A stretch of 64,000 nt of DNA from Acidobacteriota bacterium (GTDB taxonomy: Bacteria; Actinomycetota; Acidimicrobiia; Acidimicrobiales; Microtrichaceae). The notes under the pieces were generated by a model. It worked only from the letters and a program-made list of their open reading frames with translations. It had not been told where the DNA came from and did no database searches. Both the position numbers and the translations under genes were made by a program. Positions within the stretch are counted from its first letter, which is position 1. Each line of letters begins with the position of its first letter. Location: contig QEUP01000009.1 in assembly GCA_003577145.1 (NCBI GenBank), positions 1 to 64,000 on the forward strand. The letters are read 5' to 3'. Shown one piece after another: positions 1 through 64,000 of this stretch.

Positions 1-6
1 GGTTCG

Positions 7-1638
7 TTGCCGGTGCGTGGGCGGGCTGGAGCGACGGGGCCGTCGGTGCCGGCTGCGCCGCGGGTTCCGGGTTTGCCGGGCGGCCCGGTCGCGCCTGCAC
101 CGCCTGCACCTGCACCACCTGCACCACCTGCACCTGCACCTGCACCGCCGCCGGTTGCAGCCGCACCCGCTCCGCCGCCGCCGGTCGTACCTGCACCTGC
201 ACCCGCACCCGCTCCGCCGCCGGTTGCACCCGCACCCGCTCCGCCGCCGCCGGTTGCACCGCCGGCTGGGGACTACAGGATCCGGCGTATCGGCCTGCGG
301 CGACGTCGGGTCAGGGTTCGGCGAGTCATCGGCCGGGCTCCGCGCGCGCCCGGCTCGGCGGAGGTGCCCGCCCCGGATGCTTCAGTTGCCGCGGAGCCCG
401 CGCCCGCGCAGCCCGTGACCGCGGCGTTGGCAACGGAGGAGCACGAATCCGGGGTCGACTCCGGAGCGGTCGAAGTCGCGGTGACAGGGGGGGGTGACGA
501 GCCCCGCAAGCGTAGGTACGGGTGGCGCGCCTGGCTGCCGGCGGGGGTGTTGATCCTGGTTGTCGCGGGTGGGGTGTTGCTGCTGCTGCTGCTGGTACTG
601 GCCGGTGGCGAGAGCGAGAGCGAGCGGATGGGCGAGGGTCATCAGGACGCCTCCACCCCCACGAGTGCAGGCGAAGCGGACTTGCACGTGTCAGTGGAGG
701 CCCTTCATCCAGCTTCCTCGCAAGGCCTCGAGGGAGTGCAGGTCATGCACGGACTCCTCGAAACGGGCGGCGTGTACCTGGCAGTGGGGCAACAGACCCT
801 CGACCCCGATGAGGACGATGCGGCAGTGTGGCAGTCGACGGACGGCCGGGAGTGGGTCGCTGTTCGAACGGCCACCCTCGACGGCGTGCCCGGCTTCCAG
901 TCCATGTACGGCCTGATCGATGTGGGCGGGAGCTTCATCGCGGTGGGCGCCGACGACCGGGGCGGGTCGTCGGATGCCGCAGTGTGGCAGTCGACGGACG
1001 GCCACGAGTGGATCCGTCAGAACCGAGCGGAGTTGTGGGGTGTCGAGGGTCGCCAAGCCATGCTGGACGTGGTTCGCGTCGGTGACCTTCTTGTGGCGGT
1101 CGGTGTCGACGACTCTGCCGACGGACTCGGCGACGGTGCCGTGTGGACGTCGGTCGATGGCACTTCGTGGACCCGGGTGGCCGAAGGCGACCTCTCCGGT
1201 GTCCCCGGTCGGCAGGAGATGTTCGCCGTCGCGGTGGTGGGCGATCGGCTCCTCGCTGCCGGGAGCAGTGCCGATGCCGGGTCGGGGGCGTCCGACGCGG
1301 CCATCTGGGAATCCACCGATGGCGGCAAGAGGTGGGGGCGGGTGGAGGCGTCCGGACTCGCTGGATCGGACGGCACCCAGATCATGCAGGGCTTGGCGGA
1401 CCTCGACGGCTTGTTGGTGGCGACCGGTGTCGACGACAGGAACGACGCCGACGGTGACGCGGCTGTCTGGATCTCGCAGGACGCTGTCGAGTGGCGAGCG
1501 GTGGCCGTGGACGAGCTGAGCTCGGTCCCAGGCCGGCAGGAGATGTTCGGGCTCATCTCGACTGCCGAGGGGGGGTTCGCCGGGGGCAGTTCAGAGAGTG
1601 ATCTGGGGCTTTGGTACCTCGAGCTGGACCAGCCCTGA
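7..1638 (+). CDS. Proline-rich single-pass membrane protein with six-fold repeated extracellular domain (possibly 5' partial)
   Basis: The protein has about 543 residues from a TTG at 7. The frame is still open to base 1, so the true start may lie outside the window. Residues about 20-90 are almost only Pro, Ala and Val. An Arg-rich patch (about 91-110) and an acidic linker follow, then one hydrophobic segment at about 175-201 after a basic PRKRR stretch. By the positive-inside rule the N-terminus is cytoplasmic and residues 202-543 are outside. The outer part has about six units of 50-55 residues, each with a G-x-Q-x-M-x-G-like motif, a VAVG-like strand and a W-x-S-x-DG-x-x-W motif (WQSTDGREW, WQSTDGHEW, WTSVDGTSW and so on). 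This suggests a beta-propeller or sialidase-like repeat fold. Function is unknown; a surface or sensory role is inference. Confidence 0.75.
   Translation: MPVRGRAGATGPSVPAAPRVPGLPGGPVAPAPPAPAPPAPPAPAPAPPPVAAAPAPPPPVVPAPAPAPAPPPVAPAPAPPPPVAPPAGDYRIRRIGLRRRRVRVRRVIGRAPRAPGSAEVPAPDASVAAEPAPAQPVTAALATEEHESGVDSGAVEVAVTGGGDEPRKRRYGWRAWLPAGVLILVVAGGVLLLLLLVLAGGESESERMGEGHQDASTPTSAGEADLHVSVEALHPASSQGLEGVQVMHGLLETGGVYLAVGQQTLDPDEDDAAVWQSTDGREWVAVRTATLDGVPGFQSMYGLIDVGGSFIAVGADDRGGSSDAAVWQSTDGHEWIRQNRAELWGVEGRQAMLDVVRVGDLLVAVGVDDSADGLGDGAVWTSVDGTSWTRVAEGDLSGVPGRQEMFAVAVVGDRLLAAGSSADAGSGASDAAIWESTDGGKRWGRVEASGLAGSDGTQIMQGLADLDGLLVATGVDDRNDADGDAAVWISQDAVEWRAVAVDELSSVPGRQEMFGLISTAEGGFAGGSSESDLGLWYLELDQP
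97..262 (+). repeat. Low-complexity CCTGCA/CCCGCA repeat encoding the Pro-Ala tract
   Basis: Runs of CCTGCACCA, CCTGCACCTG and CTCCGCCGCCGGTTGCACC recur here, with near-identical blocks of about 36 bases. They encode the Ala-Pro-Pro tract of the overlapping membrane protein. Such DNA is prone to length change by slippage, so the tract length probably varies between strains. Confidence 0.7.
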
Positions 1639-1671
1639 TCTGGGGGGCCTCCCGCCTGCAAGACTGAGGAC

Positions 1672-2160
1672 ATGCGGGACTGGCTCGTCGGAGGCGCGGT
1701 CATAGAGAGCGAGGACCGGATCCTGCTCGTGTGCAACCGGCGCCACGGCGGTGCGTCGGACTGGTCGCCTCCGGGCGGGGTCATCGACCCGGGTGAGGAC
1801 CTCGTGGACGGGTTGGCTCGAGAGGTCCTCGAGGAGACCGGGCTGCTCGTGCCCGAATGGGAAGGCCCGCTGTACGAGATCGAGGCGGAAGCCACCGGCC
1901 TCGGCTGGCGGCTGCGCGTCGAGGTTCACAAGGCCACCACGGTGCTCGGCTCCTTGGCCGTCGGCGTCGACCCCGACGGGATCGTCGTCGACGCCGGCTA
2001 CTTCGACGTCGCCACCTGCCCGGACCGCCTGGCCGAGAGCCACCCTTGGGTACGCGAGCCGTTGATGGAGTGGTTGGCGGTTCGCTGGCATCGCCCGCGA
2101 ACCTTCAGATACGTCGTCGAGGGCTCGAACCTGTCGGACCTCGTGGTCAGGCGGCGATGA
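1672..2160 (+). CDS. Nudix hydrolase
   Basis: A 162-residue protein whose Nudix box is intact: GGVIDPGED followed by REVLEETG at about residues 37-61, giving the G-x5-E-x7-REUxEExGU metal-binding helix. Nudix enzymes hydrolyse nucleoside diphosphates linked to another group; the substrate cannot be told from the sequence. The ATG at 1672 lies 33 bases after the preceding stop. The stop overlaps the dinB start (ATGA), so the two genes are probably translationally coupled. A pairing with the error-prone polymerase suggests, but does not show, a nucleotide-pool cleaning role. Confidence 0.85.
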   Translation: MRDWLVGGAVIESEDRILLVCNRRHGGASDWSPPGGVIDPGEDLVDGLAREVLEETGLLVPEWEGPLYEIEAEATGLGWRLRVEVHKATTVLGSLAVGVDPDGIVVDAGYFDVATCPDRLAESHPWVREPLMEWLAVRWHRPRTFRYVVEGSNLSDLVVRRR

Positions 2161-3416
2161 CCGGTCCAGAGGATGCCCGCTGCGTTCTTCACGTCGACAT
2201 GGACTCCTTCTTCGTGTCGGTTGAGATACTCAGCCATCCCGAGCTACGGGGCCGACCGGTGGTGGTCGGAGGAACCGGTGCGCGAGGGGTCGTGGCATCA
2301 GCCTCCTATGAGGCGAGAGCGTATGGTGTCCACTCGGCCATGCCGACCACACGGGCACGCCGGCTCTGCCCGCAAGCCGTCTTCCTGCAGGGCGATCACC
2401 GACGGTACTCCGACGTGAGCCGTCGGGTCATGGCCATCTTCGGCTCGTTCACGCCCTTGGTCGAGCCGGTGTCCCTCGACGAGGCGTTCCTGGATGTGAC
2501 CGGCTCCGATCGACTGCACGGATCGGGTCCGGAGATAGGGTCGGCGATCCGAAGAGAGGTGAAGGCATCCGAAGGACTCGAATGCTCGGTCGGGGTGGCG
2601 CCGAACAAGTTCGTGGCCAAGCTGGCATCAGAGGTGGCCAAGCCGAGTGCCTCGCCTGCCGGGCCGGTTCCCGGTCCGGGTTTGGTCACTGTCACCTCGG
2701 ATGGTGTCGAAGCGTTCCTCCGACCCCTGCCGGTCCAGAAGCTCTGGGGAGTCGGCCCCGCCACCCTCGCCCGGCTGGAACGGCTCGGGGTATCGACGGT
2801 CGGCGATCTGGCGGTCCTGCCGAAGCCGGCCATCCAGGCCGCGCTCGGTGAGGCCGTCGGCGCTCAGCTGCATGATCTCGCTCATGCTCGGGACGATCGG
2901 CCGGTCGTACCCGACCAGGTGCCGAGGTCGATCAGCCACGAAGAGACCTTCGCCACCGATCACCGGAGCCGTCCTGACCTCGAGCGTGAGTTGGTCGGCA
3001 TGGCCGACTCGGTCGGCACCCGTTTGAGGACGCTCGGGTACAGCGGGAGGACGGTCACCGTCAAGGTGCGCTTCGGTGACTTCCGGACGATCACGAGGTC
3101 CTCGACGCTTTCGGTGCCGATCGACTCGAGCGCCCTCATCGCCCGCGAGGCCAAGCGGCTGTTCCGGACGGTGGACCCCGCCCCCGGGGTGCGTCTGATC
3201 GGCGTGGCGGTCTCGGGGCTGGCCGCCGATTGCGGAGCCCGGCAGCTCAGTCTCCACGGCCTCGACCAGCAACTGTGGGAGGACGCCGACGAAGCTGTCG
3301 ACCAGATCCGGGCGCGCTTCGGCGAGGACGCCATCGGACCCGCGGTCACCGTGGGTCCGTCGGGAATCAGACCCAAGCTGACGGGTGACCGGCAATGGGG
3401 TCCCCACCGTGAATGA
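2157..3416 (+). CDS. dinB: DNA polymerase IV (Y-family translesion polymerase)
   Basis: A 419-residue Y-family polymerase that copies past DNA lesions with low fidelity. The catalytic carboxylates are visible: HVDMDSFF near residues 12-19 (D14) and SLDEAF with D108 and E109. The VAPNKFVAKLAS stretch of the palm/thumb and helix-hairpin-helix sequence near KLWGVGPATLARL follow, then a little-finger domain. The frame extends upstream, but the ATG at 2157 overlaps the Nudix stop and places the HVDMDSF motif at the usual distance from the N-terminus. A dinB gene beside a DUF3040 gene just ahead of the dcw cluster is a common actinobacterial arrangement. There is no obvious C-terminal beta-clamp motif beyond the LSLHGLDQQLW region (QLSLHGLD could serve as one). 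Confidence 0.93.
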   Translation: MTGPEDARCVLHVDMDSFFVSVEILSHPELRGRPVVVGGTGARGVVASASYEARAYGVHSAMPTTRARRLCPQAVFLQGDHRRYSDVSRRVMAIFGSFTPLVEPVSLDEAFLDVTGSDRLHGSGPEIGSAIRREVKASEGLECSVGVAPNKFVAKLASEVAKPSASPAGPVPGPGLVTVTSDGVEAFLRPLPVQKLWGVGPATLARLERLGVSTVGDLAVLPKPAIQAALGEAVGAQLHDLAHARDDRPVVPDQVPRSISHEETFATDHRSRPDLERELVGMADSVGTRLRTLGYSGRTVTVKVRFGDFRTITRSSTLSVPIDSSALIAREAKRLFRTVDPAPGVRLIGVAVSGLAADCGARQLSLHGLDQQLWEDADEAVDQIRARFGEDAIGPAVTVGPSGIRPKLTGDRQWGPHRE

Positions 3417-3551
3417 TCAGGGCTGGGAGGGCTCGCTCAACCGGTATTGCCTGCTGCCGATGGGAAGACGATGGCATACGGTCCCGGAACCAGCCATGGT
3501 CGGGAATCGGGATCTGGTTCGCGTTGTTGATCCGACTAGCGTGTGCGATCA

Positions 3552-3581
3552 TTGAGGCGAACCGGGTGAAAGGCCTATACG
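3552..3581 (+). promoter_or_regulatory. Candidate promoter for the DUF3040 gene
   Basis: TTGAGG at 3552-3557 and TATACG at 3576-3581 are separated by 18 bases, about 28 bases ahead of the GTG start at 3610. An AGAGGGG ribosome-binding site lies between. The -10 match is moderate. The rest of the 193-base gap after dinB shows no other signal I can support. Confidence 0.35.
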
Positions 3582-3609
3582 AGCGAGGTCAACGAGAGGG
3601 GTAGCGGGC

Positions 3610-3993
3610 GTGCCGCTTTCCGAGGACGAGCAGCGCATCCTCAGCGAGATCGAGCAGCAACTCTACGAGAGCGATCCCGCGCTCGCCCACGAGGTCGGAT
3701 CGACGACCGTCTACACCGACGCGTTCCGCAAGATCAAATGGGCCACAGCCGGCTTCCTCGTCGGGCTCGCCCTGATGATCGTCCTGCTGATCTCCATCAA
3801 CTACTGGGCGGCGTTCGCCGGCTTCCTGGTGATGTTGGCATCGGCTCTGTACTTCGAGCGCAATGCACGCAAGCTCGGACGGGTCGGCCTACAGCAGATG
3901 ACCCATTCCATGAGGGCCACCGGCCTGCGCGACTACTTCAGCAACGCCGGCCAGCGAGCTCGCGACAAGTTCAAGCGCGAGGAAGAGGACTGA
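3610..3993 (+). CDS. DUF3040 family membrane protein
   Basis: A 127-residue protein beginning MPLSEDEQRILSEIE, the hallmark of the actinobacterial DUF3040 family, followed by two adjacent hydrophobic segments at about residues 41-77 and a charged C-terminal tail. It is small, membrane-bound and of unknown function. In many actinobacteria it sits between dinB and mraZ. The start is GTG at 3610, preceded by AGAGGGG. Its last 23 bases overlap the end of the convergent transglutaminase gene. Confidence 0.88.
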   Translation: MPLSEDEQRILSEIEQQLYESDPALAHEVGSTTVYTDAFRKIKWATAGFLVGLALMIVLLISINYWAAFAGFLVMLASALYFERNARKLGRVGLQQMTHSMRATGLRDYFSNAGQRARDKFKREEED

Positions 3994-6292
3994 CCTCGCG
4001 GCGAGCCGCAGGTGAGCGGACGGTGTAGTTGCGCTTGATCAGTTGCCAGCGGGTGGCCGCCTGTTCCACCGCCGAGGCAACCTGCCGTGCGACGTCCTCG
4101 GCTTCGGCAACGGTTGCGTCCGCCGGCGGCCAGGGGGAGAAGGTGGCCGCCGTCACCACCGAGCCGAGGCGCTGCATCTCGGGGAGGTCGAGAGCGGTCG
4201 TCACGCGTGCGGCGAACTCGTGTGTCGTCTCGGTGTCGAGCCGAACGATCCCGATCACAGTGAGCCAGTAGCACGTATCAGCCCATGCTGCGCCCAAGCG
4301 CTCCATTGGTCCGTCACCTGACGGGCGCCGCAGGTGACGGCGGATCGCCACCAGCACCGGCATGAGAGCGAGGTAGGCGGCCACCGCAGCCAGGATGACA
4401 GCCAGCATGACAGTGGTCGTGGTGGGTGTCCGGCTCGTTTCGGGTCGGGCCGCCTCGGTGGCGGCGGGCTCAGCTGCGGCGTCGACGGTGTCGTCCTCCG
4501 GCATGGAGGTGGCGGGCAGCGATGTGGGCGGCAGCGTAGTAGCCGTGACCCCGCCGGGCTCCTCGGGTGGGTCGGTCCCTTCTTCGCTGCCGGTCCGCTC
4601 ATCCTGGGCGGCGGGCACCCCGGTGTAAGGAGCGGCCGAGGGGTTGCCCCGGCCCGGCGTGGGCTCGAAGGCGACCCATCCGAAGCCGCCGATGAGAACC
4701 TCGGGCCAGGCGTGGGCGTGACGGCCCCTCACTATGTAGCGGCCGGGGTTCTCCGGATCCTGCTCCCCGTAGGTGAATCCGACGGCAACCCGCGCAGGCA
4801 GGCCGAGTGCCCTGGCCATTGCCGCGTAGGTACCGGAGAACTGCTCGCAATAGCCTTCGCGGACCTCCAGGAAGTGATCGATCTCGTCCACCCCGTGACC
4901 CGGTTCCACGCGGAGGTTGTAGGTGAACTCGTTGCGGAAGAAGTTCTGCAAGGCGATCGCCTCTGCGTACGGCGTCGATGCCCCGGCCTCGTCGACGACG
5001 GTTCTGGCCAGCGAGACAGCCGACTCGCTGAAGTTCTCCGGCAACTCCAGGTAGCGAGGGTCTACGTCGTCAGTCGCCGGACTTGCAGCCTCGAGGTCGG
5101 CGGCCTGCAAGTGCGGTATCACGGACTCGACGGTGTAGGTGACGTCGCTGCTGTCGGCGACATCCTCGGACACCACGATCGTCGAGGACTCCGGACTGTG
5201 ACTCACGGGGACGTCGCTCGAGATGCTCCGAGCCTCGAATGCTGCAGGTAACCAGATGCCACCCAGCCCTTCGATGTCGATTCGCTGGGTGACGGTGTCG
5301 GTATCGAGGTCGTCGGGCACAGTGCCGGGCAGCCTTCCGGCTGCGTCTCCGAAATCCTCGTTGGAGCCCCATACGTTGCCGTTGAAGTCGTCGAGAGCGG
5401 TGAGACGCCAGTAAGCAGGTGCATCGCTTTCGACGGTGAAGGCCACCGCATCCTCCTGCTCCACGAGCCGGGGCTGGATGTCGACCAGCGGGCTCACGAC
5501 CACCCTCGACCCCGGTCCCTTGTTGAGCTCGCGGAGCGACACGAGCGCAGGGTCATCGGCGCCGGGCAACAGCGGTCCGACGACGACGCCGAGACCTACG
5601 GCCACGACGAGAGCGAAGCCCCCTGACCTGAGCAGTGCTCCTGAACCACGCCCCGCCTCGCTCTCGATCCAGCGAGCCGACGCGGTTCGCAGGACACGGT
5701 GGGTCAACAGGAACACCAGGAGCCCGGTCATGAACAGCGCCGCGGCCGTCACCTGGAAGTCACCGCGGCCGAAGATCGAGCCGAACATGAACACCGCGCT
5801 CGGTACCAGGACGGCTTCGATCGGGGACCAGTTCCGGAACGCAGCCCAGTCGGCAAGAAGGGCTGTGACCCAGATGGCGGCAGCGCCGGTGAGGACGAAG
5901 CCGGCCAGCGGTTCAACCGGCGCCTTGAGCTCGCTGAACCGGGCAAAAGCCGCCTGCAGATCAGAACTGAGTCGTGCCAGCGTTTCGAGCGTCGGAAACC
6001 CGAGCAGGGAGGTGATCGCCAGGGCCAGGCTGAGGAGTCCGCTCCGGGGCAGACCCCATCCGCGACGTCGGGAGATGGCCGCGACTCCATGGGACAGGAT
6101 GGCGGCCAGGGCTATCGGCGGGAAGAAGGCCCAGTCGACGAAGAGCCGACGAAAGCTCGCAGCGGTGACCAGCGTCAGCACCAGGAGGGCGAGTTCGGCG
6201 GCGGCCAGGAGCCTCAGCGGGACGCGTCCGGTCGAGTCCGGGAGCACAAGGTGCTCGGGCGCCACCGGCTTCGGTGTAGCCGTCGCTATCAA
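3971..6292 (-). CDS. Transglutaminase-like membrane protein (TgpA/DUF3488 family)
   Basis: A 773-residue protein. Its N-terminal part (about residues 25-240) has several membrane helices of the DUF3488 type. The large external domain contains a transglutaminase core: catalytic Cys in EGYCEQFSGTYAAMA, His in GRHAHAWPEV and an FEPTPG end. After a Thr/Pro-rich linker comes another membrane helix (MLAVILAAVAAYLALMPV) and a DUF4129-like tail. The start is TTG at 6292, overlapping the DUF58 stop by four bases, which points to coupled translation. MoxR, DUF58 and TgpA genes form a widespread trio. The role is probably envelope protein processing or cross-linking, but the substrate is unknown. Confidence 0.88.
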   Translation of the reverse strand: MIATATPKPVAPEHLVLPDSTGRVPLRLLAAAELALLVLTLVTAASFRRLFVDWAFFPPIALAAILSHGVAAISRRRGWGLPRSGLLSLALAITSLLGFPTLETLARLSSDLQAAFARFSELKAPVEPLAGFVLTGAAAIWVTALLADWAAFRNWSPIEAVLVPSAVFMFGSIFGRGDFQVTAAALFMTGLLVFLLTHRVLRTASARWIESEAGRGSGALLRSGGFALVVAVGLGVVVGPLLPGADDPALVSLRELNKGPGSRVVVSPLVDIQPRLVEQEDAVAFTVESDAPAYWRLTALDDFNGNVWGSNEDFGDAAGRLPGTVPDDLDTDTVTQRIDIEGLGGIWLPAAFEARSISSDVPVSHSPESSTIVVSEDVADSSDVTYTVESVIPHLQAADLEAASPATDDVDPRYLELPENFSESAVSLARTVVDEAGASTPYAEAIALQNFFRNEFTYNLRVEPGHGVDEIDHFLEVREGYCEQFSGTYAAMARALGLPARVAVGFTYGEQDPENPGRYIVRGRHAHAWPEVLIGGFGWVAFEPTPGRGNPSAAPYTGVPAAQDERTGSEEGTDPPEEPGGVTATTLPPTSLPATSMPEDDTVDAAAEPAATEAARPETSRTPTTTTVMLAVILAAVAAYLALMPVLVAIRRHLRRPSGDGPMERLGAAWADTCYWLTVIGIVRLDTETTHEFAARVTTALDLPEMQRLGSVVTAATFSPWPPADATVAEAEDVARQVASAVEQAATRWQLIKRNYTVRSPAARREVSPLPRA

Positions 6293-7461
6293 CGGGGCAC
6301 GACCCTTCGGGCTCGGAGGGCGGAGACCACGGCCGTCCAGTTGTCGCCGAAGGAATGCAGGGGGCCGGTGAGCACGGTCAGCGGGCCTACCTCGTCTGGC
6401 AATCGGGTGGTCGCCACGACGTGGATGTGGTTTCCGAAGGCGGTTCCGGCGCGCGTGGCTGCGAGTTCCTCCGCGGCGGACCTGGTGGCCCCCACGGTTA
6501 CGAGCGTCCCTCCCGACGATGAACCAGCGAGTCTCTGGAAGACACCCGTCATGGTGCCGCCGGCACTGAGCCGCACGGCTGCCAGGTACTCCATCAGCGA
6601 GTCGGCGGAGGCTTTCCCTGACGAGAACCCCGAATCGGCGCCATCGGTCGAGATCAACCGCACCAGATCGTCGCAGGCTCTGCAGGCCTGCAAGACGCTC
6701 GCGGCAGCCGAGACGGCATACTCGAAGGTCTCATCGGTGTGGGTGGATGATCTCGTGTCGAGGACGATGGTCGTGCGGCTCTGCCAGGGGAGCTCGTCCT
6801 GGCGCACCATGATCTCGTCGTGGCGGGCTGTGGACGGCCAGTGCACCCGCCTCATGTCATCGCCGATGACATAGGGCCTCAGAGCGTAGAAGTCCTCACC
6901 CGTGAGGCTGAGGGCGTTGGGATGGTCGGCTCCGGCGTGCGGGTCGTCCCCGAAGGTGTGGGGTGGAGGTGGGATGCGATGGATGCGTGGGTAGACGGTC
7001 AACTCCGTGACCTCGGTTGCGGGGATCCTCAGCAGGGCCAGGCCGAACGGGTCGGAGAGCTCGAGTCGGAGGGGGCCGATCTCCACTATGCCGCGCCGCT
7101 CGGTGGGGAGCCGGTAGCTGACGTCGCGGGACGCCCCAGGAGCCAGGGGAGCGATCATGAGTCTGGCCCCCCGTGTGCCACTGACCGGATCGACCATGAG
7201 GAGCACAGGCGTACGGCGCGTGCCGCGGTTCTGCGCCAAGACGTCGACCCGGCTCTCCGTGCCGGCGCTCACCCTGTCAGGCCGCACCTCTCGTGCCACG
7301 GTCATCGTCAACCGACTCAGCAACACGCTGAGCACCGCTATCAGGACGAGGCAGACCAGTGCAGCGCCAGCCAGGTACAGCTCGAGCATCCCGAAGATGC
7401 GACCGAGCACGACGGTACCGACACCGGTACCGAGAACGGTCCATCCTTGTCGCGTCAACAC
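6289..7461 (-). CDS. DUF58 domain-containing membrane protein
   Basis: A 390-residue protein. Two hydrophobic segments lie within the first 50 residues, followed by a beta-rich region and the diagnostic DUF58 motif LRPYVIGDDMRRVHWPSTAR at about residues 200-220. A von Willebrand A-like region follows (TTIVLDTRSS carries a MIDAS-like D-x-S). Members act with MoxR AAA ATPases, which are thought to act as chaperones on VWA-type partners. The gene lies 20 bases downstream of moxR and overlaps the transglutaminase start, so the three genes form one operon. Confidence 0.88.
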   Translation of the reverse strand: MLTRQGWTVLGTGVGTVVLGRIFGMLELYLAGAALVCLVLIAVLSVLLSRLTMTVAREVRPDRVSAGTESRVDVLAQNRGTRRTPVLLMVDPVSGTRGARLMIAPLAPGASRDVSYRLPTERRGIVEIGPLRLELSDPFGLALLRIPATEVTELTVYPRIHRIPPPPHTFGDDPHAGADHPNALSLTGEDFYALRPYVIGDDMRRVHWPSTARHDEIMVRQDELPWQSRTTIVLDTRSSTHTDETFEYAVSAAASVLQACRACDDLVRLISTDGADSGFSSGKASADSLMEYLAAVRLSAGGTMTGVFQRLAGSSSGGTLVTVGATRSAAEELAATRAGTAFGNHIHVVATTRLPDEVGPLTVLTGPLHSFGDNWTAVVSALRARRVVPR

Positions 7462-7481
7462 GTCAGCGCCCGTGAAACACG

Positions 7482-8453
7482 CTATTGCAGGTCACGGGGT
7501 ACCGGAAGGCCCCCGAGGATGCTCTGCAGCGCGGACGCCGCATCGATGCCCTGCAGCTGAGCTTCGGGGGTAACGATGAGGCGGTGAGCCAGCACCGGCT
7601 CAGCCAGGGCCTTGATGTCGTCAGGGATGACGAAGTCACGTCCGTGGGAGGCAGCCCGCGCCTTGGATGCCCGCTGAAGGCTGAGGGTGGCCCGCGGTGA
7701 CATGCCCAGAGCGAGCTGACGGTTGTTGCGGGTCGCCTCTGCCAGGTCCACGAGATAGAGCTGGAGTGACTTCTTGATGTGGATCGACCGGGCTGCGGCC
7801 ATCATGGCCGTGACGTCTCGGGCAGTCACCACCGGCGTCAGGTCGATGAGGGTGTTGTGGTCACCGTGGGTCTCGAGAACGTCCAGCTCGTCGCTGCGAC
7901 CGGGGTACCCGACGCCCAGTCGCATCAGGAACCTGTCCAGCTGGCTCTCGGGCAGGGGGTAGGTGCCTTCGTGCTCGATGGGGTTCTGCGTGGCGATCAC
8001 CATGAAGGGTGAGGACAGGCCATAGGTCGTGCCGTCGACGGTGACCTGTTCCTCGGCCATGGACTCGAGCAGAGCCGACTGGGTCTTGGGCGAGGCGCGA
8101 TTGATCTCGTCTCCCAGCATGATGTTGGCGAAGACGGGTCCGTGGCGGAACTCGAAGGCGCTCTTCTCCCGGTTCCACACGGTTATCCCCACGACGTCGG
8201 AAGGCAAGAGGTCGGGTGTGAACTGTATCCGCCCGAAGGAGCAATGGATCGAGCGGGCCAGGGCCTTGGCGAGGGTGGTCTTACCCACGCCCGGCACGTC
8301 CTCTATCAGAAGGTGGCCCTCCGCCATGAGGCACAGGAGCATGAGCTCGATCACATCGTCCTTGCCCTGGATCACCCGTCCGATGTTGCCGGCTATGGCG
8401 CTGAACAACTCCGCAAAGGTCGCTGCTTGTTCGTCGACCTGCTGACTGGTCAC
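7482..8453 (-). CDS. MoxR family AAA+ ATPase
   Basis: A 323-residue ATPase with Walker A GVGKTTLAKALA (about residues 54-65), Walker B MLGDEINRASP (about 110-120) and sensor sequence FMVIATQNPIEHEG (about 149-162). A C-terminal AAA lid domain ends in the usual ILxGLPVP-like region. MoxR ATPases remodel or activate partner complexes, typically proteins with VWA domains such as the DUF58 protein encoded next. First gene of the minus-strand operon, divergent from the ROK kinase gene across a 139-base gap in which I see no clear promoter. Confidence 0.92.
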   Translation of the reverse strand: MTSQQVDEQAATFAELFSAIAGNIGRVIQGKDDVIELMLLCLMAEGHLLIEDVPGVGKTTLAKALARSIHCSFGRIQFTPDLLPSDVVGITVWNREKSAFEFRHGPVFANIMLGDEINRASPKTQSALLESMAEEQVTVDGTTYGLSSPFMVIATQNPIEHEGTYPLPESQLDRFLMRLGVGYPGRSDELDVLETHGDHNTLIDLTPVVTARDVTAMMAAARSIHIKKSLQLYLVDLAEATRNNRQLALGMSPRATLSLQRASKARAASHGRDFVIPDDIKALAEPVLAHRLIVTPEAQLQGIDAASALQSILGGLPVPRDLQ

Positions 8454-8592
8454 CAGCTCGTCCTCCGTTCACTGGATGATCCCGCCGTGTCCAGAATGCC
8501 GGATCGAGGCCTGCGAGAACACTCCATCCCCGAATCATCACCGATGAGCCGGTACGCGACAGGACTCAGCGCCTTCAGCTACCTTCGAGCGC

Positions 8593-9516
8593 ATGGCTGG
8601 CGTTGCCTCGCCGAGCACCCACGAATCAGGCGGAACAAGTGGGTTGACAACCCTCGCGGTCGACATCGGAGGCACCAAGATCGAGGTCGGGCTCGTGTCA
8701 GCCGAAGGGGCCATCGGCGAGCGCTGGAGAGCGCCTACGGGCCGGCCCGAAGATCAGGAGGAGCTCTACGGCACCCTGGAGGAGCTGATCGGGCAGGCAA
8801 TGGGCGCCGGGCCGAGCCTGCACGCGGTCGGAGTCGGGTGCGGAGGGCCCATGTCGCCGGGCGGTGCTCAGGTCTCCCCGCTCAACATCCCTGCCTGGCG
8901 GGGGTTCGCGCTCCACGATCGCCTCGAGGCGACGACCGGCCTGCCGGTCTACATCGACAACGACGCCAAGGCCCTCGCCCTCGGGGAAGGTTGGCGTGGC
9001 GCGGCACGCGGCAGCCTCAACTTCATGGCGATCGTCGTGTCCACCGGCGTCGGCGGTGGCATAGTTCTCGATGGCAGGCTCCTGGACGGAGCCGCCGGGA
9101 ACGCCGGCCACATAGGTCACGTGATCGTCGAGCCGCAGGGGCGGCCGTGCGCTTGCGGTGGCTACGGATGTCTCGAGGCGGAGGTGTCGGGTCTGTCGAT
9201 CGAGGCGATGACAGGAGAACCGGCTGCGCAGGCGGCTGAGGTGACGCGGCGCCGGACGGGGCGACTGGTGGGCCGAGCGGTCGCGTCGGTCGCCCAGCTA
9301 CTCGACTTGGATCTCGCGACGGTGGCGGGATCTGTCGCCCTGGGTTTCGGGTTGCCATTCTTCGAGGAGGCTCAAGCCGAGATCGAGCGGCGCTGCGGGC
9401 TCGACTTCGCGCGGGGTACCCGCATCGTCCCTGCGGGGCTCGGCCCCGATGGTCCCCTGATCGGCGCCGCGGCGGTCGGCCTGCGCGGGCTGGGCGTCAG
9501 GGTAGTCGGATCGTGA
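8593..9516 (+). CDS. ROK family sugar kinase (glucokinase-like)
   Basis: A 307-residue ROK protein that probably phosphorylates glucose or a related hexose using ATP. AVDIGGTKIEVGLV near the N-terminus is the phosphate-binding loop. YIDNDAKALALGE contains the catalytic Asp. GHIGHVIVEP followed by CACGGYGCLE gives the ROK zinc-binding Cys set and a His. The ATG at 8593 gives about 17 extra N-terminal residues; a TTG at 8644 would begin just before the IGGTK motif and is a possible alternative. The stop overlaps the next start (GTGA). There is no DNA-binding domain, so it is not a ROK repressor. Confidence 0.87.
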   Translation: MAGVASPSTHESGGTSGLTTLAVDIGGTKIEVGLVSAEGAIGERWRAPTGRPEDQEELYGTLEELIGQAMGAGPSLHAVGVGCGGPMSPGGAQVSPLNIPAWRGFALHDRLEATTGLPVYIDNDAKALALGEGWRGAARGSLNFMAIVVSTGVGGGIVLDGRLLDGAAGNAGHIGHVIVEPQGRPCACGGYGCLEAEVSGLSIEAMTGEPAAQAAEVTRRRTGRLVGRAVASVAQLLDLDLATVAGSVALGFGLPFFEEAQAEIERRCGLDFARGTRIVPAGLGPDGPLIGAAAVGLRGLGVRVVGS

Positions 9517-9776
9517 GCTCAACGGCTCGCTGGGGGCTCCGTGCCATGTGGGCGGTGCTGGTGCGGCCGAGTCTTTGGGTCGTGGCGGTAGTGCAGCTGT
9601 TCCGCCTGGCGCGACCGGGCTGGTGGCGGCACCTGCCCTTCCTGCCGCTCCCCGATCCCGGCTATCTGCGGTTTCGGTTGCAGACCGCCTACGGCGACGA
9701 GAACCGGGAGCCGGAGCCGGCCGACGTGGTCACCTACCTCCATTGGTGCCGGGCATGGCCGCGGGTAGCAGGATGA
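9513..9776 (+). CDS. Small conserved-looking protein of unknown function
   Basis: An 87-residue protein with one hydrophobic stretch (AVLVRPSLWVVAVVQLFRLA, about residues 13-32), many Trp and Pro residues, and a C-terminal DVVTYLHWCRAWPRVA. It starts at a GTG overlapping the ROK stop and ends in an ATGA overlap with the next gene, so it is a real coupled member of this operon. I do not recognise a characterised family. The single hydrophobic segment suggests a peripheral or single-pass membrane protein. Confidence 0.65.
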   Translation: MSSTARWGLRAMWAVLVRPSLWVVAVVQLFRLARPGWWRHLPFLPLPDPGYLRFRLQTAYGDENREPEPADVVTYLHWCRAWPRVAG

Positions 9777-10294
9777 GCGAGGTGGCAGCGAGGCCCGAGA
9801 TCTGGTTTCGGGAGAGCCGACTTACGCTGCGATGGTGGATGATCGCGCTGGCCGCCGTCCTCGTACTCATAGGTGTGCCGGCATCGCTGAGCCAGGTCAT
9901 GTCCCCACCGGTGGAGCCCGGTGCGGGAGGCTACGAGACCCTCGACGCGATCCTGACCTGGTCGTTGGTGGGGTGGCTTCTCGTGGGCATCGTGGTGCCG
10001 GCGGCTCTCCTGTCGACTCGCCACGTGGTGAGGCTGACTGACGAGTCCCTTCTCGTTGCATACCTGCCGTGGTATTTCCGGCGGATCCGTGTCTCCGACA
10101 TCGAGGCGGTCTGGGTGTTCCCGCCAGGTTCGAGGCGATCGACCCTGGACCGACTGGTGAACCTCGGTGGCGAGGAGCGGGTTCGTATCCACTGCACCAA
10201 GGGCACCCATCGCGACATCGAGACGAGCCGGCCCAAGGAGTTGGTGGCGGCCATCAAACGCGTAGCCCCGGCGGGGTCAGGGGGCAGGCCATGA
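9773..10294 (+). CDS. Two-TM membrane protein with PH-like C-terminal domain, unknown function
   Basis: A 173-residue protein starting at the ATG at 9773, which overlaps the previous stop; an upstream in-frame ATG at 9755 is less likely. Two membrane segments (WWMIALAAVLVLIGVPASL and LTWSLVGWLLVGIVVPAALL) are followed by a soluble domain of beta-strand character (VVRLTDESLLVAYLPWYFRR, VSDIEAVWVFP, EERVRIHCTKGTHRDIETSR). That pattern resembles bacterial PH-like domains (DUF304 type). The fold is inference. Confidence 0.65.
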   Translation: MSEVAARPEIWFRESRLTLRWWMIALAAVLVLIGVPASLSQVMSPPVEPGAGGYETLDAILTWSLVGWLLVGIVVPAALLSTRHVVRLTDESLLVAYLPWYFRRIRVSDIEAVWVFPPGSRRSTLDRLVNLGGEERVRIHCTKGTHRDIETSRPKELVAAIKRVAPAGSGGRP

Positions 10295-10297
10295 GGG

Positions 10298-10828
10298 ATG
10301 AGAGCAAGTACCCTCGTGCCCATGGTGAGCGCCCTTGTGCTCAACGCATCTCAGGAGCCACTGTCGGTGGTTCCTACCCGTCGCGCTCTGCTGCTGGTCC
10401 TCGCCGACAAGGCAGACGTGTTGCATCACAATGGCGAAGTCGTCCGGTCCGAACGCCTCACCATCCACATGCCGTCGGTGGTGCGCCTGCGGTACTACGT
10501 GCGCGTGCCGTTCCGCAGGGGTGCGGCCCTCAACCGCCGGACGGTGTTCCTGCGGGATCGGCACACCTGCCAGTACTGCGGTTCGACAGCCGAGAGCATC
10601 GACCATGTCGTGCCCCGGAGTCGCGGCGGCTCGCACTCGTGGGACAACGTGGTTGCCGCCTGCCGGCGCTGCAACACCCGCAAGCGCGACCGACTGCTGG
10701 TCGAGGCAGGGATGAGACTGCATCGGACACCTCGGGAACCAGACCGCCTCAGCTGGGTGAGCGCCTCAGTGGGATCGGTGCCGACGCACTGGGAGCCCTA
10801 TCTCGGACTCTCTAGCCTCTCAGCGTGA
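10298..10828 (+). CDS. HNH endonuclease family protein
   Basis: A 176-residue protein with a C-terminal HNH domain: CQYCG zinc knuckle, IDHVVPRSRGG with the catalytic His, then DNVVAACRRCNTRK with the Asn and second Cys pair. The N-terminal half begins ALVLNASQEPLSVV, typical of a small actinobacterial family whose members are usually chromosomal and have no known biological role. The start is at 10298; an in-frame ATG at 10322 would place MVSALVLNAS at the N-terminus and fits family starts well. The stop overlaps the menC start. Confidence 0.85.
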   Translation: MRASTLVPMVSALVLNASQEPLSVVPTRRALLLVLADKADVLHHNGEVVRSERLTIHMPSVVRLRYYVRVPFRRGAALNRRTVFLRDRHTCQYCGSTAESIDHVVPRSRGGSHSWDNVVAACRRCNTRKRDRLLVEAGMRLHRTPREPDRLSWVSASVGSVPTHWEPYLGLSSLSA

Positions 10829-11919
10829 CCCTCACCGAGGTCGTCGCCGACGAGGTCGCCTCCATCGGGGTGTTCAGGCTGCGGCTACCGCTGCTGGAGC
10901 CCTTTCGCGCGTCTCACGGTGTCGAGTCGACGCGGGAGCTGATCCTGGTGAAGTGGGAACGTGGCGACGGCTACGTCGGCTGGGGCGAGTGCCCCACGCT
11001 CACCCGTCCGACCTACACCGCCGAGTACACCGAGGGGGCGTTTCATCTGCTGACCAGCTGGGTGGTTCCGTCGTTGGTCGCCGGGCAGGTCGAGCTCCCA
11101 CGAGGCTGGCCGATGCTCAGCTCGGCGTTGCGCACGGCAGCCCTCGATGCTCGGCTGCGCTCCGAAGATCTGTCGCTGAGGAGTTACCTGGGGGCGACCA
11201 CCGAGTCGGTTCCGGCCGGAGCAGTACTCGGTGAGGTCGCGGACCTCGACGAGCTCGTTCGGCGTGCCGAGGAGCAGGTCGCTGCCGGAGCCGCGCTGTT
11301 GAAGCTGAAGATCCGGCCCGGGTACGACACCCAGCCGTTGCGGGCGATTCGCATCGCGTGGCCGGAGATTGCCGTTGCTGCCGACGCCAACGGGTCCTAC
11401 CGAACACCCGACGACCTGGCCGGGTTGCAGGATCTCGATCTCACCTACCTGGAGCAACCCCTGCCTGTCAACGATCTGCTCGGTCACCAGGAGCTGTGTC
11501 GCCGAGGTGTGACGGTGGCCCTGGACGAGTCGATCGTCGATCGGGATGCAGCCCTCCTTTCCGTCCGCCTCGGTGCCGCGCAGGTCTTCTCGATCAAACC
11601 GGCCAGAGTGGGAGGGGTCGAGAGCTCGCGTGAGATCCGCGACGTGGCCGTGGATGCAGGCATCGGTCTGTTCTGCGGCGGGATGCTGGAGACGGCCGTG
11701 GGTCGTGCCACCGCCCTGGCAGTGGCAGCCATGCCCGGCTTCGGGTATCCGACCGATCTCGGTCCCTCGGGCCGCTACTTCACCCGGGATGTCGCAGCAC
11801 CGGTTGTCCGAGATCCCAACGGATCGATCCCGGTGCCCGGGGGCCCGGGGATCGGCGTCGAGCCCGAGCCGGAGCGACTGGTCGAGTTGACCGTCGATGA
11901 GCGCAGCTTCACTCCGTGA
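10825..11919 (+). CDS. menC: o-succinylbenzoate synthase
   Basis: A 364-residue enolase-superfamily enzyme that dehydrates SHCHC to o-succinylbenzoate in menaquinone synthesis. The catalytic set is visible: KLKIRPG (the Lys pair), AVAADANGSY (metal Asp), YLEQPLP (metal Glu), ALDESIVD (metal Asp) and FSIKPARVGG (second catalytic Lys). The GTG at 10825 overlaps the HNH stop. The other men genes lie 37-49 kb away in this window, so the pathway is split. The promiscuous relative N-succinylamino acid racemase is an alternative that sequence alone does not fully exclude. Confidence 0.88.
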   Translation: MTLTEVVADEVASIGVFRLRLPLLEPFRASHGVESTRELILVKWERGDGYVGWGECPTLTRPTYTAEYTEGAFHLLTSWVVPSLVAGQVELPRGWPMLSSALRTAALDARLRSEDLSLRSYLGATTESVPAGAVLGEVADLDELVRRAEEQVAAGAALLKLKIRPGYDTQPLRAIRIAWPEIAVAADANGSYRTPDDLAGLQDLDLTYLEQPLPVNDLLGHQELCRRGVTVALDESIVDRDAALLSVRLGAAQVFSIKPARVGGVESSREIRDVAVDAGIGLFCGGMLETAVGRATALAVAAMPGFGYPTDLGPSGRYFTRDVAAPVVRDPNGSIPVPGGPGIGVEPEPERLVELTVDERSFTP

Positions 11920-12421
11920 GCGGCCCTATGTCGAGTGGTCTGTTCGGCAGGTCGCCGTCGAGCACCGAGGGAAGGAACTCCCGCAGGCGGTACGGAACAG
12001 TCGGCTCGTCGCTGGCCATCAGGTCGTCGAGAGACCACCAGCGTCGGTCGCGGAAGGCCAGTGCCTCGAGTGCCTCGAGGGACGGCACTCGGCGAGCGTT
12101 GTCCCGGCCTTGGTCGGCCCGGCACCACGCTATGTGGATCTGCTCGTTCTGGTCGAAGTGGAACCCGCCGAAGTCGAACACGCTGTGTTGCGTCCAGATG
12201 CAGGGCCCGACTTCGACACCGTCGATGCCGGCCTCTTCGATGAGCTCGCGCCTGACGGTGTCCTCGCTGGCCTCACCGGGGTCGATGCCGCCCCCCGGGA
12301 GCTCCCACCAGGCAGGCTTGGCAGGGTCAGCCGGGTCGACCGAGTTGATGAGGAACACCTGGGTGTGCTCGTTGAGGAGCACAACCCGGGCTGCCTTGCG
12401 ACGGAGGGTGAACGGACTCAT
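11909..12421 (-). CDS. Nudix hydrolase
   Basis: A 170-residue protein from the ATG at 12421. The Nudix box is intact: GGGIDPGEA followed by RRELIEEAGI. WWELPGGG precedes it as usual. The frame continues upstream into the intergenic repeat, so longer starts would translate repeat DNA and are unlikely. The last 11 bases overlap the end of menC (convergent). The substrate is unknown. Confidence 0.83.
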   Translation of the reverse strand: MSPFTLRRKAARVVLLNEHTQVFLINSVDPADPAKPAWWELPGGGIDPGEASEDTVRRELIEEAGIDGVEVGPCIWTQHSVFDFGGFHFDQNEQIHIAWCRADQGRDNARRVPSLEALEALAFRDRRWWSLDDLMASDEPTVPYRLREFLPSVLDGDLPNRPLDIGPLTE

Positions 12422-12455
12422 CGAGGATCGACCGTATCGCAATGCTGTGCTTCTC

Positions 12456-12523
12456 GGTGTTGGTGAGCCGCAGCGAGCCAACACCGAAGCGAGGCTGCGT
12501 AGGCGCCGGCCGGAGCAGCGGGA
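12456..12523. repeat. 68-base hairpin-containing repeat, copy 1
   Basis: The first of two identical 68-base copies; the period is 93 bases, with a 25-base spacer. It begins with GGTGTTGG (12456-12463) and the matching CCAACACC (12478-12485), which can form an 8-base-pair stem with a 14-base loop. It lies between the divergent Nudix and lipoate-ligase-like genes. Confidence 0.85.
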
Positions 12524-12548
12524 GGGGTTGTCGGGATCGGCGGAGCCG

Positions 12549-12616
12549 GGTGTTGGTGAGCCGCAGCGAGCCAACACCGAAGCGAGGCTGCGTAGGCGCC
12601 GGCCGGAGCAGCGGGA
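12549..12616. repeat. 68-base hairpin-containing repeat, copy 2
   Basis: An exact second copy of the repeat at 12456-12523, including the GGTGTTGG/CCAACACC stem. It ends 13 bases before the ATG of the lipoate-ligase-like gene, so its hairpin would fall in that gene's 5' leader if transcription begins upstream. Confidence 0.85.
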
Positions 12617-12628
12617 CTGTCCTCAGTG

Positions 12629-13318
12629 ATGGAATGGTCGATACGCCGGCTGTCCGGTCGTGCCGCCGGGCTGCACCGGGTGGAGCACCCGGAGGGCTCG
12701 GGCCGCCAGGTGCAGGTGATGGACTTCGAAGACGGGGCTGTGGTGTTGGGGAGCACGCAGACCCCGGATCTGTTGGACCGGTCGGGTGTGAGAGCCGGGG
12801 GATTCGACGTGGTCCGCCGGCGCAGCGGTGGTGGCGTCGTGTTGCTGGTGCCGGGCCAGACCCTGTGGGTCGACTTCCTCGTTCCGGCAGGGGATCCGCT
12901 CTGGAGCGAGGACGTGGGTAGATCGTTCCTCTGGCTCGGCCGGCTCTGGGCCTCGGCGCTGGATCATCTCGGCGTGAAGGCGGTGCTGGGCGCCGGCTCG
13001 ACACCTGATGATCTGGGCAGGCTCGTGTGCTTCGCGGCGGTCCACCCGGGGGAGATCACCGTAGGGGGTCGCAAGGTGGTCGGATTCTCGCAGCGGCGCA
13101 CGCGCTCCGGGTCGCGATTCCAGTCGGCAGCGCTCCTGCGTTGGGATCCCGACGAGTTGCTGCACGTGCTCGACGAGCGACAGGTGAGGCGGGTCACCGA
13201 GACGGTGATTCCTGGCGGAGGCGGGGACGCGCGCTCGCTGCTCGTCGACCGCGTCGGTGCTCTCGGGCTGGAGGCAGCCGAGCTCGTGTCAGCCCTCTGT
13301 TCCCAACTGCCCATCTGA
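12629..13318 (+). CDS. Lipoate-protein ligase A-like (biotin/lipoate transferase fold) protein
   Basis: A 229-residue protein from the ATG at 12629; a GTG directly before it at 12626 is an equal alternative. VVRRRSGGGVVLL matches the RRxSGGGxV motif of lipoate ligases and GRKVVGFSQRR carries the family's conserved Lys. The usual following QHG is replaced by QSA (RFQSAALLRWD), and the protein lacks the long C-terminal domain of LplA. It could attach lipoyl or octanoyl groups or belong to an uncharacterised paralogue group. No lipoyl-carrier gene is nearby. Confidence 0.72.
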   Translation: MEWSIRRLSGRAAGLHRVEHPEGSGRQVQVMDFEDGAVVLGSTQTPDLLDRSGVRAGGFDVVRRRSGGGVVLLVPGQTLWVDFLVPAGDPLWSEDVGRSFLWLGRLWASALDHLGVKAVLGAGSTPDDLGRLVCFAAVHPGEITVGGRKVVGFSQRRTRSGSRFQSAALLRWDPDELLHVLDERQVRRVTETVIPGGGGDARSLLVDRVGALGLEAAELVSALCSQLPI

Positions 13319-13363
13319 GCACCTGTCTCCGGGACCTTCTGATAACGAGGCGGCTCGTTTTGG

Positions 13364-13392
13364 TTGACCAGTGGGGGGTAGTGGCATAAAGT
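13364..13392 (+). promoter_or_regulatory. Probable dcw (mraZ) promoter
   Basis: TTGACC at 13364-13369 and TAAAGT at 13387-13392 are spaced 17 bases apart. This fits the actinobacterial TAnnnT form of the -10 element. The -10 lies inside the phased GTGG repeats, so a bound MraZ would block RNA polymerase. It would drive mraZ and the genes downstream. Confidence 0.55.
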
Positions 13393-13410
13393 GGCGCATA
13401 GTGGAGCGAA
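13371..13410 (+). promoter_or_regulatory. MraZ operator: four phased 10-base GTGG boxes
   Basis: Four consecutive 10-base units start with GTGG: GTGGGGGGTA, GTGGCATAAA, GTGGCGCATA and GTGGAGCGAA. E. coli MraZ is known to bind TGGGN direct repeats separated by five bases, also a 10-base period, upstream of its own gene. The array lies 90 bases ahead of mraZ and overlaps the likely promoter. Autoregulation of the dcw cluster is therefore likely. Confidence 0.8.
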
Positions 13411-13500
13411 AAGGAGGGGTCGTTCGGTCCACTTGCAGCGAGGGACAACGGCAATGGGGCCGCTGTCCGGCCAGAGGACTCCGCCGCCGAGGTCGTTCAC

Positions 13501-13920
13501 GTGTTCGTCGGAACCTTCGAGCACTCGCTCGATGACAAGGGGAGGGTCGTGCTGCCGTCCTCGTTCCGGAGGGACTTCGCCGAAGGCGGCATCCTCTCGC
13601 TGTACGACGGGTGCATCGCGCTCTGGACCCCGAAGGAGTTCGAGGGTTTCGTGCAACGCCTCACCGAGAAGGTCAGGGAGCGGCAGGCATCCCCGAACGC
13701 GCCGCGAGCGCTCGCTGCCACCGCCGCGCGGGTGAAGGCAGACAGCCAGGGGCGCATCGGGATTCCCGCCCGCCTGAGGGAGCAAGCAGCCCTGGCTGGA
13801 GAGGTCGTCTTGATCGGGGTGCTCGATCACGTCGAGATCTGGAGCACGGATGCGTGGCAGACCGTCGCCGCTGAGGCTGACTCCAGCCTCAGCGCAGCCG
13901 TCAAGGACCTCGGCATCTAG
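13501..13920 (+). CDS. mraZ: Transcriptional regulator MraZ
   Basis: A 139-residue AbrB-fold regulator with two SpoVT-like repeats: MFVGTFEHSLDDKGRVVLPS (residues 1-20) and a second half with VKADSQGRIGIPARLREQA (about residues 79-97). MraZ forms rings that bind phased repeats in its own promoter and repress or tune the dcw cluster. The start is a GTG at 13501. It is followed by a 231-base gap before rsmH in which I found no gene. Confidence 0.96.
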   Translation: MFVGTFEHSLDDKGRVVLPSSFRRDFAEGGILSLYDGCIALWTPKEFEGFVQRLTEKVRERQASPNAPRALAATAARVKADSQGRIGIPARLREQAALAGEVVLIGVLDHVEIWSTDAWQTVAAEADSSLSAAVKDLGI

Positions 13921-14142
13921 CGCCATGACCGGGAGAGGAGGAGCGACAGCCAAGACACAGCAGTAGGAGAGACGAGCAAGCCCTGTTCGGTGCGAGCCTC
14001 TCGGCCGGCAAGATGGTAGGCCCCTACTCCGCCCGCTTCCCATCTAGCTCGATCGGGGAGAAATCCCGACGTGCGCAGCGTGGTCGAGGGGCTCGCATCG
14101 CACAGGGCCCTCAAGTCGGTCTGTCCAGGCGACCGGCGACCC

Positions 14143-14147
14143 GGAGG
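14143..14147 (+). promoter_or_regulatory. Ribosome-binding site fixing the rsmH start
   Basis: GGAGG four bases before the ATG at 14152 supports that start over the upstream in-frame start at 14071, which would add 27 residues not typical of RsmH. Confidence 0.6.
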
Positions 14148-14151
14148 ACAC

Positions 14152-15102
14152 ATGGAGGGCGAGGCGGTATGGCAACACCACGAGCCGGTGATGATGGCAA
14201 GAGTGGTCGAGCTGTTCCGGGTCGTCCCGGCAGGGCTCTTCGTCGACGCAACCCTGGGCGGTGGAGGCCACGCGCGTTCTGTCTTGCAAGCCCGTCCGGA
14301 CCTCCGACTGCTCGGGATCGATCGGGACGAGGAAGCCGTCGAGGCGGCGCGGGCTGCCCTGGACGACATGGCTGGGAGGGTCGTGTTGCGCAGGGGCAGG
14401 TTCGATCAGCTGGCGGAATTCGTCGACGAGCTAGGAGAGGACCTGGCAGGTGTCCTGTTCGATCTCGGTGTGAGCTCCACGCAGTTGGACCGACCCGACA
14501 GGGGCTTCTCCTACCGGCTGGATGCTCCACTCGACATGCGCATGGACCGCAGGCAGAGAAAGACCGCAGGTGACGTCGTGAACAGCTACCAAGTCGACCA
14601 GCTGGAGGAGCTCATCAGTCGTTACGGGGATGAGCGCTACTCCCGACCCATCGCACGCGCCATCGTCACCGCGAGGCCGGTCACATCGACGGGGGAGTTG
14701 GCCGAGATCGTGAAGAACGCCATTCCAGCAGCGGCACGCCGCCGTGGCGGTCACCCGGCCAAGCGCACCTTCCAGGCGATTCGCATCGAGGTCAACGACG
14801 AGCTCGATGCCCTCGTGGATGCCCTCGACCAAGCCATCGATCTGCTGCTGCCCGGGGGTCGGTGCGCAGTCCTGTCGTATCACTCCGGCGAGGATCGCAT
14901 CGTCAAGCAGCGTTTCCGCCTCGCAGCAGGTCTCGATCGCGACCTGCCTGTGATGCCGGCCCCCGCCGATGAGGCTTCGGCATTGGTCCGCTTGATCAAG
15001 CGCGGCGCCTGGACTGCCGGCAGTGAGGAGATCGAAGCCAATCCGCGCTCGCGGAGCGCGCGACTGCGAGCCGTCGAGAAGGCGGAGGTCGCAGCGTCAT
15101 GA
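14152..15102 (+). CDS. rsmH: 16S rRNA (cytosine1402-N4)-methyltransferase
   Basis: A 316-residue SAM-dependent methyltransferase (old name MraW) that modifies C1402 of 16S rRNA. HHEPVMMARVVELF opens the protein, FVDATLGGGGHARSVL is the SAM-binding loop, and GVLFDLGVSSTQLD and RGFSYRLDAPLDMRMD are diagnostic. The C-terminus includes RTFQAIRIEVNDEL and SYHSGEDRIVKQRF. The last four bases overlap the ftsL start. Second gene of the dcw cluster. Confidence 0.95.
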   Translation: MEGEAVWQHHEPVMMARVVELFRVVPAGLFVDATLGGGGHARSVLQARPDLRLLGIDRDEEAVEAARAALDDMAGRVVLRRGRFDQLAEFVDELGEDLAGVLFDLGVSSTQLDRPDRGFSYRLDAPLDMRMDRRQRKTAGDVVNSYQVDQLEELISRYGDERYSRPIARAIVTARPVTSTGELAEIVKNAIPAAARRRGGHPAKRTFQAIRIEVNDELDALVDALDQAIDLLLPGGRCAVLSYHSGEDRIVKQRFRLAAGLDRDLPVMPAPADEASALVRLIKRGAWTAGSEEIEANPRSRSARLRAVEKAEVAAS

Positions 15103-15572
15103 CCATGGTCCGCACTGCGAGTACCGCCTCCGAGCGGAGGGCAGGTGCCGCGGCACCCAGCCGAGGGCCCAGGCCGGGCAGCCACGGTGAGGCACAGGCA
15201 CCGCTGCGGTTGGTGGGCAGGCCCCGGAAGCGGCGGGCGCGGCTGAGCATGGGTGTTCTGGGGACCGTCACCGTCGTCGTGGTCTTCTTCGTCCTCTTCG
15301 GCCTGGCGGCCTTCCACATCTTCTTGGTCCAAGGCCAGAACCGCCTCGACGACCTCGGGCGCAAACGCAGCGGGGCAGAAGCCGAGGTCATGGACCTCAG
15401 GTACGAGGTGGCGGTTCTCGAATCGCCCGAGCGAATCGTCCGCGAAGCCGAGGCCGAGCTCGGGATGGTTCCCGGGACGGGCCGCGAATACCTGTCGCCC
15501 GAGCCCGTCCGCCTGGGCCAGGAGCCCGTGACCGAGGACGATCCGGTCGTGGGCCCCGCCGAGGCCGGTTGA
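15099..15572 (+). CDS. ftsL: FtsL-like divisome protein
   Basis: A 157-residue bitopic protein. The basic cytoplasmic N-terminus of about 50 residues is followed by one membrane helix (LGTVTVVVVFFVLFGLAAFH, about 54-73). Then comes a short periplasmic coiled-coil region (QNRLDDLGRKRSGAEAEVMDLR) ending in ESPERIVREAEAELGMV, as in FtsL/DivIC proteins. FtsL bridges FtsQ to the FtsW-FtsI synthase. Its place between rsmH and ftsI supports the name; sequence similarity in this family is always weak. Confidence 0.82.
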   Translation: MTMVRTASTASERRAGAAAPSRGPRPGSHGEAQAPLRLVGRPRKRRARLSMGVLGTVTVVVVFFVLFGLAAFHIFLVQGQNRLDDLGRKRSGAEAEVMDLRYEVAVLESPERIVREAEAELGMVPGTGREYLSPEPVRLGQEPVTEDDPVVGPAEAG

Positions 15573-17518
15573 TGACATCGACCTCCTTCAAGGGACCGGG
15601 GGTCACGCGACACCACCGGCGCGGCTCTGCGGCCCGACTGCGTCCGTTGTCCGTGCCGGAGAAGCACAGGTCACGCGCCCGCTCCGGTCGTTCCTCGAGC
15701 CTGCGGCCCGACATCGAGGCCAGGCACGCCGGCTTGCGGCGAAGGCTCATCGCAGTGGTGGTCATCGCCTGCCTGTTGGCTGCTGGAATCATCGCTCGTC
15801 TGGCGTTCCTCCAGGCGCTGGATCCTGCCGAGTACGTCACCTTCGGTGAGTCGCAACGGATCCGCACGATCGAGCTGCCCGCCTCACGAGGTTCGGTTCT
15901 GGATCGCAACGGCGTGGACCTGGCGTTGTCGGTCCCACGCAGTACCGTGGTCGCCGATCCATCGGTGATAGACGATCCGGAGGCGGTGGCCGAAGCTCTC
16001 GCTCCTGTTCTGGGGGTGTCCACGGAGGAACTGGTCGGCCCGCTCTCGGGCGAGGGCAGATTCGTGTACGTCGCGCGTCAGGTGGACACGGACTCGGCTG
16101 AGGCGGTGAGACAACTCGATCTTGCCGGCGTGTGGCTGGAGGACGAGCCGGCACGCGTCTACCCGTCCGAACCGGTTGGTGGAGCCATGCTCGGCGAGAC
16201 CGACATCGACGGGAACGGTGTCGCCGGCGTCGAGCAGCTCTACGACCACCTGCTCGCAGGTGAGCCAGGTGAGAAGATCGTCGAGCGCGGCAGCGACCAG
16301 ACCTCGACGATCGTCGACGGTGAACTGCACGTCGAACCCGCGGTATCGGGTCAGGACCTGCTGCTGACCATCGACCAGACCCTGCAGTTCGAGGCCGAGA
16401 AGATCCTCGCGCGGGGTGTCGAGGCGGCCGGGGCAGAGTGCGGGGTCGCCATCCTCGGCCAGCCGGCGACCGGCGACCTCCTCGCGGTGGCCAACGTGTG
16501 CGTGGATGAGCTCGGCACAGCTCGACCCGTCTCCTACAACATGGCTTTCGCCGCGTCGTACGAACCTGGCTCGGTGCTCAAGATCGTGGCCGCGGCAGGA
16601 GCGCTGGAAGACGGCGCCATCACCACCGAGACGAGGTTCGAGGTACCTGACTACTACGTCGTCGCCGACAAGGAGTTCACCGACTGGGAGGAGGAGGGCC
16701 ATGCGACCGGCTGGTGGAACCTCGACGAGATCATCTCCCGATCCTCGAACATCGGCACGATCAAGGTCGCCCAAGAGCTCGGAAGAGACCGGCTTCACCA
16801 CTACCTCGCGGCGTTCGGCTTCGGTGAGCAGACCGCTGTCGGCTTCCCCAACGAAGCTCAGGGGATACTACGACCGGTCGAGGAGTGGACGGGCAGCGAC
16901 ATCGGAAGTGTGCCGATCGGGCAGGGAATAGCGGTGACGCCGGTGCAGCTCTGGGCGGCCTACAACGTGATTGCCAACGACGGGGTCTACGTAGAGCCAC
17001 GACTTCTGTACGGCACCGTCGACGAACGGGGTGGCACCCATCCGGCCCCCCCATCCGCCTCACGTCAGGTCGTGTCTGTCGAGGCAGCGCAGGGCGTGAC
17101 TCACGCCCTGCAAGAGGCGGTCGAGCGGGGCACCGCCAGTGACTGGGCCATCCGCGGCTACGACGTCGCCGCCAAGACAGGCACCGCCTGGATTCCCCAG
17201 CCGTGGGGCGGTTATGAAGACGAGCTGGGCAACAAGCAGTATGTGACCAGCTTCGCCGGATTCGTGCCGGCCGACGATCCGCAGATATCGATGCTCGTGA
17301 TGCTGGACAGACCCACCGACAGGACCTCGGGCAGCACGGCCTCGGGCCCGGTGTTCTACGAGCTGGCGAAGTTCGCGCTGCAGCACCTGGGTATCCCGAA
17401 CGAGATGGGGGCTCCCGGCGAGGCGGAAGATGCCGGTGAGTCGGGCGAAGCCGCGCCGCTTCCCGGCGAGTCGGTTCAGGCCCCCGCAGCCGCCCAACCC
17501 CCAACCGACGGACCGTGA
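15572..17518 (+). CDS. ftsI: Septal class B penicillin-binding protein (FtsI/PBP3)
   Basis: A 648-residue transpeptidase that cross-links septal peptidoglycan. There is one membrane helix at about residues 51-75, a dimerisation domain with RGSVLDRNGVDLALSVP, and a transpeptidase domain with the active Ser in SVLK (S334-K337), SSN (391-393) and KTG (535-537). The ATG at 15572 shares one base with the ftsL stop; a TTG directly before it is an alternative. The acidic, Pro-rich C-terminus has no PASTA domain. FtsW, encoded downstream, is its glycosyltransferase partner. Confidence 0.94.
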   Translation: MTSTSFKGPGVTRHHRRGSAARLRPLSVPEKHRSRARSGRSSSLRPDIEARHAGLRRRLIAVVVIACLLAAGIIARLAFLQALDPAEYVTFGESQRIRTIELPASRGSVLDRNGVDLALSVPRSTVVADPSVIDDPEAVAEALAPVLGVSTEELVGPLSGEGRFVYVARQVDTDSAEAVRQLDLAGVWLEDEPARVYPSEPVGGAMLGETDIDGNGVAGVEQLYDHLLAGEPGEKIVERGSDQTSTIVDGELHVEPAVSGQDLLLTIDQTLQFEAEKILARGVEAAGAECGVAILGQPATGDLLAVANVCVDELGTARPVSYNMAFAASYEPGSVLKIVAAAGALEDGAITTETRFEVPDYYVVADKEFTDWEEEGHATGWWNLDEIISRSSNIGTIKVAQELGRDRLHHYLAAFGFGEQTAVGFPNEAQGILRPVEEWTGSDIGSVPIGQGIAVTPVQLWAAYNVIANDGVYVEPRLLYGTVDERGGTHPAPPSASRQVVSVEAAQGVTHALQEAVERGTASDWAIRGYDVAAKTGTAWIPQPWGGYEDELGNKQYVTSFAGFVPADDPQISMLVMLDRPTDRTSGSTASGPVFYELAKFALQHLGIPNEMGAPGEAEDAGESGEAAPLPGESVQAPAAAQPPTDGP

Positions 17519-17524
17519 GGCCCC

Positions 17525-18943
17525 ATGCGCCTGCGGGAGCTCGCGGTGGCAGTGGATGCGGAGATCCAAGGTGACGCCGACACCGAGGTGACCGGAGTCG
17601 TCCACGACTCGCGGCAGGTCTCCCAGGGCGATCTGTTCTGTTGCGTTTCGGGTGAAGTGCATGACGGGCACGACTTCGTCCCTGACGCGCTACGGAGAGG
17701 TGCCGCAGCCCTGATGGTCGAGCGAGCGGTGTCCACCGACCTCGCGCAGATCGTGGTGGGCGATTCCAGGGCGGCGATGGCACCGGCGGCCGCGAAGTTC
17801 TACGGGAACCCCTCACACGCGCTCGACGTGATCGGCGTCACCGGCACAAACGGCAAGACCACGACCGTCAGCTTGCTCAGCAGCATCCTCGAGCACAGCG
17901 GCCGCCGCGCGGCAGCGATAGGGACGTTGACGGGGCCTCGGACCACGCCCGAGTCCCCAGAGTTGCAAAGGCTGCTTCGTGAGCTCGTCGATTCCGGGCA
18001 TGACGTCGTGGCGATGGAGGTGTCCTCCCACGCGCTGGCCCAGCACCGCGTCGATGCCGTGCGGTTCCGGGTGGCGGTGTTCACGAACCTGAGCCCGGAG
18101 CACCTGGACTTCCACGGGACGATGGAGGAGTACTTCGCGGTGAAGGCCCGCCTGTTCGAGCCGGGTCGAGCCGAACAGATGGTCGTCAACCTCGATGACG
18201 TCCACGGCCGCCTGCTGCGTGACGCCTCGGGGCTCCCAACCGCGGGCTATGGCCTGGCAGATGCCGCAGATATCGACATCGGGCCCGGCGGTGCGGCGTA
18301 CACCTGGCGCGGCCGGAGGGTCCACCTCCCGCTGAGCGGCCGTTTCAACATCGCCAACGCGCTTGCTGCCAGCGAGGTGGCGACGCTGCTCGGCAGCGAC
18401 CTCGGAGATATCGTCGAGGGACTCGAAGCTGCCGGCCAGGTCCCCGGCAGGTTCGAGCTGGTGGACGAGGGTCAACCCTTCCCTGTGATAGTCGACTACG
18501 CGCACACGCCGGACGGGCTGGAGAAGCTGCTGGAGGCCGCCGCCGAGCTCTCGCGTGGGGGGAAGGTGACGGTGGTGTTCGGTTGTGGTGGCGACCGTGA
18601 CCGGGACAAGCGTCCCCTCATGGGTGAAGTCGCCGGCAGGCTCGCCGACGAGGTGATCGTCACGAACGACAATCCGCGCAGCGAAGACCCCGACGAGATC
18701 ATCGCGTCGATCACGTCCGGTTTCGCCGGGGATGGCTCCCTCGTGATCATTCCGGATCGGAGGCGGGCAATCGATCATGCCATCCGCGGGGCTGGGGCGG
18801 GAGACGCAGTCGTGATCGCCGGCAAGGGCCACGAGACCGCCCAGGAGCTCTCGGACCGGACCGTGGCCTTCGACGATCGAGAGGTCGCCAGGCGGTGTCT
18901 AGCGGAACGGGCGACGGCAACCCGAGGGAAGGCGGACCGGTGA
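17525..18943 (+). CDS. murE: UDP-MurNAc-L-Ala-D-Glu:meso-DAP ligase
   Basis: A 472-residue cytoplasmic Mur ligase adding the third residue of the stem peptide. GVTGTNGKTTT holds the ATP loop (K111), and VAMEVSSHALAQHR and FTNLSPEHLDFHG are family motifs. DNPR at residues 382-385 is the signature for meso-diaminopimelate rather than lysine, so the wall is DAP-type. The gene runs straight into mraY (GTGA overlap), with no murF in between. Confidence 0.95.
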   Translation: MRLRELAVAVDAEIQGDADTEVTGVVHDSRQVSQGDLFCCVSGEVHDGHDFVPDALRRGAAALMVERAVSTDLAQIVVGDSRAAMAPAAAKFYGNPSHALDVIGVTGTNGKTTTVSLLSSILEHSGRRAAAIGTLTGPRTTPESPELQRLLRELVDSGHDVVAMEVSSHALAQHRVDAVRFRVAVFTNLSPEHLDFHGTMEEYFAVKARLFEPGRAEQMVVNLDDVHGRLLRDASGLPTAGYGLADAADIDIGPGGAAYTWRGRRVHLPLSGRFNIANALAASEVATLLGSDLGDIVEGLEAAGQVPGRFELVDEGQPFPVIVDYAHTPDGLEKLLEAAAELSRGGKVTVVFGCGGDRDRDKRPLMGEVAGRLADEVIVTNDNPRSEDPDEIIASITSGFAGDGSLVIIPDRRRAIDHAIRGAGAGDAVVIAGKGHETAQELSDRTVAFDDREVARRCLAERATATRGKADR

Positions 18944-19971
18944 TACGCCTGCTCCTCGCCGCCGGGATGGCGCTCCTGGTATCCATCGTCGGAACCCGCC
19001 TCCTCATCGGCTGGCTGACCCGTCATCAGATCGGCCAGCCGATCCACGAGGATGTCCCCGAGGGGCACACGGTCAAGTCCGGGACACCGACGATGGGAGG
19101 GATCGCGGTCGTCTCGGCGGCCCTGATCGGCTATGTGGTCTCGGACCTCTACCACGGCATCTACACCCGTACGGGAATCCTCGTGATGCTCGCCATCGCG
19201 GGTGCCGGCGGTGTTGGACTTCTCGATGACTGGATCAAGGTGTCGAGTGAGCGGAACCTGGGGCTGACCAAGTCCTCCAAGGTTCTGGGCATCCTCGCGG
19301 TCGGTCTGGGTTTCGCGGTTCTCATGAACGCCTGGACAGATGTGCACACGACCCTGAGCTTCACGCGCTGGAACAGCCCCGGCCTGGCTCTGGGCCATGT
19401 CGCGTGGACGATCCTGGCGGTGCTCCTGATCCTTGCCACCACGAATGCGGTGAACCTCACCGACGGTCTCGACGGGCTGGCGGCGGGCTCGGCGGTCCTG
19501 TGCTTTGCCGCGTTCGTCGTCATCGGGTTCTGGGCCTTCCGTCACCCCGGCGTTTACGACGTCCCCCACGCGCTCGATCTGGGGGTGGTGGCCGCCGCCA
19601 TGCTCGGTGCATGCACCGGCTTCCTGTGGTGGAACGCCGCGCCCGCGCGGATCTTCATGGGCGACACCGGTTCTCTCGCCATAGGTGCGGGCTTGGCGGC
19701 GTTGGCTCTGGCGACCAACACCATCCTGCTGCTTCCCATAGTTGGAGGGCTCTTCGTGATGGAGACGATCTCGGTGATCCTGCAGGTCGGCAGTTACCGC
19801 ATGTTCGGCCGAAGAGTGCTCCGGATGGCCCCGATCCATCATCACTTCGAGCTCGGTGGCTGGCCGGAGACGACGGTGATCGTCCGCTTCTGGATCCTGA
19901 GCGGCTTGTGCACGGCGTTGGGTCTGGGTCTCTACTACGCAGACTTCGTCACGACCGGGGTGACCGACTGA
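18940..19971 (+). CDS. mraY: Phospho-MurNAc-pentapeptide transferase
   Basis: A 343-residue polytopic membrane enzyme that makes lipid I. Diagnostic motifs are GHTVKSGTPTMGG, GLLDDWIKV (catalytic Asp pair), NLTDGLDGLAAG, FMGDTGSLAIG and APIHHHFEL. The GTG at 18940 overlaps the murE stop and follows GGGAAGG. An in-frame GTG at 18895 inside murE would add 15 unlikely residues. About ten membrane helices are visible. Confidence 0.95.
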   Translation: MIRLLLAAGMALLVSIVGTRLLIGWLTRHQIGQPIHEDVPEGHTVKSGTPTMGGIAVVSAALIGYVVSDLYHGIYTRTGILVMLAIAGAGGVGLLDDWIKVSSERNLGLTKSSKVLGILAVGLGFAVLMNAWTDVHTTLSFTRWNSPGLALGHVAWTILAVLLILATTNAVNLTDGLDGLAAGSAVLCFAAFVVIGFWAFRHPGVYDVPHALDLGVVAAAMLGACTGFLWWNAAPARIFMGDTGSLAIGAGLAALALATNTILLLPIVGGLFVMETISVILQVGSYRMFGRRVLRMAPIHHHFELGGWPETTVIVRFWILSGLCTALGLGLYYADFVTTGVTD

Positions 19972-21293
19972 TGGGTGGCTCGCATGCGCTGGTCGTCGGG
20001 TTCGGGGCGACCGGTCAAGCGGTCGCTGCAGCCCTGAAGAAGCGGGGCCATCAGGTGACGGCGACGGACGACCGCGAGAGCCCGGAGCTGATCGCTGCCG
20101 CCGAAGGGCTCGACCTCGAGCTGATCACAGCACCGAGCGAGGCCCAGCTCTCCGACTCCGTCAGGGCCGCCGACATCGTGGCGCCCGGTCCGGGCATACC
20201 CGAGTGGCATCCCGTCTTCGCTGTCTGTGACGACCTGCGCCGGCCCGTGACATGCGAGTTCGACCTCGCCGCCGCCTGGGACGATCGGCCGATCCTCGCG
20301 GTGACCGGCACCGACGGCAAGACCACCGTCACCACCCTGGTGAGCGAGATGCTTGCTGCTTCGGGTGTGACCACTATGGCGGCGGGCAACACCGAAGTGC
20401 CCTTGGTGACGGCCATCGACGACCCGCTGCCCGACCTGTTCGTCGTCGAGGCATCTTCCTTCCGCCTCGGCCACTGCTCGGACTTCCGGCCCACGGTGGG
20501 GACCTGGCTCAACTTCGCAGCCGACCACCTCGACGTTCATCGCAGCATCGCGAGCTACGAGCGCGCCAAGGCTCGCCTGTGGCAGAACCAGGAGGGCGAC
20601 GATGTCGCCGTCGCCAACGCCGACGATCCTGTTGTCATGAGGCATGCACGGGGCCTGGATCGCCTCGTCACCTTCGGTCGGTCCGCAGAGTTCCGGATCC
20701 GAGGTGACAGTCTGTTGACGAGCGAGGGAGATGTCTTGGCGCGGATCGACCAACTGTGGAGCAGGCTGCCGCACGACGTCTACAACGTCCTTGCTGCCTC
20801 GGCGACCGCACTGAACGGGGGGGCATCCCTTTGTGGCGTGCGGGACGCGATCGGCGAGTTCAACGGGCTGCCACACCGGGTGCAGTTCGTGGGCGAGTGG
20901 AATGGCGTGCGCTGGTTCGACGACAGCAAGGCGACCGCCCCACACGCCAGCCGGGCCGCGCTCGCCGGTTTCGACTCCGTGGTGCTGATAGCCGGAGGCC
21001 GTAACAAGGGACTCGACCTCGGCGCCATGTCCGAAGGTGTCGGCAACGTGAGGGCTGTGGTGGGCATCGGTGAGTCTGCCGCCGAGGTTTTGGCCGCGTT
21101 CGAGGGTGTCGAGTCGACGGTGGCCGATTCGATGGAGGAAGCGGTCGGGGCCGCTGCTGAGATGGCTCGCTCAGGAGACGTGGTCCTGCTCTCACCCGGA
21201 TGCGCCTCCTTCGACTGGTACCGCTCGTATGCTGAGCGAGGTGGGGCGTTCGCCGCGGCCGTGCGTCGCCTCCACGACGGCGGGACCCCATGA
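19971..21293 (+). CDS. murD: UDP-MurNAc-L-Ala:D-Glu ligase
   Basis: A 440-residue Mur ligase adding D-glutamate. HALVVGFGATGQAVA is the N-terminal Rossmann-like segment. AVTGTDGKTTVTTL is the ATP loop, with Asp in place of the usual Asn. VEASSFRLG, NFAADHLDVH and VRWFDDSKATAPHA follow the family pattern. The ATG at 19971 shares one base with the mraY stop (TGATG); the frame extends far upstream inside mraY but only as a shadow. Confidence 0.93.
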   Translation: MGGSHALVVGFGATGQAVAAALKKRGHQVTATDDRESPELIAAAEGLDLELITAPSEAQLSDSVRAADIVAPGPGIPEWHPVFAVCDDLRRPVTCEFDLAAAWDDRPILAVTGTDGKTTVTTLVSEMLAASGVTTMAAGNTEVPLVTAIDDPLPDLFVVEASSFRLGHCSDFRPTVGTWLNFAADHLDVHRSIASYERAKARLWQNQEGDDVAVANADDPVVMRHARGLDRLVTFGRSAEFRIRGDSLLTSEGDVLARIDQLWSRLPHDVYNVLAASATALNGGASLCGVRDAIGEFNGLPHRVQFVGEWNGVRWFDDSKATAPHASRAALAGFDSVVLIAGGRNKGLDLGAMSEGVGNVRAVVGIGESAAEVLAAFEGVESTVADSMEEAVGAAAEMARSGDVVLLSPGCASFDWYRSYAERGGAFAAAVRRLHDGGTP

Positions 21294-22477
21294 CATCTGC
21301 GCGCACCACGGCCGGTAGGCGCAGGTCCGAGGCCCGCTCGCCGGTCGCGGACCCGGCGAGCGGACCGGCGGCTCACCGCCTCCACATCGCGGTGCTCGTG
21401 GTGGTTACCGTGCTGTGCCTGCTCGGGTTGGTCATGGTGCTGTCTGCCTCGTCCATCACGGCCCTGGAGGAGCACGGATCGTCGTGGTACTTCTTCCTGC
21501 GGCAGTCCATCTGGCTGACGATCGGCGTCGTCGCAATGGTCGTGTGCCTGCGAGTGGACTACCACCGCTGGCAGCCGCTGGCGGGACCGCTCCTGATCGT
21601 GTCGGTCTTTCTGCTGGCTGCCCTCCTGGTGCCCGGCAACCCCGCGGCCCTGACGGTCAACGGATCGACGCGGTGGCTGGGCTGGGGCCCGGTCAGCGTG
21701 CAGCCGAGCGAGCTGGCCAAGCTCGCCATCGTCCTCTACACGGCGACGCTCATGTCGCGACGCGAATCCCAGATCCGTGACACGCGGGTGACCCTGCGTC
21801 CGGTCCTGCTTGTGCTGACCGCCGTGGGTGTGCTGGTGATCCTCCAGCCCGACCTCGGCACGACGATCATCATCGCAGCCATCGGTTTCACCCTGTTGTT
21901 CGCCGCGGGCTCGCCACTGCTCTCCCTGCTGGGCTACAGCCTGGTCGCCCTCGGTGGCGCGGTGGTCCTCTCGGTCGTGGAGCCCTACCGGCGAGAGCGG
22001 CTCCTCAGCTTCCTCGACCCGTGGGAGTCATACTCGGAGGGCGGCTATCAAACGATCCAGTCCCATGTGGGCCTTGCGTCCGGCGGGTGGTTCGGTACCG
22101 GCCTGGGTAACAGCCGGGCGAAATGGGGCTTCCTTCCCGAGGCCCACACCGACTTCATCTTCGCGATCATCGGGGAGGAGATGGGCCTGATCGGCGCCAC
22201 CGCGGTGGTGGTCCTCGTGCTGGCCTTTGTCGTTCTCGGAGCAAGGGTCGCGGCGACCGCGCCCGATCTGCTGGGTACGCTGCTGGCCACGGGTGTGGTG
22301 GTATGGATGGTCGTGCAGGCCTTCGTCAACATCGGTGCTGCGGTCGGGTTGATGCCCGTAACCGGATTACCGCTCCCGTTCGTCTCCTCGGGAGGGTCCT
22401 CTCTCGTGGTCAGCCTCGCCGCAGTCGGTCTGCTCCTCAACATCGCCAGGCAGGGCGGCGGCGCACAAGCCCGATGA
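21290..22477 (+). CDS. ftsW: Lipid II polymerase FtsW (SEDS family)
   Basis: A 395-residue polytopic SEDS glycosyltransferase that polymerises septal peptidoglycan with FtsI. The first helix begins at about residue 30. RWLGWGPVSVQPSELAKLA, PDLGTTIIIAAIGFTLLF, SHVGLASGGWFGTGLGNSR, PEAHTDFIFAIIGEE and PFVSSGGSSLVVSLAAVG are SEDS signatures. The position between murD and murG favours FtsW over RodA. ATGA overlaps occur at both ends. Confidence 0.95.
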   Translation: MTSARTTAGRRRSEARSPVADPASGPAAHRLHIAVLVVVTVLCLLGLVMVLSASSITALEEHGSSWYFFLRQSIWLTIGVVAMVVCLRVDYHRWQPLAGPLLIVSVFLLAALLVPGNPAALTVNGSTRWLGWGPVSVQPSELAKLAIVLYTATLMSRRESQIRDTRVTLRPVLLVLTAVGVLVILQPDLGTTIIIAAIGFTLLFAAGSPLLSLLGYSLVALGGAVVLSVVEPYRRERLLSFLDPWESYSEGGYQTIQSHVGLASGGWFGTGLGNSRAKWGFLPEAHTDFIFAIIGEEMGLIGATAVVVLVLAFVVLGARVAATAPDLLGTLLATGVVVWMVVQAFVNIGAAVGLMPVTGLPLPFVSSGGSSLVVSLAAVGLLLNIARQGGGAQAR

Positions 22478-23583
22478 ACCACCCGATCGTGGTCATCGCC
22501 GGCGGCGGTACTGCGGGCCACATCCTTCCCGGAGTGGCGGTGGCGAAGGCCCTGGTGGACCGCGGCGTTCCCTCAGGCGCCATTCACTTCATCGGCAGCG
22601 AGAGAGGCCTCGAAGCCGACCTGGTACCGGCAGCCGGGTTCGAGCTGACGCTGCTTCCCGGACGGGGCATACAGCGACGGCTGACCCTGAAGAACCTGTC
22701 CGCCGCCTGGGGCCTCGGGCGAGCGCTGTTCGGCGCCCTGCGATTGCTCCACCGCCATCGTCCCGAGGTCCTCCTCACCGTCGGTGGCTATGCCAGCGTC
22801 GCCTGCGTGGTGAGCGCCGTCCTGCTTCGCATACCGATCGTCGTCTGTGAGCAGAACGCCCGCGCCGGCCTCGCAAACCGGCTGGCGGCCCGTTTCGCGG
22901 TGGCGAGCGCAGTGCCGTTCGCCCAGACCGACCTGCCCCGGGCCGTGGTGACGGGGAACCCGGTTCGCGCCGAGGTCCTGGCGGTAGCCGACAAGCGGGA
23001 TCGGCCAGCGGCCCGGCGAGCCCTCGGGTTGCCCGCTGAGCGCACTGTGATTGCCGTGTTCTCCGGCTCGCTCGGGGCTCGGAGGTTGAACGAGGCGGTT
23101 CGGGAGGCTGCCGGGACCTGGGTCGATCGGGGAGACTTGGCGATCCGTCACGTCGTCGGAGCCCGCGACTTCGATGCCTTCGAGATCCCGGTGAGATCGC
23201 GGACGTGCAAGCTGCTCTATCAGGCGATCCGGTACGAGGAACGGATGGACCTGTTGCTAGCGGCCGCCGATCTGGTCATCTGCCGATCAGGTGGGACCAC
23301 CGTCGCCGAGCTGGCGTGTGTGGGACTGCCGTCAGTCCTCGTACCGCTTCCCACAGCACCCCGGGACCACCAGACCGCCAACGCGATGCCGCTGGTGGAC
23401 GCCGGCGCCTCGGTTCTCATCGCCGACGACGAACTCGATGCCGACCGGCTGCGCCTCGAGGTCGAGGCCATCGTGGACGTCCCCGGCCGAATGGCCGACA
23501 TGGCCGCCGCAGCCAGGTCGCTGGGCCGACCCGAAGCCGCCGAAAGGGTCGCTGACCTGGTCGAGGAGCGGGTCGATGGTTGA
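22474..23583 (+). CDS. murG: UDP-GlcNAc:lipid I GlcNAc transferase
   Basis: A 369-residue peripheral membrane glycosyltransferase (GT28) that makes lipid II. AGGGTAGHILPGVAVA is loop 1, LTVGGYASVACV loop 2, VVCEQNARAGLANR follows, and CRSGGTTVAELACVGLPSVLVPLP is the donor site. The start overlaps the ftsW stop by four bases, and the end overlaps murC by eight. Confidence 0.94.
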   Translation: MNHPIVVIAGGGTAGHILPGVAVAKALVDRGVPSGAIHFIGSERGLEADLVPAAGFELTLLPGRGIQRRLTLKNLSAAWGLGRALFGALRLLHRHRPEVLLTVGGYASVACVVSAVLLRIPIVVCEQNARAGLANRLAARFAVASAVPFAQTDLPRAVVTGNPVRAEVLAVADKRDRPAARRALGLPAERTVIAVFSGSLGARRLNEAVREAAGTWVDRGDLAIRHVVGARDFDAFEIPVRSRTCKLLYQAIRYEERMDLLLAAADLVICRSGGTTVAELACVGLPSVLVPLPTAPRDHQTANAMPLVDAGASVLIADDELDADRLRLEVEAIVDVPGRMADMAAAARSLGRPEAAERVADLVEERVDG

Positions 23584-24967
23584 GGGGGCGCCGCTGGATC
23601 TCTCCCGACCGAGGTCCATCCACGTGATCGGGATCGGTGGGGCCGGGATGAGCGCCATCGCTGCGGTTCTCGCCGACATGGGCCACCACGTGACAGGAAG
23701 TGACCAGCGGCCATCGCCTGCGCTGGACCGCCTACGCGCCCGCGGGGTCCACGCGACGGTCGGCCACGCGCCCGGGAACGTCGGCGACGCCGATGTCGTG
23801 GCTGTCTCCACGGCGATCCCCGGTGACAACAGCGAGCTGCTGGCCGCGCGGCGCCTCGCGATACCTGTCCTCACCAGGGCTGAGATGCTCGCAGCCGTCT
23901 CGGCGACCAGACGTTCGGTGGCCGTCGCCGGCACGCACGGGAAGACCACCACTTCGGCGATGCTCGCCCTGATCCTCACCCAAGCAGGCAAGCACCCTTC
24001 GTTCATCATCGGGGGCGACGTCCAGCAGGTCGGCGGTGGCGCGGCTTGGGATCGCGGTGAGCTCTTCGTTGTCGAAGCCGACGAGAGCGACGGCACCTTT
24101 CTCCAGCTGCCCAGGTTCGCCTCGATGGTCACCAACGTCGAGCCGGATCACCTCGAGTACTACGGGTCCTTCGAAGCGCTCGTGGCGGGATTCAGGCGGT
24201 TCATGGCCGAGACGCCGGGTCCGGTTGTGGCCTGCGGCGACGATCCGGTGTCGGCGGCGCTGGCCGAGGAGGCAGGGGCGGTCACCTACGGCAGACGAGC
24301 AGTTGACACGTACCGGATCGCGGCTCTCTCCACCGGGCGCGCAGGATCTCGCTACCACCTGAGCCGACGCCGCGAGGATCTCGGTCCCGTCGAGTTGCCC
24401 GTGTCCGGGGCACACAACGCCCTGAACTCTGCCGGTGCTGTGGCCATGGCAATGGAGCTGGGTGCGGATTTCCCGAGCTGCCGGCGAGCCCTGGCCGGGT
24501 TCGCCGGCGTGGCGAGGCGTTTCGAGTTCCGCGGCGTGGCCGAGGAGGTATCCTTCATCGACGACTACGCCCATCTCCCGACCGAGGTGGAGGTCGCCCT
24601 CGCCACCGCCCGTGGGGGCGGCTGGGGCAGGGTCGTGTGCGTCTTCCAACCCCATCGCTACTCCAGGACGCTGAGCCTTCACACGGATTTCGCCGATTCG
24701 TTCCTCGACGCCGATGTGCTCGCTGTCACCGATGTCTACTCCGCCGGCGAGCCCCCTCGTCGCGGTGTCTCGGGAAGGTTGATAGTCGACAGCGTCCTGG
24801 AGCGCCACCCCTGGCGGCGGGTCGCCTACGTCCCCAAGCAGTCGGACGTCCTCACCTACCTCGTGTCCGAGCTTCGCCCCGGCGATCTGTGCCTCACCCT
24901 CGGAGCGGGAGACCTCACGGCGATTCCCGACGAGGTGAAGCAGGCCCTTGATCGAGGCCCAGAGTGA
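23576..24967 (+). CDS. murC: UDP-MurNAc:L-Ala ligase
   Basis: A 463-residue Mur ligase adding the first stem residue. IHVIGIGGAGMSAIA is the UDP-binding start, AVAGTHGKTTTSAM the ATP loop, VVEADESDGTFLQL and NVEPDHLEYYGS family motifs, FIDDYAHLPTEV and FQPHRYSRT the C-terminal domain. The ATG at 23576 lies inside the end of murG. The downstream GTGA overlap couples it to murB. Confidence 0.95.
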   Translation: MVEGAPLDLSRPRSIHVIGIGGAGMSAIAAVLADMGHHVTGSDQRPSPALDRLRARGVHATVGHAPGNVGDADVVAVSTAIPGDNSELLAARRLAIPVLTRAEMLAAVSATRRSVAVAGTHGKTTTSAMLALILTQAGKHPSFIIGGDVQQVGGGAAWDRGELFVVEADESDGTFLQLPRFASMVTNVEPDHLEYYGSFEALVAGFRRFMAETPGPVVACGDDPVSAALAEEAGAVTYGRRAVDTYRIAALSTGRAGSRYHLSRRREDLGPVELPVSGAHNALNSAGAVAMAMELGADFPSCRRALAGFAGVARRFEFRGVAEEVSFIDDYAHLPTEVEVALATARGGGWGRVVCVFQPHRYSRTLSLHTDFADSFLDADVLAVTDVYSAGEPPRRGVSGRLIVDSVLERHPWRRVAYVPKQSDVLTYLVSELRPGDLCLTLGAGDLTAIPDEVKQALDRGPE

Positions 24968-25896
24968 CCTGGGACGAGGTGTTGAGGAGACGCCTGGATC
25001 TGATGGCCGAGTGCTTCCCGGCGTTGAGACGCGACGTGGACATCGCTGCGATGACGACCTACCGGGTGGGGGGAGCCGCGGCTGGCTTCCTGGAGGTCGC
25101 CGATGAGGACGAGCTCGCCAGGATCGTCGATTTCCTCGTCTCCGAGCCGATAGCGGTGCTGCTCATAGGGAACGGGTCCAATCTGTTGGTGGCCGATGCG
25201 GGCTTTGCGGGTCTCGCGCTTCACCTGAGCGAGGCTTTCGGCGAGGTCGTCATCGACGGAACCGTCGTCCGTGCCGGTGCGGCGGCTCCGCTCCCTGTCG
25301 TCGCCAGGCGGACGGCACTGGCTGGTCTCACCGGCTTCGAATGGGCGGTGGGCGTTCCCGGCACGGTCGGGGGTGCCGTCCGCATGAACGCCGGGGGTCA
25401 CGGATCGGACATCGCCCGGTGCCTGCTCAGGGTCCGCGTGGTCGACCTGCACAGCGGCGAGGATGAAGTCGTGCCCGCTTCCGGCCTCGATCTGCGGTAT
25501 CGCCATTCGAACCTGCGCTCTGAGCAATTGGTGGTTTGCGCCGATCTGGGCCTGCGCAACGGCGACCCTTCACAGTCGCTGGAGGCGATCGCTGGGATCG
25601 TGAAGTGGCGACGCGAGAACCAGCCCGGCGGGCAGAACGCGGGTTCGGTCTTCGCCAACCCTGAGGGCGATTCTGCCGGGCGGTTGATCGACGCAGCCGG
25701 GTGCAAGGGTTTGCGGATCGGGTCAGCCGAGGTCAGCCCCAAGCACGCGAACTTCTTCCAGGCCGACGAGGGTGGTTCCGCAGACGACATCTACCGCCTG
25801 ATGAGCGAGGTTCGGCGACGAGTCCTCGAGCAGACCGGAACCTCGCTCGAGGCCGAGACCCGGCTCGTCGGCTTCGACGGCGAGGACCGTCGATGA
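24964..25896 (+). CDS. murB: UDP-N-acetylenolpyruvoylglucosamine reductase
   Basis: A 310-residue FAD enzyme that reduces UDP-GlcNAc-enolpyruvate to UDP-MurNAc. TTYRVGGAAAGFLEV and LLIGNGSNLLVAD form the FAD-binding domain, FEWAVGVPGTVGGAVRMNAG is diagnostic, and NAGSVFANP contains the catalytic Ser. SPKHANFF follows. The GTG start overlaps the murC stop. Confidence 0.94.
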   Translation: MTWDEVLRRRLDLMAECFPALRRDVDIAAMTTYRVGGAAAGFLEVADEDELARIVDFLVSEPIAVLLIGNGSNLLVADAGFAGLALHLSEAFGEVVIDGTVVRAGAAAPLPVVARRTALAGLTGFEWAVGVPGTVGGAVRMNAGGHGSDIARCLLRVRVVDLHSGEDEVVPASGLDLRYRHSNLRSEQLVVCADLGLRNGDPSQSLEAIAGIVKWRRENQPGGQNAGSVFANPEGDSAGRLIDAAGCKGLRIGSAEVSPKHANFFQADEGGSADDIYRLMSEVRRRVLEQTGTSLEAETRLVGFDGEDRR

Positions 25897-26780
25897 GCGC
25901 CAACCTGGCGCCGCCACGCTCGGCCCGACCGGTCGAAATCATCGATCCGAGGATCCGTGAACGCAGGATCGGGGTGAAACGGGCGGCAGGCAGGCGCCGG
26001 CTGCGCGCCCTCGTGCTGCTCCTGCTGGGCATGCTCGTGTTGAGCGGGCTGGTGCTCCTCAGCCGCTCGCCGCTCCTCGATGTCGACGACGTCCGGGTGT
26101 CAGGCGCCGACAGCACGGCGATCGCCAACGTCGTCGAGCAGTCCGGGATCCACCTGGGCGATCCGATGCTCGAGGTCGACACGGGCGGTGCCGCGGCCGC
26201 AGTTGAGGCCCTGCCATGGGTCAAAGCAGCCGAGGTGGCCAGAAGGTGGCCGGGCAGGATCGAGATCATCGTGGAGGAGCACGAGCCGGCGGCGCTGGTC
26301 GAGGGAGCCGGCAGCACTGGGCTGGTGAGCCCGACAGGTGAAGTGATCGCCGAGCGGGCGGACCATCCCGGGGAGCTACCAAGGATAGTGCTGGAATCCG
26401 CCACCGTCCCGCCTGCGGGTGAGGCACTCCCCGCGGATCAGATCGCCGTGCTGGATGTCGTGGTCGGGCTCGATCCCGAGATCGAGTCGCTCATAGACCT
26501 GACGCGGGTGGAGCGAGCCGGCACGGACCCCGAGATTCGCTTCGAGCTGGCCGGCGGGGGCGAGATCAACTTCGGTGAGATCGAACTGGTGGAGGAGAAG
26601 CTGGTGGCCATCTCGACGCTGCTGTCCGGCCAGGTCGTGCTGGAGGGCCTCGACACGATCGACGTGCGCGTCCCTTCCGTGCCGGTGATCACGCGTCTCC
26701 CCGGTTTCGGGTCCAGCGTCCTCCCGGCTGGCGCTGATGGCCAAATCCACCCATCTGAGGCCGTCGCGAGCGATGATTGA
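25893..26780 (+). CDS. ftsQ: Divisome protein FtsQ (POTRA domain)
   Basis: A 295-residue bitopic protein. A basic cytoplasmic stretch (about residues 20-37) precedes one membrane helix (ALVLLLLGMLVLSGLVLL, about 40-57). The POTRA domain starts LLDVDDVRVSGADSTAIANV and includes LPWVKAAEVARRWPGRIEI. A beta domain follows. It recruits FtsL and FtsWI. The ATG at 25893 overlaps the murB stop. Confidence 0.9.
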   Translation: MSANLAPPRSARPVEIIDPRIRERRIGVKRAAGRRRLRALVLLLLGMLVLSGLVLLSRSPLLDVDDVRVSGADSTAIANVVEQSGIHLGDPMLEVDTGGAAAAVEALPWVKAAEVARRWPGRIEIIVEEHEPAALVEGAGSTGLVSPTGEVIAERADHPGELPRIVLESATVPPAGEALPADQIAVLDVVVGLDPEIESLIDLTRVERAGTDPEIRFELAGGGEINFGEIELVEEKLVAISTLLSGQVVLEGLDTIDVRVPSVPVITRLPGFGSSVLPAGADGQIHPSEAVASDD

Positions 26781-26806
26781 CCCACGACACAGCGTCGCCG
26801 TAGTCT
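26777..26806 (+). promoter_or_regulatory. Candidate ftsZ promoter
   Basis: TTGACC at 26777-26782 overlaps the ftsQ stop and is followed after 18 bases by TAGTCT at 26801-26806, of the TAnnnT type. This predicts a leader of about 195 bases before ftsZ, with a palindrome beginning about 11 bases after the expected start point. Confidence 0.42.
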
Positions 26807-26823
26807 TTTTCGACTTGCAACAA

Positions 26824-26846
26824 GAGGTTCACCCGTGGTGAACCTC
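26824..26846. promoter_or_regulatory. Perfect 23-base palindrome in the ftsZ leader
   Basis: GAGGTTCACC (26824-26833) and GGTGAACCTC (26837-26846) are exact reverse complements around a 3-base centre. It could be a regulator's binding site or an RNA hairpin; there is no T-run after it. Two further small stems follow at about 26890-26902 (CCCC/GGGG) and 26931-26943 (CCTCC/GGAGG). Confidence 0.6.
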
Positions 26847-27007
26847 GAGTCCAACGTGAGCCTCAGTGTGTACTCGAAGGTTTGTCGTTCCCCGGAAGGG
26901 GGCGTCGGGCCGTATTCGTCTCCGTCTCGACCTCCGTGGGAGGGGGTTGCGCGCTACCAGCGGGCTCTTTTGAACGGGTACACCACCACGTGGAGGTAGG
27001 GAGACCC

Positions 27008-28102
27008 ATGGCCCACAATCCTCAGAACTACCTGGCAGTCATCAAAGTCGTCGGGATCGGCGGCGGTGGGGTGAACGCCGTGAATCGGATGATCGACGCC
27101 GGACTGAAGGGGGTCGAGTTCGTCGCGATCAACACCGACGCCCAAGCACTGCTGATGAGCGACGCCGACGTCAAGCTCGACATCGGCCGCGATCTGACCC
27201 GCGGCCTCGGGGCGGGAAGCGACCCCGACATAGGGCAGCAGGCGTCCGAGGACCACCGCGACGAGATCGAAGAGGTCCTCAAGGGCGCCGACATGGTGTT
27301 CATCACTGCCGGCGAGGGCGGCGGGACCGGTACCGGCGGGGCGCCGGTCGTAGCCGAGCTCGCCAAAGGCCTGGGGGCGTTGACCATCGGTGTGGTCACC
27401 CGGCCCTTCGGGTTCGAGGGCAAGCGCCGGGCGGTCCAGGCGGATTCGGGCATCAGCCGTCTCCGCGACAAGGTCGACACCCAGATCGTCATACCGAACG
27501 ACCGACTCCTGACCGTGGCGAACCAGCAGACATCGGTCCTCAACGCGTTCAAGATGGCCGATGAGGTCCTGCTCCAAGGCGTTCAGGGGATCACCGACCT
27601 GATCACCACGCCGGGGCTGATCAACACCGACTTCGCCGACGTGAAGATGATCATGGCCGATGCCGGGTCGGCGCTGATGGGGATCGGCTATGCCTCCGGC
27701 GAGGGGCGCTCGGTGGAAGCTGCCCGCCAAGCCATCTCGAGTCCCCTTCTGGAAGCGTCGATCGACGGCGCGAGGGGGATCCTCCTCAACATCTCCGGAG
27801 GCAGCGACCTCGGCCTGTTCGAGGTCAACGAAGCGGCATCGGTCATACACGAGGTCGCCCACCCCGAGGCGAACATCATCTTCGGGGCGGTGATCGACGA
27901 CGAGATGGGCGACGAGGTGCGGGTCACGGTGATCGCTGCGGGGTTCGAGCGATGGGACGAGGGGCGCAGTCGACGACCACGGCTGACCGACCTGGGCGAC
28001 GAGGACGATGACACCGACCTGGCAGACGTCTTCGCCGAAGACGAGGAATTCGAGATCGACGAAGGCGGCGACGAGTTCGACGTGCCCTCGTTCCTCAAAT
28101 AG
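27008..28102 (+). CDS. ftsZ: Cell division GTPase FtsZ
   Basis: A 364-residue tubulin homologue that forms the division ring. [18 protein letters not shown] opens the GTPase domain, [10 protein letters not shown] (about residues 102-111) is the tubulin signature, and [11 protein letters not shown] carries the T7-loop region. An acidic linker leads to the conserved tail [10 protein letters not shown], the docking site for SepF. The ATG at 27008 follows GGAGG at 26992 and gives the family-typical [14 protein letters not shown] start; an upstream in-frame start is unlikely. Confidence 0.97.
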
Positions 28103-28123
28103 GGGAACCCCGCGGGTCCGCAC

Positions 28124-28822
28124 GTGACGTCGGAGGTTCTGCGGTATCCGGCGGGAGCGGGCCGGACGGTCTGGGTCAGGTTCGGTGACGCGGCCGACGG
28201 GGATCTGGCCGTGACCGCGCCGGCAGACCTGCTGGCGGAACGCCGAGCCGCGATTCACAGTTCCCGCTGGACCTGGCTGAGGCAGGTCCACGGCGCCGAG
28301 GTGGTCGTCGTCACGGAACCAGGTGAGGGCGCCGGCGCCGAGGCGGACGCGGCCGTGACCGATCGACCCATGGTGCCACTCGCCGTACACACAGCGGATT
28401 GCGCCCCGGTGGCACTCTGGAGCGACGAGGGAGTGATCGGGGCGATCCACGCGGGCTGGCGGGGCCTGCTGGTGGGCGTAGTCGCCAACTGCTGCCGGCA
28501 CATGCACCGGCTCGGCGCCGGTGACCTCTTCGCCGCAGTGGGCCCCTGCATCTCGGCTGCTCGATACGAGTTCGGTCGCGACGAGCTGGCGCTGCTCGAG
28601 CAACGCTTCGGGCCCGCGGTGGTAGGGCACACCACCGAGGGAGGCCCGGCGCTGGACCTGCGCGCCGCTGTTTCGGCTGCCCTGCGACAACAAGATGTGA
28701 GCCTCGTCGAGGTGTCACCGGTCTGCACTGCCGAGTCCGACCGCCACTTCTCGCATCGGGCCCGACGGGACGCGCGGCGACAGGCGACCGTTGTCTGGCT
28801 CGAAAGCAGCGGGCCGACGTGA
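28124..28822 (+). CDS. pgeF: Laccase-domain purine nucleoside phosphorylase (PgeF/YfiH family)
   Basis: A 232-residue multicopper polyphenol oxidase-fold protein. RQVHGAEVV, HTADCAPVALW, AIHAGWRG and GPCISAARYEF contain the His/Cys metal-binding set. Family members act on purine nucleosides, and one member edits peptidoglycan precursors to stop L-Ser entering position 1; its place after ftsZ in many bacteria fits the latter idea. The GTG start lies 21 bases after ftsZ; the stop overlaps yggS. Confidence 0.87.
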   Translation: MTSEVLRYPAGAGRTVWVRFGDAADGDLAVTAPADLLAERRAAIHSSRWTWLRQVHGAEVVVVTEPGEGAGAEADAAVTDRPMVPLAVHTADCAPVALWSDEGVIGAIHAGWRGLLVGVVANCCRHMHRLGAGDLFAAVGPCISAARYEFGRDELALLEQRFGPAVVGHTTEGGPALDLRAAVSAALRQQDVSLVEVSPVCTAESDRHFSHRARRDARRQATVVWLESSGPT

Positions 28823-29520
28823 CCAACGCCGACTTGGTGGAGCGACTGACGGAGCGCCGCCTCGCTCTCGAGAAAAGGGTGCACAGCCTCGGTGGCGAAG
28901 GGGTGGCGATCGTGGCCGTGACGAAGGGCAGGGGCTTGGATGTCGTCGAGGCGGCCAGAGCAGCCGGCTTCGGCGACCTGGGTGAGAACTATGCCCAGGA
29001 GCTCCGCTCGAAGGCCCGTGCCCTGAAGGACCTCGGCCCGGACGGCACCGGACCCGGGCCGGAACCACAACCGGTCGCGTGGCACTTCCTCGGTAGGTTG
29101 CAGCGCAACAAGGTGCGCTTGATCTCCGAGCATGTCTCGCTGTGGCAGAGCATCGACAGGACCGCCGTGATCGAAGAGCTCGGTCGTCGCTCCCCGGGAG
29201 CGGCGGTGCTCATCCAGCTCAACCTCTCGGGGGAACCCCAGAAAGGCGGGTGCTCGTTCAGCGAGGCGCCGGCGTTGGTCGAGCGCGCCGCGGCGTTGGG
29301 GCTTCAGGTCGACGGCCTGATGGGTGTCGCTGCGGCGGGCGCCGGCGGCCAAGCCCGGGCAGGCTTCCGGTCCTTGGTCCGACTCGCCGACGAACTGGAC
29401 CTGCCGGTCAGATCGATAGGGATGTCCGATGACCTCGAGATCGCACTCGAAGAGGGCTCCACCATGGTACGTGTCGGCAGCGCCCTCTTCGGGCCCCGGC
29501 CGCAGGCGACACGCCGGTGA
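28819..29520 (+). CDS. YggS family pyridoxal-phosphate homeostasis protein
   Basis: A 233-residue single-domain alanine-racemase-like barrel that binds PLP. The Lys in AIVAVTKGRGLD is the PLP-binding residue; GDLGENYAQEL, WHFLGRLQRNKVRL and the C-terminal SMGMSDD-like IGMSDDLEIALEEGSTMVRVG are signatures. It has no known catalytic activity and adjusts vitamin B6 and amino acid pools. A standard neighbour of sepF in Gram-positive bacteria. Confidence 0.92.
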   Translation: MTNADLVERLTERRLALEKRVHSLGGEGVAIVAVTKGRGLDVVEAARAAGFGDLGENYAQELRSKARALKDLGPDGTGPGPEPQPVAWHFLGRLQRNKVRLISEHVSLWQSIDRTAVIEELGRRSPGAAVLIQLNLSGEPQKGGCSFSEAPALVERAAALGLQVDGLMGVAAAGAGGQARAGFRSLVRLADELDLPVRSIGMSDDLEIALEEGSTMVRVGSALFGPRPQATRR

Positions 29521-29544
29521 GGTCCACTACCGGGCGGTTGCTGC

Positions 29545-29569
29545 GTGGGACACTGAAGTAAACTCCCAC
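29545..29569. promoter_or_regulatory. Inverted repeat and possible -10 element ahead of sepF
   Basis: GTGGGA (29545-29550) and TCCCAC (29564-29569) flank a TAAACT (29559-29564). The nearest -35-like sequence (TTGCTG at 29538) is only 15 bases away, so promoter activity is uncertain. Confidence 0.3.
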
Positions 29570-29581
29570 CGAGGAGGAAGT

Positions 29582-30103
29582 ATGGGAGTGTGGCGAAACG
29601 CCATGTCGTACCTCGGGCTCGGTCCCGACGAGGATTACGATGAATACGAAGTCGGCGAGGCACCCGATGCGTCCCCGACCCAGGTGGCTGCAGCACGCGC
29701 GGCAGCGGAGAGCACCGAGGTCAGCCATGAACCGGAACCCGTCATCCGCCCGCTCACTCCCAAAGCCGACGGGGACGGGCCGGCGAGCCGCCCTCGTACA
29801 TCAGTTGTCCGCCCGTTGCCCTCCACCGTGACTGCCAAGCCGAAGATCATCGCTCCGGCATCGTTCAACGACGCCCAGCAGGTGGCGGACGGGGTCAAGG
29901 AGCGGACACCGGTGATAATGAACCTCCAGGGCTGTGACCGGGAACTGGCTCGCCGTCTGATCGACTTCGCCAGTGGGCTCTGCTACGGGCTGGGCGGGCA
30001 GATGGAGCGGGTGGCCGACCAGGTGTACCTCCTCACGCCCGCCGACGTAGAGGTGTCGGCCGACGACCGCCGCCGACTGCAAGAGCGCGGACTCGTCGAC
30101 TGA
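29582..30103 (+). CDS. sepF: Cell division protein SepF
   Basis: A 173-residue protein. MGVWRNAMSYLGLG is the amphipathic membrane-anchoring helix. A disordered Pro-rich linker (about 20-85) follows, then the SepF core with VIMNLQGCDRELARRLIDFASGLCYGLGGQMERV. SepF polymerises and tethers the FtsZ tail to the membrane, replacing FtsA, which is absent here as in other actinobacteria. The ATG at 29582 follows GAGGAGGAAG. Confidence 0.94.
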   Translation: MGVWRNAMSYLGLGPDEDYDEYEVGEAPDASPTQVAAARAAAESTEVSHEPEPVIRPLTPKADGDGPASRPRTSVVRPLPSTVTAKPKIIAPASFNDAQQVADGVKERTPVIMNLQGCDRELARRLIDFASGLCYGLGGQMERVADQVYLLTPADVEVSADDRRRLQERGLVD

Positions 30104-30112
30104 TCACAGGTC

Positions 30113-30373
30113 ATGATCCAGAGCATCGTCTGCGGTGCCCTTTGGGGCTTCTTCATCCTGGTGATACTCAGGATCGTGTTCAGCTGGTTTCCAGCGTCTT
30201 CGGGGGGTGGCCTGGAGGTGGTGATGGGGGTCCTCTTCACCCTCACCGAGTGGGCCCTCGGTCCGGTGCGGAAGCTGTTGCCCCCCGTCCGGATGGGTGG
30301 CATGGGCCTGGACCTGTCACCGATTGTGATCATCCTGTTGGTCCAGGTGCTCATCGCGGTCACCTGTTCCTGA
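30113..30373 (+). CDS. YggT family membrane protein
   Basis: An 86-residue protein with two membrane helices (ALWGFFILVILRIVFSWF and PIVIILLVQVLIAVTC) and, between them, LGPVRKLLPPVRMGGMGLDLSP, which matches the YggT pattern P-x-R-x-x-P. Found between sepF and divIVA in many Gram-positive bacteria; suspected to help division or osmotic tolerance. Confidence 0.9.
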   Translation: MIQSIVCGALWGFFILVILRIVFSWFPASSGGGLEVVMGVLFTLTEWALGPVRKLLPPVRMGGMGLDLSPIVIILLVQVLIAVTCS

Positions 30374-30396
30374 GTGCTTGGGAGTACGATCGAGGC

Positions 30397-31542
30397 ATGG
30401 ATGTGACGCCACAGCTCGTCGAGCAGGTCGAGTTCGCCGACAAGTTCCGGGGCTACGACCCGGATCAGGTAGACGACTTCCTCGAGCGGGTGGGCGTAGC
30501 ACTGGCGGGACTCACCGAACAGTTGAAGCAGGCGACAGAGCGGGCTGAGCGCGCCGAGAGCGAGCTCGCCGTGGCGAGCTCGGGGGCTCCCCAGCAGGTG
30601 CGCAGCGAGGAGCAGGAGGCCGAGAAGATGGCCCGTACCCTGCTCCTGGCCCAGAAGGCGGCTGATCAGGCGGTGGAAGAAGCCAACGCCGCGGCCGAAG
30701 CGACCCTCTCGGAGGCCCGGACGGCCGGGGAGAAGCTCCGTTCGGAGGCTCAACAGGAGGCCGATCGCCTGCTCGGCGAAGCACGCGCCGAACACGAGGC
30801 GCTGACCCGACGCGCCCGTGAGGAGGCGGAGGAGGAAGTCGCCGAGCAACGGCGGCAGCTGATCGAACAGATCGAGGAGCTCGAGACGATTCGAGACGGC
30901 CTGATGAGCGACGTCGGTTTGCTGGAGGGACACCTCGACGCGTACCGCAGCAGCCTCCAGAGCACCATCGATGGCATCCAGTCGATCCTCGACAACCCGG
31001 AGTCGGGCCCACCGACGGAGGTGCCCGGTCTCAGCGACATCAGCACCCCTGCAGTACGCGACGAGCTCAGGGGACTGCCGGAACCGCCGCCGGTAGAGAT
31101 ACCTCCCCGCGACGATCTCGCGCCGCAACCTGAGCCGGTCGGTCCCTCGGCCGTCTTCAAGAGCCCGCTCGGGCCTCCACCCGCCGCTGAGAAGCACCCC
31201 GAACCCGGCCCGTCCATCTTCGGTGCTCCGCCGGTGGTGGGCGACGACAGCGAGTGGGGCCCGGGAAGCTGGTCCAGGGTCGGCGAGGACCTCGGCACTC
31301 AACCCTCGCCGCCGCCGGATGCGCCGGCATTCGCTCCCGTCACCGGCCCCGGTGACCAAGACGATGTCGAAGAGCCTGAGTTGGTGAGCTCCGACGACCG
31401 GTTCTTGAAGGAGTTGAGCGAAGCCGTCAACGCCGAGACCCCCAAGACCGCTGACGACGTAGAAGCCGATGCCGCCATGGCTGCCTTCTTCGAGTCCGAA
31501 GAGGACGAGACGCGGCAGCGCCGGCGCGGGCGAAGGAAGTGA
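30397..31542 (+). CDS. divIVA: DivIVA/Wag31-like polar growth scaffold
   Basis: A 381-residue protein. The N-terminal DivIVA domain (VEFADKFRGYDPDQVDDFL, about residues 12-30) is followed by a long Ala/Glu/Arg coiled coil to about residue 200. Then comes a Pro-rich, acidic, disordered C-terminal half ending in RRRGRRK. DivIVA proteins bind negatively curved membrane and organise polar growth and septation. The position downstream of sepF-yggT matches wag31. The extended disordered tail is longer than in Mycobacterium. Confidence 0.88.
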   Translation: MDVTPQLVEQVEFADKFRGYDPDQVDDFLERVGVALAGLTEQLKQATERAERAESELAVASSGAPQQVRSEEQEAEKMARTLLLAQKAADQAVEEANAAAEATLSEARTAGEKLRSEAQQEADRLLGEARAEHEALTRRAREEAEEEVAEQRRQLIEQIEELETIRDGLMSDVGLLEGHLDAYRSSLQSTIDGIQSILDNPESGPPTEVPGLSDISTPAVRDELRGLPEPPPVEIPPRDDLAPQPEPVGPSAVFKSPLGPPPAAEKHPEPGPSIFGAPPVVGDDSEWGPGSWSRVGEDLGTQPSPPPDAPAFAPVTGPGDQDDVEEPELVSSDDRFLKELSEAVNAETPKTADDVEADAAMAAFFESEEDETRQRRRGRRK

Positions 31543-31868
31543 CCTGCTCCGACGCCGACCTGCGCGCAATACTCTCCGATCACCCTGATGGAGCGGTCAT
31601 CGAGATCCTCTGCCAGCCCGGAGCGGTTCGTAACGAGCTGGTTGGCGTTCATTCCGATGCCTTGAAGATCCGGCTCAGCGCGCCACCGGAACGAGGGCGG
31701 GCGAACAGGATGCTCTGCGGCTATGTGGCTGAGGTGCTCGGGGTCAGCCGCGGCGACGTGCGGGTGCAGTCGGGAACAAGGAGCCGGCGCAAGCGGTTGT
31801 TGGTGGTTGCCAAGTCGGCAAAGGACGTGCTCGTGAAGGTGGCCGACGCGCTCCACCGCCAGGCCTGA
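31539..31868 (+). CDS. DUF167 (YggU) family protein
   Basis: A 109-residue protein with the family core [17 protein letters not shown] and a C-terminal [14 protein letters not shown]. Small soluble protein of unknown function that often follows yggT or divIVA. The GTG start overlaps the divIVA stop. Confidence 0.88.
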
Positions 31869-31891
31869 GATATCCCGCGATCGTCCATTCG

Positions 31892-31920
31892 TTGACTTGT
31901 ATCCTCCGGGCGAGTAGGTT
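31892..31920 (+). promoter_or_regulatory. Candidate promoter for the DksA-like gene
   Basis: TTGACT at 31892-31897, 17-base spacer, TAGGTT at 31915-31920 (TAnnnT type). It predicts a leader of about 110 bases containing a CCCCC/GGGGG potential stem (31930-31952). It would drive the DksA-like gene, lspA and rluD. Confidence 0.5.
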
Positions 31921-32038
31921 CCGCCAGCCCCCTAGCCGGGAGTGACGGGGGGTGAGAGGTTGCCACCTTGCGGCTTCCTTGGTGTCGGCATCGGAAGGTG
32001 TGGCCGGCCGGGGGTCTCCGACGAGCAAGAGGAGCAGA

Positions 32039-32773
32039 ATGGCTGTGGTCGACAAGACGCCGAACAGCAGGAAGAAATCGAGTCCCGCAACAAGAAAACG
32101 CTCCACTTCGTCCGCGTCCAAGCCGAAGAACACGAGCACCACCAAGACGGCGGCGACGAAGAAGCCGGCAGCCAAGAAGCCGGCAGCCAAGAAGCCGGCA
32201 GCCAAGAAGCCGGCAGCCAAGAAGGCGGCAGCCAAGAAGGCGGCAGCCAAGAAGGCGGTGCCGAAGAAGCCGGCAGCCAAGAAGCGAGCCGGCAAGACAG
32301 CAGCCAAGAAGCCGGCGGCCAAGAAGGCAGCCGAGCGGAGCAGGAAGAAGTCGGTGTCCAGATCGAGAACAGCTGCGAAGCGGGCGAAGCCGAGATCACC
32401 GTTCGACAAGAGCTTTCTCGATCAGCAGAGGGAGGCACTTCTCGCGGAGCGGGCCAGCCATGTCGAGCAGGCCCTCGCACTGCAGGCCGAGGCCGAGAGC
32501 CTCACCGAGAACAGGGAGCCGGGGGACGTGCAGTTCGACGAGGAGTCCGGTGAGGGAGACACCTTTGCCGTCGAGCGCGAGCGTGATCTTGCGTTGAGCG
32601 CCCAAGCTCGTGCCCTCATCGACGAGATCGATGCTGCTCTAGCGAGGATCGATGCCGGGAGCTACGGGATCTGCATGGTTTCGGGAAAGCCGATTCCCAA
32701 GGAGCGGCTCAAGGCCATCCCGTGGGCGACCGAACGAGTCGAGTACAAGACCGGTGGCTTCGGCCGCCGCTGA
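32039..32773 (+). CDS. TraR/DksA-like protein with histone H1-like Lys/Ala tail
   Basis: A 244-residue protein. Residues 1-125 are Lys/Ala/Pro-rich with repeated [10 protein letters not shown] units, like bacterial histone H1-like domains, and should bind nucleic acid. The C-terminal part is DksA/TraR-like: a coiled-coil hairpin ([20 protein letters not shown]), then [21 protein letters not shown] and [16 protein letters not shown]. Only one of the four zinc-ligand Cys remains (C in GICMVSG); the others are Ser, Arg-Val and absent, so no zinc is expected. The ATG at 32039 follows AGAGGAG. It may act on RNA polymerase, but loss of the zinc site and fusion to a basic tail make its action unclear. 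Confidence 0.83.
32161..32280 (+). repeat. Eight tandem 15-base units encoding the Lys/Ala tail
   Basis: Units of the form GAAGCCGGCAGCCAA repeat in register: four identical copies to 32220, then four variants with GGCGGC or GGTGCC changes. They encode Lys-Pro-Ala-Ala-Lys and Lys-Ala-Ala-Ala-Lys pentamers of the DksA-like protein. Copy number is likely to vary. Confidence 0.9.
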
Positions 32774-32774
32774 C

Positions 32775-33257
32775 GTGACTCGCCGGTCGGTAGGGCCACG
32801 TCAGTTCGGCTACATGTTCGGTGTGGCCGGCGGGGTTGTGTTAGTCGATCAGCTCACGAAGTGGTGGGCTGTCAACGACTTGACGGATGGACCGATCCAT
32901 GTCGTGTGGACCTTGGACTTCACGCTGGCGCACAACACGGGCGCGGCGTTCAGCTCAGCGCAGGCCTTCGGGCCGCTGATCGGGATCCTCGCCCTGGCGC
33001 TTGTCGCGGGGCTGGTCTGGGTGGGCCGCGCGATCGACAATCGACCGGGTGCCGTATCGCTCGGCCTCGTCCTCGGCGGCGCGATGGGCAACCTCTGCGA
33101 CCGGATCTTCCGGGAGGGTGACGGTCTTCTGGGAGGGCCTGTCGTGGACTTCATCGACTTGGGATGGTGGCCGATCTTCAACGTCGCTGACATGAGCATC
33201 GTCATCGGTGGCATCCTGCTCCTTCTCTTCGGCCTACGCGAGGAGGTCAGATCCTGA
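32775..33257 (+). CDS. lspA: Lipoprotein signal peptidase
   Basis: A 160-residue membrane protease that removes signal peptides from diacylated prolipoproteins. VLVDQLTKWW, AHNTGAAFS, GAMGNLCDRIF and the catalytic Asp pair in GGPVVDFID and IFNVADMSIVIGG are all present. Four membrane helices. The start is a GTG two bases after the DksA-like stop; an ATG at 32814 would cut into the first helix. Substrates in this window include the two lipoproteins at 51 and 55 kb. Confidence 0.93.
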   Translation: MTRRSVGPRQFGYMFGVAGGVVLVDQLTKWWAVNDLTDGPIHVVWTLDFTLAHNTGAAFSSAQAFGPLIGILALALVAGLVWVGRAIDNRPGAVSLGLVLGGAMGNLCDRIFREGDGLLGGPVVDFIDLGWWPIFNVADMSIVIGGILLLLFGLREEVRS

Positions 33258-33298
33258 GCGATCAGGGGCGCTCCGGTCACGAGAGAGTCCCGGCGGCC

Positions 33299-34186
33299 TT
33301 GGATGGTGAACGGCTCGATCGGGTCGTGGCGTTGCTGACCGGTTGCAGTCGCTCGGAGGCCGAGCGGGTCATAGCCGAAGGGCATGTCGCGATCAGCGGC
33401 ACGACGGCAACGACGCGGTCCCGGCGAGTCTGCGAGGGTGAGACGATCGACGTTGCAGTTGATCCGGTACGTGAGCCACTGGCTCTCGAGGCCGACTGGT
33501 CGGTGAGCGTTCCAGTCGTCTACGAGGACGAGGATCTCGTCGTTGTGGACAAGCCGGCGGGTCTCGTCGTGCATCCAGGGGCCGGAACCCGGCAGGGCAC
33601 GCTCGCGGCCGGCCTGCTCGCCCGCTACCCGGAGTTGGCCGGGGTGGGAGAGGCCCTCCGCCCTGGCATCGTTCACCGGCTGGACAAAGGCACTTCGGGC
33701 CTGTTGGTGGTGGCCCGCAACGAGCCTGCTCGACGGGACTTGGCCGCACAGCTGACGGAGCGCCGGATGGAACGACGGTATCTCGCTCTCGTGTGGGGCC
33801 GCTTCGAGGAAGGGTCAGGCGTCATCGACGCGCCGATTGGGAGGTCCGATCGGGACCGCACCCGCATGGCTGTCACCGCGAGCGGTCGGGAAGCGCGAAC
33901 CCGCTACCACGTGATCTCCAGCTTCGCCGAACCGGGTCCCCTGACGCTTCTCGAATGCTCCCTGGAGACCGGCCGGACCCACCAGATAAGGGTCCATCTC
34001 GCCCAGATCGGTCATCCGCTTGTCGGGGACCTCACCTATGGCCGGGGTCGGCGCGACCTGGGCCTCGACCGGGTCTTCTTGCATTCGGCCCGACTCCGGC
34101 TCGTACACCCGAGATCCCGGGAGGAGATGGTCTTTGCCAGCGAGTTGCCCCCTGACCTGAGGTCTCTGCTGGCGAGCTCTTGTTGA
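33299..34186 (+). CDS. RluD/RluA family 23S rRNA pseudouridine synthase
   Basis: An enzyme of about 295 residues with an N-terminal S4 RNA-binding domain (ERLDRVVALLTGCSRSEAERV) and a catalytic domain with PGIVHRLDKGTSGLLVVA; Asp129 is the nucleophile. LETGRTHQIRVHLAQIGHPLVGD is the second signature. The only standard start is the TTG at 33299. An in-frame CTG at 33254 overlaps the lspA stop (CTGA) and would restore the usual VPAALDGERLD start region, so the true N-terminus is uncertain. Confidence 0.9.
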   Translation: MDGERLDRVVALLTGCSRSEAERVIAEGHVAISGTTATTRSRRVCEGETIDVAVDPVREPLALEADWSVSVPVVYEDEDLVVVDKPAGLVVHPGAGTRQGTLAAGLLARYPELAGVGEALRPGIVHRLDKGTSGLLVVARNEPARRDLAAQLTERRMERRYLALVWGRFEEGSGVIDAPIGRSDRDRTRMAVTASGREARTRYHVISSFAEPGPLTLLECSLETGRTHQIRVHLAQIGHPLVGDLTYGRGRRDLGLDRVFLHSARLRLVHPRSREEMVFASELPPDLRSLLASSC

Positions 34187-34229
34187 GCGCCGCGGCGATC
34201 GCCCGGGAGCGAACCCGCCTGTCGGATGG

Positions 34230-34676
34230 TCAATCCGGCCACGCCTGGGCCCCGCGGGCCATCTCGGCGATCTCGGCCAAGGTGAACCCGTCGAGCAGCT
34301 TGCGCATCTCGTCGCCGACGTGACCCCAGATGGCGAGCAGGACGCACTGGCCTTCGTGGTCGCACGCACCCCCGGTATGGGGTTCCCCGAAGTCGCCGGC
34401 CACGATGGGACCCTCCACGGCGCTGACGATGTCAGCGAGGGTTATCGTGTGTGGGTCGCGGGCGAGGACGTAGCCGCCACCCACCCCGCGCTTGGATCGG
34501 ACCAGCCCGGCGCCCTTGAGCGCGAGGAGGATCTGCTCGAGATAGGGCTGGGGGAGGCCAGTGCGATCGGCGATGTCACGGACCGATGTCGGGCCGTCCT
34601 CCTCGGCGTGCAGGGCCAGCGACAGGAGGGCCCTGCTCGCGTAGTCACCTCTGGTGGAGACCTTCACCTCGCCCAT
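34230..34676 (-). CDS. Rrf2 family transcriptional regulator
   Basis: A 148-residue winged-helix regulator. KVSTRGDYASRALLSLALH and the recognition helix GLPQPYLEQILLALKGAGLV with KRGVGGGYVLAR are typical. CDHEGQC gives two Cys spaced by five, followed by a Trp rather than a third Cys. That resembles redox-sensing Rrf2 proteins with incomplete iron-sulfur ligation rather than classic IscR. It is divergent from the phosphodiesterase gene, with a near-palindrome between them. Confidence 0.9.
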   Translation of the reverse strand: MGEVKVSTRGDYASRALLSLALHAEEDGPTSVRDIADRTGLPQPYLEQILLALKGAGLVRSKRGVGGGYVLARDPHTITLADIVSAVEGPIVAGDFGEPHTGGACDHEGQCVLLAIWGHVGDEMRKLLDGFTLAEIAEMARGAQAWPD

Positions 34677-34705
34677 CGTACGGCCTCGAAAGGGCTGGAG
34701 TATCG

Positions 34706-34725
34706 AGCTACCGCAGGCGATAGCT
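34706..34725. promoter_or_regulatory. Candidate Rrf2 operator (imperfect palindrome)
   Basis: AGCTACCGCA/GGCGATAGCT: the outer AGCTA/TAGCT and inner CGC/GCG match as inverted repeats (16 of 20 positions). It sits in the 96-base gap between the divergent Rrf2 and phosphodiesterase genes. Direct control by the Rrf2 protein is inference. Confidence 0.35.
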
Positions 34726-34762
34726 TAAGGGCAGAAGCCTGTCCATCGTTCAAGGAGCCGAC

Positions 34763-34769
34763 AAGGAGG
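34763..34769 (+). promoter_or_regulatory. Strong ribosome-binding site fixing the phosphodiesterase start
   Basis: AAGGAGG three bases before the GTG at 34773. The reading frame runs on upstream to 34320 through DNA coding for Rrf2 on the other strand, so this site is the main evidence for the start. Confidence 0.5.
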
Positions 34770-34772
34770 CTT

Positions 34773-35873
34773 GTGGGCGATCACCCGCTGCTGCCCGACT
34801 ATCGGGGTGCCTGCATCACGAAGCTGGTTCCCGCGCTCCTCCAGTCGCCCGAAGACGCCCCTGGCTGGATGCCGCCGGACGCGCTCGGAGCGAGGCAGAC
34901 GGTCTTGCTCGTGCTCGACGGACTGGGCTGGTTGCAGCTCGAGGACAGGGCCTCGCTCACACCCACGCTCAACTCGCTGCCCGGCATGGCGTTGACGACA
35001 GTGGCACCTTCCACGACGGCGTCGGCGCTCGCCTCGTTGACGACGGGGCTTCCGCCGGGGGAGCACGGCTTGATCGGGTACCGGGTCAGCGTCGACGGGG
35101 AGGTCCTCAACGTCTTGCGCTGGAGGACGGCGCGCGGCGACGCTCGCACGACGATCCCGCCGGAATCGGTCTGTTCGGACGCGCCCTTCTGCGGAGAGCG
35201 GCCGCCGGTGGTCACGCGGGCCGAGTTCGTCGATTCGGGCTTCACGCTCGCTCATCTGGCAGGCACGCGAATTCACGGCTATCGCATGCCATCGACTCTT
35301 GCGACCGAGGTCAGCCAACTCGTCGCCGCCGGCGAGCCGTTCGTCTATGCCTACTACGACGGCATCGACAAGGTGGCACATGAGTACGGCCTCGGCGAGC
35401 ACTACGCCGCAGAGCTTGCAGCAGTGGATCATCTCGTGGCGTACCTGATCTCGATCCTGCCGCCCGACTCAGCACTCGTCATAACAGCCGATCATGGTCA
35501 GGTGGACACCGGTGACGATGTCGTGGCCCTGGATCCGGAGGTTCTCAGCCTGGTGGATCACCAGTCAGGCGAGGGGCGGTTCCGCTGGCTTCATGCCCTA
35601 CCCGGCGCCGTTCATGAGCTGTGTGACGTTGCGTCGGCCCGCCATGGAGACGACGCCTGGGTGTGCAGCAGGGAGGAGATGATCGTCGACGAGTGGTTCG
35701 GACCGGTCGTGACCGATCGGGTGGGCGCCATGCTCGGAGACATTGCTCTCGTCGCACGGACCGACGTTGCCTTCGATGATCCCGCCGATACCGGTCCCTT
35801 CGTCCTGCGAGGACGTCACGGCTCGTTGACGGCGGCGGAGATGCTGGTACCGCTGCTCGTCGCCAGACGGTGA
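34773..35873 (+). CDS. Type I phosphodiesterase / alkaline phosphatase superfamily protein
   Basis: A 366-residue soluble enzyme of the nucleotide pyrophosphatase/phosphodiesterase group. VLLVLDGLGWLQL holds the first metal Asp, TTVAPSTTASALASLTTGLPP the nucleophilic Thr region, YAYYDGIDKVAHEYG the second metal Asp and His, VITADHGQVDT the Asp-His pair, and RGRHGSLTAAEM a further His. No signal peptide is visible, so it is probably cytoplasmic. The substrate is unknown. Confidence 0.87.
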   Translation: MGDHPLLPDYRGACITKLVPALLQSPEDAPGWMPPDALGARQTVLLVLDGLGWLQLEDRASLTPTLNSLPGMALTTVAPSTTASALASLTTGLPPGEHGLIGYRVSVDGEVLNVLRWRTARGDARTTIPPESVCSDAPFCGERPPVVTRAEFVDSGFTLAHLAGTRIHGYRMPSTLATEVSQLVAAGEPFVYAYYDGIDKVAHEYGLGEHYAAELAAVDHLVAYLISILPPDSALVITADHGQVDTGDDVVALDPEVLSLVDHQSGEGRFRWLHALPGAVHELCDVASARHGDDAWVCSREEMIVDEWFGPVVTDRVGAMLGDIALVARTDVAFDDPADTGPFVLRGRHGSLTAAEMLVPLLVARR

Positions 35874-35909
35874 ACTGCGGCCACCTCGTTATCGGTAAGC
35901 TCCCCGCTC

Positions 35910-36407
35910 ATGCCTGATGATCCGCGCTCTGAAGGCCCCGAGGTGATCACCCCCGACGGCATCACCTCAGGTCCCGAGGAGACGCCCCCAGCGCCCGAGC
36001 AGCCCGAGGACGTGCGTTCCGAGGTCGAATCGCCGGCAAAGATCCTGCGTATCGGGTCCATGTTGAAGCAACTGTTGGAAGAGGCCCGTACCACCGAACT
36101 CGACGAGCGGGCGCGTGATCAGCTCCGTTCGCTGTACCAGCGGGCGATCTCGGAACTGGAGAGCTCGCTGTCCCCTGACCTGGGCGAGGAGCTCAACCAG
36201 CTGAGCCTCGAGTTCCCAGCAGGGGACATCCCGACCGAGGCGGAGCTTCGCATCGCCCAGGCCCAGTTGGTCGGCTGGCTCGAGGGGCTCTTCCAGGGGA
36301 TCCAGGCGACTCTCGTCGCTCAGCAGATGGCGGCCCGCCAGCAGCTCGAGGGCATGAGGGGGCAGCTCGAACCACCTCACCAGGACCGACCCGGCACGTA
36401 CCTGTGA
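35910..36407 (+). CDS. bpa: Bacterial proteasome activator (Bpa/PafE family)
   Basis: A 165-residue protein matching the Mycobacterium Bpa/PafE pattern: PAKILRIGSMLKQLLEEAR, LDERARDQLRSLYQRAI, then AELRIAQAQLVGWLEGLFQG and QMAARQQLEGMRGQL. The C-terminus is GTYL, close to the GQYL tail that docks into the 20S proteasome. Bpa forms 12-mer rings that let the proteasome degrade unfolded proteins without ATP. The N-terminal 40 residues are acidic and disordered. Proteasome subunit genes are not in this window. Confidence 0.88.
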   Translation: MPDDPRSEGPEVITPDGITSGPEETPPAPEQPEDVRSEVESPAKILRIGSMLKQLLEEARTTELDERARDQLRSLYQRAISELESSLSPDLGEELNQLSLEFPAGDIPTEAELRIAQAQLVGWLEGLFQGIQATLVAQQMAARQQLEGMRGQLEPPHQDRPGTYL

Positions 36408-36488
36408 CCAATCCGTGCTGCTGGTTCGGTTCGGTTAGAATCACACTGCTGTAGTTCGGGAGGGGCCCGGGAAGGAGGGAGCTGCGAG

Positions 36489-39400
36489 GTGTCGGCATCT
36501 TTCGTGCACCTTCATCAGCACACGGAGTTCTCGATGCTCGACGGCGCCTCGCGAATCGGTGAAGTCGTGACCGCGGCGAAGGACGACGGTCAGCCGGCTC
36601 TGGCGATAACGGATCACGGCAACATGTACGGCGTCCTGGACTTCTTTCGAGAAGCCCAGAAGGCGGGGGTCAAACCCATCGTCGGCCTCGAGGCCTACAT
36701 GGCCCACGACTCGAGGTTCGAGAAGCCCAACCGGCGGGGCCGGATCGACGATTCCGGCGGCGACACGGACTCGGGGCACAAGCTCCTCTACCATCTCACG
36801 CTGCTCGCCGAGAGCAACGTCGGCTACCGCAACCTCATTCAGCTCGCCAGCCGTTCGTTCCTCGAGGGCTACTACTACAAGCCGCGCATCGACTGGGAGC
36901 TGCTCGATTCGCACAGTGATGGCGTGATCGCCACCACTGGCTGCCTCGGGGGTCACGTCCTGCAAAGCCTGCTGAACGACAGCTTCGACGCGGCTCTCGA
37001 GAAGGCCGGTCGATTGCAGGAGATCTTCGGTCGGGACAACCTCTTCGTCGAGCTGCAGGATCACGGCATCGACGACCAAAGGCGTACCAACCCGCAGCTG
37101 CTGCGCATCGCAGAGAACCTCGATGCTCCGGTGATCGCCACCAACGACAGTCACTATGTGAGGCGTGACGATGCCGTCGCCCACGACGCACTGCTCTGTG
37201 TGCAGACCGGCTCGTTGATGAGCGACCCGGATCGCTTGAAGTTCAACAGCGACGAGCACTACCTGAAGACGGCAAACGAGATGCGGGCGCGATTCTCCGA
37301 GGTCCCCACCGCCTGTGACAACACGTTGGCAATTGCCGAGAGGTGTGAGGTCGATATCGAGTTCGGCAACCCCAAACTACCGATCTTCCACATTCCAGAA
37401 GGGTTCTCCAGTGACGACGAATACCTGAGACATCTCAGCTTCGCAGGCGCTACACAGCGCTGGGGCGACCCGGTTCCGGATCATGTGGTCGAGAGGCTTG
37501 CCTATGAGCTCAAGGTCATCGGGGACATGGGCTTCTCCTCCTATTTCCTCATCGTGTGGGACCTGATCCGTTATGCACGCGAGCGGGGTATCCGTGTGGG
37601 TCCCGGCCGAGGGAGCGCGGCTGGTTGCGCAGTTGCGTACTGCCTACGGATCACCGACCTGGACCCGATCCGCTACGACCTGCTGTTCGAGCGGTTCCTG
37701 AACCCGTCCCGGGTGTCGATGCCCGACATCGACATGGACTTCGACTCGCGGTACCGCGACGACATGATCCGCTACGCCGCCGAGATGTACGGACGTGATC
37801 ACGTCGCTCAGATCGTCACGTTCTCGACGATCAAGGCTCGAGCTGCGGTGAGGGATGCGGCGCGGGTGCTGGGCTATCCGTACGTGGTCGGGGACAAGGT
37901 CGCCAAAGCCATGCCGCCGCTGATAATGGGTCGCGACACCCCGCTTCACGCCTGCCTGGAAGAGCAGGCGAAGCACGCCGACGGCTACAAGATGGCCACC
38001 GAGCTCCGGGACATGTACGAGACCGACCCCGATGCCAGGAAGGTGATCGACGTGGCCAAGGGGCTCGAAGGGCTGCGTCGCCAGGACGGGATCCATGCCG
38101 CTGCGGTCGTCATCACCCCGGAACGACTCACCGACTACCTGCCCGTTCAGCGCAAGCCTGAATCCGGACAGGATCCCGAGGAGGCGCCGGTTGTCACCCA
38201 GTACGAGATGCACGGAGTAGAGGATCTCGGGCTCCTGAAGATGGACTTCCTGGGACTGCGAAACCTCGACGTGATCCAGGACACCGTCGCACTTGTCGCC
38301 GAGACACGCGAGCACGACATCGACATCGATCAGATCCCACTCGACGACGAGGCCACCTTCGCGCTGTTGTCACGGGGCGACTCGATCGGAGTGTTTCAAC
38401 TCGAGTCCGGCCCGATGCGCGCTCTCATGAGGTCGCTGGCCCCCAGCCGATTCGAGGATGTCGCGGCTTTGGTAGCTCTCTATCGCCCGGGTCCGATGGC
38501 GGCGAACATGCACAATGACTACGCCGACCGCAAGAACGGGCGGAAGCCGGTCGAATACCTGCATCCCGATGCCGAGGAGATCCTGGCGGACACCTACGGG
38601 CTGATGATCTACCAGGAGTCGGTGATGCGCATCGCTCAGCGGTTCGCCGGGTATTCGCTCGCCGAAGCCGACAACCTCCGCAAGGCATGCGGGAAGAAGA
38701 TCAGAGAGCTGATTGCCAAGGAGCGAGAGAAGTTCATCTCGGGCTGTGCGGCAAACGGCTACGGCGAGGAACTGGGCCGCGAGTGGTTCGACATCATCGA
38801 GCCCTTCGCCGACTACGCGTTCAACAAGAGCCACAGCTACGGGTACGGCTACATCGCCTACCAGACGGCGTATCTGAAGGCGCACTACCCGGCGGAGTAC
38901 CTCTCGGCGTTGCTGACCAGCGTCAAGACGAATCTCGAGAAGGCGGCCGTCTACCTCGCCGAGTGTCGCAACGCGGGCATCGATATCACCGTCCCCGACA
39001 TCAACCGGAGCGCCTCGGACTTCACACCGGACGTGGAGGGGAACGTCATATTGTTCGGCCTCTCGGCTGTACGGAACGTCGGCGAGGGACTCGTCGAGCT
39101 GATCCTGGCCGAGCGCGACAAGAACGGGCGGTTCGCCGATTTTGCCGACTTCTGCGAACGTGTCGATTCGACCGTCCTCAACAAGCGGACAATCGAGTCG
39201 CTCATCAAGGCTGGTGCGTTCGATTCGCTGGGCCATCCTCGCCAGGGGCTGATGGTGGTGTTCGAGCAGATCGTCGACCACACGCTTCAACGTCGGCGCG
39301 AGCACGACATGGGCGTCATGTCGCTCTTCGGGGACCTGCGAGAAGGGCCTTCCTTCGACGAGCGCCCCGAGATCCCCGCCATCGACTTCGACAAGAAGCA

Positions 39401-40007
39401 TCGACTCGCCTTCGAGAAGGAGATGCTCGGGCTCTATGTGAGCGACCATCCGCTCATGGGTGCCGAGGCGGCCTTGCGGCGCCGCTCGGACTGCACGGTC
39501 CTCGAACTGGCCGAGCAGGAAGACGGTGCCAACGTCAAGGTGAGCGGGATAGTAACCAACCTCCAGCGGAAATGGACGAAGAAGGGAGATCTCATGGCGG
39601 TCTTCCAACTCGAGGATCTCCAGTCCTCGGTGGAGGTGATGGTCTTCCCGCGGTCGATGAGCGAGCACGGGCACAAGCTCGAAGACGATGTCGTGGTTGT
39701 GATGTCGGCACGAGTCGACACGCGAGACGAGGTCCCCAAGTTGATCGCGCGTGAGATCGAGGTGTTCGAGCCTCTCGGGGACCAGAAGCCTCCACTGCGC
39801 ATACAGCTACCCACCGCCAAGGTCGATGACGGCCTGGTGGGCGAGCTCAAGGGGTTGATTCGGGACTTCCCCGGCGAGTCGGAGGTCTTCATACACCTGG
39901 GCGACAGCCAGGTGCTGCGCCTGCCGGACGAGTTCTGCGTCAATACCGCCAGCGGCCTGGTTGCCGAACTGCGGGTTCTCCTCGGAGCAGGCGCCGTTGT
40001 CTTCTGA
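36489..40007 (+). CDS. dnaE: DNA polymerase III alpha subunit
   Basis: A 1172-residue replicative polymerase. The N-terminal PHP domain begins FVHLHQHTEFSMLDGASR with ITDHGNMYG. The polymerase core contains VGPGRGSAAG and MPDIDMDFDSRYRDDM, with catalytic D413 and D415. Then come NKSHSYGYGYIAYQTAYLKA, the helix-hairpin-helix region (about 850-900), and a C-terminal OB domain (VKVSGIVTNLQRKWTKKGDLM). The length matches DnaE1. The GTG at 36489 follows a GGAGGGAG site. A TAGAAT at 36436-36441 may be a -10, but there is no good -35. Confidence 0.96.
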   Translation: MSASFVHLHQHTEFSMLDGASRIGEVVTAAKDDGQPALAITDHGNMYGVLDFFREAQKAGVKPIVGLEAYMAHDSRFEKPNRRGRIDDSGGDTDSGHKLLYHLTLLAESNVGYRNLIQLASRSFLEGYYYKPRIDWELLDSHSDGVIATTGCLGGHVLQSLLNDSFDAALEKAGRLQEIFGRDNLFVELQDHGIDDQRRTNPQLLRIAENLDAPVIATNDSHYVRRDDAVAHDALLCVQTGSLMSDPDRLKFNSDEHYLKTANEMRARFSEVPTACDNTLAIAERCEVDIEFGNPKLPIFHIPEGFSSDDEYLRHLSFAGATQRWGDPVPDHVVERLAYELKVIGDMGFSSYFLIVWDLIRYARERGIRVGPGRGSAAGCAVAYCLRITDLDPIRYDLLFERFLNPSRVSMPDIDMDFDSRYRDDMIRYAAEMYGRDHVAQIVTFSTIKARAAVRDAARVLGYPYVVGDKVAKAMPPLIMGRDTPLHACLEEQAKHADGYKMATELRDMYETDPDARKVIDVAKGLEGLRRQDGIHAAAVVITPERLTDYLPVQRKPESGQDPEEAPVVTQYEMHGVEDLGLLKMDFLGLRNLDVIQDTVALVAETREHDIDIDQIPLDDEATFALLSRGDSIGVFQLESGPMRALMRSLAPSRFEDVAALVALYRPGPMAANMHNDYADRKNGRKPVEYLHPDAEEILADTYGLMIYQESVMRIAQRFAGYSLAEADNLRKACGKKIRELIAKEREKFISGCAANGYGEELGREWFDIIEPFADYAFNKSHSYGYGYIAYQTAYLKAHYPAEYLSALLTSVKTNLEKAAVYLAECRNAGIDITVPDINRSASDFTPDVEGNVILFGLSAVRNVGEGLVELILAERDKNGRFADFADFCERVDSTVLNKRTIESLIKAGAFDSLGHPRQGLMVVFEQIVDHTLQRRREHDMGVMSLFGDLREGPSFDERPEIPAIDFDKKHRLAFEKEMLGLYVSDHPLMGAEAALRRRSDCTVLELAEQEDGANVKVSGIVTNLQRKWTKKGDLMAVFQLEDLQSSVEVMVFPRSMSEHGHKLEDDVVVVMSARVDTRDEVPKLIAREIEVFEPLGDQKPPLRIQLPTAKVDDGLVGELKGLIRDFPGESEVFIHLGDSQVLRLPDEFCVNTASGLVAELRVLLGAGAVVF

Positions 40008-40081
40008 TTGTCGAGTTGCAGGAAGCACCTTCGTTCGCTGGACTAGTAGGGGAGATCCGCAAACCACCGGGGGCTCACCAC

Positions 40082-40750
40082 ATGTCAATCGAGGTCGAGA
40101 CCAAGGACTGCACGGCGCTCAGCGATGCCGAGATGGCCGAGATGGCCGACCTGGCCGCTGACTGCGCGTCGCGTTACGAGATCGGCCTGCTCTCCAAGCA
40201 GGCCGACGAGTGGGTGTTGGTCACCCTGGTCCGAGATGGCACGAAGCTGAAGGGTTACTCCTTCAGCACTCTCGAGCGGATAGGCGGGACGCCGAGCGTC
40301 CTGCTCGGCCTGGCTTGCATCGCGCGTTCGAGCAAACGCGACACCGTCCTGCGTCAGCTCATGTCCGAGTGCTTCAGGCGAGCGCTGATGGCCTTTCCCG
40401 ACGAGGACGTGCTCATCGGGGGCCGTCTGGTGGACGAGTCCGGGTTCGAGGCGTTCAGGAGCCTCCAGGGGATCGTTCCCCGACCCGGCCACAAGGCGTC
40501 GGGTGAGGAGCGGGCCTGGGGCCGCCGGTTGGCCAAGCGATTCGGGTTCGACAACGGCGACTACGACGATCGCAACTTCGTCGCCAGGGGCGATGGGCAG
40601 TTCCCCCTTGCCCTGGACCACGAGTCGCCCAGGCCCGAACAAGCCGATCCCGATGTCAGGGCGCTGTTCGACCCCGTCGACTCGGCTCGGGGCGACGCCC
40701 TGATCACCTTCGGCTGGGCCATGGCCGAGGACCTTCTCAAGTACGGTTGA
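40082..40750 (+). CDS. Protein of unknown function downstream of dnaE
   Basis: A 222-residue soluble protein from the ATG at 40082 (MSIEVETKDCTALSDAE). No signal peptide or membrane segment. The middle part (WVLVTLVRDGTKLKGYSFSTLERIGGTPSVLLGL, then RQLMSECFRRALMAFPDEDVLIGGRL) alternates strands and helices in a way that recalls GNAT acyltransferases, but I cannot see a clear acetyl-CoA loop. It ends overlapping a TTG of the nitroreductase gene. Codon usage matches the neighbours. Confidence 0.7.
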   Translation: MSIEVETKDCTALSDAEMAEMADLAADCASRYEIGLLSKQADEWVLVTLVRDGTKLKGYSFSTLERIGGTPSVLLGLACIARSSKRDTVLRQLMSECFRRALMAFPDEDVLIGGRLVDESGFEAFRSLQGIVPRPGHKASGEERAWGRRLAKRFGFDNGDYDDRNFVARGDGQFPLALDHESPRPEQADPDVRALFDPVDSARGDALITFGWAMAEDLLKYG

Positions 40751-40779
40751 CAGCTCGGCCTATCGCGCTGAGTCACAGC

Positions 40780-41376
40780 ATGGATTTCGAAGCCGTTGTC
40801 CGCTCCCGGCGGATGTGTAGGGACTTCCTGGACCGACCGGTGCCCCGCAGCACAGTGGAAGGGATCATCGACGTTGCCCGACGGGCGCCGTCGGCGGGCC
40901 ATGCTCAGGGTCGGGAGTTCCTCGTACTGGAAGGCGATGAGACGAGTCGGCTGTGGGACCTCGCTCTTCCGGCCGGCGACCGTTCGAGCTTTCGTTGGCC
41001 CGGCCTGCTCGAGGCGCCGGTTCTCGTCTTGCCGACGGTGTCGCAGAAGGCCTACTTGCGCCGCTACTCGCAACCGGACAAGGCCGGCTCCGGCCTCGGT
41101 GAGAGCGCCGAGTCCTGGAGGGTGCCGTACTGGTACGTCGACGGGGGTTGCGCGGTGATGACCATGCTGCTGGCCGCCTGCGCCGCCGGACTCGGCGCCT
41201 TGTTCTTCGGCCTCTTCGACAACGAGCAAGCCGTCGCCGAGGGGTTGGGAATCCCGCCGGAGCATCAGCCACTCGGGGTTGTCGCTCTCGGGTATCCGGC
41301 CTCGGAGACACCGAGCCGGTCGACGGCGCGGCAACGACCGGCTCTCGAAGAGCTGATCCATCGCGGCGAATGGTGA
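40780..41376 (+). CDS. Nitroreductase family flavoprotein
   Basis: A 198-residue FMN-dependent oxidoreductase from the ATG at 40780 (MDFEAVVRSRRMCRDF, the FMN phosphate-binding Arg cluster). RRAPSAGHAQGREFLVLE and AACAAGLGALFFGLFDN match the family, and LGVVALGYPA is the C-terminal FMN contact. A TTG at 40747 overlapping the previous stop is an alternative start. Substrate unknown; the family reduces nitro compounds, quinones or unsaturated bonds. Confidence 0.85.
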   Translation: MDFEAVVRSRRMCRDFLDRPVPRSTVEGIIDVARRAPSAGHAQGREFLVLEGDETSRLWDLALPAGDRSSFRWPGLLEAPVLVLPTVSQKAYLRRYSQPDKAGSGLGESAESWRVPYWYVDGGCAVMTMLLAACAAGLGALFFGLFDNEQAVAEGLGIPPEHQPLGVVALGYPASETPSRSTARQRPALEELIHRGEW

Positions 41377-41436
41377 GTGTCCCGCCGTACGGGAGGTGCC
41401 TGATCCCTGCGGGGCGACTCCGCTCGCGAGAGACTG

Positions 41437-42456
41437 GTGGGCGTGGAGAAGGGGAGGCGCCGCGTTGTCATCGGCTTGGTGATAGCGGTCAGCGTCAGCA
41501 TCCTCGGGACGCTGTGGTACTGGCAGATAGAGGACTTCGGTCTGCTCGACGGCTTCTACCAGACGGTCATCACCGTCTCGACGGTCGGCTTCGGCGAGGT
41601 ACAACCCCTCGACGACACGGGTCGCATGTTCACAACGCTGCTGATACTCGGGGGCGTCGGCGCCATCCTGTACGCGATCGGTGGCTTGTTCGAGGAGCTG
41701 ATCGAGGGCCAGCTCTACCGCTTCGGGAGGCGGCGCATGGAGCACAGGATTGAACGGCTGGACGACCACGTCATCGTCTGCGGTTACGGCAGGGTTGGTC
41801 GGGAGATCGCCTCGTTGGTCGATCTGCCCGAGAGGGTCGCGGTGGTGGAGAACGACCCGGAGCGATGCCGGTGGGCCAGTGAGGCCGGGTACACCGTCAT
41901 CAACGGCGATGCCACCAGCGATGACGACCTCCGCCGGGCCGGTATCGAGCGTGCAAGCACCATCGTGATCAGCCTTCACTCCGATGGTGACGCCATCTCC
42001 ACAGCCCTGTCGGCTCGGCACCTCAACCCGGGGATTCGCATCGTCGCGCGGGCCAACGCGGCCAACTCCGAGCGCAAGCTCGAGATCGCCGGGGCTGATC
42101 ACGTCGTCAACCCCCTGAACATCGGAGCTCGTCGCCTCGTGTCCTTCGCTCTCTCACCGGCGGTCGCCGACTTCGTCGATGTGGCAATGCATGGCGGGAC
42201 ACTCGAGTTCCGGCTCGAGGAGCTGATCGTACCGACCAGTTCGCCGCTCGTGGGCCTCACGATCGGCGAGGCGCAGATCCGTGAGAAGACCGGTGCTCTG
42301 GTCCTTGCTTTGCGCCACAGTGACGGCACCTACGACGTCAACCCGCCCCCCGACACCAAGCTGCTCTCCGGCCTCACCGTCATCACGGTCGGTACTCGGG
42401 AACAGATCGAAGCGCTGAACCAGTACGTCCGGGTCAAAGACCGCCGGGTCAGCTGA
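41437..42456 (+). CDS. Two-TM potassium channel with RCK domains (MthK/Kch-like)
   Basis: A 339-residue protein. A first membrane helix (VVIGLVIAVSVSILGTLWYW), pore loop with selectivity filter TVSTVGFGE, and a second helix (FTTLLILGGVGAILYAIGGL). An RCK-N domain (DHVIVCGYGRVGREIASL, Rossmann fold) and an RCK-C domain (about residues 255-335) follow. Probably a ligand-gated K+ channel. The GTG at 41437 is chosen; a second GTG six bases on is possible. TVGFGE in place of TVGYGD is a common variant. Confidence 0.9.
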   Translation: MGVEKGRRRVVIGLVIAVSVSILGTLWYWQIEDFGLLDGFYQTVITVSTVGFGEVQPLDDTGRMFTTLLILGGVGAILYAIGGLFEELIEGQLYRFGRRRMEHRIERLDDHVIVCGYGRVGREIASLVDLPERVAVVENDPERCRWASEAGYTVINGDATSDDDLRRAGIERASTIVISLHSDGDAISTALSARHLNPGIRIVARANAANSERKLEIAGADHVVNPLNIGARRLVSFALSPAVADFVDVAMHGGTLEFRLEELIVPTSSPLVGLTIGEAQIREKTGALVLALRHSDGTYDVNPPPDTKLLSGLTVITVGTREQIEALNQYVRVKDRRVS

Positions 42457-42593
42457 TCGCTGCCGGAAGGCCGTCTCGGCCCGGCGGAACCCGGGGTCTG
42501 CCGGAGGCCGCTCCCGACAGGTCCGATTCCAGCGCTCGAACCGGGCGCGGGTAGGGTGACTCACCGACAAGGTCCAACAGGACAGGGGGAGTG

Positions 42594-42983
42594 ATGGGCA
42601 AGCAGATCCCGATTGTGGACTACCTCGTCCTCGACGACGGCGATCCACACCTCATGGCCCACGAGTGCAGCGAGTGCGGTGCCCGCTACTTCGATCGCCG
42701 CAACGCCTGTGCGAGCTGTGGTGGCCGTGAGTTCACCCAGCGGCCGCTGCCCACCGACGGCGTGTTGCGCACTTTCACGATCTTCGGGCGTTCCGACAAG
42801 CCATTCGCTTCCGGTGTCGTCGAGCTGAGCGACGGCACCAGCGTCAAGGCGAACATCGTCGGCATCGACCCCGATCCTGACCGCATCGAGTTGGGGATGA
42901 AGGTCGATATGACCACCTTCTCGGCCGGAACCGACGACGACGGGACCGAAGCGATCTGCTTCGGCTTCGCTCCATCTAGCTGA
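42594..42983 (+). CDS. DUF35 family OB-fold/zinc-ribbon protein
   Basis: A 129-residue protein with an N-terminal zinc ribbon (CSECGARYF and CASCGGREF) and an OB-fold part with GVVELSDGTSVKANIVGID. DUF35 proteins typically form complexes with the thiolase-like protein encoded next to them and may handle acyl-CoA or aldol substrates. The start is the ATG at 42594 after GGGGGAGTG; the thiolase follows 19 bases later. Confidence 0.87.
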   Translation: MGKQIPIVDYLVLDDGDPHLMAHECSECGARYFDRRNACASCGGREFTQRPLPTDGVLRTFTIFGRSDKPFASGVVELSDGTSVKANIVGIDPDPDRIELGMKVDMTTFSAGTDDDGTEAICFGFAPSS

Positions 42984-43002
42984 ATCGACCTGGAGTAGAG
43001 GA

Positions 43003-44214
43003 ATGGGACAGGACGTCTGGGTGCTCGGGACCCACATGACCAGATTCGCCCGGTATGACGACAAGGATCTCATCGACCTCGGGTCCGAGGCCTGTCTCGG
43101 CGCTTTGGATGACGGGGGAGTGACGATACATGACATGGGGGTCCTTGCCTCGGGCAACCTCGGCGAGGCTGCCGGCGGTGTCGGTCAGCGTCTCCAGAAG
43201 CAGATAGGTCAGACCGGCATTCCCGTCTACAACGTGGCCAACGCCTGTGCCACAGGTGCGACCGCGTTCCGGACGGTCCTGTTGACGATCAAGGCCGGCG
43301 AGGCCGACATGGGCCTGGCGGTCGGCCTCGAGCAGATGGGCAAGATGGGCATGCTCGGTGGAGGGCGGGGCGGTGGTCGCGGCGATGGCAGGAAGGTGTT
43401 CACGCCACGGGGCCGCTACGGAGCCGTGATGGGTGTCGAGGGGCGAATCGGCACGGGCATGATGCCCGGGGTCTTCGCGCAGGCGGGCATGGAGTACGCC
43501 TACGAGAACGACGGGGTCGGCTTCGACCAGTTCGCCAAGGTGGCAGAGAAGAACCATGCCCACTCGGTCCTGAACCCACTGGCGCAATACCAGAAGGAGT
43601 TCAGCATCGACGAGATCAAGCAGGCCGAGATGATCTCGTACCCCAACACCTTGCTGATGTGCTGTCCGACCGGTGACGGAGCAGCGGCGGCGGTGCTGGT
43701 CGGCGAGGAGAAGCTCCGCAGCCTCTCCAAGGAACAGCAGCAGCGGGCGGTGAAGGTATCGGCGTCGGTTCTGACGTCAGATCCCTGGACGGAGAGCTGT
43801 CAGGTCCAGCCCGATGTGAACACCCTCACCCGCAATGCCGCGGTCCAGGCCTACGAGCAGGCCGGTGTCGGTCCCGAGGATCTCGACCTGGTCGAACTGC
43901 ACGACTGCTTCGCTACCGCCGAGCTCGTCCACTACGACAACCTCCAACTCTGCGAGCCCGGCGGGGCCGGCGACTTCATAGACTCAGGGGGGCCGTGGCG
44001 GGACGGCAGGACGCCGGTGAACGTGAGTGGTGGCCTGCTCTCGAAGGGCCACCCGCTCGGTGCGACCGGTATAGCGAACATCTACGAGGTGGCGACGCAC
44101 CTGCGAGGCGAGGCGGGTGATCGCCAGATCGAAGGCGCGAAGGTGGGGCTGACCCACGTCATCGGCCTCGGCTCGGCCTGCGGGGTGCACATACTGGAGA
44201 AGGCTGCCGGCTGA
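43003..44214 (+). CDS. Thiolase superfamily protein (SCP-x/lipid-transfer type)
   Basis: A 403-residue thiolase-fold protein. NVANACATGATAFRT carries the nucleophilic Cys position, LHDCFATAEL the usual His motif, GGLLSKGHPLGATG the second His and SACGVHI the C-terminal Cys. The sterol carrier protein X type of thiolase fits best. With its DUF35 partner it could be a thiolase or a retro-aldolase of the Ltp2/ChsH2 kind; the intact Cys favours a thiolase. The pathway is not identifiable from neighbours. Confidence 0.87.
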   Translation: MGQDVWVLGTHMTRFARYDDKDLIDLGSEACLGALDDGGVTIHDMGVLASGNLGEAAGGVGQRLQKQIGQTGIPVYNVANACATGATAFRTVLLTIKAGEADMGLAVGLEQMGKMGMLGGGRGGGRGDGRKVFTPRGRYGAVMGVEGRIGTGMMPGVFAQAGMEYAYENDGVGFDQFAKVAEKNHAHSVLNPLAQYQKEFSIDEIKQAEMISYPNTLLMCCPTGDGAAAAVLVGEEKLRSLSKEQQQRAVKVSASVLTSDPWTESCQVQPDVNTLTRNAAVQAYEQAGVGPEDLDLVELHDCFATAELVHYDNLQLCEPGGAGDFIDSGGPWRDGRTPVNVSGGLLSKGHPLGATGIANIYEVATHLRGEAGDRQIEGAKVGLTHVIGLGSACGVHILEKAAG

Positions 44215-44231
44215 CTCCCGGGTGATCGCCC

Positions 44232-45167
44232 ATGAGAGCCGTGAAGCGCAGCGCCGACGGTGTAACCGTGTTCGAGGCACCGGAGCCCAGCGGGCCCGGG
44301 GTGACGGTCCATGTGCGGGCGGCGAGCATCTGCGGGAGTGATCTCAAGCTGCTGGAGTTCGGGCCGTCGGAGCACATCATCGGCCACGAGATCGCCGGTG
44401 TGCTCGACGACGGCACGCCGGTGGCCGTCGAGCCGAAGGTGCCGTGCCGCGAGTGCAGCTGGTGCCGGTCGGGAAACGAGCAGCTCTGCGATCAGATCGT
44501 CATGTCCATGTTGGGATTGACCTGTGACGGCGGGATGGCCGAGAGGATGGTGGTGGACGAACGGTGTCTCGTTCGCCTCCAGTCATCGACGCCCGTCGCA
44601 GACTCCAGTCTCGTCGAACCGTTGTCGGTAGGGGTCCACGGCCTTCATCGCGCGGGGCTCGAAGCCGGCCAGAAGGTGGCTGTGGTGGGCGCCGGTGCGA
44701 TAGGCCTGTGTGCGGCGGTAGCCGCGCTGCACCTGGGCTGTGAGGTGGATGTAGCTGCTCGTCACGAGACCCAGCGCAAGGCCGTCGAGGCGATCGGCGC
44801 CGATCAGGATCCCGAAGGCAGGTACGAGATCGTGGTGGATGCCGCCGGGACCGAGTCGAGTCATCTGCGCTCGTCCGAGCTGTGCGCCAAGGGCGGGACG
44901 TTGCTGCTGTTGGGCTCGTACTTCGGTGACCTGGTGCTGCCAGGTCTGCCGATCACCGGCAACGAGGTGAGCGTCGTACCTGCCTTCATGTGCGGTACTC
45001 ACGCGGGACGTCGCGAGATCGAAACGGCGGCGGAGGTGCTGGCCCGGCGTCCCGAGGTCGCCGGCGCGCTGATCACCCACCGGTTCCCTCTCGACGAGGC
45101 GCCGGAAGCATTCAGGGTTGCCGCCGACCGGGCCGCCGGCGCGATCAAGGTAGTGCTCGAGCCCTAG
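44232..45167 (+). CDS. Zinc-dependent medium-chain dehydrogenase
   Basis: A 311-residue alcohol dehydrogenase-like enzyme. [12 protein letters not shown] supplies the catalytic zinc Cys, [10 protein letters not shown] the His/Glu, and [15 protein letters not shown] the four-Cys structural zinc site. [15 protein letters not shown] is the NAD(P) fold. Slightly short for the family. Seventeen bases after the thiolase gene, so it may act in the same pathway. Its last four bases overlap the convergent YyaL-like gene. Confidence 0.88.
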
Positions 45168-47155
45168 CCCGCCTCCAGCTGAGCCGCCAGCTCCTCGCGG
45201 GTGCCAACCGGCTGACGGCAGGCGAAGTCACGGCACACGAAGGCGTAGCCGTCCTCCCGGGAATCCCACAGCGGGGAGTCGAAGCGCTCGCCCCAGGCGA
45301 GGACCGCGTTGGGTAGGTAACGTGCGCGCACGGTGTTGACGAGGTCGGGACGATCTCCAGCTACGACGATCTCGGTTGGGCCGGAGACGAGCAGGTCGAC
45401 CGCACCCAACATGTGGGCGAAGGCGGTGGGGTGGCTTTCGAGCGGCACAGCTACGACTGCCAGGACGGCCTCTGCCCTGGTTCGCCAGCCGGTCTCGCCG
45501 GTGAGTGCCGCCAGCCGGAGCAGTGCGAGGGCCGCGTTGGCGTTGGCCGAAGGTAGGGCATTGTCGAGTATGTCCTTGGGACGGGTGATGAGCGGTTCGG
45601 CGTCCACCCCGGTGGTGAACAGGCCGCCGGTGGAGTCGTCCCAGAACAAGTCGAGCATGGCGTTGGCCACCGCAGTTGCCTCGTCCAGCCAACGGACCCT
45701 GCCGGTTGCCTCATACAGACGGGTGAATGCGTCGAGGAGCGCGGCGTAGTCTGCCGCGAAGGCAGGTTGGCCGACCTGCGGAAGTGCGTCGGCGCTCCCC
45801 GGCTGCCAGGAGCGAAGCCAACGGCCGTCCCTGCGGCGGAGCTCGGCGAGGAGGAGCTCGGCGCCGGCCACCGCCTCGTCCAGCCAGGCATCGTTCCCGG
45901 TCGCAGCAGCGGCCTCGGCGAGGCTCGCCAGCATCAATGCGTTCCACTCGGTGAGGACCTTGTCGTCCAGCCCGGGGCGGGGTCGCCGATCTCGTGCCTG
46001 GAGGAGTCGCCGGCGGGCTTCATCGATCTCGGGCGGGCGAAGGAGGTCGCCGCGTACGGGCCGGTGGAGGATGTTGGTGCCCTCGAAGTTGCCCTCGTCG
46101 GTCACGCCGTACCATTCGATCGCCGCCGCGGCGTCGCTGCCGAGGATGCCTTCGATCTCGGACTTGGCCCAGGTGTAGAACCTGCCTTCGACTCCTTCGG
46201 AATCGGCGTCTTCTGAGGAGCAGAAGCCGCCCTGCGGGTGGCGCAGGTCGCCGATCACGTAGCCGATCGTCTCGTCGACGATCTGCTTGAACCGTTGTTC
46301 CCCGGTGACCTGCCAGGCATGGAGGTAGACGCGTGTCAGGAGGGCGTTGTCGTAGAGCATCTTCTCGAAGTGAGGCACCAGCCAGTGTCGATCGACCGAA
46401 TAGCGCGAGAAGCCCCCGCCGAGTTGGTCGTAGATCCCTCCCGATGCCATGGCGTCGAGCGTGCGGGTGATTACCTCCAAGGTGTTCTCTGCCCGGTTGT
46501 GGTGGTGGGCACGCAGCAGGAACTCCAAGTGCATGGCCTGTGGGAACTTGGGTGCTCCGCCGAACCCACCCCATTCCGGGTCGTGCTGTGCCCGCAGATC
46601 GCGGTAGGCACCGGCCAGGACCTCCTGGCCGGGTAGCTGATCGCCGGGGGCGAAGACCGACGCCCTCTCGAGTGCCTGGGTGAGAGCAGTCGCCTGCTCG
46701 ATGAGGTCAGCACGCTTGTCCTGCCATGCCTCGATCACCGCGTCGAGCAGCTCGCGGAACGACGGTAGCTGTCCGCGCCGCTCGTCGGGGTAGTAGGTGC
46801 CACAGTGGAAGGGCTCACCCTGGGGGGTCATGAACACCGTCATCGGCCAGCCCCCCTGGCCGGTCATGGCCTGGGTGGCGTCCATGTAGACGGCGTCGAT
46901 GTCAGGCCGCTCCTCCCGGTCAACCTTCACGTTGACGAAGTGCTCGTTCATCATCTCGGCCGTGGCGGGATCCTCGAACGATTCGTGGGCCATGACATGG
47001 CACCAGTGACAGGAGGAGTAGCCGATCGACAGCAGGATCGGCAGGTCCCGTCGCTTCGCCTCGGTGAAGGCCTCCTCGCCCCAGGGGTACCAGTCCACGG
47101 GGTTGGCGGCGTGCTGCAGCAGGTAAGGACTGGATTCGCCGGCGAGGCGGTTCAT
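45164..47155 (-). CDS. YyaL/spermatogenesis-associated protein 20 family (DUF255) protein
   Basis: A 663-residue cytoplasmic protein. The N-terminal thioredoxin-like DUF255 domain begins [21 protein letters not shown] and has [15 protein letters not shown] (CxxC). The rest is an (alpha/alpha)6-barrel region including [38 protein letters not shown] and [18 protein letters not shown]. Widely conserved from bacteria to animals, with no settled biochemical role. It starts 114 bases upstream of the SDR start on the other strand. Confidence 0.92.
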
Positions 47156-47269
47156 GCTCCAGAGCCTAGAGGGGTGCTGAGCACCAACGTTCGTGATGAG
47201 GGCTCATCGAGCTGATGTTGGGGCGTGGAGTGGGGAGCCCCGTGGCTCCACCAGGTAGATTCCTCGGCT

Positions 47270-48016
47270 GTGGAGATGCGACTCGATGACAGGGTGGCAC
47301 TGGTGACCGGTGCTTCACGCGGGATCGGCCGCGCCATTGCCGCTACCTTCGCATCGAACGGGGCTGACGTGATGCTCACCTCGCGCAAGGAAGACGCGCT
47401 GCGCGACACGGCGCAGCAGATGGAGGGCAACGTCGAGGTGTTCGCAGCCAACGCGGGTGAGCCGGATCAGGCCGAGGCCTGCGTCGATGCGACCCTCGAG
47501 CGGTTCGGCCGCATCGACGTGCTGGTCAACAACGCCGCCACGAACCCGTACATGGGTCCTTCGATCGACATCGACCTGCCCCGTTACGACAAGACCTGGC
47601 AGGTCAACATGAGGGGCCCGCTCGTGTGGACACAGCTCGCGTGGAACCGCTTCATGAAGGCCCACGGTGGCAACGTCATCAACATCTCGTCAGTCGGCGG
47701 TTTCAGCGTCGAGCCTGCCATAGGCATCTACAACGCCACCAAGGCTGCCCTCATCCACCTCACCCGTACCCTTGCCTGCGAACTGTCGCCTGGCGTGCGG
47801 GTGAACGCGATCTGCCCCGGGTTGGTGAAGACCGACATGGCTCGCGCCCTGTGGCAGCCGAACGAGCAGGCCTTGGCGAACGCCATGCCGCTGGGCAGGC
47901 TCGGAGAACCCCAGGACATCGCCAATGCCGCGCTGTTCCTGGCCAGCGATCTCGCCTCGTGGATCACCGGCACTACGCTGGTGGTGGACGGCGGGATAAC
48001 GGTGCGGTCGCGATAG
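47270..48016 (+). CDS. Short-chain dehydrogenase/reductase
   Basis: A 248-residue classical SDR with NAD(P) motif TGASRGIG, NNAATNP, the catalytic Ser in NISSVGG, and YNATK (Tyr and Lys). The C-terminal ASDLASWITGTTLVVDGG is typical. The GTG at 47270 (V/MEMRLDDRVALVTGA) is preferred; the ATG six bases on is an alternative. Substrate unknown. It ends 45 bases before a strong hairpin. Confidence 0.88.
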   Translation: MEMRLDDRVALVTGASRGIGRAIAATFASNGADVMLTSRKEDALRDTAQQMEGNVEVFAANAGEPDQAEACVDATLERFGRIDVLVNNAATNPYMGPSIDIDLPRYDKTWQVNMRGPLVWTQLAWNRFMKAHGGNVINISSVGGFSVEPAIGIYNATKAALIHLTRTLACELSPGVRVNAICPGLVKTDMARALWQPNEQALANAMPLGRLGEPQDIANAALFLASDLASWITGTTLVVDGGITVRSR

Positions 48017-48060
48017 GGCCCACAGCGCCCAGTACCGAAGAACCAGGATCCGCGAAGCGG

Positions 48061-48081
48061 GGTGTTGCCTGCGGCAACACC
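48061..48081. terminator. Bidirectional hairpin terminator between convergent genes
   Basis: GGTGTTGCC (48061-48069) and GGCAACACC (48073-48081) form a perfect 9-base-pair stem with a 3-base loop. It lies in the 68-base gap between the ends of the SDR and menE genes. There is no T-run, as is common in high-GC actinobacteria. The stem sequence resembles the GGTGTTGG stem of the repeats at 12.5 kb. Confidence 0.65.
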
Positions 48082-48084
48082 TGC

Positions 48085-49215
48085 TCAGCACGGCAGCTCC
48101 CCCCGCCGGAGCTTGCCGAGAGTTGTCCGTGGCAGGGCGTCGACCAACAGCAGCTCCTTCGGAGCGGAGTAGGCGGGTAGGCGCTCTTTCACCAGCCGGC
48201 GCAGATCCTGCAAGCGAGGGGGTGACCGAGGATCCTGGGGGACGACCATGGCGACGACGCGCTCTCCCCACTCCTCATCGGGACGGCCGACAACAGCCAC
48301 GTCGCGCACCCGGGGGTCGCTTCGTAGAACCTCCTCGACGGGCTGGGGCCAGACGTTCTCCCCGCCGGTGATTATCAACTCGTCAGCGCGGCCCTCGACG
48401 ACGAGTCGCCTGTCGCCGGCAGCGAGATGGCCGACGTCGCCGGTCCGGAACCAACCGGCACTGTCCTTCGGATCGGTACCGTCGCGGTAGCAGCGCAGGA
48501 GGGTGTGGGATCGCACGAGGATCTCGCCCGGGGTCGGGCCGGCGGATCCGATCCGCACCTCGACCCCGTTCAGGGGGAGGCCGTCATAGACCACCCCGCT
48601 CCCGGTCTCGGTCATGCCGTAGCTGGCAACAGTGTTGACGGGACGGTCCTCAGGAATCGCCGAGCCACCCAGGAGGATCCGTACGAACAGGGAAGGATCG
48701 ATCCTGCGTAGCATGGTCGGAACGAGTGATATGTGCGTCGAACCGGCTCGGGCAGCCGCCTCGACACGCGCGGGATCGAAGCTGGGATGCACCTCTAGCT
48801 CGGCTCCGGTGATGAGCGCTCGGGTGACGACCGACAGGCCGCCGATGTGGTTGAGCGGCAGGCACGCCAGCCAGCGAATGGCTGGCGTGACTCCCAGAGC
48901 AGTGGTAGTGGCGTAGGCCGACGCTTCCACGGCTTCACGGGTGAGCACCACCCCCTTGGGCTGCCCGCCTGCGCCGCTGGTCGCCACCACGAGGGCATCG
49001 TCGGGCTCCACGGGAACGGGGTTCCCACAAGCCGACTCCTCACCGGTGCCGTCCATCACGCGAGCTGGGCTGAACGCGTTCAGCAGTTCGGAGACCACCC
49101 GGCGCGGAGCGCGCGGGTCCAGGGGCAGTACGGCATCACCGCGCAGCCAGATCTTCTCTAGCGCACGCACGAAGCCAGGCCCGCCCTCCATGTGCAGGGC
49201 GACCAGATCGGGCAC
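48085..49215 (-). CDS. menE: o-succinylbenzoate-CoA ligase
   Basis: A 376-residue adenylate-forming enzyme that activates o-succinylbenzoate with CoA. TSGAGGQPKGVVLT is the P-loop-like motif, CLPLNHIGGLS, ASYGMTETGSG, GWFRTGDVG and the C-terminal TTLGKLRR (catalytic Lys) follow. The short N-terminus is like other actinobacterial MenE proteins. The GTG at 49215 lies in a 34-base repeat. Nearby menA and menH support the name over a generic acyl-CoA ligase. Confidence 0.85.
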   Translation of the reverse strand: MPDLVALHMEGGPGFVRALEKIWLRGDAVLPLDPRAPRRVVSELLNAFSPARVMDGTGEESACGNPVPVEPDDALVVATSGAGGQPKGVVLTREAVEASAYATTTALGVTPAIRWLACLPLNHIGGLSVVTRALITGAELEVHPSFDPARVEAAARAGSTHISLVPTMLRRIDPSLFVRILLGGSAIPEDRPVNTVASYGMTETGSGVVYDGLPLNGVEVRIGSAGPTPGEILVRSHTLLRCYRDGTDPKDSAGWFRTGDVGHLAAGDRRLVVEGRADELIITGGENVWPQPVEEVLRSDPRVRDVAVVGRPDEEWGERVVAMVVPQDPRSPPRLQDLRRLVKERLPAYSAPKELLLVDALPRTTLGKLRRGELPC

Positions 49216-49239
49216 GCTCGGAGCCTAGTGGCGAGGGTG
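49206..49239. repeat. 34-base repeat, copy over the menE start
   Basis: GATCGGGCACGCTCGGAGCC and the following bases to GCGAGGGTG match the copy at 49272-49305 in about 30 of 34 positions. On the minus strand it contains the menE GTG start and first codons. Confidence 0.7.
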
Positions 49240-49271
49240 CTGCGGCTCTGGCCGGCGACCTCACCCTCCAC

Positions 49272-49305
49272 GATCGGGCACGCTTGGAGCCGGATGGCGA
49301 GGGTG
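49272..49305. repeat. 34-base repeat, upstream copy
   Basis: Second copy, 66 bases upstream of the menE start copy, between the divergent menE and menA genes. On the minus strand it carries a decoy GTGCCCGATC start-like sequence. The spacer and copies look like a local tandem duplication. Confidence 0.7.
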
Positions 49306-49350
49306 GGTGATACTCGCGGTCGTGCACTCGGATGTGGTTGACACGGCGCC

Positions 49351-50250
49351 ATGAACCGCTGGCTGGTCGGAGCACGGCCCCGCACCCTTGCCGCAGCGCT
49401 CGTACCTGTCATGGTGGGAACCGCGGCGGCCGCAGGTCTGAATCAGCCCGGAACCGGCTGGGCCAAGGGGATCATCTGGTGGCGCGCCGGTTGCGCGCTC
49501 GTCGTCGCGGTGGCGGTACAGGTTGCCACCAACTATGCCAATGACTACAGCGACGGCATCCGGGGTGTCGACAGCGAGGATCGGATCGGACCGGCCCGGC
49601 TGGTCGGCTCCGGCTTGGCTACCGCCGCGGAGGTGAAGCGGGCGATGATCGCGGCCTTCGCGGTTACCCTCGTCGCTGGCACGCCACTGGTCCTGGCGGT
49701 GGGCTGGGAGCTGGTAGCGGTCGGTGTTGCGGCAGTGGCCGCGGGCTGGTTCTACACGGGTGGCTCGCGGCCCTATGGCTACGCAGGCTACGGTGAGGTC
49801 TTCGTCTTCGTGTTCTTCGGGCTGGTGGCAACCGTCGGCTCCACCTATGTCCAGGTCGAGGCCGTCACCGCCCTGTCGTTGCTGTGCGGGGTGGCGGTGG
49901 GTTCGCTGTCCACGGCACTGCTGGTGGTGAACAACCTCCGTGACATCCCCGGCGACTCCAGGTGCGGCAAGCGAACCCTGGCCGTGAGGATGGGGGAGAA
50001 CCGGACCAGGATCGTCTACACCGGATTGATGGTGGTGCCGTATCTGCTGTTGCCGTTGATCGCCGGCGTCTACGCCCGCCCGGTCGCCGCTGCAGCCTTC
50101 GTGGTGATCCTGCCGGCGCGCCGACCGGTCCTGCGTGTGCTGGAAGGTGCCGTAGGCCCGGACCTGATCCCGGTCCTGGGCCAGACCGGCCTGGTCCAGT
50201 TGGCCTTCGGTGTCACGCTTGCCACCGGCCTGTGGCTCTCGGCGCCGTGA
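49351..50250 (+). CDS. menA: 1,4-dihydroxy-2-naphthoate prenyltransferase
   Basis: A 299-residue UbiA-family membrane enzyme that attaches the isoprenoid chain to DHNA to give demethylmenaquinone. RWLVGARPRTLAAALVPV, the first Asp-rich motif NYANDYSDGIRGVD and the second region NNLRDIPGDSRCGKRTLAVR are visible; about nine membrane helices. The ATG at 49351 lies just after the menE/menA divergent region. Confidence 0.93.
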   Translation: MNRWLVGARPRTLAAALVPVMVGTAAAAGLNQPGTGWAKGIIWWRAGCALVVAVAVQVATNYANDYSDGIRGVDSEDRIGPARLVGSGLATAAEVKRAMIAAFAVTLVAGTPLVLAVGWELVAVGVAAVAAGWFYTGGSRPYGYAGYGEVFVFVFFGLVATVGSTYVQVEAVTALSLLCGVAVGSLSTALLVVNNLRDIPGDSRCGKRTLAVRMGENRTRIVYTGLMVVPYLLLPLIAGVYARPVAAAAFVVILPARRPVLRVLEGAVGPDLIPVLGQTGLVQLAFGVTLATGLWLSAP

Positions 50251-50266
50251 GCTGACCTCCAGGCGA

Positions 50267-51058
50267 TCAGAGGCCGTTGTCCTGGAGCCAGGGGACCACC
50301 GCAGCGAGGAAGCCGCCGGGGTTCTCCAGGTGAAGCGCGTGCCCGGCACGGGGTACGGCTCGGTACTCGGCGTTGCCCCCGATCGTGTCAGCCATCTCCC
50401 GGCCGAGGGCCGAGAACCGCTCGTCGCGTTCGCCTGCCAGGACGAGGACCGGCATGGCGAGTCGGCGGAGAGCTTCCCAGAGCGGCGCCTGGGTGCCGGT
50501 TCCCGCTTCGCGCAGGCTCGCCGCAAGGGCCAGAGGGTCGTTCCGGTGGCGTTCCCGGAGTGCGGCTCGCTCGGCTGGGAGCTGGGCGAACAGCGGTTGG
50601 GCGAGCCAGCGGTCGAGAAAGGTGTCGATCCCCTCGCTCTCCAACAACTCAGCCCAGCTCTCGTCGAGGGCGATCCGTTCCGTTCTCTCAGCCTCGCTAC
50701 GCAGGCCGGGTGAAGCTCCGATCAGCACCAGCCCCCGAACCCGGGAAGCCCCGTCGGCAAGTGCCGCGTGCAGGCACAGGCGCCCACCCATGGAGTAGCC
50801 GACGTAGGTAGCGACACCGCCGGTAGCGAGGAGAAGCCGCCCTGCTTCTTCGAGACCGGCGCCAATGGTGCGGGATGCTCCGTGGCGGGGCGCGTCGACG
50901 AGGACCAGCTCGTGGGATGTCGCCAACGGATCTGCTAGAGCGTCCCAGACCCGCCGGGTCTGGGTGAACCCGTGCACCAGCACCAGGCGAGGGCCGCCGC
51001 CGCAGATCTCATGAGCCAAGCGCGCGGGGTCTCCCGCGGTCACGGAATCGTGCAGCAC
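50267..51058 (-). CDS. menH: SHCHC synthase-like alpha/beta hydrolase
   Basis: A 263-residue alpha/beta hydrolase from the GTG at 51058; the frame continues upstream through the divergent lipoprotein gene, so longer versions are unlikely. LVLVHGFTQTRRVWDAL is the oxyanion region, VGYSMGGRLCLHAAL holds the nucleophile Ser, VLAGERDERF the Asp and RAGHALHLENP the His. LIGASPGL and DRWLAQPLFAQLP are MenH-like features. It would remove pyruvate from SEPHCHC made by MenD. The name rests on sequence flavour plus men neighbours. Confidence 0.78.
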   Translation of the reverse strand: MLHDSVTAGDPARLAHEICGGGPRLVLVHGFTQTRRVWDALADPLATSHELVLVDAPRHGASRTIGAGLEEAGRLLLATGGVATYVGYSMGGRLCLHAALADGASRVRGLVLIGASPGLRSEAERTERIALDESWAELLESEGIDTFLDRWLAQPLFAQLPAERAALRERHRNDPLALAASLREAGTGTQAPLWEALRRLAMPVLVLAGERDERFSALGREMADTIGGNAEYRAVPRAGHALHLENPGGFLAAVVPWLQDNGL

Positions 51059-51158
51059 GTCGGAGATCCTAAGCCTGGGCCATGTGGCTGGTCCTCGTGT
51101 CCGGTCCCGGACACCGCCGACCTGCCACGCAACGAACGAACGTTTATTGTCCACGGCC

Positions 51159-52325
51159 ATGCGGCGAGCGATGGGTGATCGGCAGTATCGGCTCCATGTT
51201 GCGCTGGTGCTCGGGGTGGTGGTCCTGTCGGTTGGCGCATCCTGCTCGGGCGGCGACACCGCCGGCGACGACTCGGGTGACGCAGGCGGTGGGCAAGGTG
51301 GTTCCGGGGAGGAGAGCATCGCCGTCAGCGTCGTGTTGCCGGAGCATCCCTACTGGTCCAACGCGGTGATCGTCGAGGATCAGGAGCTTCTCGACCGTCT
51401 CGCCGGTGAGTACGCCGCCCAAACCGGTGCGGCCACCGCGGCGGAGGTCGACGTGGCCCGATTCCTGTTCGGCTGGGTCCCGGTTCGGCTCTTCGATGCC
51501 ATCCTGGCAGGAGAGCTGCCCGAGGAGGACACCGGAGGCGCGCTCTGGGCGTTCCACCTGTCGGGCTACTACGGCGGGAGGTGGCTGCGCGACGAGATCA
51601 GCGCGGCCCAGCCCGACTCGATGATGGCCCGTTACTCGATCGAGCCGACCGAGCAGGGGTTCGCCCGGACGGTGGCGTCGGTCGAGCGCGGGCTTGCCGC
51701 TGCGGCGGGAAGCGACGAAGCGGTTCTCAGCCACTCGGAGTACCTGCTCTTCGAGGCCCCGGTCCTGGCCGGCGAGGACAGCCTGTTGTCGATCATCCCC
51801 TCCGGCCTGGTGAGCAACTTCGGGTACAACCAGGGCTACTACCTCGAGATCCTGGCGCACCCACCCGCGGGCGTCGCCGGCCCCGAGCAATACGCCGTGA
51901 CCTGCAATGGGCCCCTCTCGTGCGAATACCAGGAGCCGAAGCTCGCCGCGCTGGACTGGCTGCACCCGGTCGAGGTTGCCCTGGCCGACGGGGCCGACCC
52001 TGCCTATGCGGAGCTGGGGGACCGGATCATGCCGTTGCAGGAGGCGGCGGTACCGCTCGGTCGAGCGGTCTGGAGCATCGGGCTGTCGGTGGAGGGCTTC
52101 ACGCAGGAGGCCTATGACCGGTTGCTCGACATCAGCTCCTCCTACCTCGAGGACGTGCAAGCGGCGGGCCTCGCTGCCAGCAGGGTCATCGCCGAGCACG
52201 ACGTGGAGCTCGGCCGGAGGGTAGCAGTGGCCGGCGCAGCCATGGACGTGTGGCTGAGCGGCTACTTCGTCGGGCTGCTCGACTCCGGCGACGGGCCCAC
52301 GCTGCCCGAGTTGAGTGAGGGGTGA
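51159..52325 (+). CDS. Predicted lipoprotein of unknown function
   Basis: A 388-residue exported protein. The signal peptide HVALVLGVVVLSVGASC ends in a lipobox with Cys29, followed by a Gly/Asp/Ser-rich linker. The mature part (from about residue 55) is acidic, mostly helical in look, with motifs PEHPYWSNAVIVEDQELLDRL, HLSGYYGGRWLRDEI and LVSNFGYNQGYYLEILAHPP. I do not recognise the family. Start at 51159; the ATG at 51171 is an alternative. Its last 64 bases overlap the end of the FtsH-like gene on the other strand. Confidence 0.75.
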   Translation: MRRAMGDRQYRLHVALVLGVVVLSVGASCSGGDTAGDDSGDAGGGQGGSGEESIAVSVVLPEHPYWSNAVIVEDQELLDRLAGEYAAQTGAATAAEVDVARFLFGWVPVRLFDAILAGELPEEDTGGALWAFHLSGYYGGRWLRDEISAAQPDSMMARYSIEPTEQGFARTVASVERGLAAAAGSDEAVLSHSEYLLFEAPVLAGEDSLLSIIPSGLVSNFGYNQGYYLEILAHPPAGVAGPEQYAVTCNGPLSCEYQEPKLAALDWLHPVEVALADGADPAYAELGDRIMPLQEAAVPLGRAVWSIGLSVEGFTQEAYDRLLDISSSYLEDVQAAGLAASRVIAEHDVELGRRVAVAGAAMDVWLSGYFVGLLDSGDGPTLPELSEG

Positions 52326-54661
52326 CCTGGGTCGAGCCGCCGGTTGCCCTCGCTGCTGGCCACGACGTCGACAAGTCCTGCGCCGACCGGGGTGGGGATC
52401 TCGGGGAGGGGGATCCGGACACCTGTGTGCTCGTCGTGGGCCAGGGCAGCGACGGCGTGGTACTCCTCGGCCAGTTCCCGGAACCGGTCGACGTGATAGG
52501 CGGTGCCGTCGACGAGCGGGCCCGGTACTCCGTCGACGATGGCGGCGATGTCGTCGCCGCTCAAGGTCTTGTGCTTCTCGAGGGCATGTGCGACGGCGAG
52601 TACCTCGAGGCGATGCTCGGTGAGGAGCGCGTCCACCGCTCGGTACAGGCGGGCGAGGTTGGTCTCCACCCGCTCGCCGAGAGAGCCCTCGAGAAGCTTC
52701 TCGGCGTCCTCCTCGGACTTGCCGCTGCCCCCCAAGGAGAGCCCCATCTTCTTGGAGATGGCCTGGGAGGTGATGGTGGCGCCCATGCCGAAGTACCCCT
52801 CCATGTAGGTGGCAAGCTGAGTCGCCCCTTCGAGGTCGGCAGCGACTCCTGAGGAGTTGTCGCCGTTGAAGAACATCCGCTCTCCGGCAAGAGATGCCAG
52901 GGCGACCATGATGTCGGCCTCGAACTCGGACCGCCATTGGGTGTGCTGGTCCTCGGGCAGTACCGAGCTGACCATGCCGAGGTAGTTGCCGCCCTTCTCG
53001 ATCGTGGCGAGGTCTATGCGTGCGTGGCGCCGGAGGAAGTAGGCGGCGATCGCGTGGCTCGCCTCGTGCACCGCCACCGCGTGACGCTCGCGCTCGATGT
53101 ACTCGACGTCCTCGGGAGGCCCGAGATCCTTGAGTCGTTTCGCTTCGAGGATGTCCTCCCAGGTGATCGCATCGCGATCGTGGCGGATGGCGTTGATCAG
53201 CGCCTCGTTCACCAGATCCTTGATCACAGCTCCCGTTGCGAAGGGAGTCATCGTCGCCAGCTTGTCGACGTCGTTGTCGTCGAGGTCGTGTTGAACCTTG
53301 CTCAAGTAGCCACGGTAGGTGCGCTTGCGGCCTTCCTTCGAGGGATAGCCGACCTTGTACGTGCGGTCGATTCGGCCCGGCCTGAGCAGCGCCTCGTCCA
53401 GTGCTTCGGGCATGTTCGTCGCCATCATGATCAGGATCCGGTACTTGGGTGGGGGCTTCGGGCGCATGCCCAGGGCTCGCCTCACGTGACGGTTGAGGAT
53501 TCCGCGGGGCTTCTTGAGGCCCGACATCTCCGAAAGGAGAGCCTGGAGGGTGCCCGAGCCGCCGCCTCCTCCCATCATGAACCGGTTCTCGATGCGACCC
53601 GCCGGAGCTGTGGCATCCGTTGCACCGCCGGAGTGCCCCAGCAGGAGGTGTCTCGTGCTCGGTGAGAACCAGCGGGAATGATCCGACCAAGGGCTCGACG
53701 TGCCCTGGCCGAGCGTCACGCCGGCCAGTTGGCCGCGGTTTCCCAGGGAGTCGGCCTCATCGAGGAACATGATCACACCGCCGTAACGGAGTGCCAGGCG
53801 CCGGACCTTGCGGAACAGCCCCTTGACCTTCATGACCCCGACCCCCATGAACATGGATTGGAAGGCACCTGGGTCGACGAACACGAACGGCCTTCCCGTC
53901 TCGCCGGCCACTGCCTCGGCGATCAGTGTCTTGCCGGTTCCCGGCGGTCCCCAGAGGAGGATGCCACCGGGCACGAAGCCGCCTCGCTCCTCGATGCTCT
54001 CGGGATCCTCGAGGAACACCATGTTCTCCTTGACGCGCTCGAGTACCGCATCCTGGCCCCACACGTCGCCGAACCTGGTGTCGATGTCGTCAGGGAAGTA
54101 GGTGTCGACCCCGCCGCGTGAGAGGAACCAGAACAGGCCGACGAACTGGAAGATCAAGAAGAACGGCGCGAGCGCATACTGGAGGATGGTCGGCAGGTGA
54201 TCGACGAGGCGGTACGGCAGCTCGAACAGTGCGGTGAGCGGGCTCACATCGAACACCGCTCCGAGGACGACGCTGAGCGCTCCTAGCACCGCCAACGCCT
54301 TGAGCAGGCGGGCCAGCCGGTACCTGCTCCACGGGTCCATCCGGTCGAGACGGGCTTCGGCTCGACCGAAGATCGAGCGCTTCCAGAACGCGTAGTAGGT
54401 GGGGTTGCTCTCGGTCAGCACGAAGTGGAGCTGGCGAACCAGTTCGAGTCCGAAGAGGACCACCAGCCAGCGGTTGTTCATGGCGGTGTCGATGATCGAG
54501 TCCTGGAACGCCTTGATCGGGCTCCCACCGAAGTCGGCGAGCACGAGGAACAAGAAGGCGATGGCAATGAGGACCAGGAACTTCACCCGGTCCCACCAGG
54601 CCATGGGTTTGCGGAGCTCAGCAGGCGCCGCGCCCGGGTCCACGCTCGTCTTGGATGCCAT
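52262..54661 (-). CDS. FtsH-like membrane AAA+ zinc metalloprotease with AAA-domain insertion
   Basis: A 799-residue protein. About four N-terminal membrane helices (residues 28-44, 65-82, 122-138, 164-180) are more than FtsH usually has. The AAA domain has Walker A GPPGTGKT (238-245), Walker B MFLDEAD (298-304) and arginine-finger region RPGRID (427-432). The Walker B to RPGR distance is about 125 residues, roughly 60 more than in E. coli FtsH; the extra part is Gly/Ser/Pro-rich (about 305-405). The protease domain has HEASH (532-536) and the third zinc ligand in SSGVAADLEGATQLA. The Ser/Pro-rich C-terminus is disordered. The ATG at 54661 lies two bases after the upstream lipoprotein stop. 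It probably degrades membrane proteins, but is not standard FtsH. Confidence 0.87.
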   Translation of the reverse strand: MASKTSVDPGAAPAELRKPMAWWDRVKFLVLIAIAFLFLVLADFGGSPIKAFQDSIIDTAMNNRWLVVLFGLELVRQLHFVLTESNPTYYAFWKRSIFGRAEARLDRMDPWSRYRLARLLKALAVLGALSVVLGAVFDVSPLTALFELPYRLVDHLPTILQYALAPFFLIFQFVGLFWFLSRGGVDTYFPDDIDTRFGDVWGQDAVLERVKENMVFLEDPESIEERGGFVPGGILLWGPPGTGKTLIAEAVAGETGRPFVFVDPGAFQSMFMGVGVMKVKGLFRKVRRLALRYGGVIMFLDEADSLGNRGQLAGVTLGQGTSSPWSDHSRWFSPSTRHLLLGHSGGATDATAPAGRIENRFMMGGGGGSGTLQALLSEMSGLKKPRGILNRHVRRALGMRPKPPPKYRILIMMATNMPEALDEALLRPGRIDRTYKVGYPSKEGRKRTYRGYLSKVQHDLDDNDVDKLATMTPFATGAVIKDLVNEALINAIRHDRDAITWEDILEAKRLKDLGPPEDVEYIERERHAVAVHEASHAIAAYFLRRHARIDLATIEKGGNYLGMVSSVLPEDQHTQWRSEFEADIMVALASLAGERMFFNGDNSSGVAADLEGATQLATYMEGYFGMGATITSQAISKKMGLSLGGSGKSEEDAEKLLEGSLGERVETNLARLYRAVDALLTEHRLEVLAVAHALEKHKTLSGDDIAAIVDGVPGPLVDGTAYHVDRFRELAEEYHAVAALAHDEHTGVRIPLPEIPTPVGAGLVDVVASSEGNRRLDPGHPSLNSGSVGPSPESSSPTK

Positions 54662-54663
54662 CT

Positions 54664-55365
54664 CTAGTTCTCCCCGAGGGTCCATGAGGAGAAGATCCCG
54701 TCGATCTGCCCCTCGTTCTGTGAATAGCAGGCCGAGCTGCACTGCATGACCAGGCGGTACATCTGGGTGGTCGCCGGATCGAGCATCGCGAGTTGGTCGA
54801 TCGTCAACGGACCGTTCTCGCTCTGCACTGCCAGGATCATCCGACTGCCCCGGAAGCCGTCGGCGTTGGTGATCTCCTCGTAGTACGAGACCGTCACATC
54901 GTCAGACGTCTCTGCCAACTCGAAGGGATCACCCTGGTCGTCGAGGGCGGCGGCCCGCAGGAACTCGAAGTTGACGATGTCTCTGTCGTCGGCGTCCAAG
55001 GGCTTGATCTCGGCAAACCCTGCCGGGTGGGCCGGATCGGGATGACCGAAGTTGCCGGGTGAGGGCTCGGGTCCACCGTCGATGAACTCTATCCACTGAC
55101 CGGACTCGCCGGACTCGGTCCTGGCGTCACCGGTGAGCTCCACCGGGAAGCTCTCCCAGGTTTCGGGGATCTTCAGGAACAGTCGCTCGTCGCGGTTCTC
55201 GACGTACTCGTATCCGCTACCGCACGACGCGCCAAGTGCTGCCACCACGGCGACCGCCGTGACCAGCTTCCCCCGCCGACTCCGCCAAGTCCCTTGCTCG
55301 CAGCGATGTCGGTTGATGGACGTATTGTTCCGAACTCCGGGGCGCGTTCCAACGACCCCGGGCAA
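54664..55365 (-). CDS. Predicted lipoprotein upstream of the FtsH-like gene
   Basis: A protein of up to 233 residues. KLVTAVAVVAALGASC is a lipoprotein signal ending at Cys48. The mature part (ERLFLKIPETWESFPVELTG, GFRGSRMILAVQSENGPLT, QCSSACYSQNEGQIDGIFSSWTL) looks like an alpha/beta domain of the LpqN/PsbP-like type; this is inference. The only standard start in frame is a TTG at 55365, which gives an unusually long 33-residue region before the signal helix. It ends two bases before the FtsH-like start, so the two form an operon. Confidence 0.7.
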   Translation of the reverse strand: MPGVVGTRPGVRNNTSINRHRCEQGTWRSRRGKLVTAVAVVAALGASCGSGYEYVENRDERLFLKIPETWESFPVELTGDARTESGESGQWIEFIDGGPEPSPGNFGHPDPAHPAGFAEIKPLDADDRDIVNFEFLRAAALDDQGDPFELAETSDDVTVSYYEEITNADGFRGSRMILAVQSENGPLTIDQLAMLDPATTQMYRLVMQCSSACYSQNEGQIDGIFSSWTLGEN

Positions 55366-55455
55366 ACCCTAAAAGGTCTAAGTAGGGCTTAAAGGGTCTG
55401 TCGCCGTTCGTGGTGATGGCCGGTACTTCAGCCGCAACCGGTCGACACCGGGTGG

Positions 55456-56742
55456 TCATTCCTCTCCGAGCCCCGCGGCCGCAGCCAGGGTCATGGCCGT
55501 GACTATCCCGTCGAACTGCTTGCCCTTGCCGGTGCTGTGCGGGGATGTGTCGACGTCAGTGGCCTGGCCGCGAAGCGCCGCGACGGTTGCGTCTTCACGG
55601 CTCACGTGAACGAAGGGATCGTATTGGAACCACCGCATGGCATTGCCGTGGGTGATCTTGTCGATCTCCTCCCGCGGGAGTCCTTCGAGATAGCGCATGA
55701 CAGCCTCCGGAGCGCCAGGCCATACGGAGTCAGAGTGCGGGTAGTCGCATTCCCACGCGATGTTGTCGCTGCCGACCTGGTCCCTGATCCTGATCCCGGT
55801 GGCGTCGTCGATGAAGCAGCAAAGGACGTGCTCGCGGAACACCTCGCTGGGCAACTTGTCGCCGAAGTCCTGGTTCGTCCAGGCGCGGTGGTGTGAGTAC
55901 ACGTAGTCGACCCGCTCGAGGAAGTAGGGGATCCAGCCGATCCCACCCTCCGACAGGGCAACCTTCAGATCTGGGTACTTGCGGAGCACCGGTGACCACA
56001 GCAGGTCCGCGGCGGCTTGCACGATGTTCATCGGCTGGAGCGTGATCATGGCGTCGATGGGTGCCTCGATGGAGGTGATCACCACCTGCGACGACGACCC
56101 GATGTGGAGGCAGACCACTGTTGCGCTGTCGGAGCACGCCTTCCAGAACGGGTCCCAGTGCTCACTGTGGAAGCTGGGGAAGCCCAGCTTCTCGGGGTTC
56201 TCCGAGAAGGTGATCGCATGACAGCCCTTGGCTGCTACGCGCAGGACCTCCTCGGCCATCAGCTCGGGGTCCCAGAGCGGCGGGAGCGCGAGAGGTATGA
56301 ACCGTCCCGGGTAGGCGCCGCACCAGTCCTCGATGTGCCAGTCGTTGTAGGCCCTCAGGACGGCCAGCGCTAGCTCCTTGTCCTCCGCTCGTGCGAAGGT
56401 CTGGCCGCAGAACTGGGGAAACGAAGGGAAGCACATCGACCCGAGCAACCCGTTGACGTTCATGTCGCGGATCCGTTCATGGATGTCGAAGCAGCCCGGC
56501 CGCATGTCCTCGAAGGAGGTCGGATCGATCCCGTACTCCTCTGGCGGCCGGCCCGCGACCGCGTTGAGCCCGATGTTGGGCAGCTCCGTGCCCTCGAAGA
56601 GCCAGACATCGGTGCCGTCGACTTTGTGGACCACCCGCGGGAACGCCTCGGCGAGGGCAGCCGGCGTCCTTCCCTCGAAGAGGTCTGCGGGCTCCACCAC
56701 GTGGTCATCGACGCTGACGAGGATCAGCTCTTCGGGCTTCAT
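55456..56742 (-). CDS. Amidohydrolase family 2 (ACMSD-like) protein
   Basis: A 428-residue TIM-barrel metal hydrolase. LVSVDDHVVEP supplies the first metal ligands, VVCLHIGSSS a further His, KVALSEGGIGWIPYFLERVDY the central region, and NIAWECDYPHSDSVWP the metal Asp. Relatives include decarboxylases acting on aromatic or CoA-linked acids. The ATG at 56742 follows GGGGGAACGAG; the upstream extension is not supported. Divergent from menD across 104 bases. Confidence 0.87.
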   Translation of the reverse strand: MKPEELILVSVDDHVVEPADLFEGRTPAALAEAFPRVVHKVDGTDVWLFEGTELPNIGLNAVAGRPPEEYGIDPTSFEDMRPGCFDIHERIRDMNVNGLLGSMCFPSFPQFCGQTFARAEDKELALAVLRAYNDWHIEDWCGAYPGRFIPLALPPLWDPELMAEEVLRVAAKGCHAITFSENPEKLGFPSFHSEHWDPFWKACSDSATVVCLHIGSSSQVVITSIEAPIDAMITLQPMNIVQAAADLLWSPVLRKYPDLKVALSEGGIGWIPYFLERVDYVYSHHRAWTNQDFGDKLPSEVFREHVLCCFIDDATGIRIRDQVGSDNIAWECDYPHSDSVWPGAPEAVMRYLEGLPREEIDKITHGNAMRWFQYDPFVHVSREDATVAALRGQATDVDTSPHSTGKGKQFDGIVTAMTLAAAAGLGEE

Positions 56743-56846
56743 CTCGTTCCCCCGGGTCTGAGAAGACGTGTGCGTCCACCCTAACCTGACACTGCCGTCA
56801 GGTTCCACGGGGCACCCGCGGGCCGGGGCTCGTATGCTGCGCGAGG

Positions 56847-58586
56847 ATGGTTACCGAAGCGGCGACCTTCTGCCGGACACTCGTCGAGGAATGGGTCCGA
56901 CTGGGTTTGACCGACGCGGTGGTGTGCCCGGGCTCCCGCTCCGCTCCGCTGGCGCTGGCTCTCGACGAGGACCGGCGCTTGCGCACCCATGTGCACCAGG
57001 ACGAACGCTGCGGCGGATTCATGGCTCTGGGGCTCGGTCTGGCCTCGGGTCGTCCGGCGGTCGTGGTCACGACGAGTGGGACAGCCGCGGTGGAGCTTCA
57101 CCCGGCGGTGGTGGAGGCTCACCAGGCCTGCGTACCGCTGATCGCCTGCACGGCTGACAGGCCACCCGAGCTGCACGGCGTGGGCGCGCCCCAGACCATC
57201 GACCAACGGGATCTGTTCGGGCGGGCGGTGCGGTGGTTTGCCGATCCCGGCCCACCCAGCAGGCAGCAACGGGACAGATGGCGGCCGCTGGCGGCGCGGG
57301 CGGTGGCCGAGGCCACCAGCAGCCCGCCGGGGCCGGTGCACCTCAACCTCGCCTTCCGCGACCCGCTCGTCGGCGAGGCCGGGCCGGTCCCCGAGGAGCG
57401 CCCGGTGGAGCTGCGCGAGCTGATCACCCGTCGTCCAGGTGGGGATCTGCCGGCTCACAAGGTGGGCGAGCTCGTCGAAGTGCTAGGTCACTCGAGAGGG
57501 GTGATCGTTGCCGGGGTTCGCACCGTAGGGGACCGCCACGGCACGGCGGCAGTGCTGGCACTGGCCCAGCAGCTGGGATGGCCGGTCCTGGCCGATCACC
57601 AGAGCGGATGCCGGGTCCCGGATCCGTCTACTGTCAGCGCCTTCGACGCGCTGCTCCGTGTCACCGACTTCGCCGACCGTCATCGACCGGAGGTCGTGTT
57701 GCGTTTCGGGGGACTGCTCACCTCGCAGGCCCTCAACGAGTGGCTGGCAGGCTGCCCCGCCGAACAGATCGGCGTCGACCGCTACGGGCAGTTCGCCGAC
57801 CCCGAACGCAGCCTCGACCAGAGGATCACCGCCGATCCGGCCGCCGTGTGCCGGCAGCTCCTCGATCATGCCCACGAGGGCCACTCATCGCCTGCCTGGG
57901 TCGCCTCCTGGCAGCAGGCGGAGGCCGCCGCCGTCTCGGCGCTGGATGCCGTTCTGGGGGCCGCGGGTGAGATCAGCGAACCGGGTGCTGCTCGCGACCT
58001 GCTGGCCGCCATGCCTGCGGGTTCCTCCCTGGTCGTGTCGTCCTCCATGCCTGTGCGTTACCTCGAGCGTTACGGCCGGCCGAGGTGGGGCTGCCGTGTC
58101 CTGTCGAACCGCGGCGCCAACGGCATCGACGGAGTGCTCTCCACGGCACTCGGTGTGGCCGAGACGGGAGTGCCGACCGCCGCTCTGCTCGGGGACTTGG
58201 CGTTCCTGCACGACAGCAACGCACTCATCGGTGTGGCCGGCCGGCGTGTCGACCTGACCGTGGTGGTGATCGACAACGATGGCGGCGGCATATTCTCCTT
58301 CCTTCCCCAGGCGACCGCCGTTGCTCGACCGCGGTTCGAGAAGCTGTTCGCCGCACCGCACGCAGTCGACCTGTGTGGGCTGGCCGATGGCTTCGGTGCA
58401 AGGGCGCTGATGGTCTCCGACACCGATGCTTACCGCCAGGTGCTCGGTCGACGGTTCGACAGCCAGCCAGATGGCGGGCCCGACGTGATCGTCGTCGAGA
58501 GCGACCGCACACGTAACGCGGCGATCCACCGGGAGTTGAACCGAGTGGTGGAGGAGGCCGTGAAGGAGGCCCTCACGGCTGGATGA
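56847..58586 (+). CDS. menD: SEPHCHC synthase
   Basis: A 579-residue thiamine diphosphate enzyme that joins 2-oxoglutarate and isochorismate. VVCPGSRSAPLALAL is the N-terminal signature with the conserved Glu region in HQDERCGGFMALGLG. VVVTTSGTAAVELHPAVVEA is typical. NRGANGIDGVLSTALGVA and the following GDLAFLHDSNAL (diphosphate-binding) and VVVIDNDGGGIFSFLPQ complete the cofactor domain. Its end overlaps the convergent menF by 14 bases. Confidence 0.95.
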   Translation: MVTEAATFCRTLVEEWVRLGLTDAVVCPGSRSAPLALALDEDRRLRTHVHQDERCGGFMALGLGLASGRPAVVVTTSGTAAVELHPAVVEAHQACVPLIACTADRPPELHGVGAPQTIDQRDLFGRAVRWFADPGPPSRQQRDRWRPLAARAVAEATSSPPGPVHLNLAFRDPLVGEAGPVPEERPVELRELITRRPGGDLPAHKVGELVEVLGHSRGVIVAGVRTVGDRHGTAAVLALAQQLGWPVLADHQSGCRVPDPSTVSAFDALLRVTDFADRHRPEVVLRFGGLLTSQALNEWLAGCPAEQIGVDRYGQFADPERSLDQRITADPAAVCRQLLDHAHEGHSSPAWVASWQQAEAAAVSALDAVLGAAGEISEPGAARDLLAAMPAGSSLVVSSSMPVRYLERYGRPRWGCRVLSNRGANGIDGVLSTALGVAETGVPTAALLGDLAFLHDSNALIGVAGRRVDLTVVVIDNDGGGIFSFLPQATAVARPRFEKLFAAPHAVDLCGLADGFGARALMVSDTDAYRQVLGRRFDSQPDGGPDVIVVESDRTRNAAIHRELNRVVEEAVKEALTAG

Positions 58587-59826
58587 GGGCGGTCAGCAGC
58601 GGCTTCAGCTTCGCCCGGGTCTCCGCCAACTCGACCAGCGGGTCACTGTCGGCTACTACGCCCACCCCCGCGAACAGATGTGCCCGTCGGCCCTCGATCT
58701 CGGCGCTGCGAATGCCCACAGCCCACTCACCGAACCCGTTCCGGTCCACCCAGCCGACAGGACCTGCGTAGCGGCCCCGATCGAGGCCCTCCAACTCGAG
58801 TATCAACGCGCGGGCGGCTGAACGGGGTGAACCGCACACTGCCGGTGTGGGATGCAGCGCCGCCACCATCTCTGTCACCGCCGGGGCTGGGCTCGAAAGC
58901 CGGCCCTCGACGAGGCTGGCGAGATGCGACACGTTGGCCATCGGAACGACCGACGGCGAAGGTTGGTAGTCGAGGTAGGAGCACCAGGGCAGGAGCGTGT
59001 CGTGGACCATGTCGATGGTGATCTGGTGCTCCTTCCTGTCCTTCGGGGATGCCAGCAACTCCGCCGCCCGTTGCGCGTCGGTCCCGGGATCTCCTGTATG
59101 AGGAATGGTCCCGGCCATGGGGTGGGCCCGCACGACGTCGCCCACCCTCGACACGAGCAGTTCAGGGCTCGCCCCCACGAACCCCTCGATGCTGAAGAGG
59201 TAGCAGCCAGGGTAGGACTGCCGGAGCTCGCCGAGGACCGCCGCGAGAGGGATTGGGCCGTCGGCGCTGACCGTCACGCGGCGCGCCAGCACCGCCTTGT
59301 CGATGGCTCCGGACCGGACTCTCGCCCGGACCTGCACCACCAGTTCGCACCAGGCCTCAGCGGGGGTGGACGCAGCCACCTCGTATCGGGAGGGGAGCGA
59401 TCGGCCGGGCAACTCGACGCGGGGCGGCCGGACAGGAGCGGCAGCCGCCGGGTCGAGCGTCGTTCTCCAGCGGGCGCCGTCGTGGGACTGCCCACGGATC
59501 TCTGCGGGGACCACCAGTGTCGCCGGCGCGTCCGTGTCGAATGGGAGAGCGCCGAACGCAACCGGACCGCGACCCGGTGAGGTGGGATCTGCATCGGGGG
59601 CGATGTCGGCCCCTATGGCTGCGAGAGCCGCCGGGATCTCAGAGATGTGATCGGTCCAGGGCGGCGGCAGGTCTATCCGTTGAGCCAGCCCTCTTCCCGC
59701 CAGCGCGCGCTCCGGACCGGCGAACAGGACCCCGTCGTGGGCGGCGAACTCGACCATGTCGGTATCTACGTCCGCTGCGGAGGTGCGTGCCCGCAGCTGG
59801 GTGGACGGATCGGGCGGCTGGTTCAT
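58573..59826 (-). CDS. menF: Isochorismate synthase
   Basis: A 417-residue chorismate-utilising enzyme. KAVLARRVTVSADGPI, YLFSIEGFVGASPELLVSR, VRAHPMAGTIPHTGD, ALHPTPAVCGSPR and GWVDRNGFGEWAVGIRSAE are the isochorismate synthase signatures. Chorismate to isochorismate is the first committed menaquinone step. The ATG at 59826 overlaps the menG stop by four bases. A salicylate role (EntC-like) is possible, but convergent menD and upstream menG favour MenF. Confidence 0.92.
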   Translation of the reverse strand: MNQPPDPSTQLRARTSAADVDTDMVEFAAHDGVLFAGPERALAGRGLAQRIDLPPPWTDHISEIPAALAAIGADIAPDADPTSPGRGPVAFGALPFDTDAPATLVVPAEIRGQSHDGARWRTTLDPAAAAPVRPPRVELPGRSLPSRYEVAASTPAEAWCELVVQVRARVRSGAIDKAVLARRVTVSADGPIPLAAVLGELRQSYPGCYLFSIEGFVGASPELLVSRVGDVVRAHPMAGTIPHTGDPGTDAQRAAELLASPKDRKEHQITIDMVHDTLLPWCSYLDYQPSPSVVPMANVSHLASLVEGRLSSPAPAVTEMVAALHPTPAVCGSPRSAARALILELEGLDRGRYAGPVGWVDRNGFGEWAVGIRSAEIEGRRAHLFAGVGVVADSDPLVELAETRAKLKPLLTALIQP

Positions 59827-60542
59827 TCCCCTGCCTTTGCACGGGTTCTGGTCGCGGTGATGAGCTGAGCAAGCCCCGCGGTCAGGAGTCGCTGCTCGAC
59901 CGCCATGAAGCCCGAGTCCCGGATCATTCCCAGCAGGCGTTCGGCCGGAGGCAGGTAGGCAACGGACCGGGGGAGGTAGCGGTAGGCGTCGGCGTCCGAC
60001 AGGAGTCCACCGAGTCGTGGGACAACATGCCCGAAGTAGAGCGAGTGACCCCGACGAAGAAGGTCATTCGACGGCTCTGCCACCTCCAGGAGAGCGATCC
60101 TTCCACCGGGCCGGACGATCCTGGCCGATTCGCGGAAGAACTCGTCGAGGTCGACGAGGTTCCGCAGAGCGAAGCCGCAGGTCATCCCTGTCACGGAGCC
60201 GCCGGGCAGTGGAAGTCGCAGAGCGTCGGCTTGGATCAGGCCGGTCCGGGTGTGGGCAGACCGGAGCATCCCCAGCGAGAGGTCGCAACCGACGGGGCGG
60301 TAGCCGGCACGGATGAGCTCCCGGCACAGGTCACCTGTGCCACAGGCGATGTCGGCGACACGCGAGCCGGGCCGAACCGCCAGTGCGGCGACCGCGCGGC
60401 GACGCCAGCCGACGTCGAGGCGGAAGGTCATGAGCCGGTTCAGCAGGTCGTAGCGGGGGGCGATCGAGTCGAACATCCCCCGTACCGCTCGGACCTTCTC
60501 GTCTCCCTCGGGTAGCCGGTCACCGGCGATTCCGTGGGACAT
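59823..60542 (-). CDS. menG: Demethylmenaquinone methyltransferase
   Basis: A 239-residue UbiE/MenG methyltransferase that makes the last step to menaquinone. VRGMFDSIAPRYDLLNRLMT is the N-terminal signature, VADIACGTGDLCREL the SAM loop, and MTCGFALRNLVDLDEFFRES the second signature. The ATG at 60542 shares one base with the acetyltransferase stop. The frame runs on upstream within that gene, but the MSHGIAG start is typical in position. Confidence 0.93.
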   Translation of the reverse strand: MSHGIAGDRLPEGDEKVRAVRGMFDSIAPRYDLLNRLMTFRLDVGWRRRAVAALAVRPGSRVADIACGTGDLCRELIRAGYRPVGCDLSLGMLRSAHTRTGLIQADALRLPLPGGSVTGMTCGFALRNLVDLDEFFRESARIVRPGGRIALLEVAEPSNDLLRRGHSLYFGHVVPRLGGLLSDADAYRYLPRSVAYLPPAERLLGMIRDSGFMAVEQRLLTAGLAQLITATRTRAKAGE

Positions 60543-61783
60543 CACAGGTCGCCGAAGACGGCGTTGCAGAGCCGAGGAAACAGGATCCCCATCAAGTCGG
60601 CGTGTCGTCCGAGCTGGACGTCGTCGACGCGGCGTGCCAACTCGGTCGGGTCGAAGCGACCGAACACGAGCGCCGGCAAGTTGTCGGGGGAGATCGCTAC
60701 CTCCTGAGGTGCAGGGTATTCGTTGGCGCTCGTGGCCTCGATCGCCTCGATGCGGCGGCCGGCGAAGTGAAGCCGGAGACCGGTCGCGTAGAGAGAGATG
60801 TCGAGCCCATCGTCGGGCGGCGCAGACCTGGCGTGCTGGAGCCGACGATCGAGCTCTGGCCTGAGGCGTTCGAGCAGGCGCAGCGGATCGGCGATGCGGC
60901 CGTAGAGGGGTAGGTGGAGGTGAGCCTGCGGGAGCCGCGCGAGGATCGGCCCCACAACGGGGCACGGACTTCCCGCGACGAGCACCTCCTGGGAACCCGA
61001 CACGGCCTCGGCGTGAGCGAGGATCGCCCCGAAGCAGTCCGCGTCCAGCGCGGTGGCCTGGGCGAGAACGAACTCGGAATCATCGGTTGCGGCCAGGCGG
61101 GCGTACCCGCCGATCCGACCTGCACGCTCGGCGACCAGGAACGTCTGCGCGTAGGGCGTTTCCCCGTGGACCTGATCCTCCCAGGTCCGGTCGTCTCGAA
61201 CCTCGGCGATGTCTGCGTTCGCCGTCGCCGACTCGTGAAGCCGGCGGACCACGTCGAGGTCAGGCCTTCTCAGCTCGCGGACGGACCACGCAGACCGTGG
61301 CGAGCCCGTGGCCGCCAATACCGCGTCGAGCGAATGGAGGGACGGGTAGTCCATCGCATAGCCGTAACCGAATCGGCGGTAGAAGTACGGGATGCCGGAC
61401 ACGAAGGTAGCCAGGTCGCCGCGACGCGCGCTGGCGCGGTGATGGATCCTGAACTGCGACCGGATCAGCCCGTTTCGACGATGTGGGGGAGCCGTGGCCA
61501 CGTACTCGAGGCGGCCGACCGGGAGCACCACACAGCCGAGCCTCAACCGATGGCTGAGCAGGGCGCAGGTGGAGACGATTGCGCCGTCGGCGTCCTCGAC
61601 GACGGTCCAGTCAGCCGGGTCACCCCGATCGAAGATGACGCCGGCTCCTGCTCCGTCGATCGTGCCGTGGGCTTGCACGCTCAAACGGACTATCGACGAC
61701 CGATCGGCGCGAACCGCGCGGCGAATCCTGTAGGCGACAGGGAGACGGGACAGTGGGCCCGCCGAGACGGGGATGCCGGACAC
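60542..61783 (-). CDS. Eis-like GNAT N-acetyltransferase
   Basis: A 413-residue protein with tandem GNAT domains and an SCP2-like C-terminal domain, as in Eis. VGRLEYVATAPPHRRNGLIRS is the acetyl-CoA binding motif (V-x-P-x-x-R-x-x-G). GIPYFYRRFGYGYAMDYPS is typical of the first domain. The C-terminal part (LFGRFDPTELA-like) ends in PRLCNAVFGDL with a free C-terminal carboxylate, which acts in catalysis in Eis. Substrates may be amines or lysine side chains. First gene of the operon with menG and menF. Confidence 0.83.
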   Translation of the reverse strand: MSGIPVSAGPLSRLPVAYRIRRAVRADRSSIVRLSVQAHGTIDGAGAGVIFDRGDPADWTVVEDADGAIVSTCALLSHRLRLGCVVLPVGRLEYVATAPPHRRNGLIRSQFRIHHRASARRGDLATFVSGIPYFYRRFGYGYAMDYPSLHSLDAVLAATGSPRSAWSVRELRRPDLDVVRRLHESATANADIAEVRDDRTWEDQVHGETPYAQTFLVAERAGRIGGYARLAATDDSEFVLAQATALDADCFGAILAHAEAVSGSQEVLVAGSPCPVVGPILARLPQAHLHLPLYGRIADPLRLLERLRPELDRRLQHARSAPPDDGLDISLYATGLRLHFAGRRIEAIEATSANEYPAPQEVAISPDNLPALVFGRFDPTELARRVDDVQLGRHADLMGILFPRLCNAVFGDL

Positions 61784-61989
61784 GATGCGATCGTAGGGTC
61801 TGTCCGGATGACCGTGCGCGGGCGTCGCGACGGGTGTAACGTTTCGGTTCTAGGCGGAGCTGGGGACGCAGCGCCGGCGGGACGGATCGAATCCGGCTGG
61901 CAGACTCGACGCAGCGTCACTCTCCCGAGCAGAGCAGCCACAGTATTCATCTCTCTCACCACGGAGAGTGAAAAATCTGGCCCCAACCG

Positions 61990-62018
61990 TTGACATATGT
62001 CACAGAGGGTCATATATA
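61990..62018 (+). promoter_or_regulatory. Near-consensus sigma-70 promoter for the polysaccharide locus
   Basis: TTGACA at 61990-61995 and TATATA at 62013-62018 are spaced by exactly 17 bases, in an AT-rich island inside GC-rich DNA. It would drive the sugar transferase gene with a leader of about 67 bases. A TGACATATGTCA palindrome overlaps the -35 element. Confidence 0.75.
61991..62002. promoter_or_regulatory. 12-base perfect palindrome over the -35 element
   Basis: TGACATATGTCA is its own reverse complement and overlaps TTGACA. Its position suits a repressor or other regulator; which one is unknown. Confidence 0.45.
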
Positions 62019-62092
62019 TCGGAAGCGGAGATCGGAACCTTTAGCAGTATTCCCGGCGGGAGCGAGAGCTGCGGCGGGTGGAAGAGGCGGGA

Positions 62093-63088
62093 ATGAAGGC
62101 GGGAGAGAACTCAGCGACACGGGCAGACACCACGGATCCGGCATTCGACGACGTCGTGATCGACCTTCGTGAGGTCGACCAGGGCAGACGTGACGGCAGC
62201 GGCGACGGCGGCTCGAACGGGCGCGGCGACAACGGCCATGGGCGGCTCGCGCAGGGCGGCAAGGGCGCGTTGGTGTTGCAGCTGGCCACCGACACCCGAG
62301 ACCTCGAGGCGATAGAAGCCGAGGTTGCCGAAGCGGCTCGCCAATCGACGGACGAAACCACTGAGGTGACCGGTTCTTCGGACGTGGCGGTGGTCGAGCC
62401 CGAGGAGACCATCGAAGAGCAGGTTCGGCGCCGTTCCAGGCAAGCGAAGGTGGTCGTCCATCCCAACCCCTCACCGGTGTACCGGTTGTGCAAGAGGGCG
62501 CTGGACCTGCTCATAGCAGTGCCGGCTCTCCTGCTCGCCCTGCCCATGATCGCGATCATGTGCCTGATCATCCGCATCGAGTCCCCGGGGCCGGCCATCT
62601 TCCGGCAGTACCGGGTAGGCCAGGGCGGCAAGCTGATCAGGTTCTACAAGTTCAGGACCATGTACTCCGACGCCAAGGAGCGGTGGCCCGAGCTGTACGA
62701 CTACCGGTTCACCGAGGACGAGCTGGAGAACCTCTACTACAAGAACGAGGTCGATCCCCGCAACACCCGCTTCGGGGCGTGGATCCGCAAGACGACCCTC
62801 GACGAGCTGCCGAACCTGTTCAACGTTGTCATAGGCAACGTCAGCCTCGTCGGCCCCCGGCCCGAGCTCGAGGACATGGTCAAGTACTACACGCCCGAGC
62901 AGTTGGCCAAGTTCAGTGTGAAGTCGGGCATCACCGGCCTGGCGGCCAGCACCGGGCGGAACAAGCTGACCGTGGTCGAACAGATCACGGCTGATGTCGA
63001 GTACGTGGCCAACCAGTCGATGCTCTTCGACCTGAGGATCATCTTCCGGACCGCCTGGAAGGTCGTCCGTGGGGAGGGCGCCGAGTAG
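62093..63088 (+). CDS. Undecaprenyl-phosphate sugar-1-phosphate transferase (bacterial sugar transferase family)
   Basis: A 331-residue enzyme that starts a lipid-linked polysaccharide by moving a sugar phosphate onto undecaprenyl phosphate. Residues 1-130 are disordered and charged. One membrane segment (LDLLIAVPALLLALPMIAIM) follows, then KFRTMYSDA, NTRFGAWIRKTTLDELPNLF and VIGNVSLVGPRPEL, the catalytic family signature. The four-helix N-terminal domain of WbaP/WcaJ is absent, so this is a short PglC-like form with an unusual N-terminus. ATG 62093 with GAAGAGG upstream is preferred over GTG 62078. Confidence 0.88.
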   Translation: MKAGENSATRADTTDPAFDDVVIDLREVDQGRRDGSGDGGSNGRGDNGHGRLAQGGKGALVLQLATDTRDLEAIEAEVAEAARQSTDETTEVTGSSDVAVVEPEETIEEQVRRRSRQAKVVVHPNPSPVYRLCKRALDLLIAVPALLLALPMIAIMCLIIRIESPGPAIFRQYRVGQGGKLIRFYKFRTMYSDAKERWPELYDYRFTEDELENLYYKNEVDPRNTRFGAWIRKTTLDELPNLFNVVIGNVSLVGPRPELEDMVKYYTPEQLAKFSVKSGITGLAASTGRNKLTVVEQITADVEYVANQSMLFDLRIIFRTAWKVVRGEGAE

Positions 63089-64000
63089 ATGCCTCGCCCC
63101 GACCTCACCGTCTGCCTTGTCGCCTACAACTGCCGTGAAGATCTCGTCAGGTGCGCGCGCTCGATCTACGACTCCCTGAAGGAGATCAGCGTCGAGGTCG
63201 TCCTTGCCGACAACGCGTCGAGCGACGACGTGCTCGAGGTCTTCCGTCGCGACTGGCCCCAGGTCCGGTTGGTGGAGATGGGGGAGAATGCCGGCTTCGC
63301 CAAGGCGAACAACGCCGGCATCGAGGTTTCGAGCGGGCGTCACGTCCTGTTGCTGAACCCCGACACGGAGGTGCACCCGGGCGCACTCGACGAGATGGTT
63401 GCTTTCGCAGACGCTCATCCCGGTGCCGGCGCAGTCGCGCCGAGGCTGCTCAATCCCGATCTCACCGACCAGGGCACCGCGCGGGCGTTTCCCACTGCGG
63501 CAGCGGCGCTTTTCGGGCGCCGCTCGCCGCTGACTCGCATGTTCCCCGGTAACCGCTGGTCGAAGAAGTTCCTCATCGGTCTCGAAGCCCGCGGAGAGGC
63601 ACCCTTCGAGGTCGACTGGGTCTCGGGGGCCTGCCTCATGGTGCCGCGTGAGGTCGTCACCGAGGTCGGACCTCTCGACGAGGACTTCTTCATGCACTGG
63701 GAAGATGCCGAATGGTGCCACCGGATCAAGTCGACTGGACGGGGCGTGTGGGCGGTGCCTGGCGCCCAGGTCGTGCACCACGAGGGGGGAAGCCGGAGGG
63801 GCTGGCCGCCCGCGCAGGTCTGGCACTTCCATCACGGCGCTTACCTGTACTGGAAGAAGACGCAAGCTCCCAACCCCCTGAACCCACTTCGGTGGCTCGC
63901 TGGGGCAGCATTGATGGCACGGGCGGCGCTCATCATCGCCCGCGACTCGTTGCTGCGGCGGGTCCGCCGGCCGGCCCCGGAGCCGGTTCCCTCGACGATT
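63089..64000 (+). CDS. Family 2 glycosyltransferase, rhamnosyltransferase-like (3' end outside window)
   Basis: 304 codons without a stop to the window end. TVCLVAYNCREDLVRCARSI is the N-terminal nucleotide-sugar fold, VVLADNASSDD, GENAGFAKANNAGI, LLLNPDTEVHPGAL (metal-binding Asp) and VSGACLMVPRE with DEDFFMHWEDAEWCHR are typical of WbbL-like enzymes. It begins immediately after the sugar transferase stop, so it probably adds an early sugar to the same lipid-linked chain. A hydrophobic stretch begins near residue 270. Confidence 0.87.
   Translation, partial: MPRPDLTVCLVAYNCREDLVRCARSIYDSLKEISVEVVLADNASSDDVLEVFRRDWPQVRLVEMGENAGFAKANNAGIEVSSGRHVLLLNPDTEVHPGALDEMVAFADAHPGAGAVAPRLLNPDLTDQGTARAFPTAAAALFGRRSPLTRMFPGNRWSKKFLIGLEARGEAPFEVDWVSGACLMVPREVVTEVGPLDEDFFMHWEDAEWCHRIKSTGRGVWAVPGAQVVHHEGGSRRGWPPAQVWHFHHGAYLYWKKTQAPNPLNPLRWLAGAALMARAALIIARDSLLRRVRRPAPEPVPSTI

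Follow-up and report, generated by a model that had tools for sequence, protein, structure and literature searches.

A candidate two-gene system in Actinomycetota: a four-helix M41 protease outside the FtsH group and a lipoprotein of predicted PsbP/Mog1-like fold

The window analysed here, a stretch of 64,000 nucleotides, carries on its minus strand a gene for a protease of 799 residues that begins with an ATG at 54661 and ends with a stop codon whose last base is 52262. We refer to this protease and its family as F0, and to two further families as F0b and F0c; the three names were coined in this analysis. The gene directly upstream encodes a lipoprotein, F1, and its stop codon (54666-54664) lies two bases ahead of the protease ATG, as the sequence-only reading of the window had stated. 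The features are listed below, with residue numbers of F0 in brackets.

52262..54661, minus strand: F0 protease, a four-helix AAA+ M41 zinc metalloprotease of 799 aa (translation, Pfam, 44-member alignment)
54664..55365, minus strand: lipoprotein gene F1, predicted PsbP/Mog1-like fold (family alignment, predicted model, Foldseek and VIA-align to PsbP)
54344..54610, minus strand: added hairpin, helices 1-2 (18-106; AlphaFold2 model, no F0b counterpart, conservation)
54116..54334, minus strand: helices 3-4 (110-182; homologous to two F0b helices)
53927..53950, minus strand: Walker A, GPPGTGKT (238-245; sequence, invariant in 44 sequences)
53837..53854, minus strand: pore loop 1, MFMGVG (270-275; aligns with FtsH MFVGVG)
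53756..53761, minus strand: Walker B Asp-Glu (301-302; alignment with F0 sequences and FtsH)
53564..53734, minus strand: insertion 1, Gly/Ser/Pro-rich, in the pore-loop-2 region (about 310-366; length comparison)
53444..53518, minus strand: insertion 2, KKPRG...RPKPPPKY, before sensor 1 (about 382-406; length comparison)
53372..53383, minus strand: arginine-finger motif RPGR (427-430; family alignment and FtsH comparison)
53054..53068, minus strand: zinc motif HEASH (532-536; family alignment and FtsH comparison)
52835..52837, minus strand: third zinc ligand, Asp609 (invariant in 44 sequences, aligned with the FtsH Asp)

The sequence-only reading had described Walker A, Walker B, RPGRID, HEASH and the third zinc ligand as intact, and the family alignment bears this out: Walker A, the Walker B Asp-Glu pair, RPGR, His532, Glu533, His536 and Asp609 are invariant in 44/44 F0 sequences. 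An alignment-based comparison with FtsH likewise found Walker B, RPGR, HExxH and the third Asp conserved in 19/19 F0 sequences. The pore loop fits the pattern M-F-x-G-[VI]-G in 39 of the 44 and departs from it in the other five, and F0 has the AAA features of FtsH, namely Walker A and B, an aromatic pore loop and RPGR. Pfam matches AAA (89 bits), AAA_lid_3 (31 bits) and Peptidase_M41 (85.3 bits; cut-off 29.9). PF01434 is matched by all 44 F0 sequences at E 0.01 with HExxH and the third Asp in place, and F0 remains a member of peptidase family M41. Its score against the FtsH equivalog TIGR01241 is 255 bits, below the cut-off of 600. Because the catalytic and ATPase motifs are kept across the family, F0 would be expected to be an active protease.

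Between Walker B and the arginine finger F0 has 126 residues versus a median of 58 (57-60) in 28 FtsH sequences. The measured excess of 68 agrees with the roughly 60 extra residues, rich in Gly, Ser and Pro, that had been noticed beforehand, and it is split into two insertions: one of about 47 residues in the pore-loop-2 region, which is the Gly/Ser/Pro-rich one, and one of about 21 before sensor 1. Most of insertion 1 has low confidence in the AlphaFold2 model (pLDDT <50 at 311-326 and 345-366). Insertion 2 shows in the distance from the helix end to ATN, which is 32 residues in F0 versus 11 in FtsH, and is common to F0, F0b and, in longer form, F0c. These lengths were obtained from an alignment-based count over all 72 sequences, including 19 F0 and 28 FtsH, which superseded a regular-expression measure covering 16/19 F0, 7/13 F0b, 8/28 FtsH and no F0c sequences. 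The insertion count covers each of the 19 F0 sequences and the motif count 44, which excludes chance as an explanation, and a frameshift artefact is ruled out by the open frame and the recurrence of the features in 44 aligned sequences.

Four N-terminal helices, the approximate number first proposed, were recovered for the window protein both as hydropathy peaks (26-44, 65-83, 119-137, 163-181) and in the AlphaFold2 model (22-46, 64-85, 110-137, 156-182). Over the 44 F0 sequences, a simple hydropathy cut-off gave four peaks in 25, three in 18 and five in one. Helices 3-4 align with helices 1-2 of F0b (hhalign probability 98.5%, E 1.5e-15), in agreement with the full-profile alignment, and hhalign found no match between F0 helices 1-2 and the F0b N terminus; on these profiles, the helix 1-2 hairpin is an addition confined to F0. 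Within its helix 2, Glu73 and Gln77 are invariant and Arg76 and His79 conserved. FtsH, in contrast, combines one or two N-terminal helices, as given in a review (PMC9020784), with an extracytoplasmic FtsH_ext domain. A Pfam search of the 44 F0 sequences at E 0.01 gave no FtsH_ext among its matches, and both canonical FtsH proteins of the window's genome match it, one at E 1.9e-4 (under the curated cut-off) and the other at E 2.7e-10.

Since its genome carries these two canonical FtsH proteins, F0 is neither the organism's only FtsH nor its housekeeping one, and as an extra copy it is probably not essential. Three named F0 strains each gave two M41 matches, one of about 240 bits (the canonical level) and one of 72-87 bits (the F0 level). 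In a tree including F0b, F0c and 28 FtsH sequences, F0 was recovered as a single clade (support 100/100), and F0, F0b and F0c formed one branch (100/97) apart from the 28 FtsH sequences, themselves one clade with F0 outside (100/99; bacterial sequences only). The trees hold bacterial sequences, and eukaryotic i-AAA, m-AAA and FtsHi proteins were compared by fold matches only. These results place F0 outside ordinary FtsH and support the earlier suggestion of a distinct membrane protease type, here probably a specialised second ATP-dependent membrane protease, of a family separate from FtsH. In an earlier 90-sequence tree F0 joined two Myxococcota sequences by long branches; the later tree adds F0b and F0c.

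The start codon of F1 is uncertain, the in-frame candidates being only a TTG at 55365 or an internal GTG, and its lipobox-like stretch has the Cys codon at 55224-55222. The predicted F1 model (pLDDT 91.7) contains no transmembrane segment and resembles the PsbP-fold structure 2xb3 (Z 14.7, rmsd 3.0 over 144 residues) and 2vu4 (Foldseek E 2e-6), a structure comparison by which the lipoprotein is predicted to adopt the PsbP/Mog1 fold. Sequence identity to PsbP/Mog1-fold proteins is about 10%; of five lipoproteins scanned with Pfam PsbP and PsbP_2, two gave sub-threshold scores (14.1 versus 23.5 bits; 13.2 versus 27) and three, the window protein included, gave no match. A Cys162/Cys166 pair is nearly invariant in the F1 alignment. 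A PsbP fold held in common does not in itself show a function.

F1 lies directly upstream of F0 on the same strand in 51 of 54 F0 loci; by a second count it does so in 51 of 55 distinct loci, those without an adjacent F1 being L118, L151 (the same as L122), L144 and L147. By eye, an unrelated lipoprotein-like gene was seen upstream of F0 in L151. With the F0 loci as positive control, F1 was found at 0/24 F0b and F0c loci in flanks of up to 1.5 kb. No other neighbour family is common to more than 12 of 52 F0 loci. Around the pair in the window lie menaquinone genes, for which no match was found among the predicted genes of the other 51 loci (E 1e-20, 60% coverage; gene prediction missed some), and HemQ, a chlorite dismutase family member, is encoded close by on the 3' side of F0 in 12/52 loci (L044 and L142 counted as one); neither was adopted as a partner. 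A search limited to sigma-70-type sites and simple terminators detected none in 54000-56000 that would point to joint transcription of the two genes. The F0 and F1 distance matrices correlate (r 0.59, 33 loci), as common species history alone would yield.

Across 198 genomes of the order, F0 and the lipoprotein occurred together in 29, F0 alone in three, the lipoprotein alone in one and neither in 165, so that 29/30 lipoprotein genomes also carry F0 (Fisher p about 3e-30, uncorrected for relatedness of the genomes). Together with adjacency in nearly every F0 genome found, which suggests that the two proteins work together, this makes the gene linkage stronger than could be known when the lipoprotein was first named as a partner. 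So far, the F0 family has been seen only in Actinomycetota. Beyond the phylum, 0/221 genomes (centre G756, titled Chloroflexota) matched at E 1e-100, a weak negative from a set with no positive control. At least 11 loci of F0-like identity (48-60%) occur in genome contigs with actinobacterial titles; one of them, whose label may be wrong, is titled as a Bifidobacterium breve MAG. Among plasmid records there was one F0 match, from Nonomuraea gerenzanensis.

Our best reading, for which belief and doubt are about equal, is that F0 serves membrane quality control and has an extracytoplasmic lipoprotein as its dedicated adaptor, a partnership inferred from the linkage. Judging by the motifs, six F0 copies would probably assemble into an FtsH-like ring at the cytoplasmic side, which would pull membrane proteins through its pore for zinc-dependent cutting. 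The separate lipoprotein, anchored in that membrane's outer leaflet, would stand in for the extracytoplasmic domain of FtsH: its PsbP/Mog1-like domain could recognise clients or stress from the outer side and engage the F0-specific hairpin, thereby delivering clients or switching the protease on. The hexamer, the substrates, the binding of lipoprotein to hairpin and the choice of an adaptor role over another are all inferred. Among the relatives of the PsbP/Mog1 fold are Eag chaperones, whose co-crystals hold client transmembrane helices (PMC7773334), and the rhomboid YqgP provides a precedent for a membrane partner that acts as an FtsH adaptor (PMC7231995). The furthest-reaching proposal, in which a PsbP-fold lipoprotein docked on the added hairpin of a four-helix, non-FtsH M41 protease sets client choice or activity from outside in a two-gene Actinomycetota system, is tentative, and we lean slightly towards doubting it.

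The conserved arrangement, operon-like with the lipoprotein gene in front, would suit a substrate under regulation no less than an adaptor, and tandem duplicate lipoproteins in L138 and L139 are consistent with F1 being a client or product of F0. The mature lipoprotein, however, is expected on the far side of the membrane relative to the protease domain, and the lipoprotein model offers no transmembrane segment to pull, so a client role would require lipid-anchor extraction or turnover before export; moreover, the F0-specific hairpin occurs where the pairing occurs. We consider a substrate role unlikely. Co-transcription in one envelope-stress response, without contact between the proteins, would fit G136, in which the lipoprotein is present and no F0 was detected, as well as L144 and L151, which retain F0 alone. 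Yet the pair persists while its neighbours change, which would be rare under general co-regulation, and this account seems improbable to a similar degree.

That F0 is merely a drifted FtsH paralog, redundant in housekeeping with two canonical copies, is suggested by the identical domain order, AAA then M41, and by a rooted AAA-only tree that does not distinguish a sister position of the F branch to FtsH from a very early split (support 55/9), its root being weak because the outgroup is not one clade. Against drift stand the insertions in all 19 sequences, the added hairpin, the missing FtsH_ext, the fully supported clade, the low equivalog score and the presence of F0 as an additional copy in each of four genomes examined, those of the window and of the three named strains, and we regard this explanation as very unlikely. 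A defence system was also rejected: PADLOC matches (IetA, TRIP13) span AAA residues alone, and the best stretch for NCBIfam IteA_antiphage, at F0 residues 204-308, reflects generic AAA resemblance.

FtsH recognition is diffuse and FtsH regulators differ between lineages, and for these reasons the choice of membrane clients by M41 proteases is, to our knowledge, an open question. An extra-copy protease with one partner next door would make it testable with two genes. Divergent M41 branches exist in Actinomycetota and, if our reading is true, M41 proteases extend, with F0b and F0c, beyond the FtsH group. Neither the family nor the pair was found in titles or abstract openings among the matches listed from the open-licence full-text literature, and the word 'actinobacteri' is missing from the main text of the FtsH evolution review (PMC9020784).

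Compared with FtsH as defined by TIGR01241 (bacterial, i-AAA and m-AAA), F0 has the same AAA-M41 order, Walker A and B, M-F-x-G-V-G, RPGR and HExxH plus Asp, and matches FtsH and AFG3L2 structures in fold; it differs in its four helices instead of one or two, lack of FtsH_ext, 68 added residues, separate clade and paired lipoprotein. F0b and F0c are two uncharacterised two-helix M41 families of Actinomycetota on the F0 branch. F0b resembles F0 in a shorter Gly-rich insertion 1 and in the helix pair adjoining the AAA domain, while both families, unlike F0, mostly have two hydropathy peaks (12/13 F0b, 7/11 F0c), and in F0c Walker B reads Glu-Glu and the pore loop MYYGQT or MFYGQT (10/10). F1 is like PsbP, CyanoP, LpqN, MTC28, DcrB and the Eag chaperones in predicted fold and unlike PsbP/Mog1-fold proteins in its Cys162/Cys166 pair, its link to a protease gene and its scores below the Pfam PsbP cut-offs. 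HflK/HflC-FtsH and YqgP-FtsH also combine an M41 protease with a membrane partner that regulates or feeds it (PMC9020784, PMC7231995), whereas F1 is a lipoprotein of different predicted fold encoded next door to its protease.

The window gene studied here encodes a protease of a family that we refer to as F0, M41 proteases with four predicted N-terminal helices, and its ATG lies two bases after the stop codon (54666–54664) of an upstream lipoprotein gene.

54661 (ATG) to 52262 (end of stop codon), minus strand: F0 protease gene, 799 residues from its translation
53734–53564, minus strand: insertion 1 of the window protein; its Cys, conserved in 43/44 rows, is absent here

The protein matched the Pfam models AAA, AAA_lid_3 and Peptidase_M41, and scored 255 bits against the FtsH equivalog model, which has a cut-off of 600. 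The sequence-only reading had described the Walker A, Walker B, arginine finger and zinc motifs as intact, and we confirmed this for both the ATPase and the catalytic motifs. The pore loop pattern M-F-x-G-[VI]-G is found in 39 of 44 F0 rows, with five rows deviating. An uncharacterised lipoprotein-like gene at 51084–52325 (plus strand), which had no match in Pfam or NCBIfam, is convergent with the protease gene, and the two share about 60 bases at the 3' end of the protease gene.

A second, canonical ftsH was sought in the genome (4.05 Mb, 68 contigs), and three M41 genes were found: F0 at 89 bits and two canonical genes at 239 and 229 bits. Both canonical proteins matched FtsH_ext, the first below the curated cut-off, and each has two hydropathy peaks. 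The separation from FtsH that the sequence-only reading had suspected held in our main tree (72 rows and 438 columns, with sparsely filled columns removed), where F0 formed a single clade (100/100) outside the FtsH clade (100/99), into which both canonical copies fell. F0 joined F0b and F0c, two other uncharacterised M41 families of Actinomycetota, in a single branch (100/97); F0b by itself was weaker (95/70). An AAA-only tree retained the three-family branch (100/99) but supported its position relative to the FtsH base only poorly (55/9), with an outgroup of two other AAA proteins that was not one clade, and an earlier tree likewise separated F0, but with long branches flagged. F0 is a member of M41 and, on score, FtsH_ext, helix count and tree, lies outside FtsH proper. 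Two Myxococcota M41 proteins (L104, L108) sit on a very long branch and have the pore loop RWVGQS or KWVGES versus MFVGVG in FtsH.

F0b and F0c (loci L172–L184 and L185–L195) came to light because one F0-like match, from genome G079, showed only two helices; a search for its relatives covered 296 genomes of the phylum and 198 of the order. These divergent families are mostly two-helix, and in F0c Glu-Glu replaces the Walker B Asp-Glu and the pore loop is MYYGQT or MFYGQT. The four or so N-terminal helices previously proposed for the window protein were borne out by an AlphaFold2 model from 44 sequences (mean pLDDT 81.7), with long helices at residues 22–46, 64–85, 110–137 and 156–182. Profile comparison, which was also run on the whole F0 and F0b proteins, aligned F0 helices 3–4 with F0b helices 1–2 (probability 98.5%, E = 1.5e-15), but F0 helices 1–2 had no match in F0b (0.35%); helices 1–2 are therefore best read, from these profiles, as an added element. 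Within them Glu73 and Gln77 are invariant (44/44 rows), and Arg76 and His79 occur in 40/44 and 41/44 rows.

The roughly 60 extra residues noted between Walker B and the arginine finger were also recovered, at 126 residues in the window protein versus 58 in FtsH. In the single 72-row alignment from which all spacings were taken, this distance is 58 residues in FtsH (57–60, n = 28 rows), 136 in F0 (126–161, n = 19), 96 in F0b (93–103, n = 13) and 90 in F0c (88–90, n = 10), and the median distance separating sensor 1 from the helix that follows pore loop 2 is 11, 32, 31 and 42, respectively. One insertion is therefore common to F0, F0b and F0c, and the Gly-rich insertion is long in F0 only. Model confidence is low inside the insertion (residues 311–326 and 345–366). 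The window protein is the sole F0 row lacking the Cys of the first insertion.

Long relatives were found at E <= 5e-97 in 33/198 order genomes, with the next best match at 2e-49; one of these, G079 (E = 4.7e-97), turned out to be F0b, leaving 32 F0 genomes. Matches at E = 1e-150 or better occurred in 33/247 class and 21/396 phylum genomes, two samples that overlap. Named carriers among the matches listed are Phytohabitans maris, Pseudonocardia terrae and Frankia gtarii, and Nonomuraea gerenzanensis is a further one. The first three have two M41 matches each (about 240 bits and 72–87 bits), which we read as one canonical FtsH plus F0.

Genes at 52 loci were predicted with a custom script and clustered, giving the protease at 48 loci, the upstream lipoprotein at 44 and the next family at 12. 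An all-frame lipoprotein profile search of 62 loci, reduced to 55 distinct loci by removing eight double entries and adding Nonomuraea, placed the lipoprotein beside the protease on the same strand in 51. The four loci lacking it are L144, L147, L151 and L118, whose contig stops at the gene; since L147 belongs to F0b, the F0 count is 51/54. Among the 198 order genomes, 29 have both genes, three F0 only (G004, plus two with F0 at a contig start, G036 and G187), one the lipoprotein only and 165 neither (Fisher p = 2.8e-30, ignoring relatedness of genomes). No lipoprotein was found at 24 F0b/F0c loci with flanks of up to 1.5 kb. Tandem lipoprotein copies occur at L138 and L139. In G136 (87% complete), where F0 was not found, the lipoprotein gene stands alone (L169:4005–4664) between genes that by eye resemble tryptophan-synthesis and HU genes. 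A HemQ/chlorite-dismutase-family gene lies 3' of F0 in 12/52 loci, among them L124, L128, L131, L133 and further ones from the order, which may reflect synteny or a heme link. In the window (48088–60542) the pair is surrounded by the menaquinone genes menE, menA, menH, menD, isochorismate synthase and ubiE/menG, which had no match among the predicted genes of the 51 other loci.

A 38-row alignment of the lipoprotein shows Pro20, Trp23 and Gly126 to be invariant; a short hydrophobic stretch is followed by a Cys, and a Cys162/Cys166 pair is nearly invariant, missing in L125. The start codon of the window copy is uncertain. Pfam gave sub-threshold hints only, and the predicted fold of the mature domain (pLDDT 91.7) matches PsbP/CyanoP, MTC28, LpqN, Eag chaperones, Mog1 and DcrB.

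In the reading that we consider most likely, F0 acts on special clients as an FtsH-like protease that extracts them from the membrane, and the lipoprotein is its outside adaptor or sensor. The rival readings are that the lipoprotein is itself a client of F0, that the two are merely co-regulated, or that F0 is a drifted FtsH. On the adaptor or sensor reading, F0, presumably a hexamer, would extract a special client set from the membrane and degrade it as FtsH does, and the lipoprotein may contact the added hairpin and stand in for the missing FtsH_ext domain. Among the papers listed by our searches of the open-access full-text literature, none was on the F0 family or the pair. Among known systems, HflK/C (PMC9020784) and the rhomboid YqgP (PMC7231995) are FtsH partners of another shape, and Eag chaperones, which share the predicted lipoprotein fold, are described as holding client transmembrane helices by mimicry of helix packing (PMC7773334).
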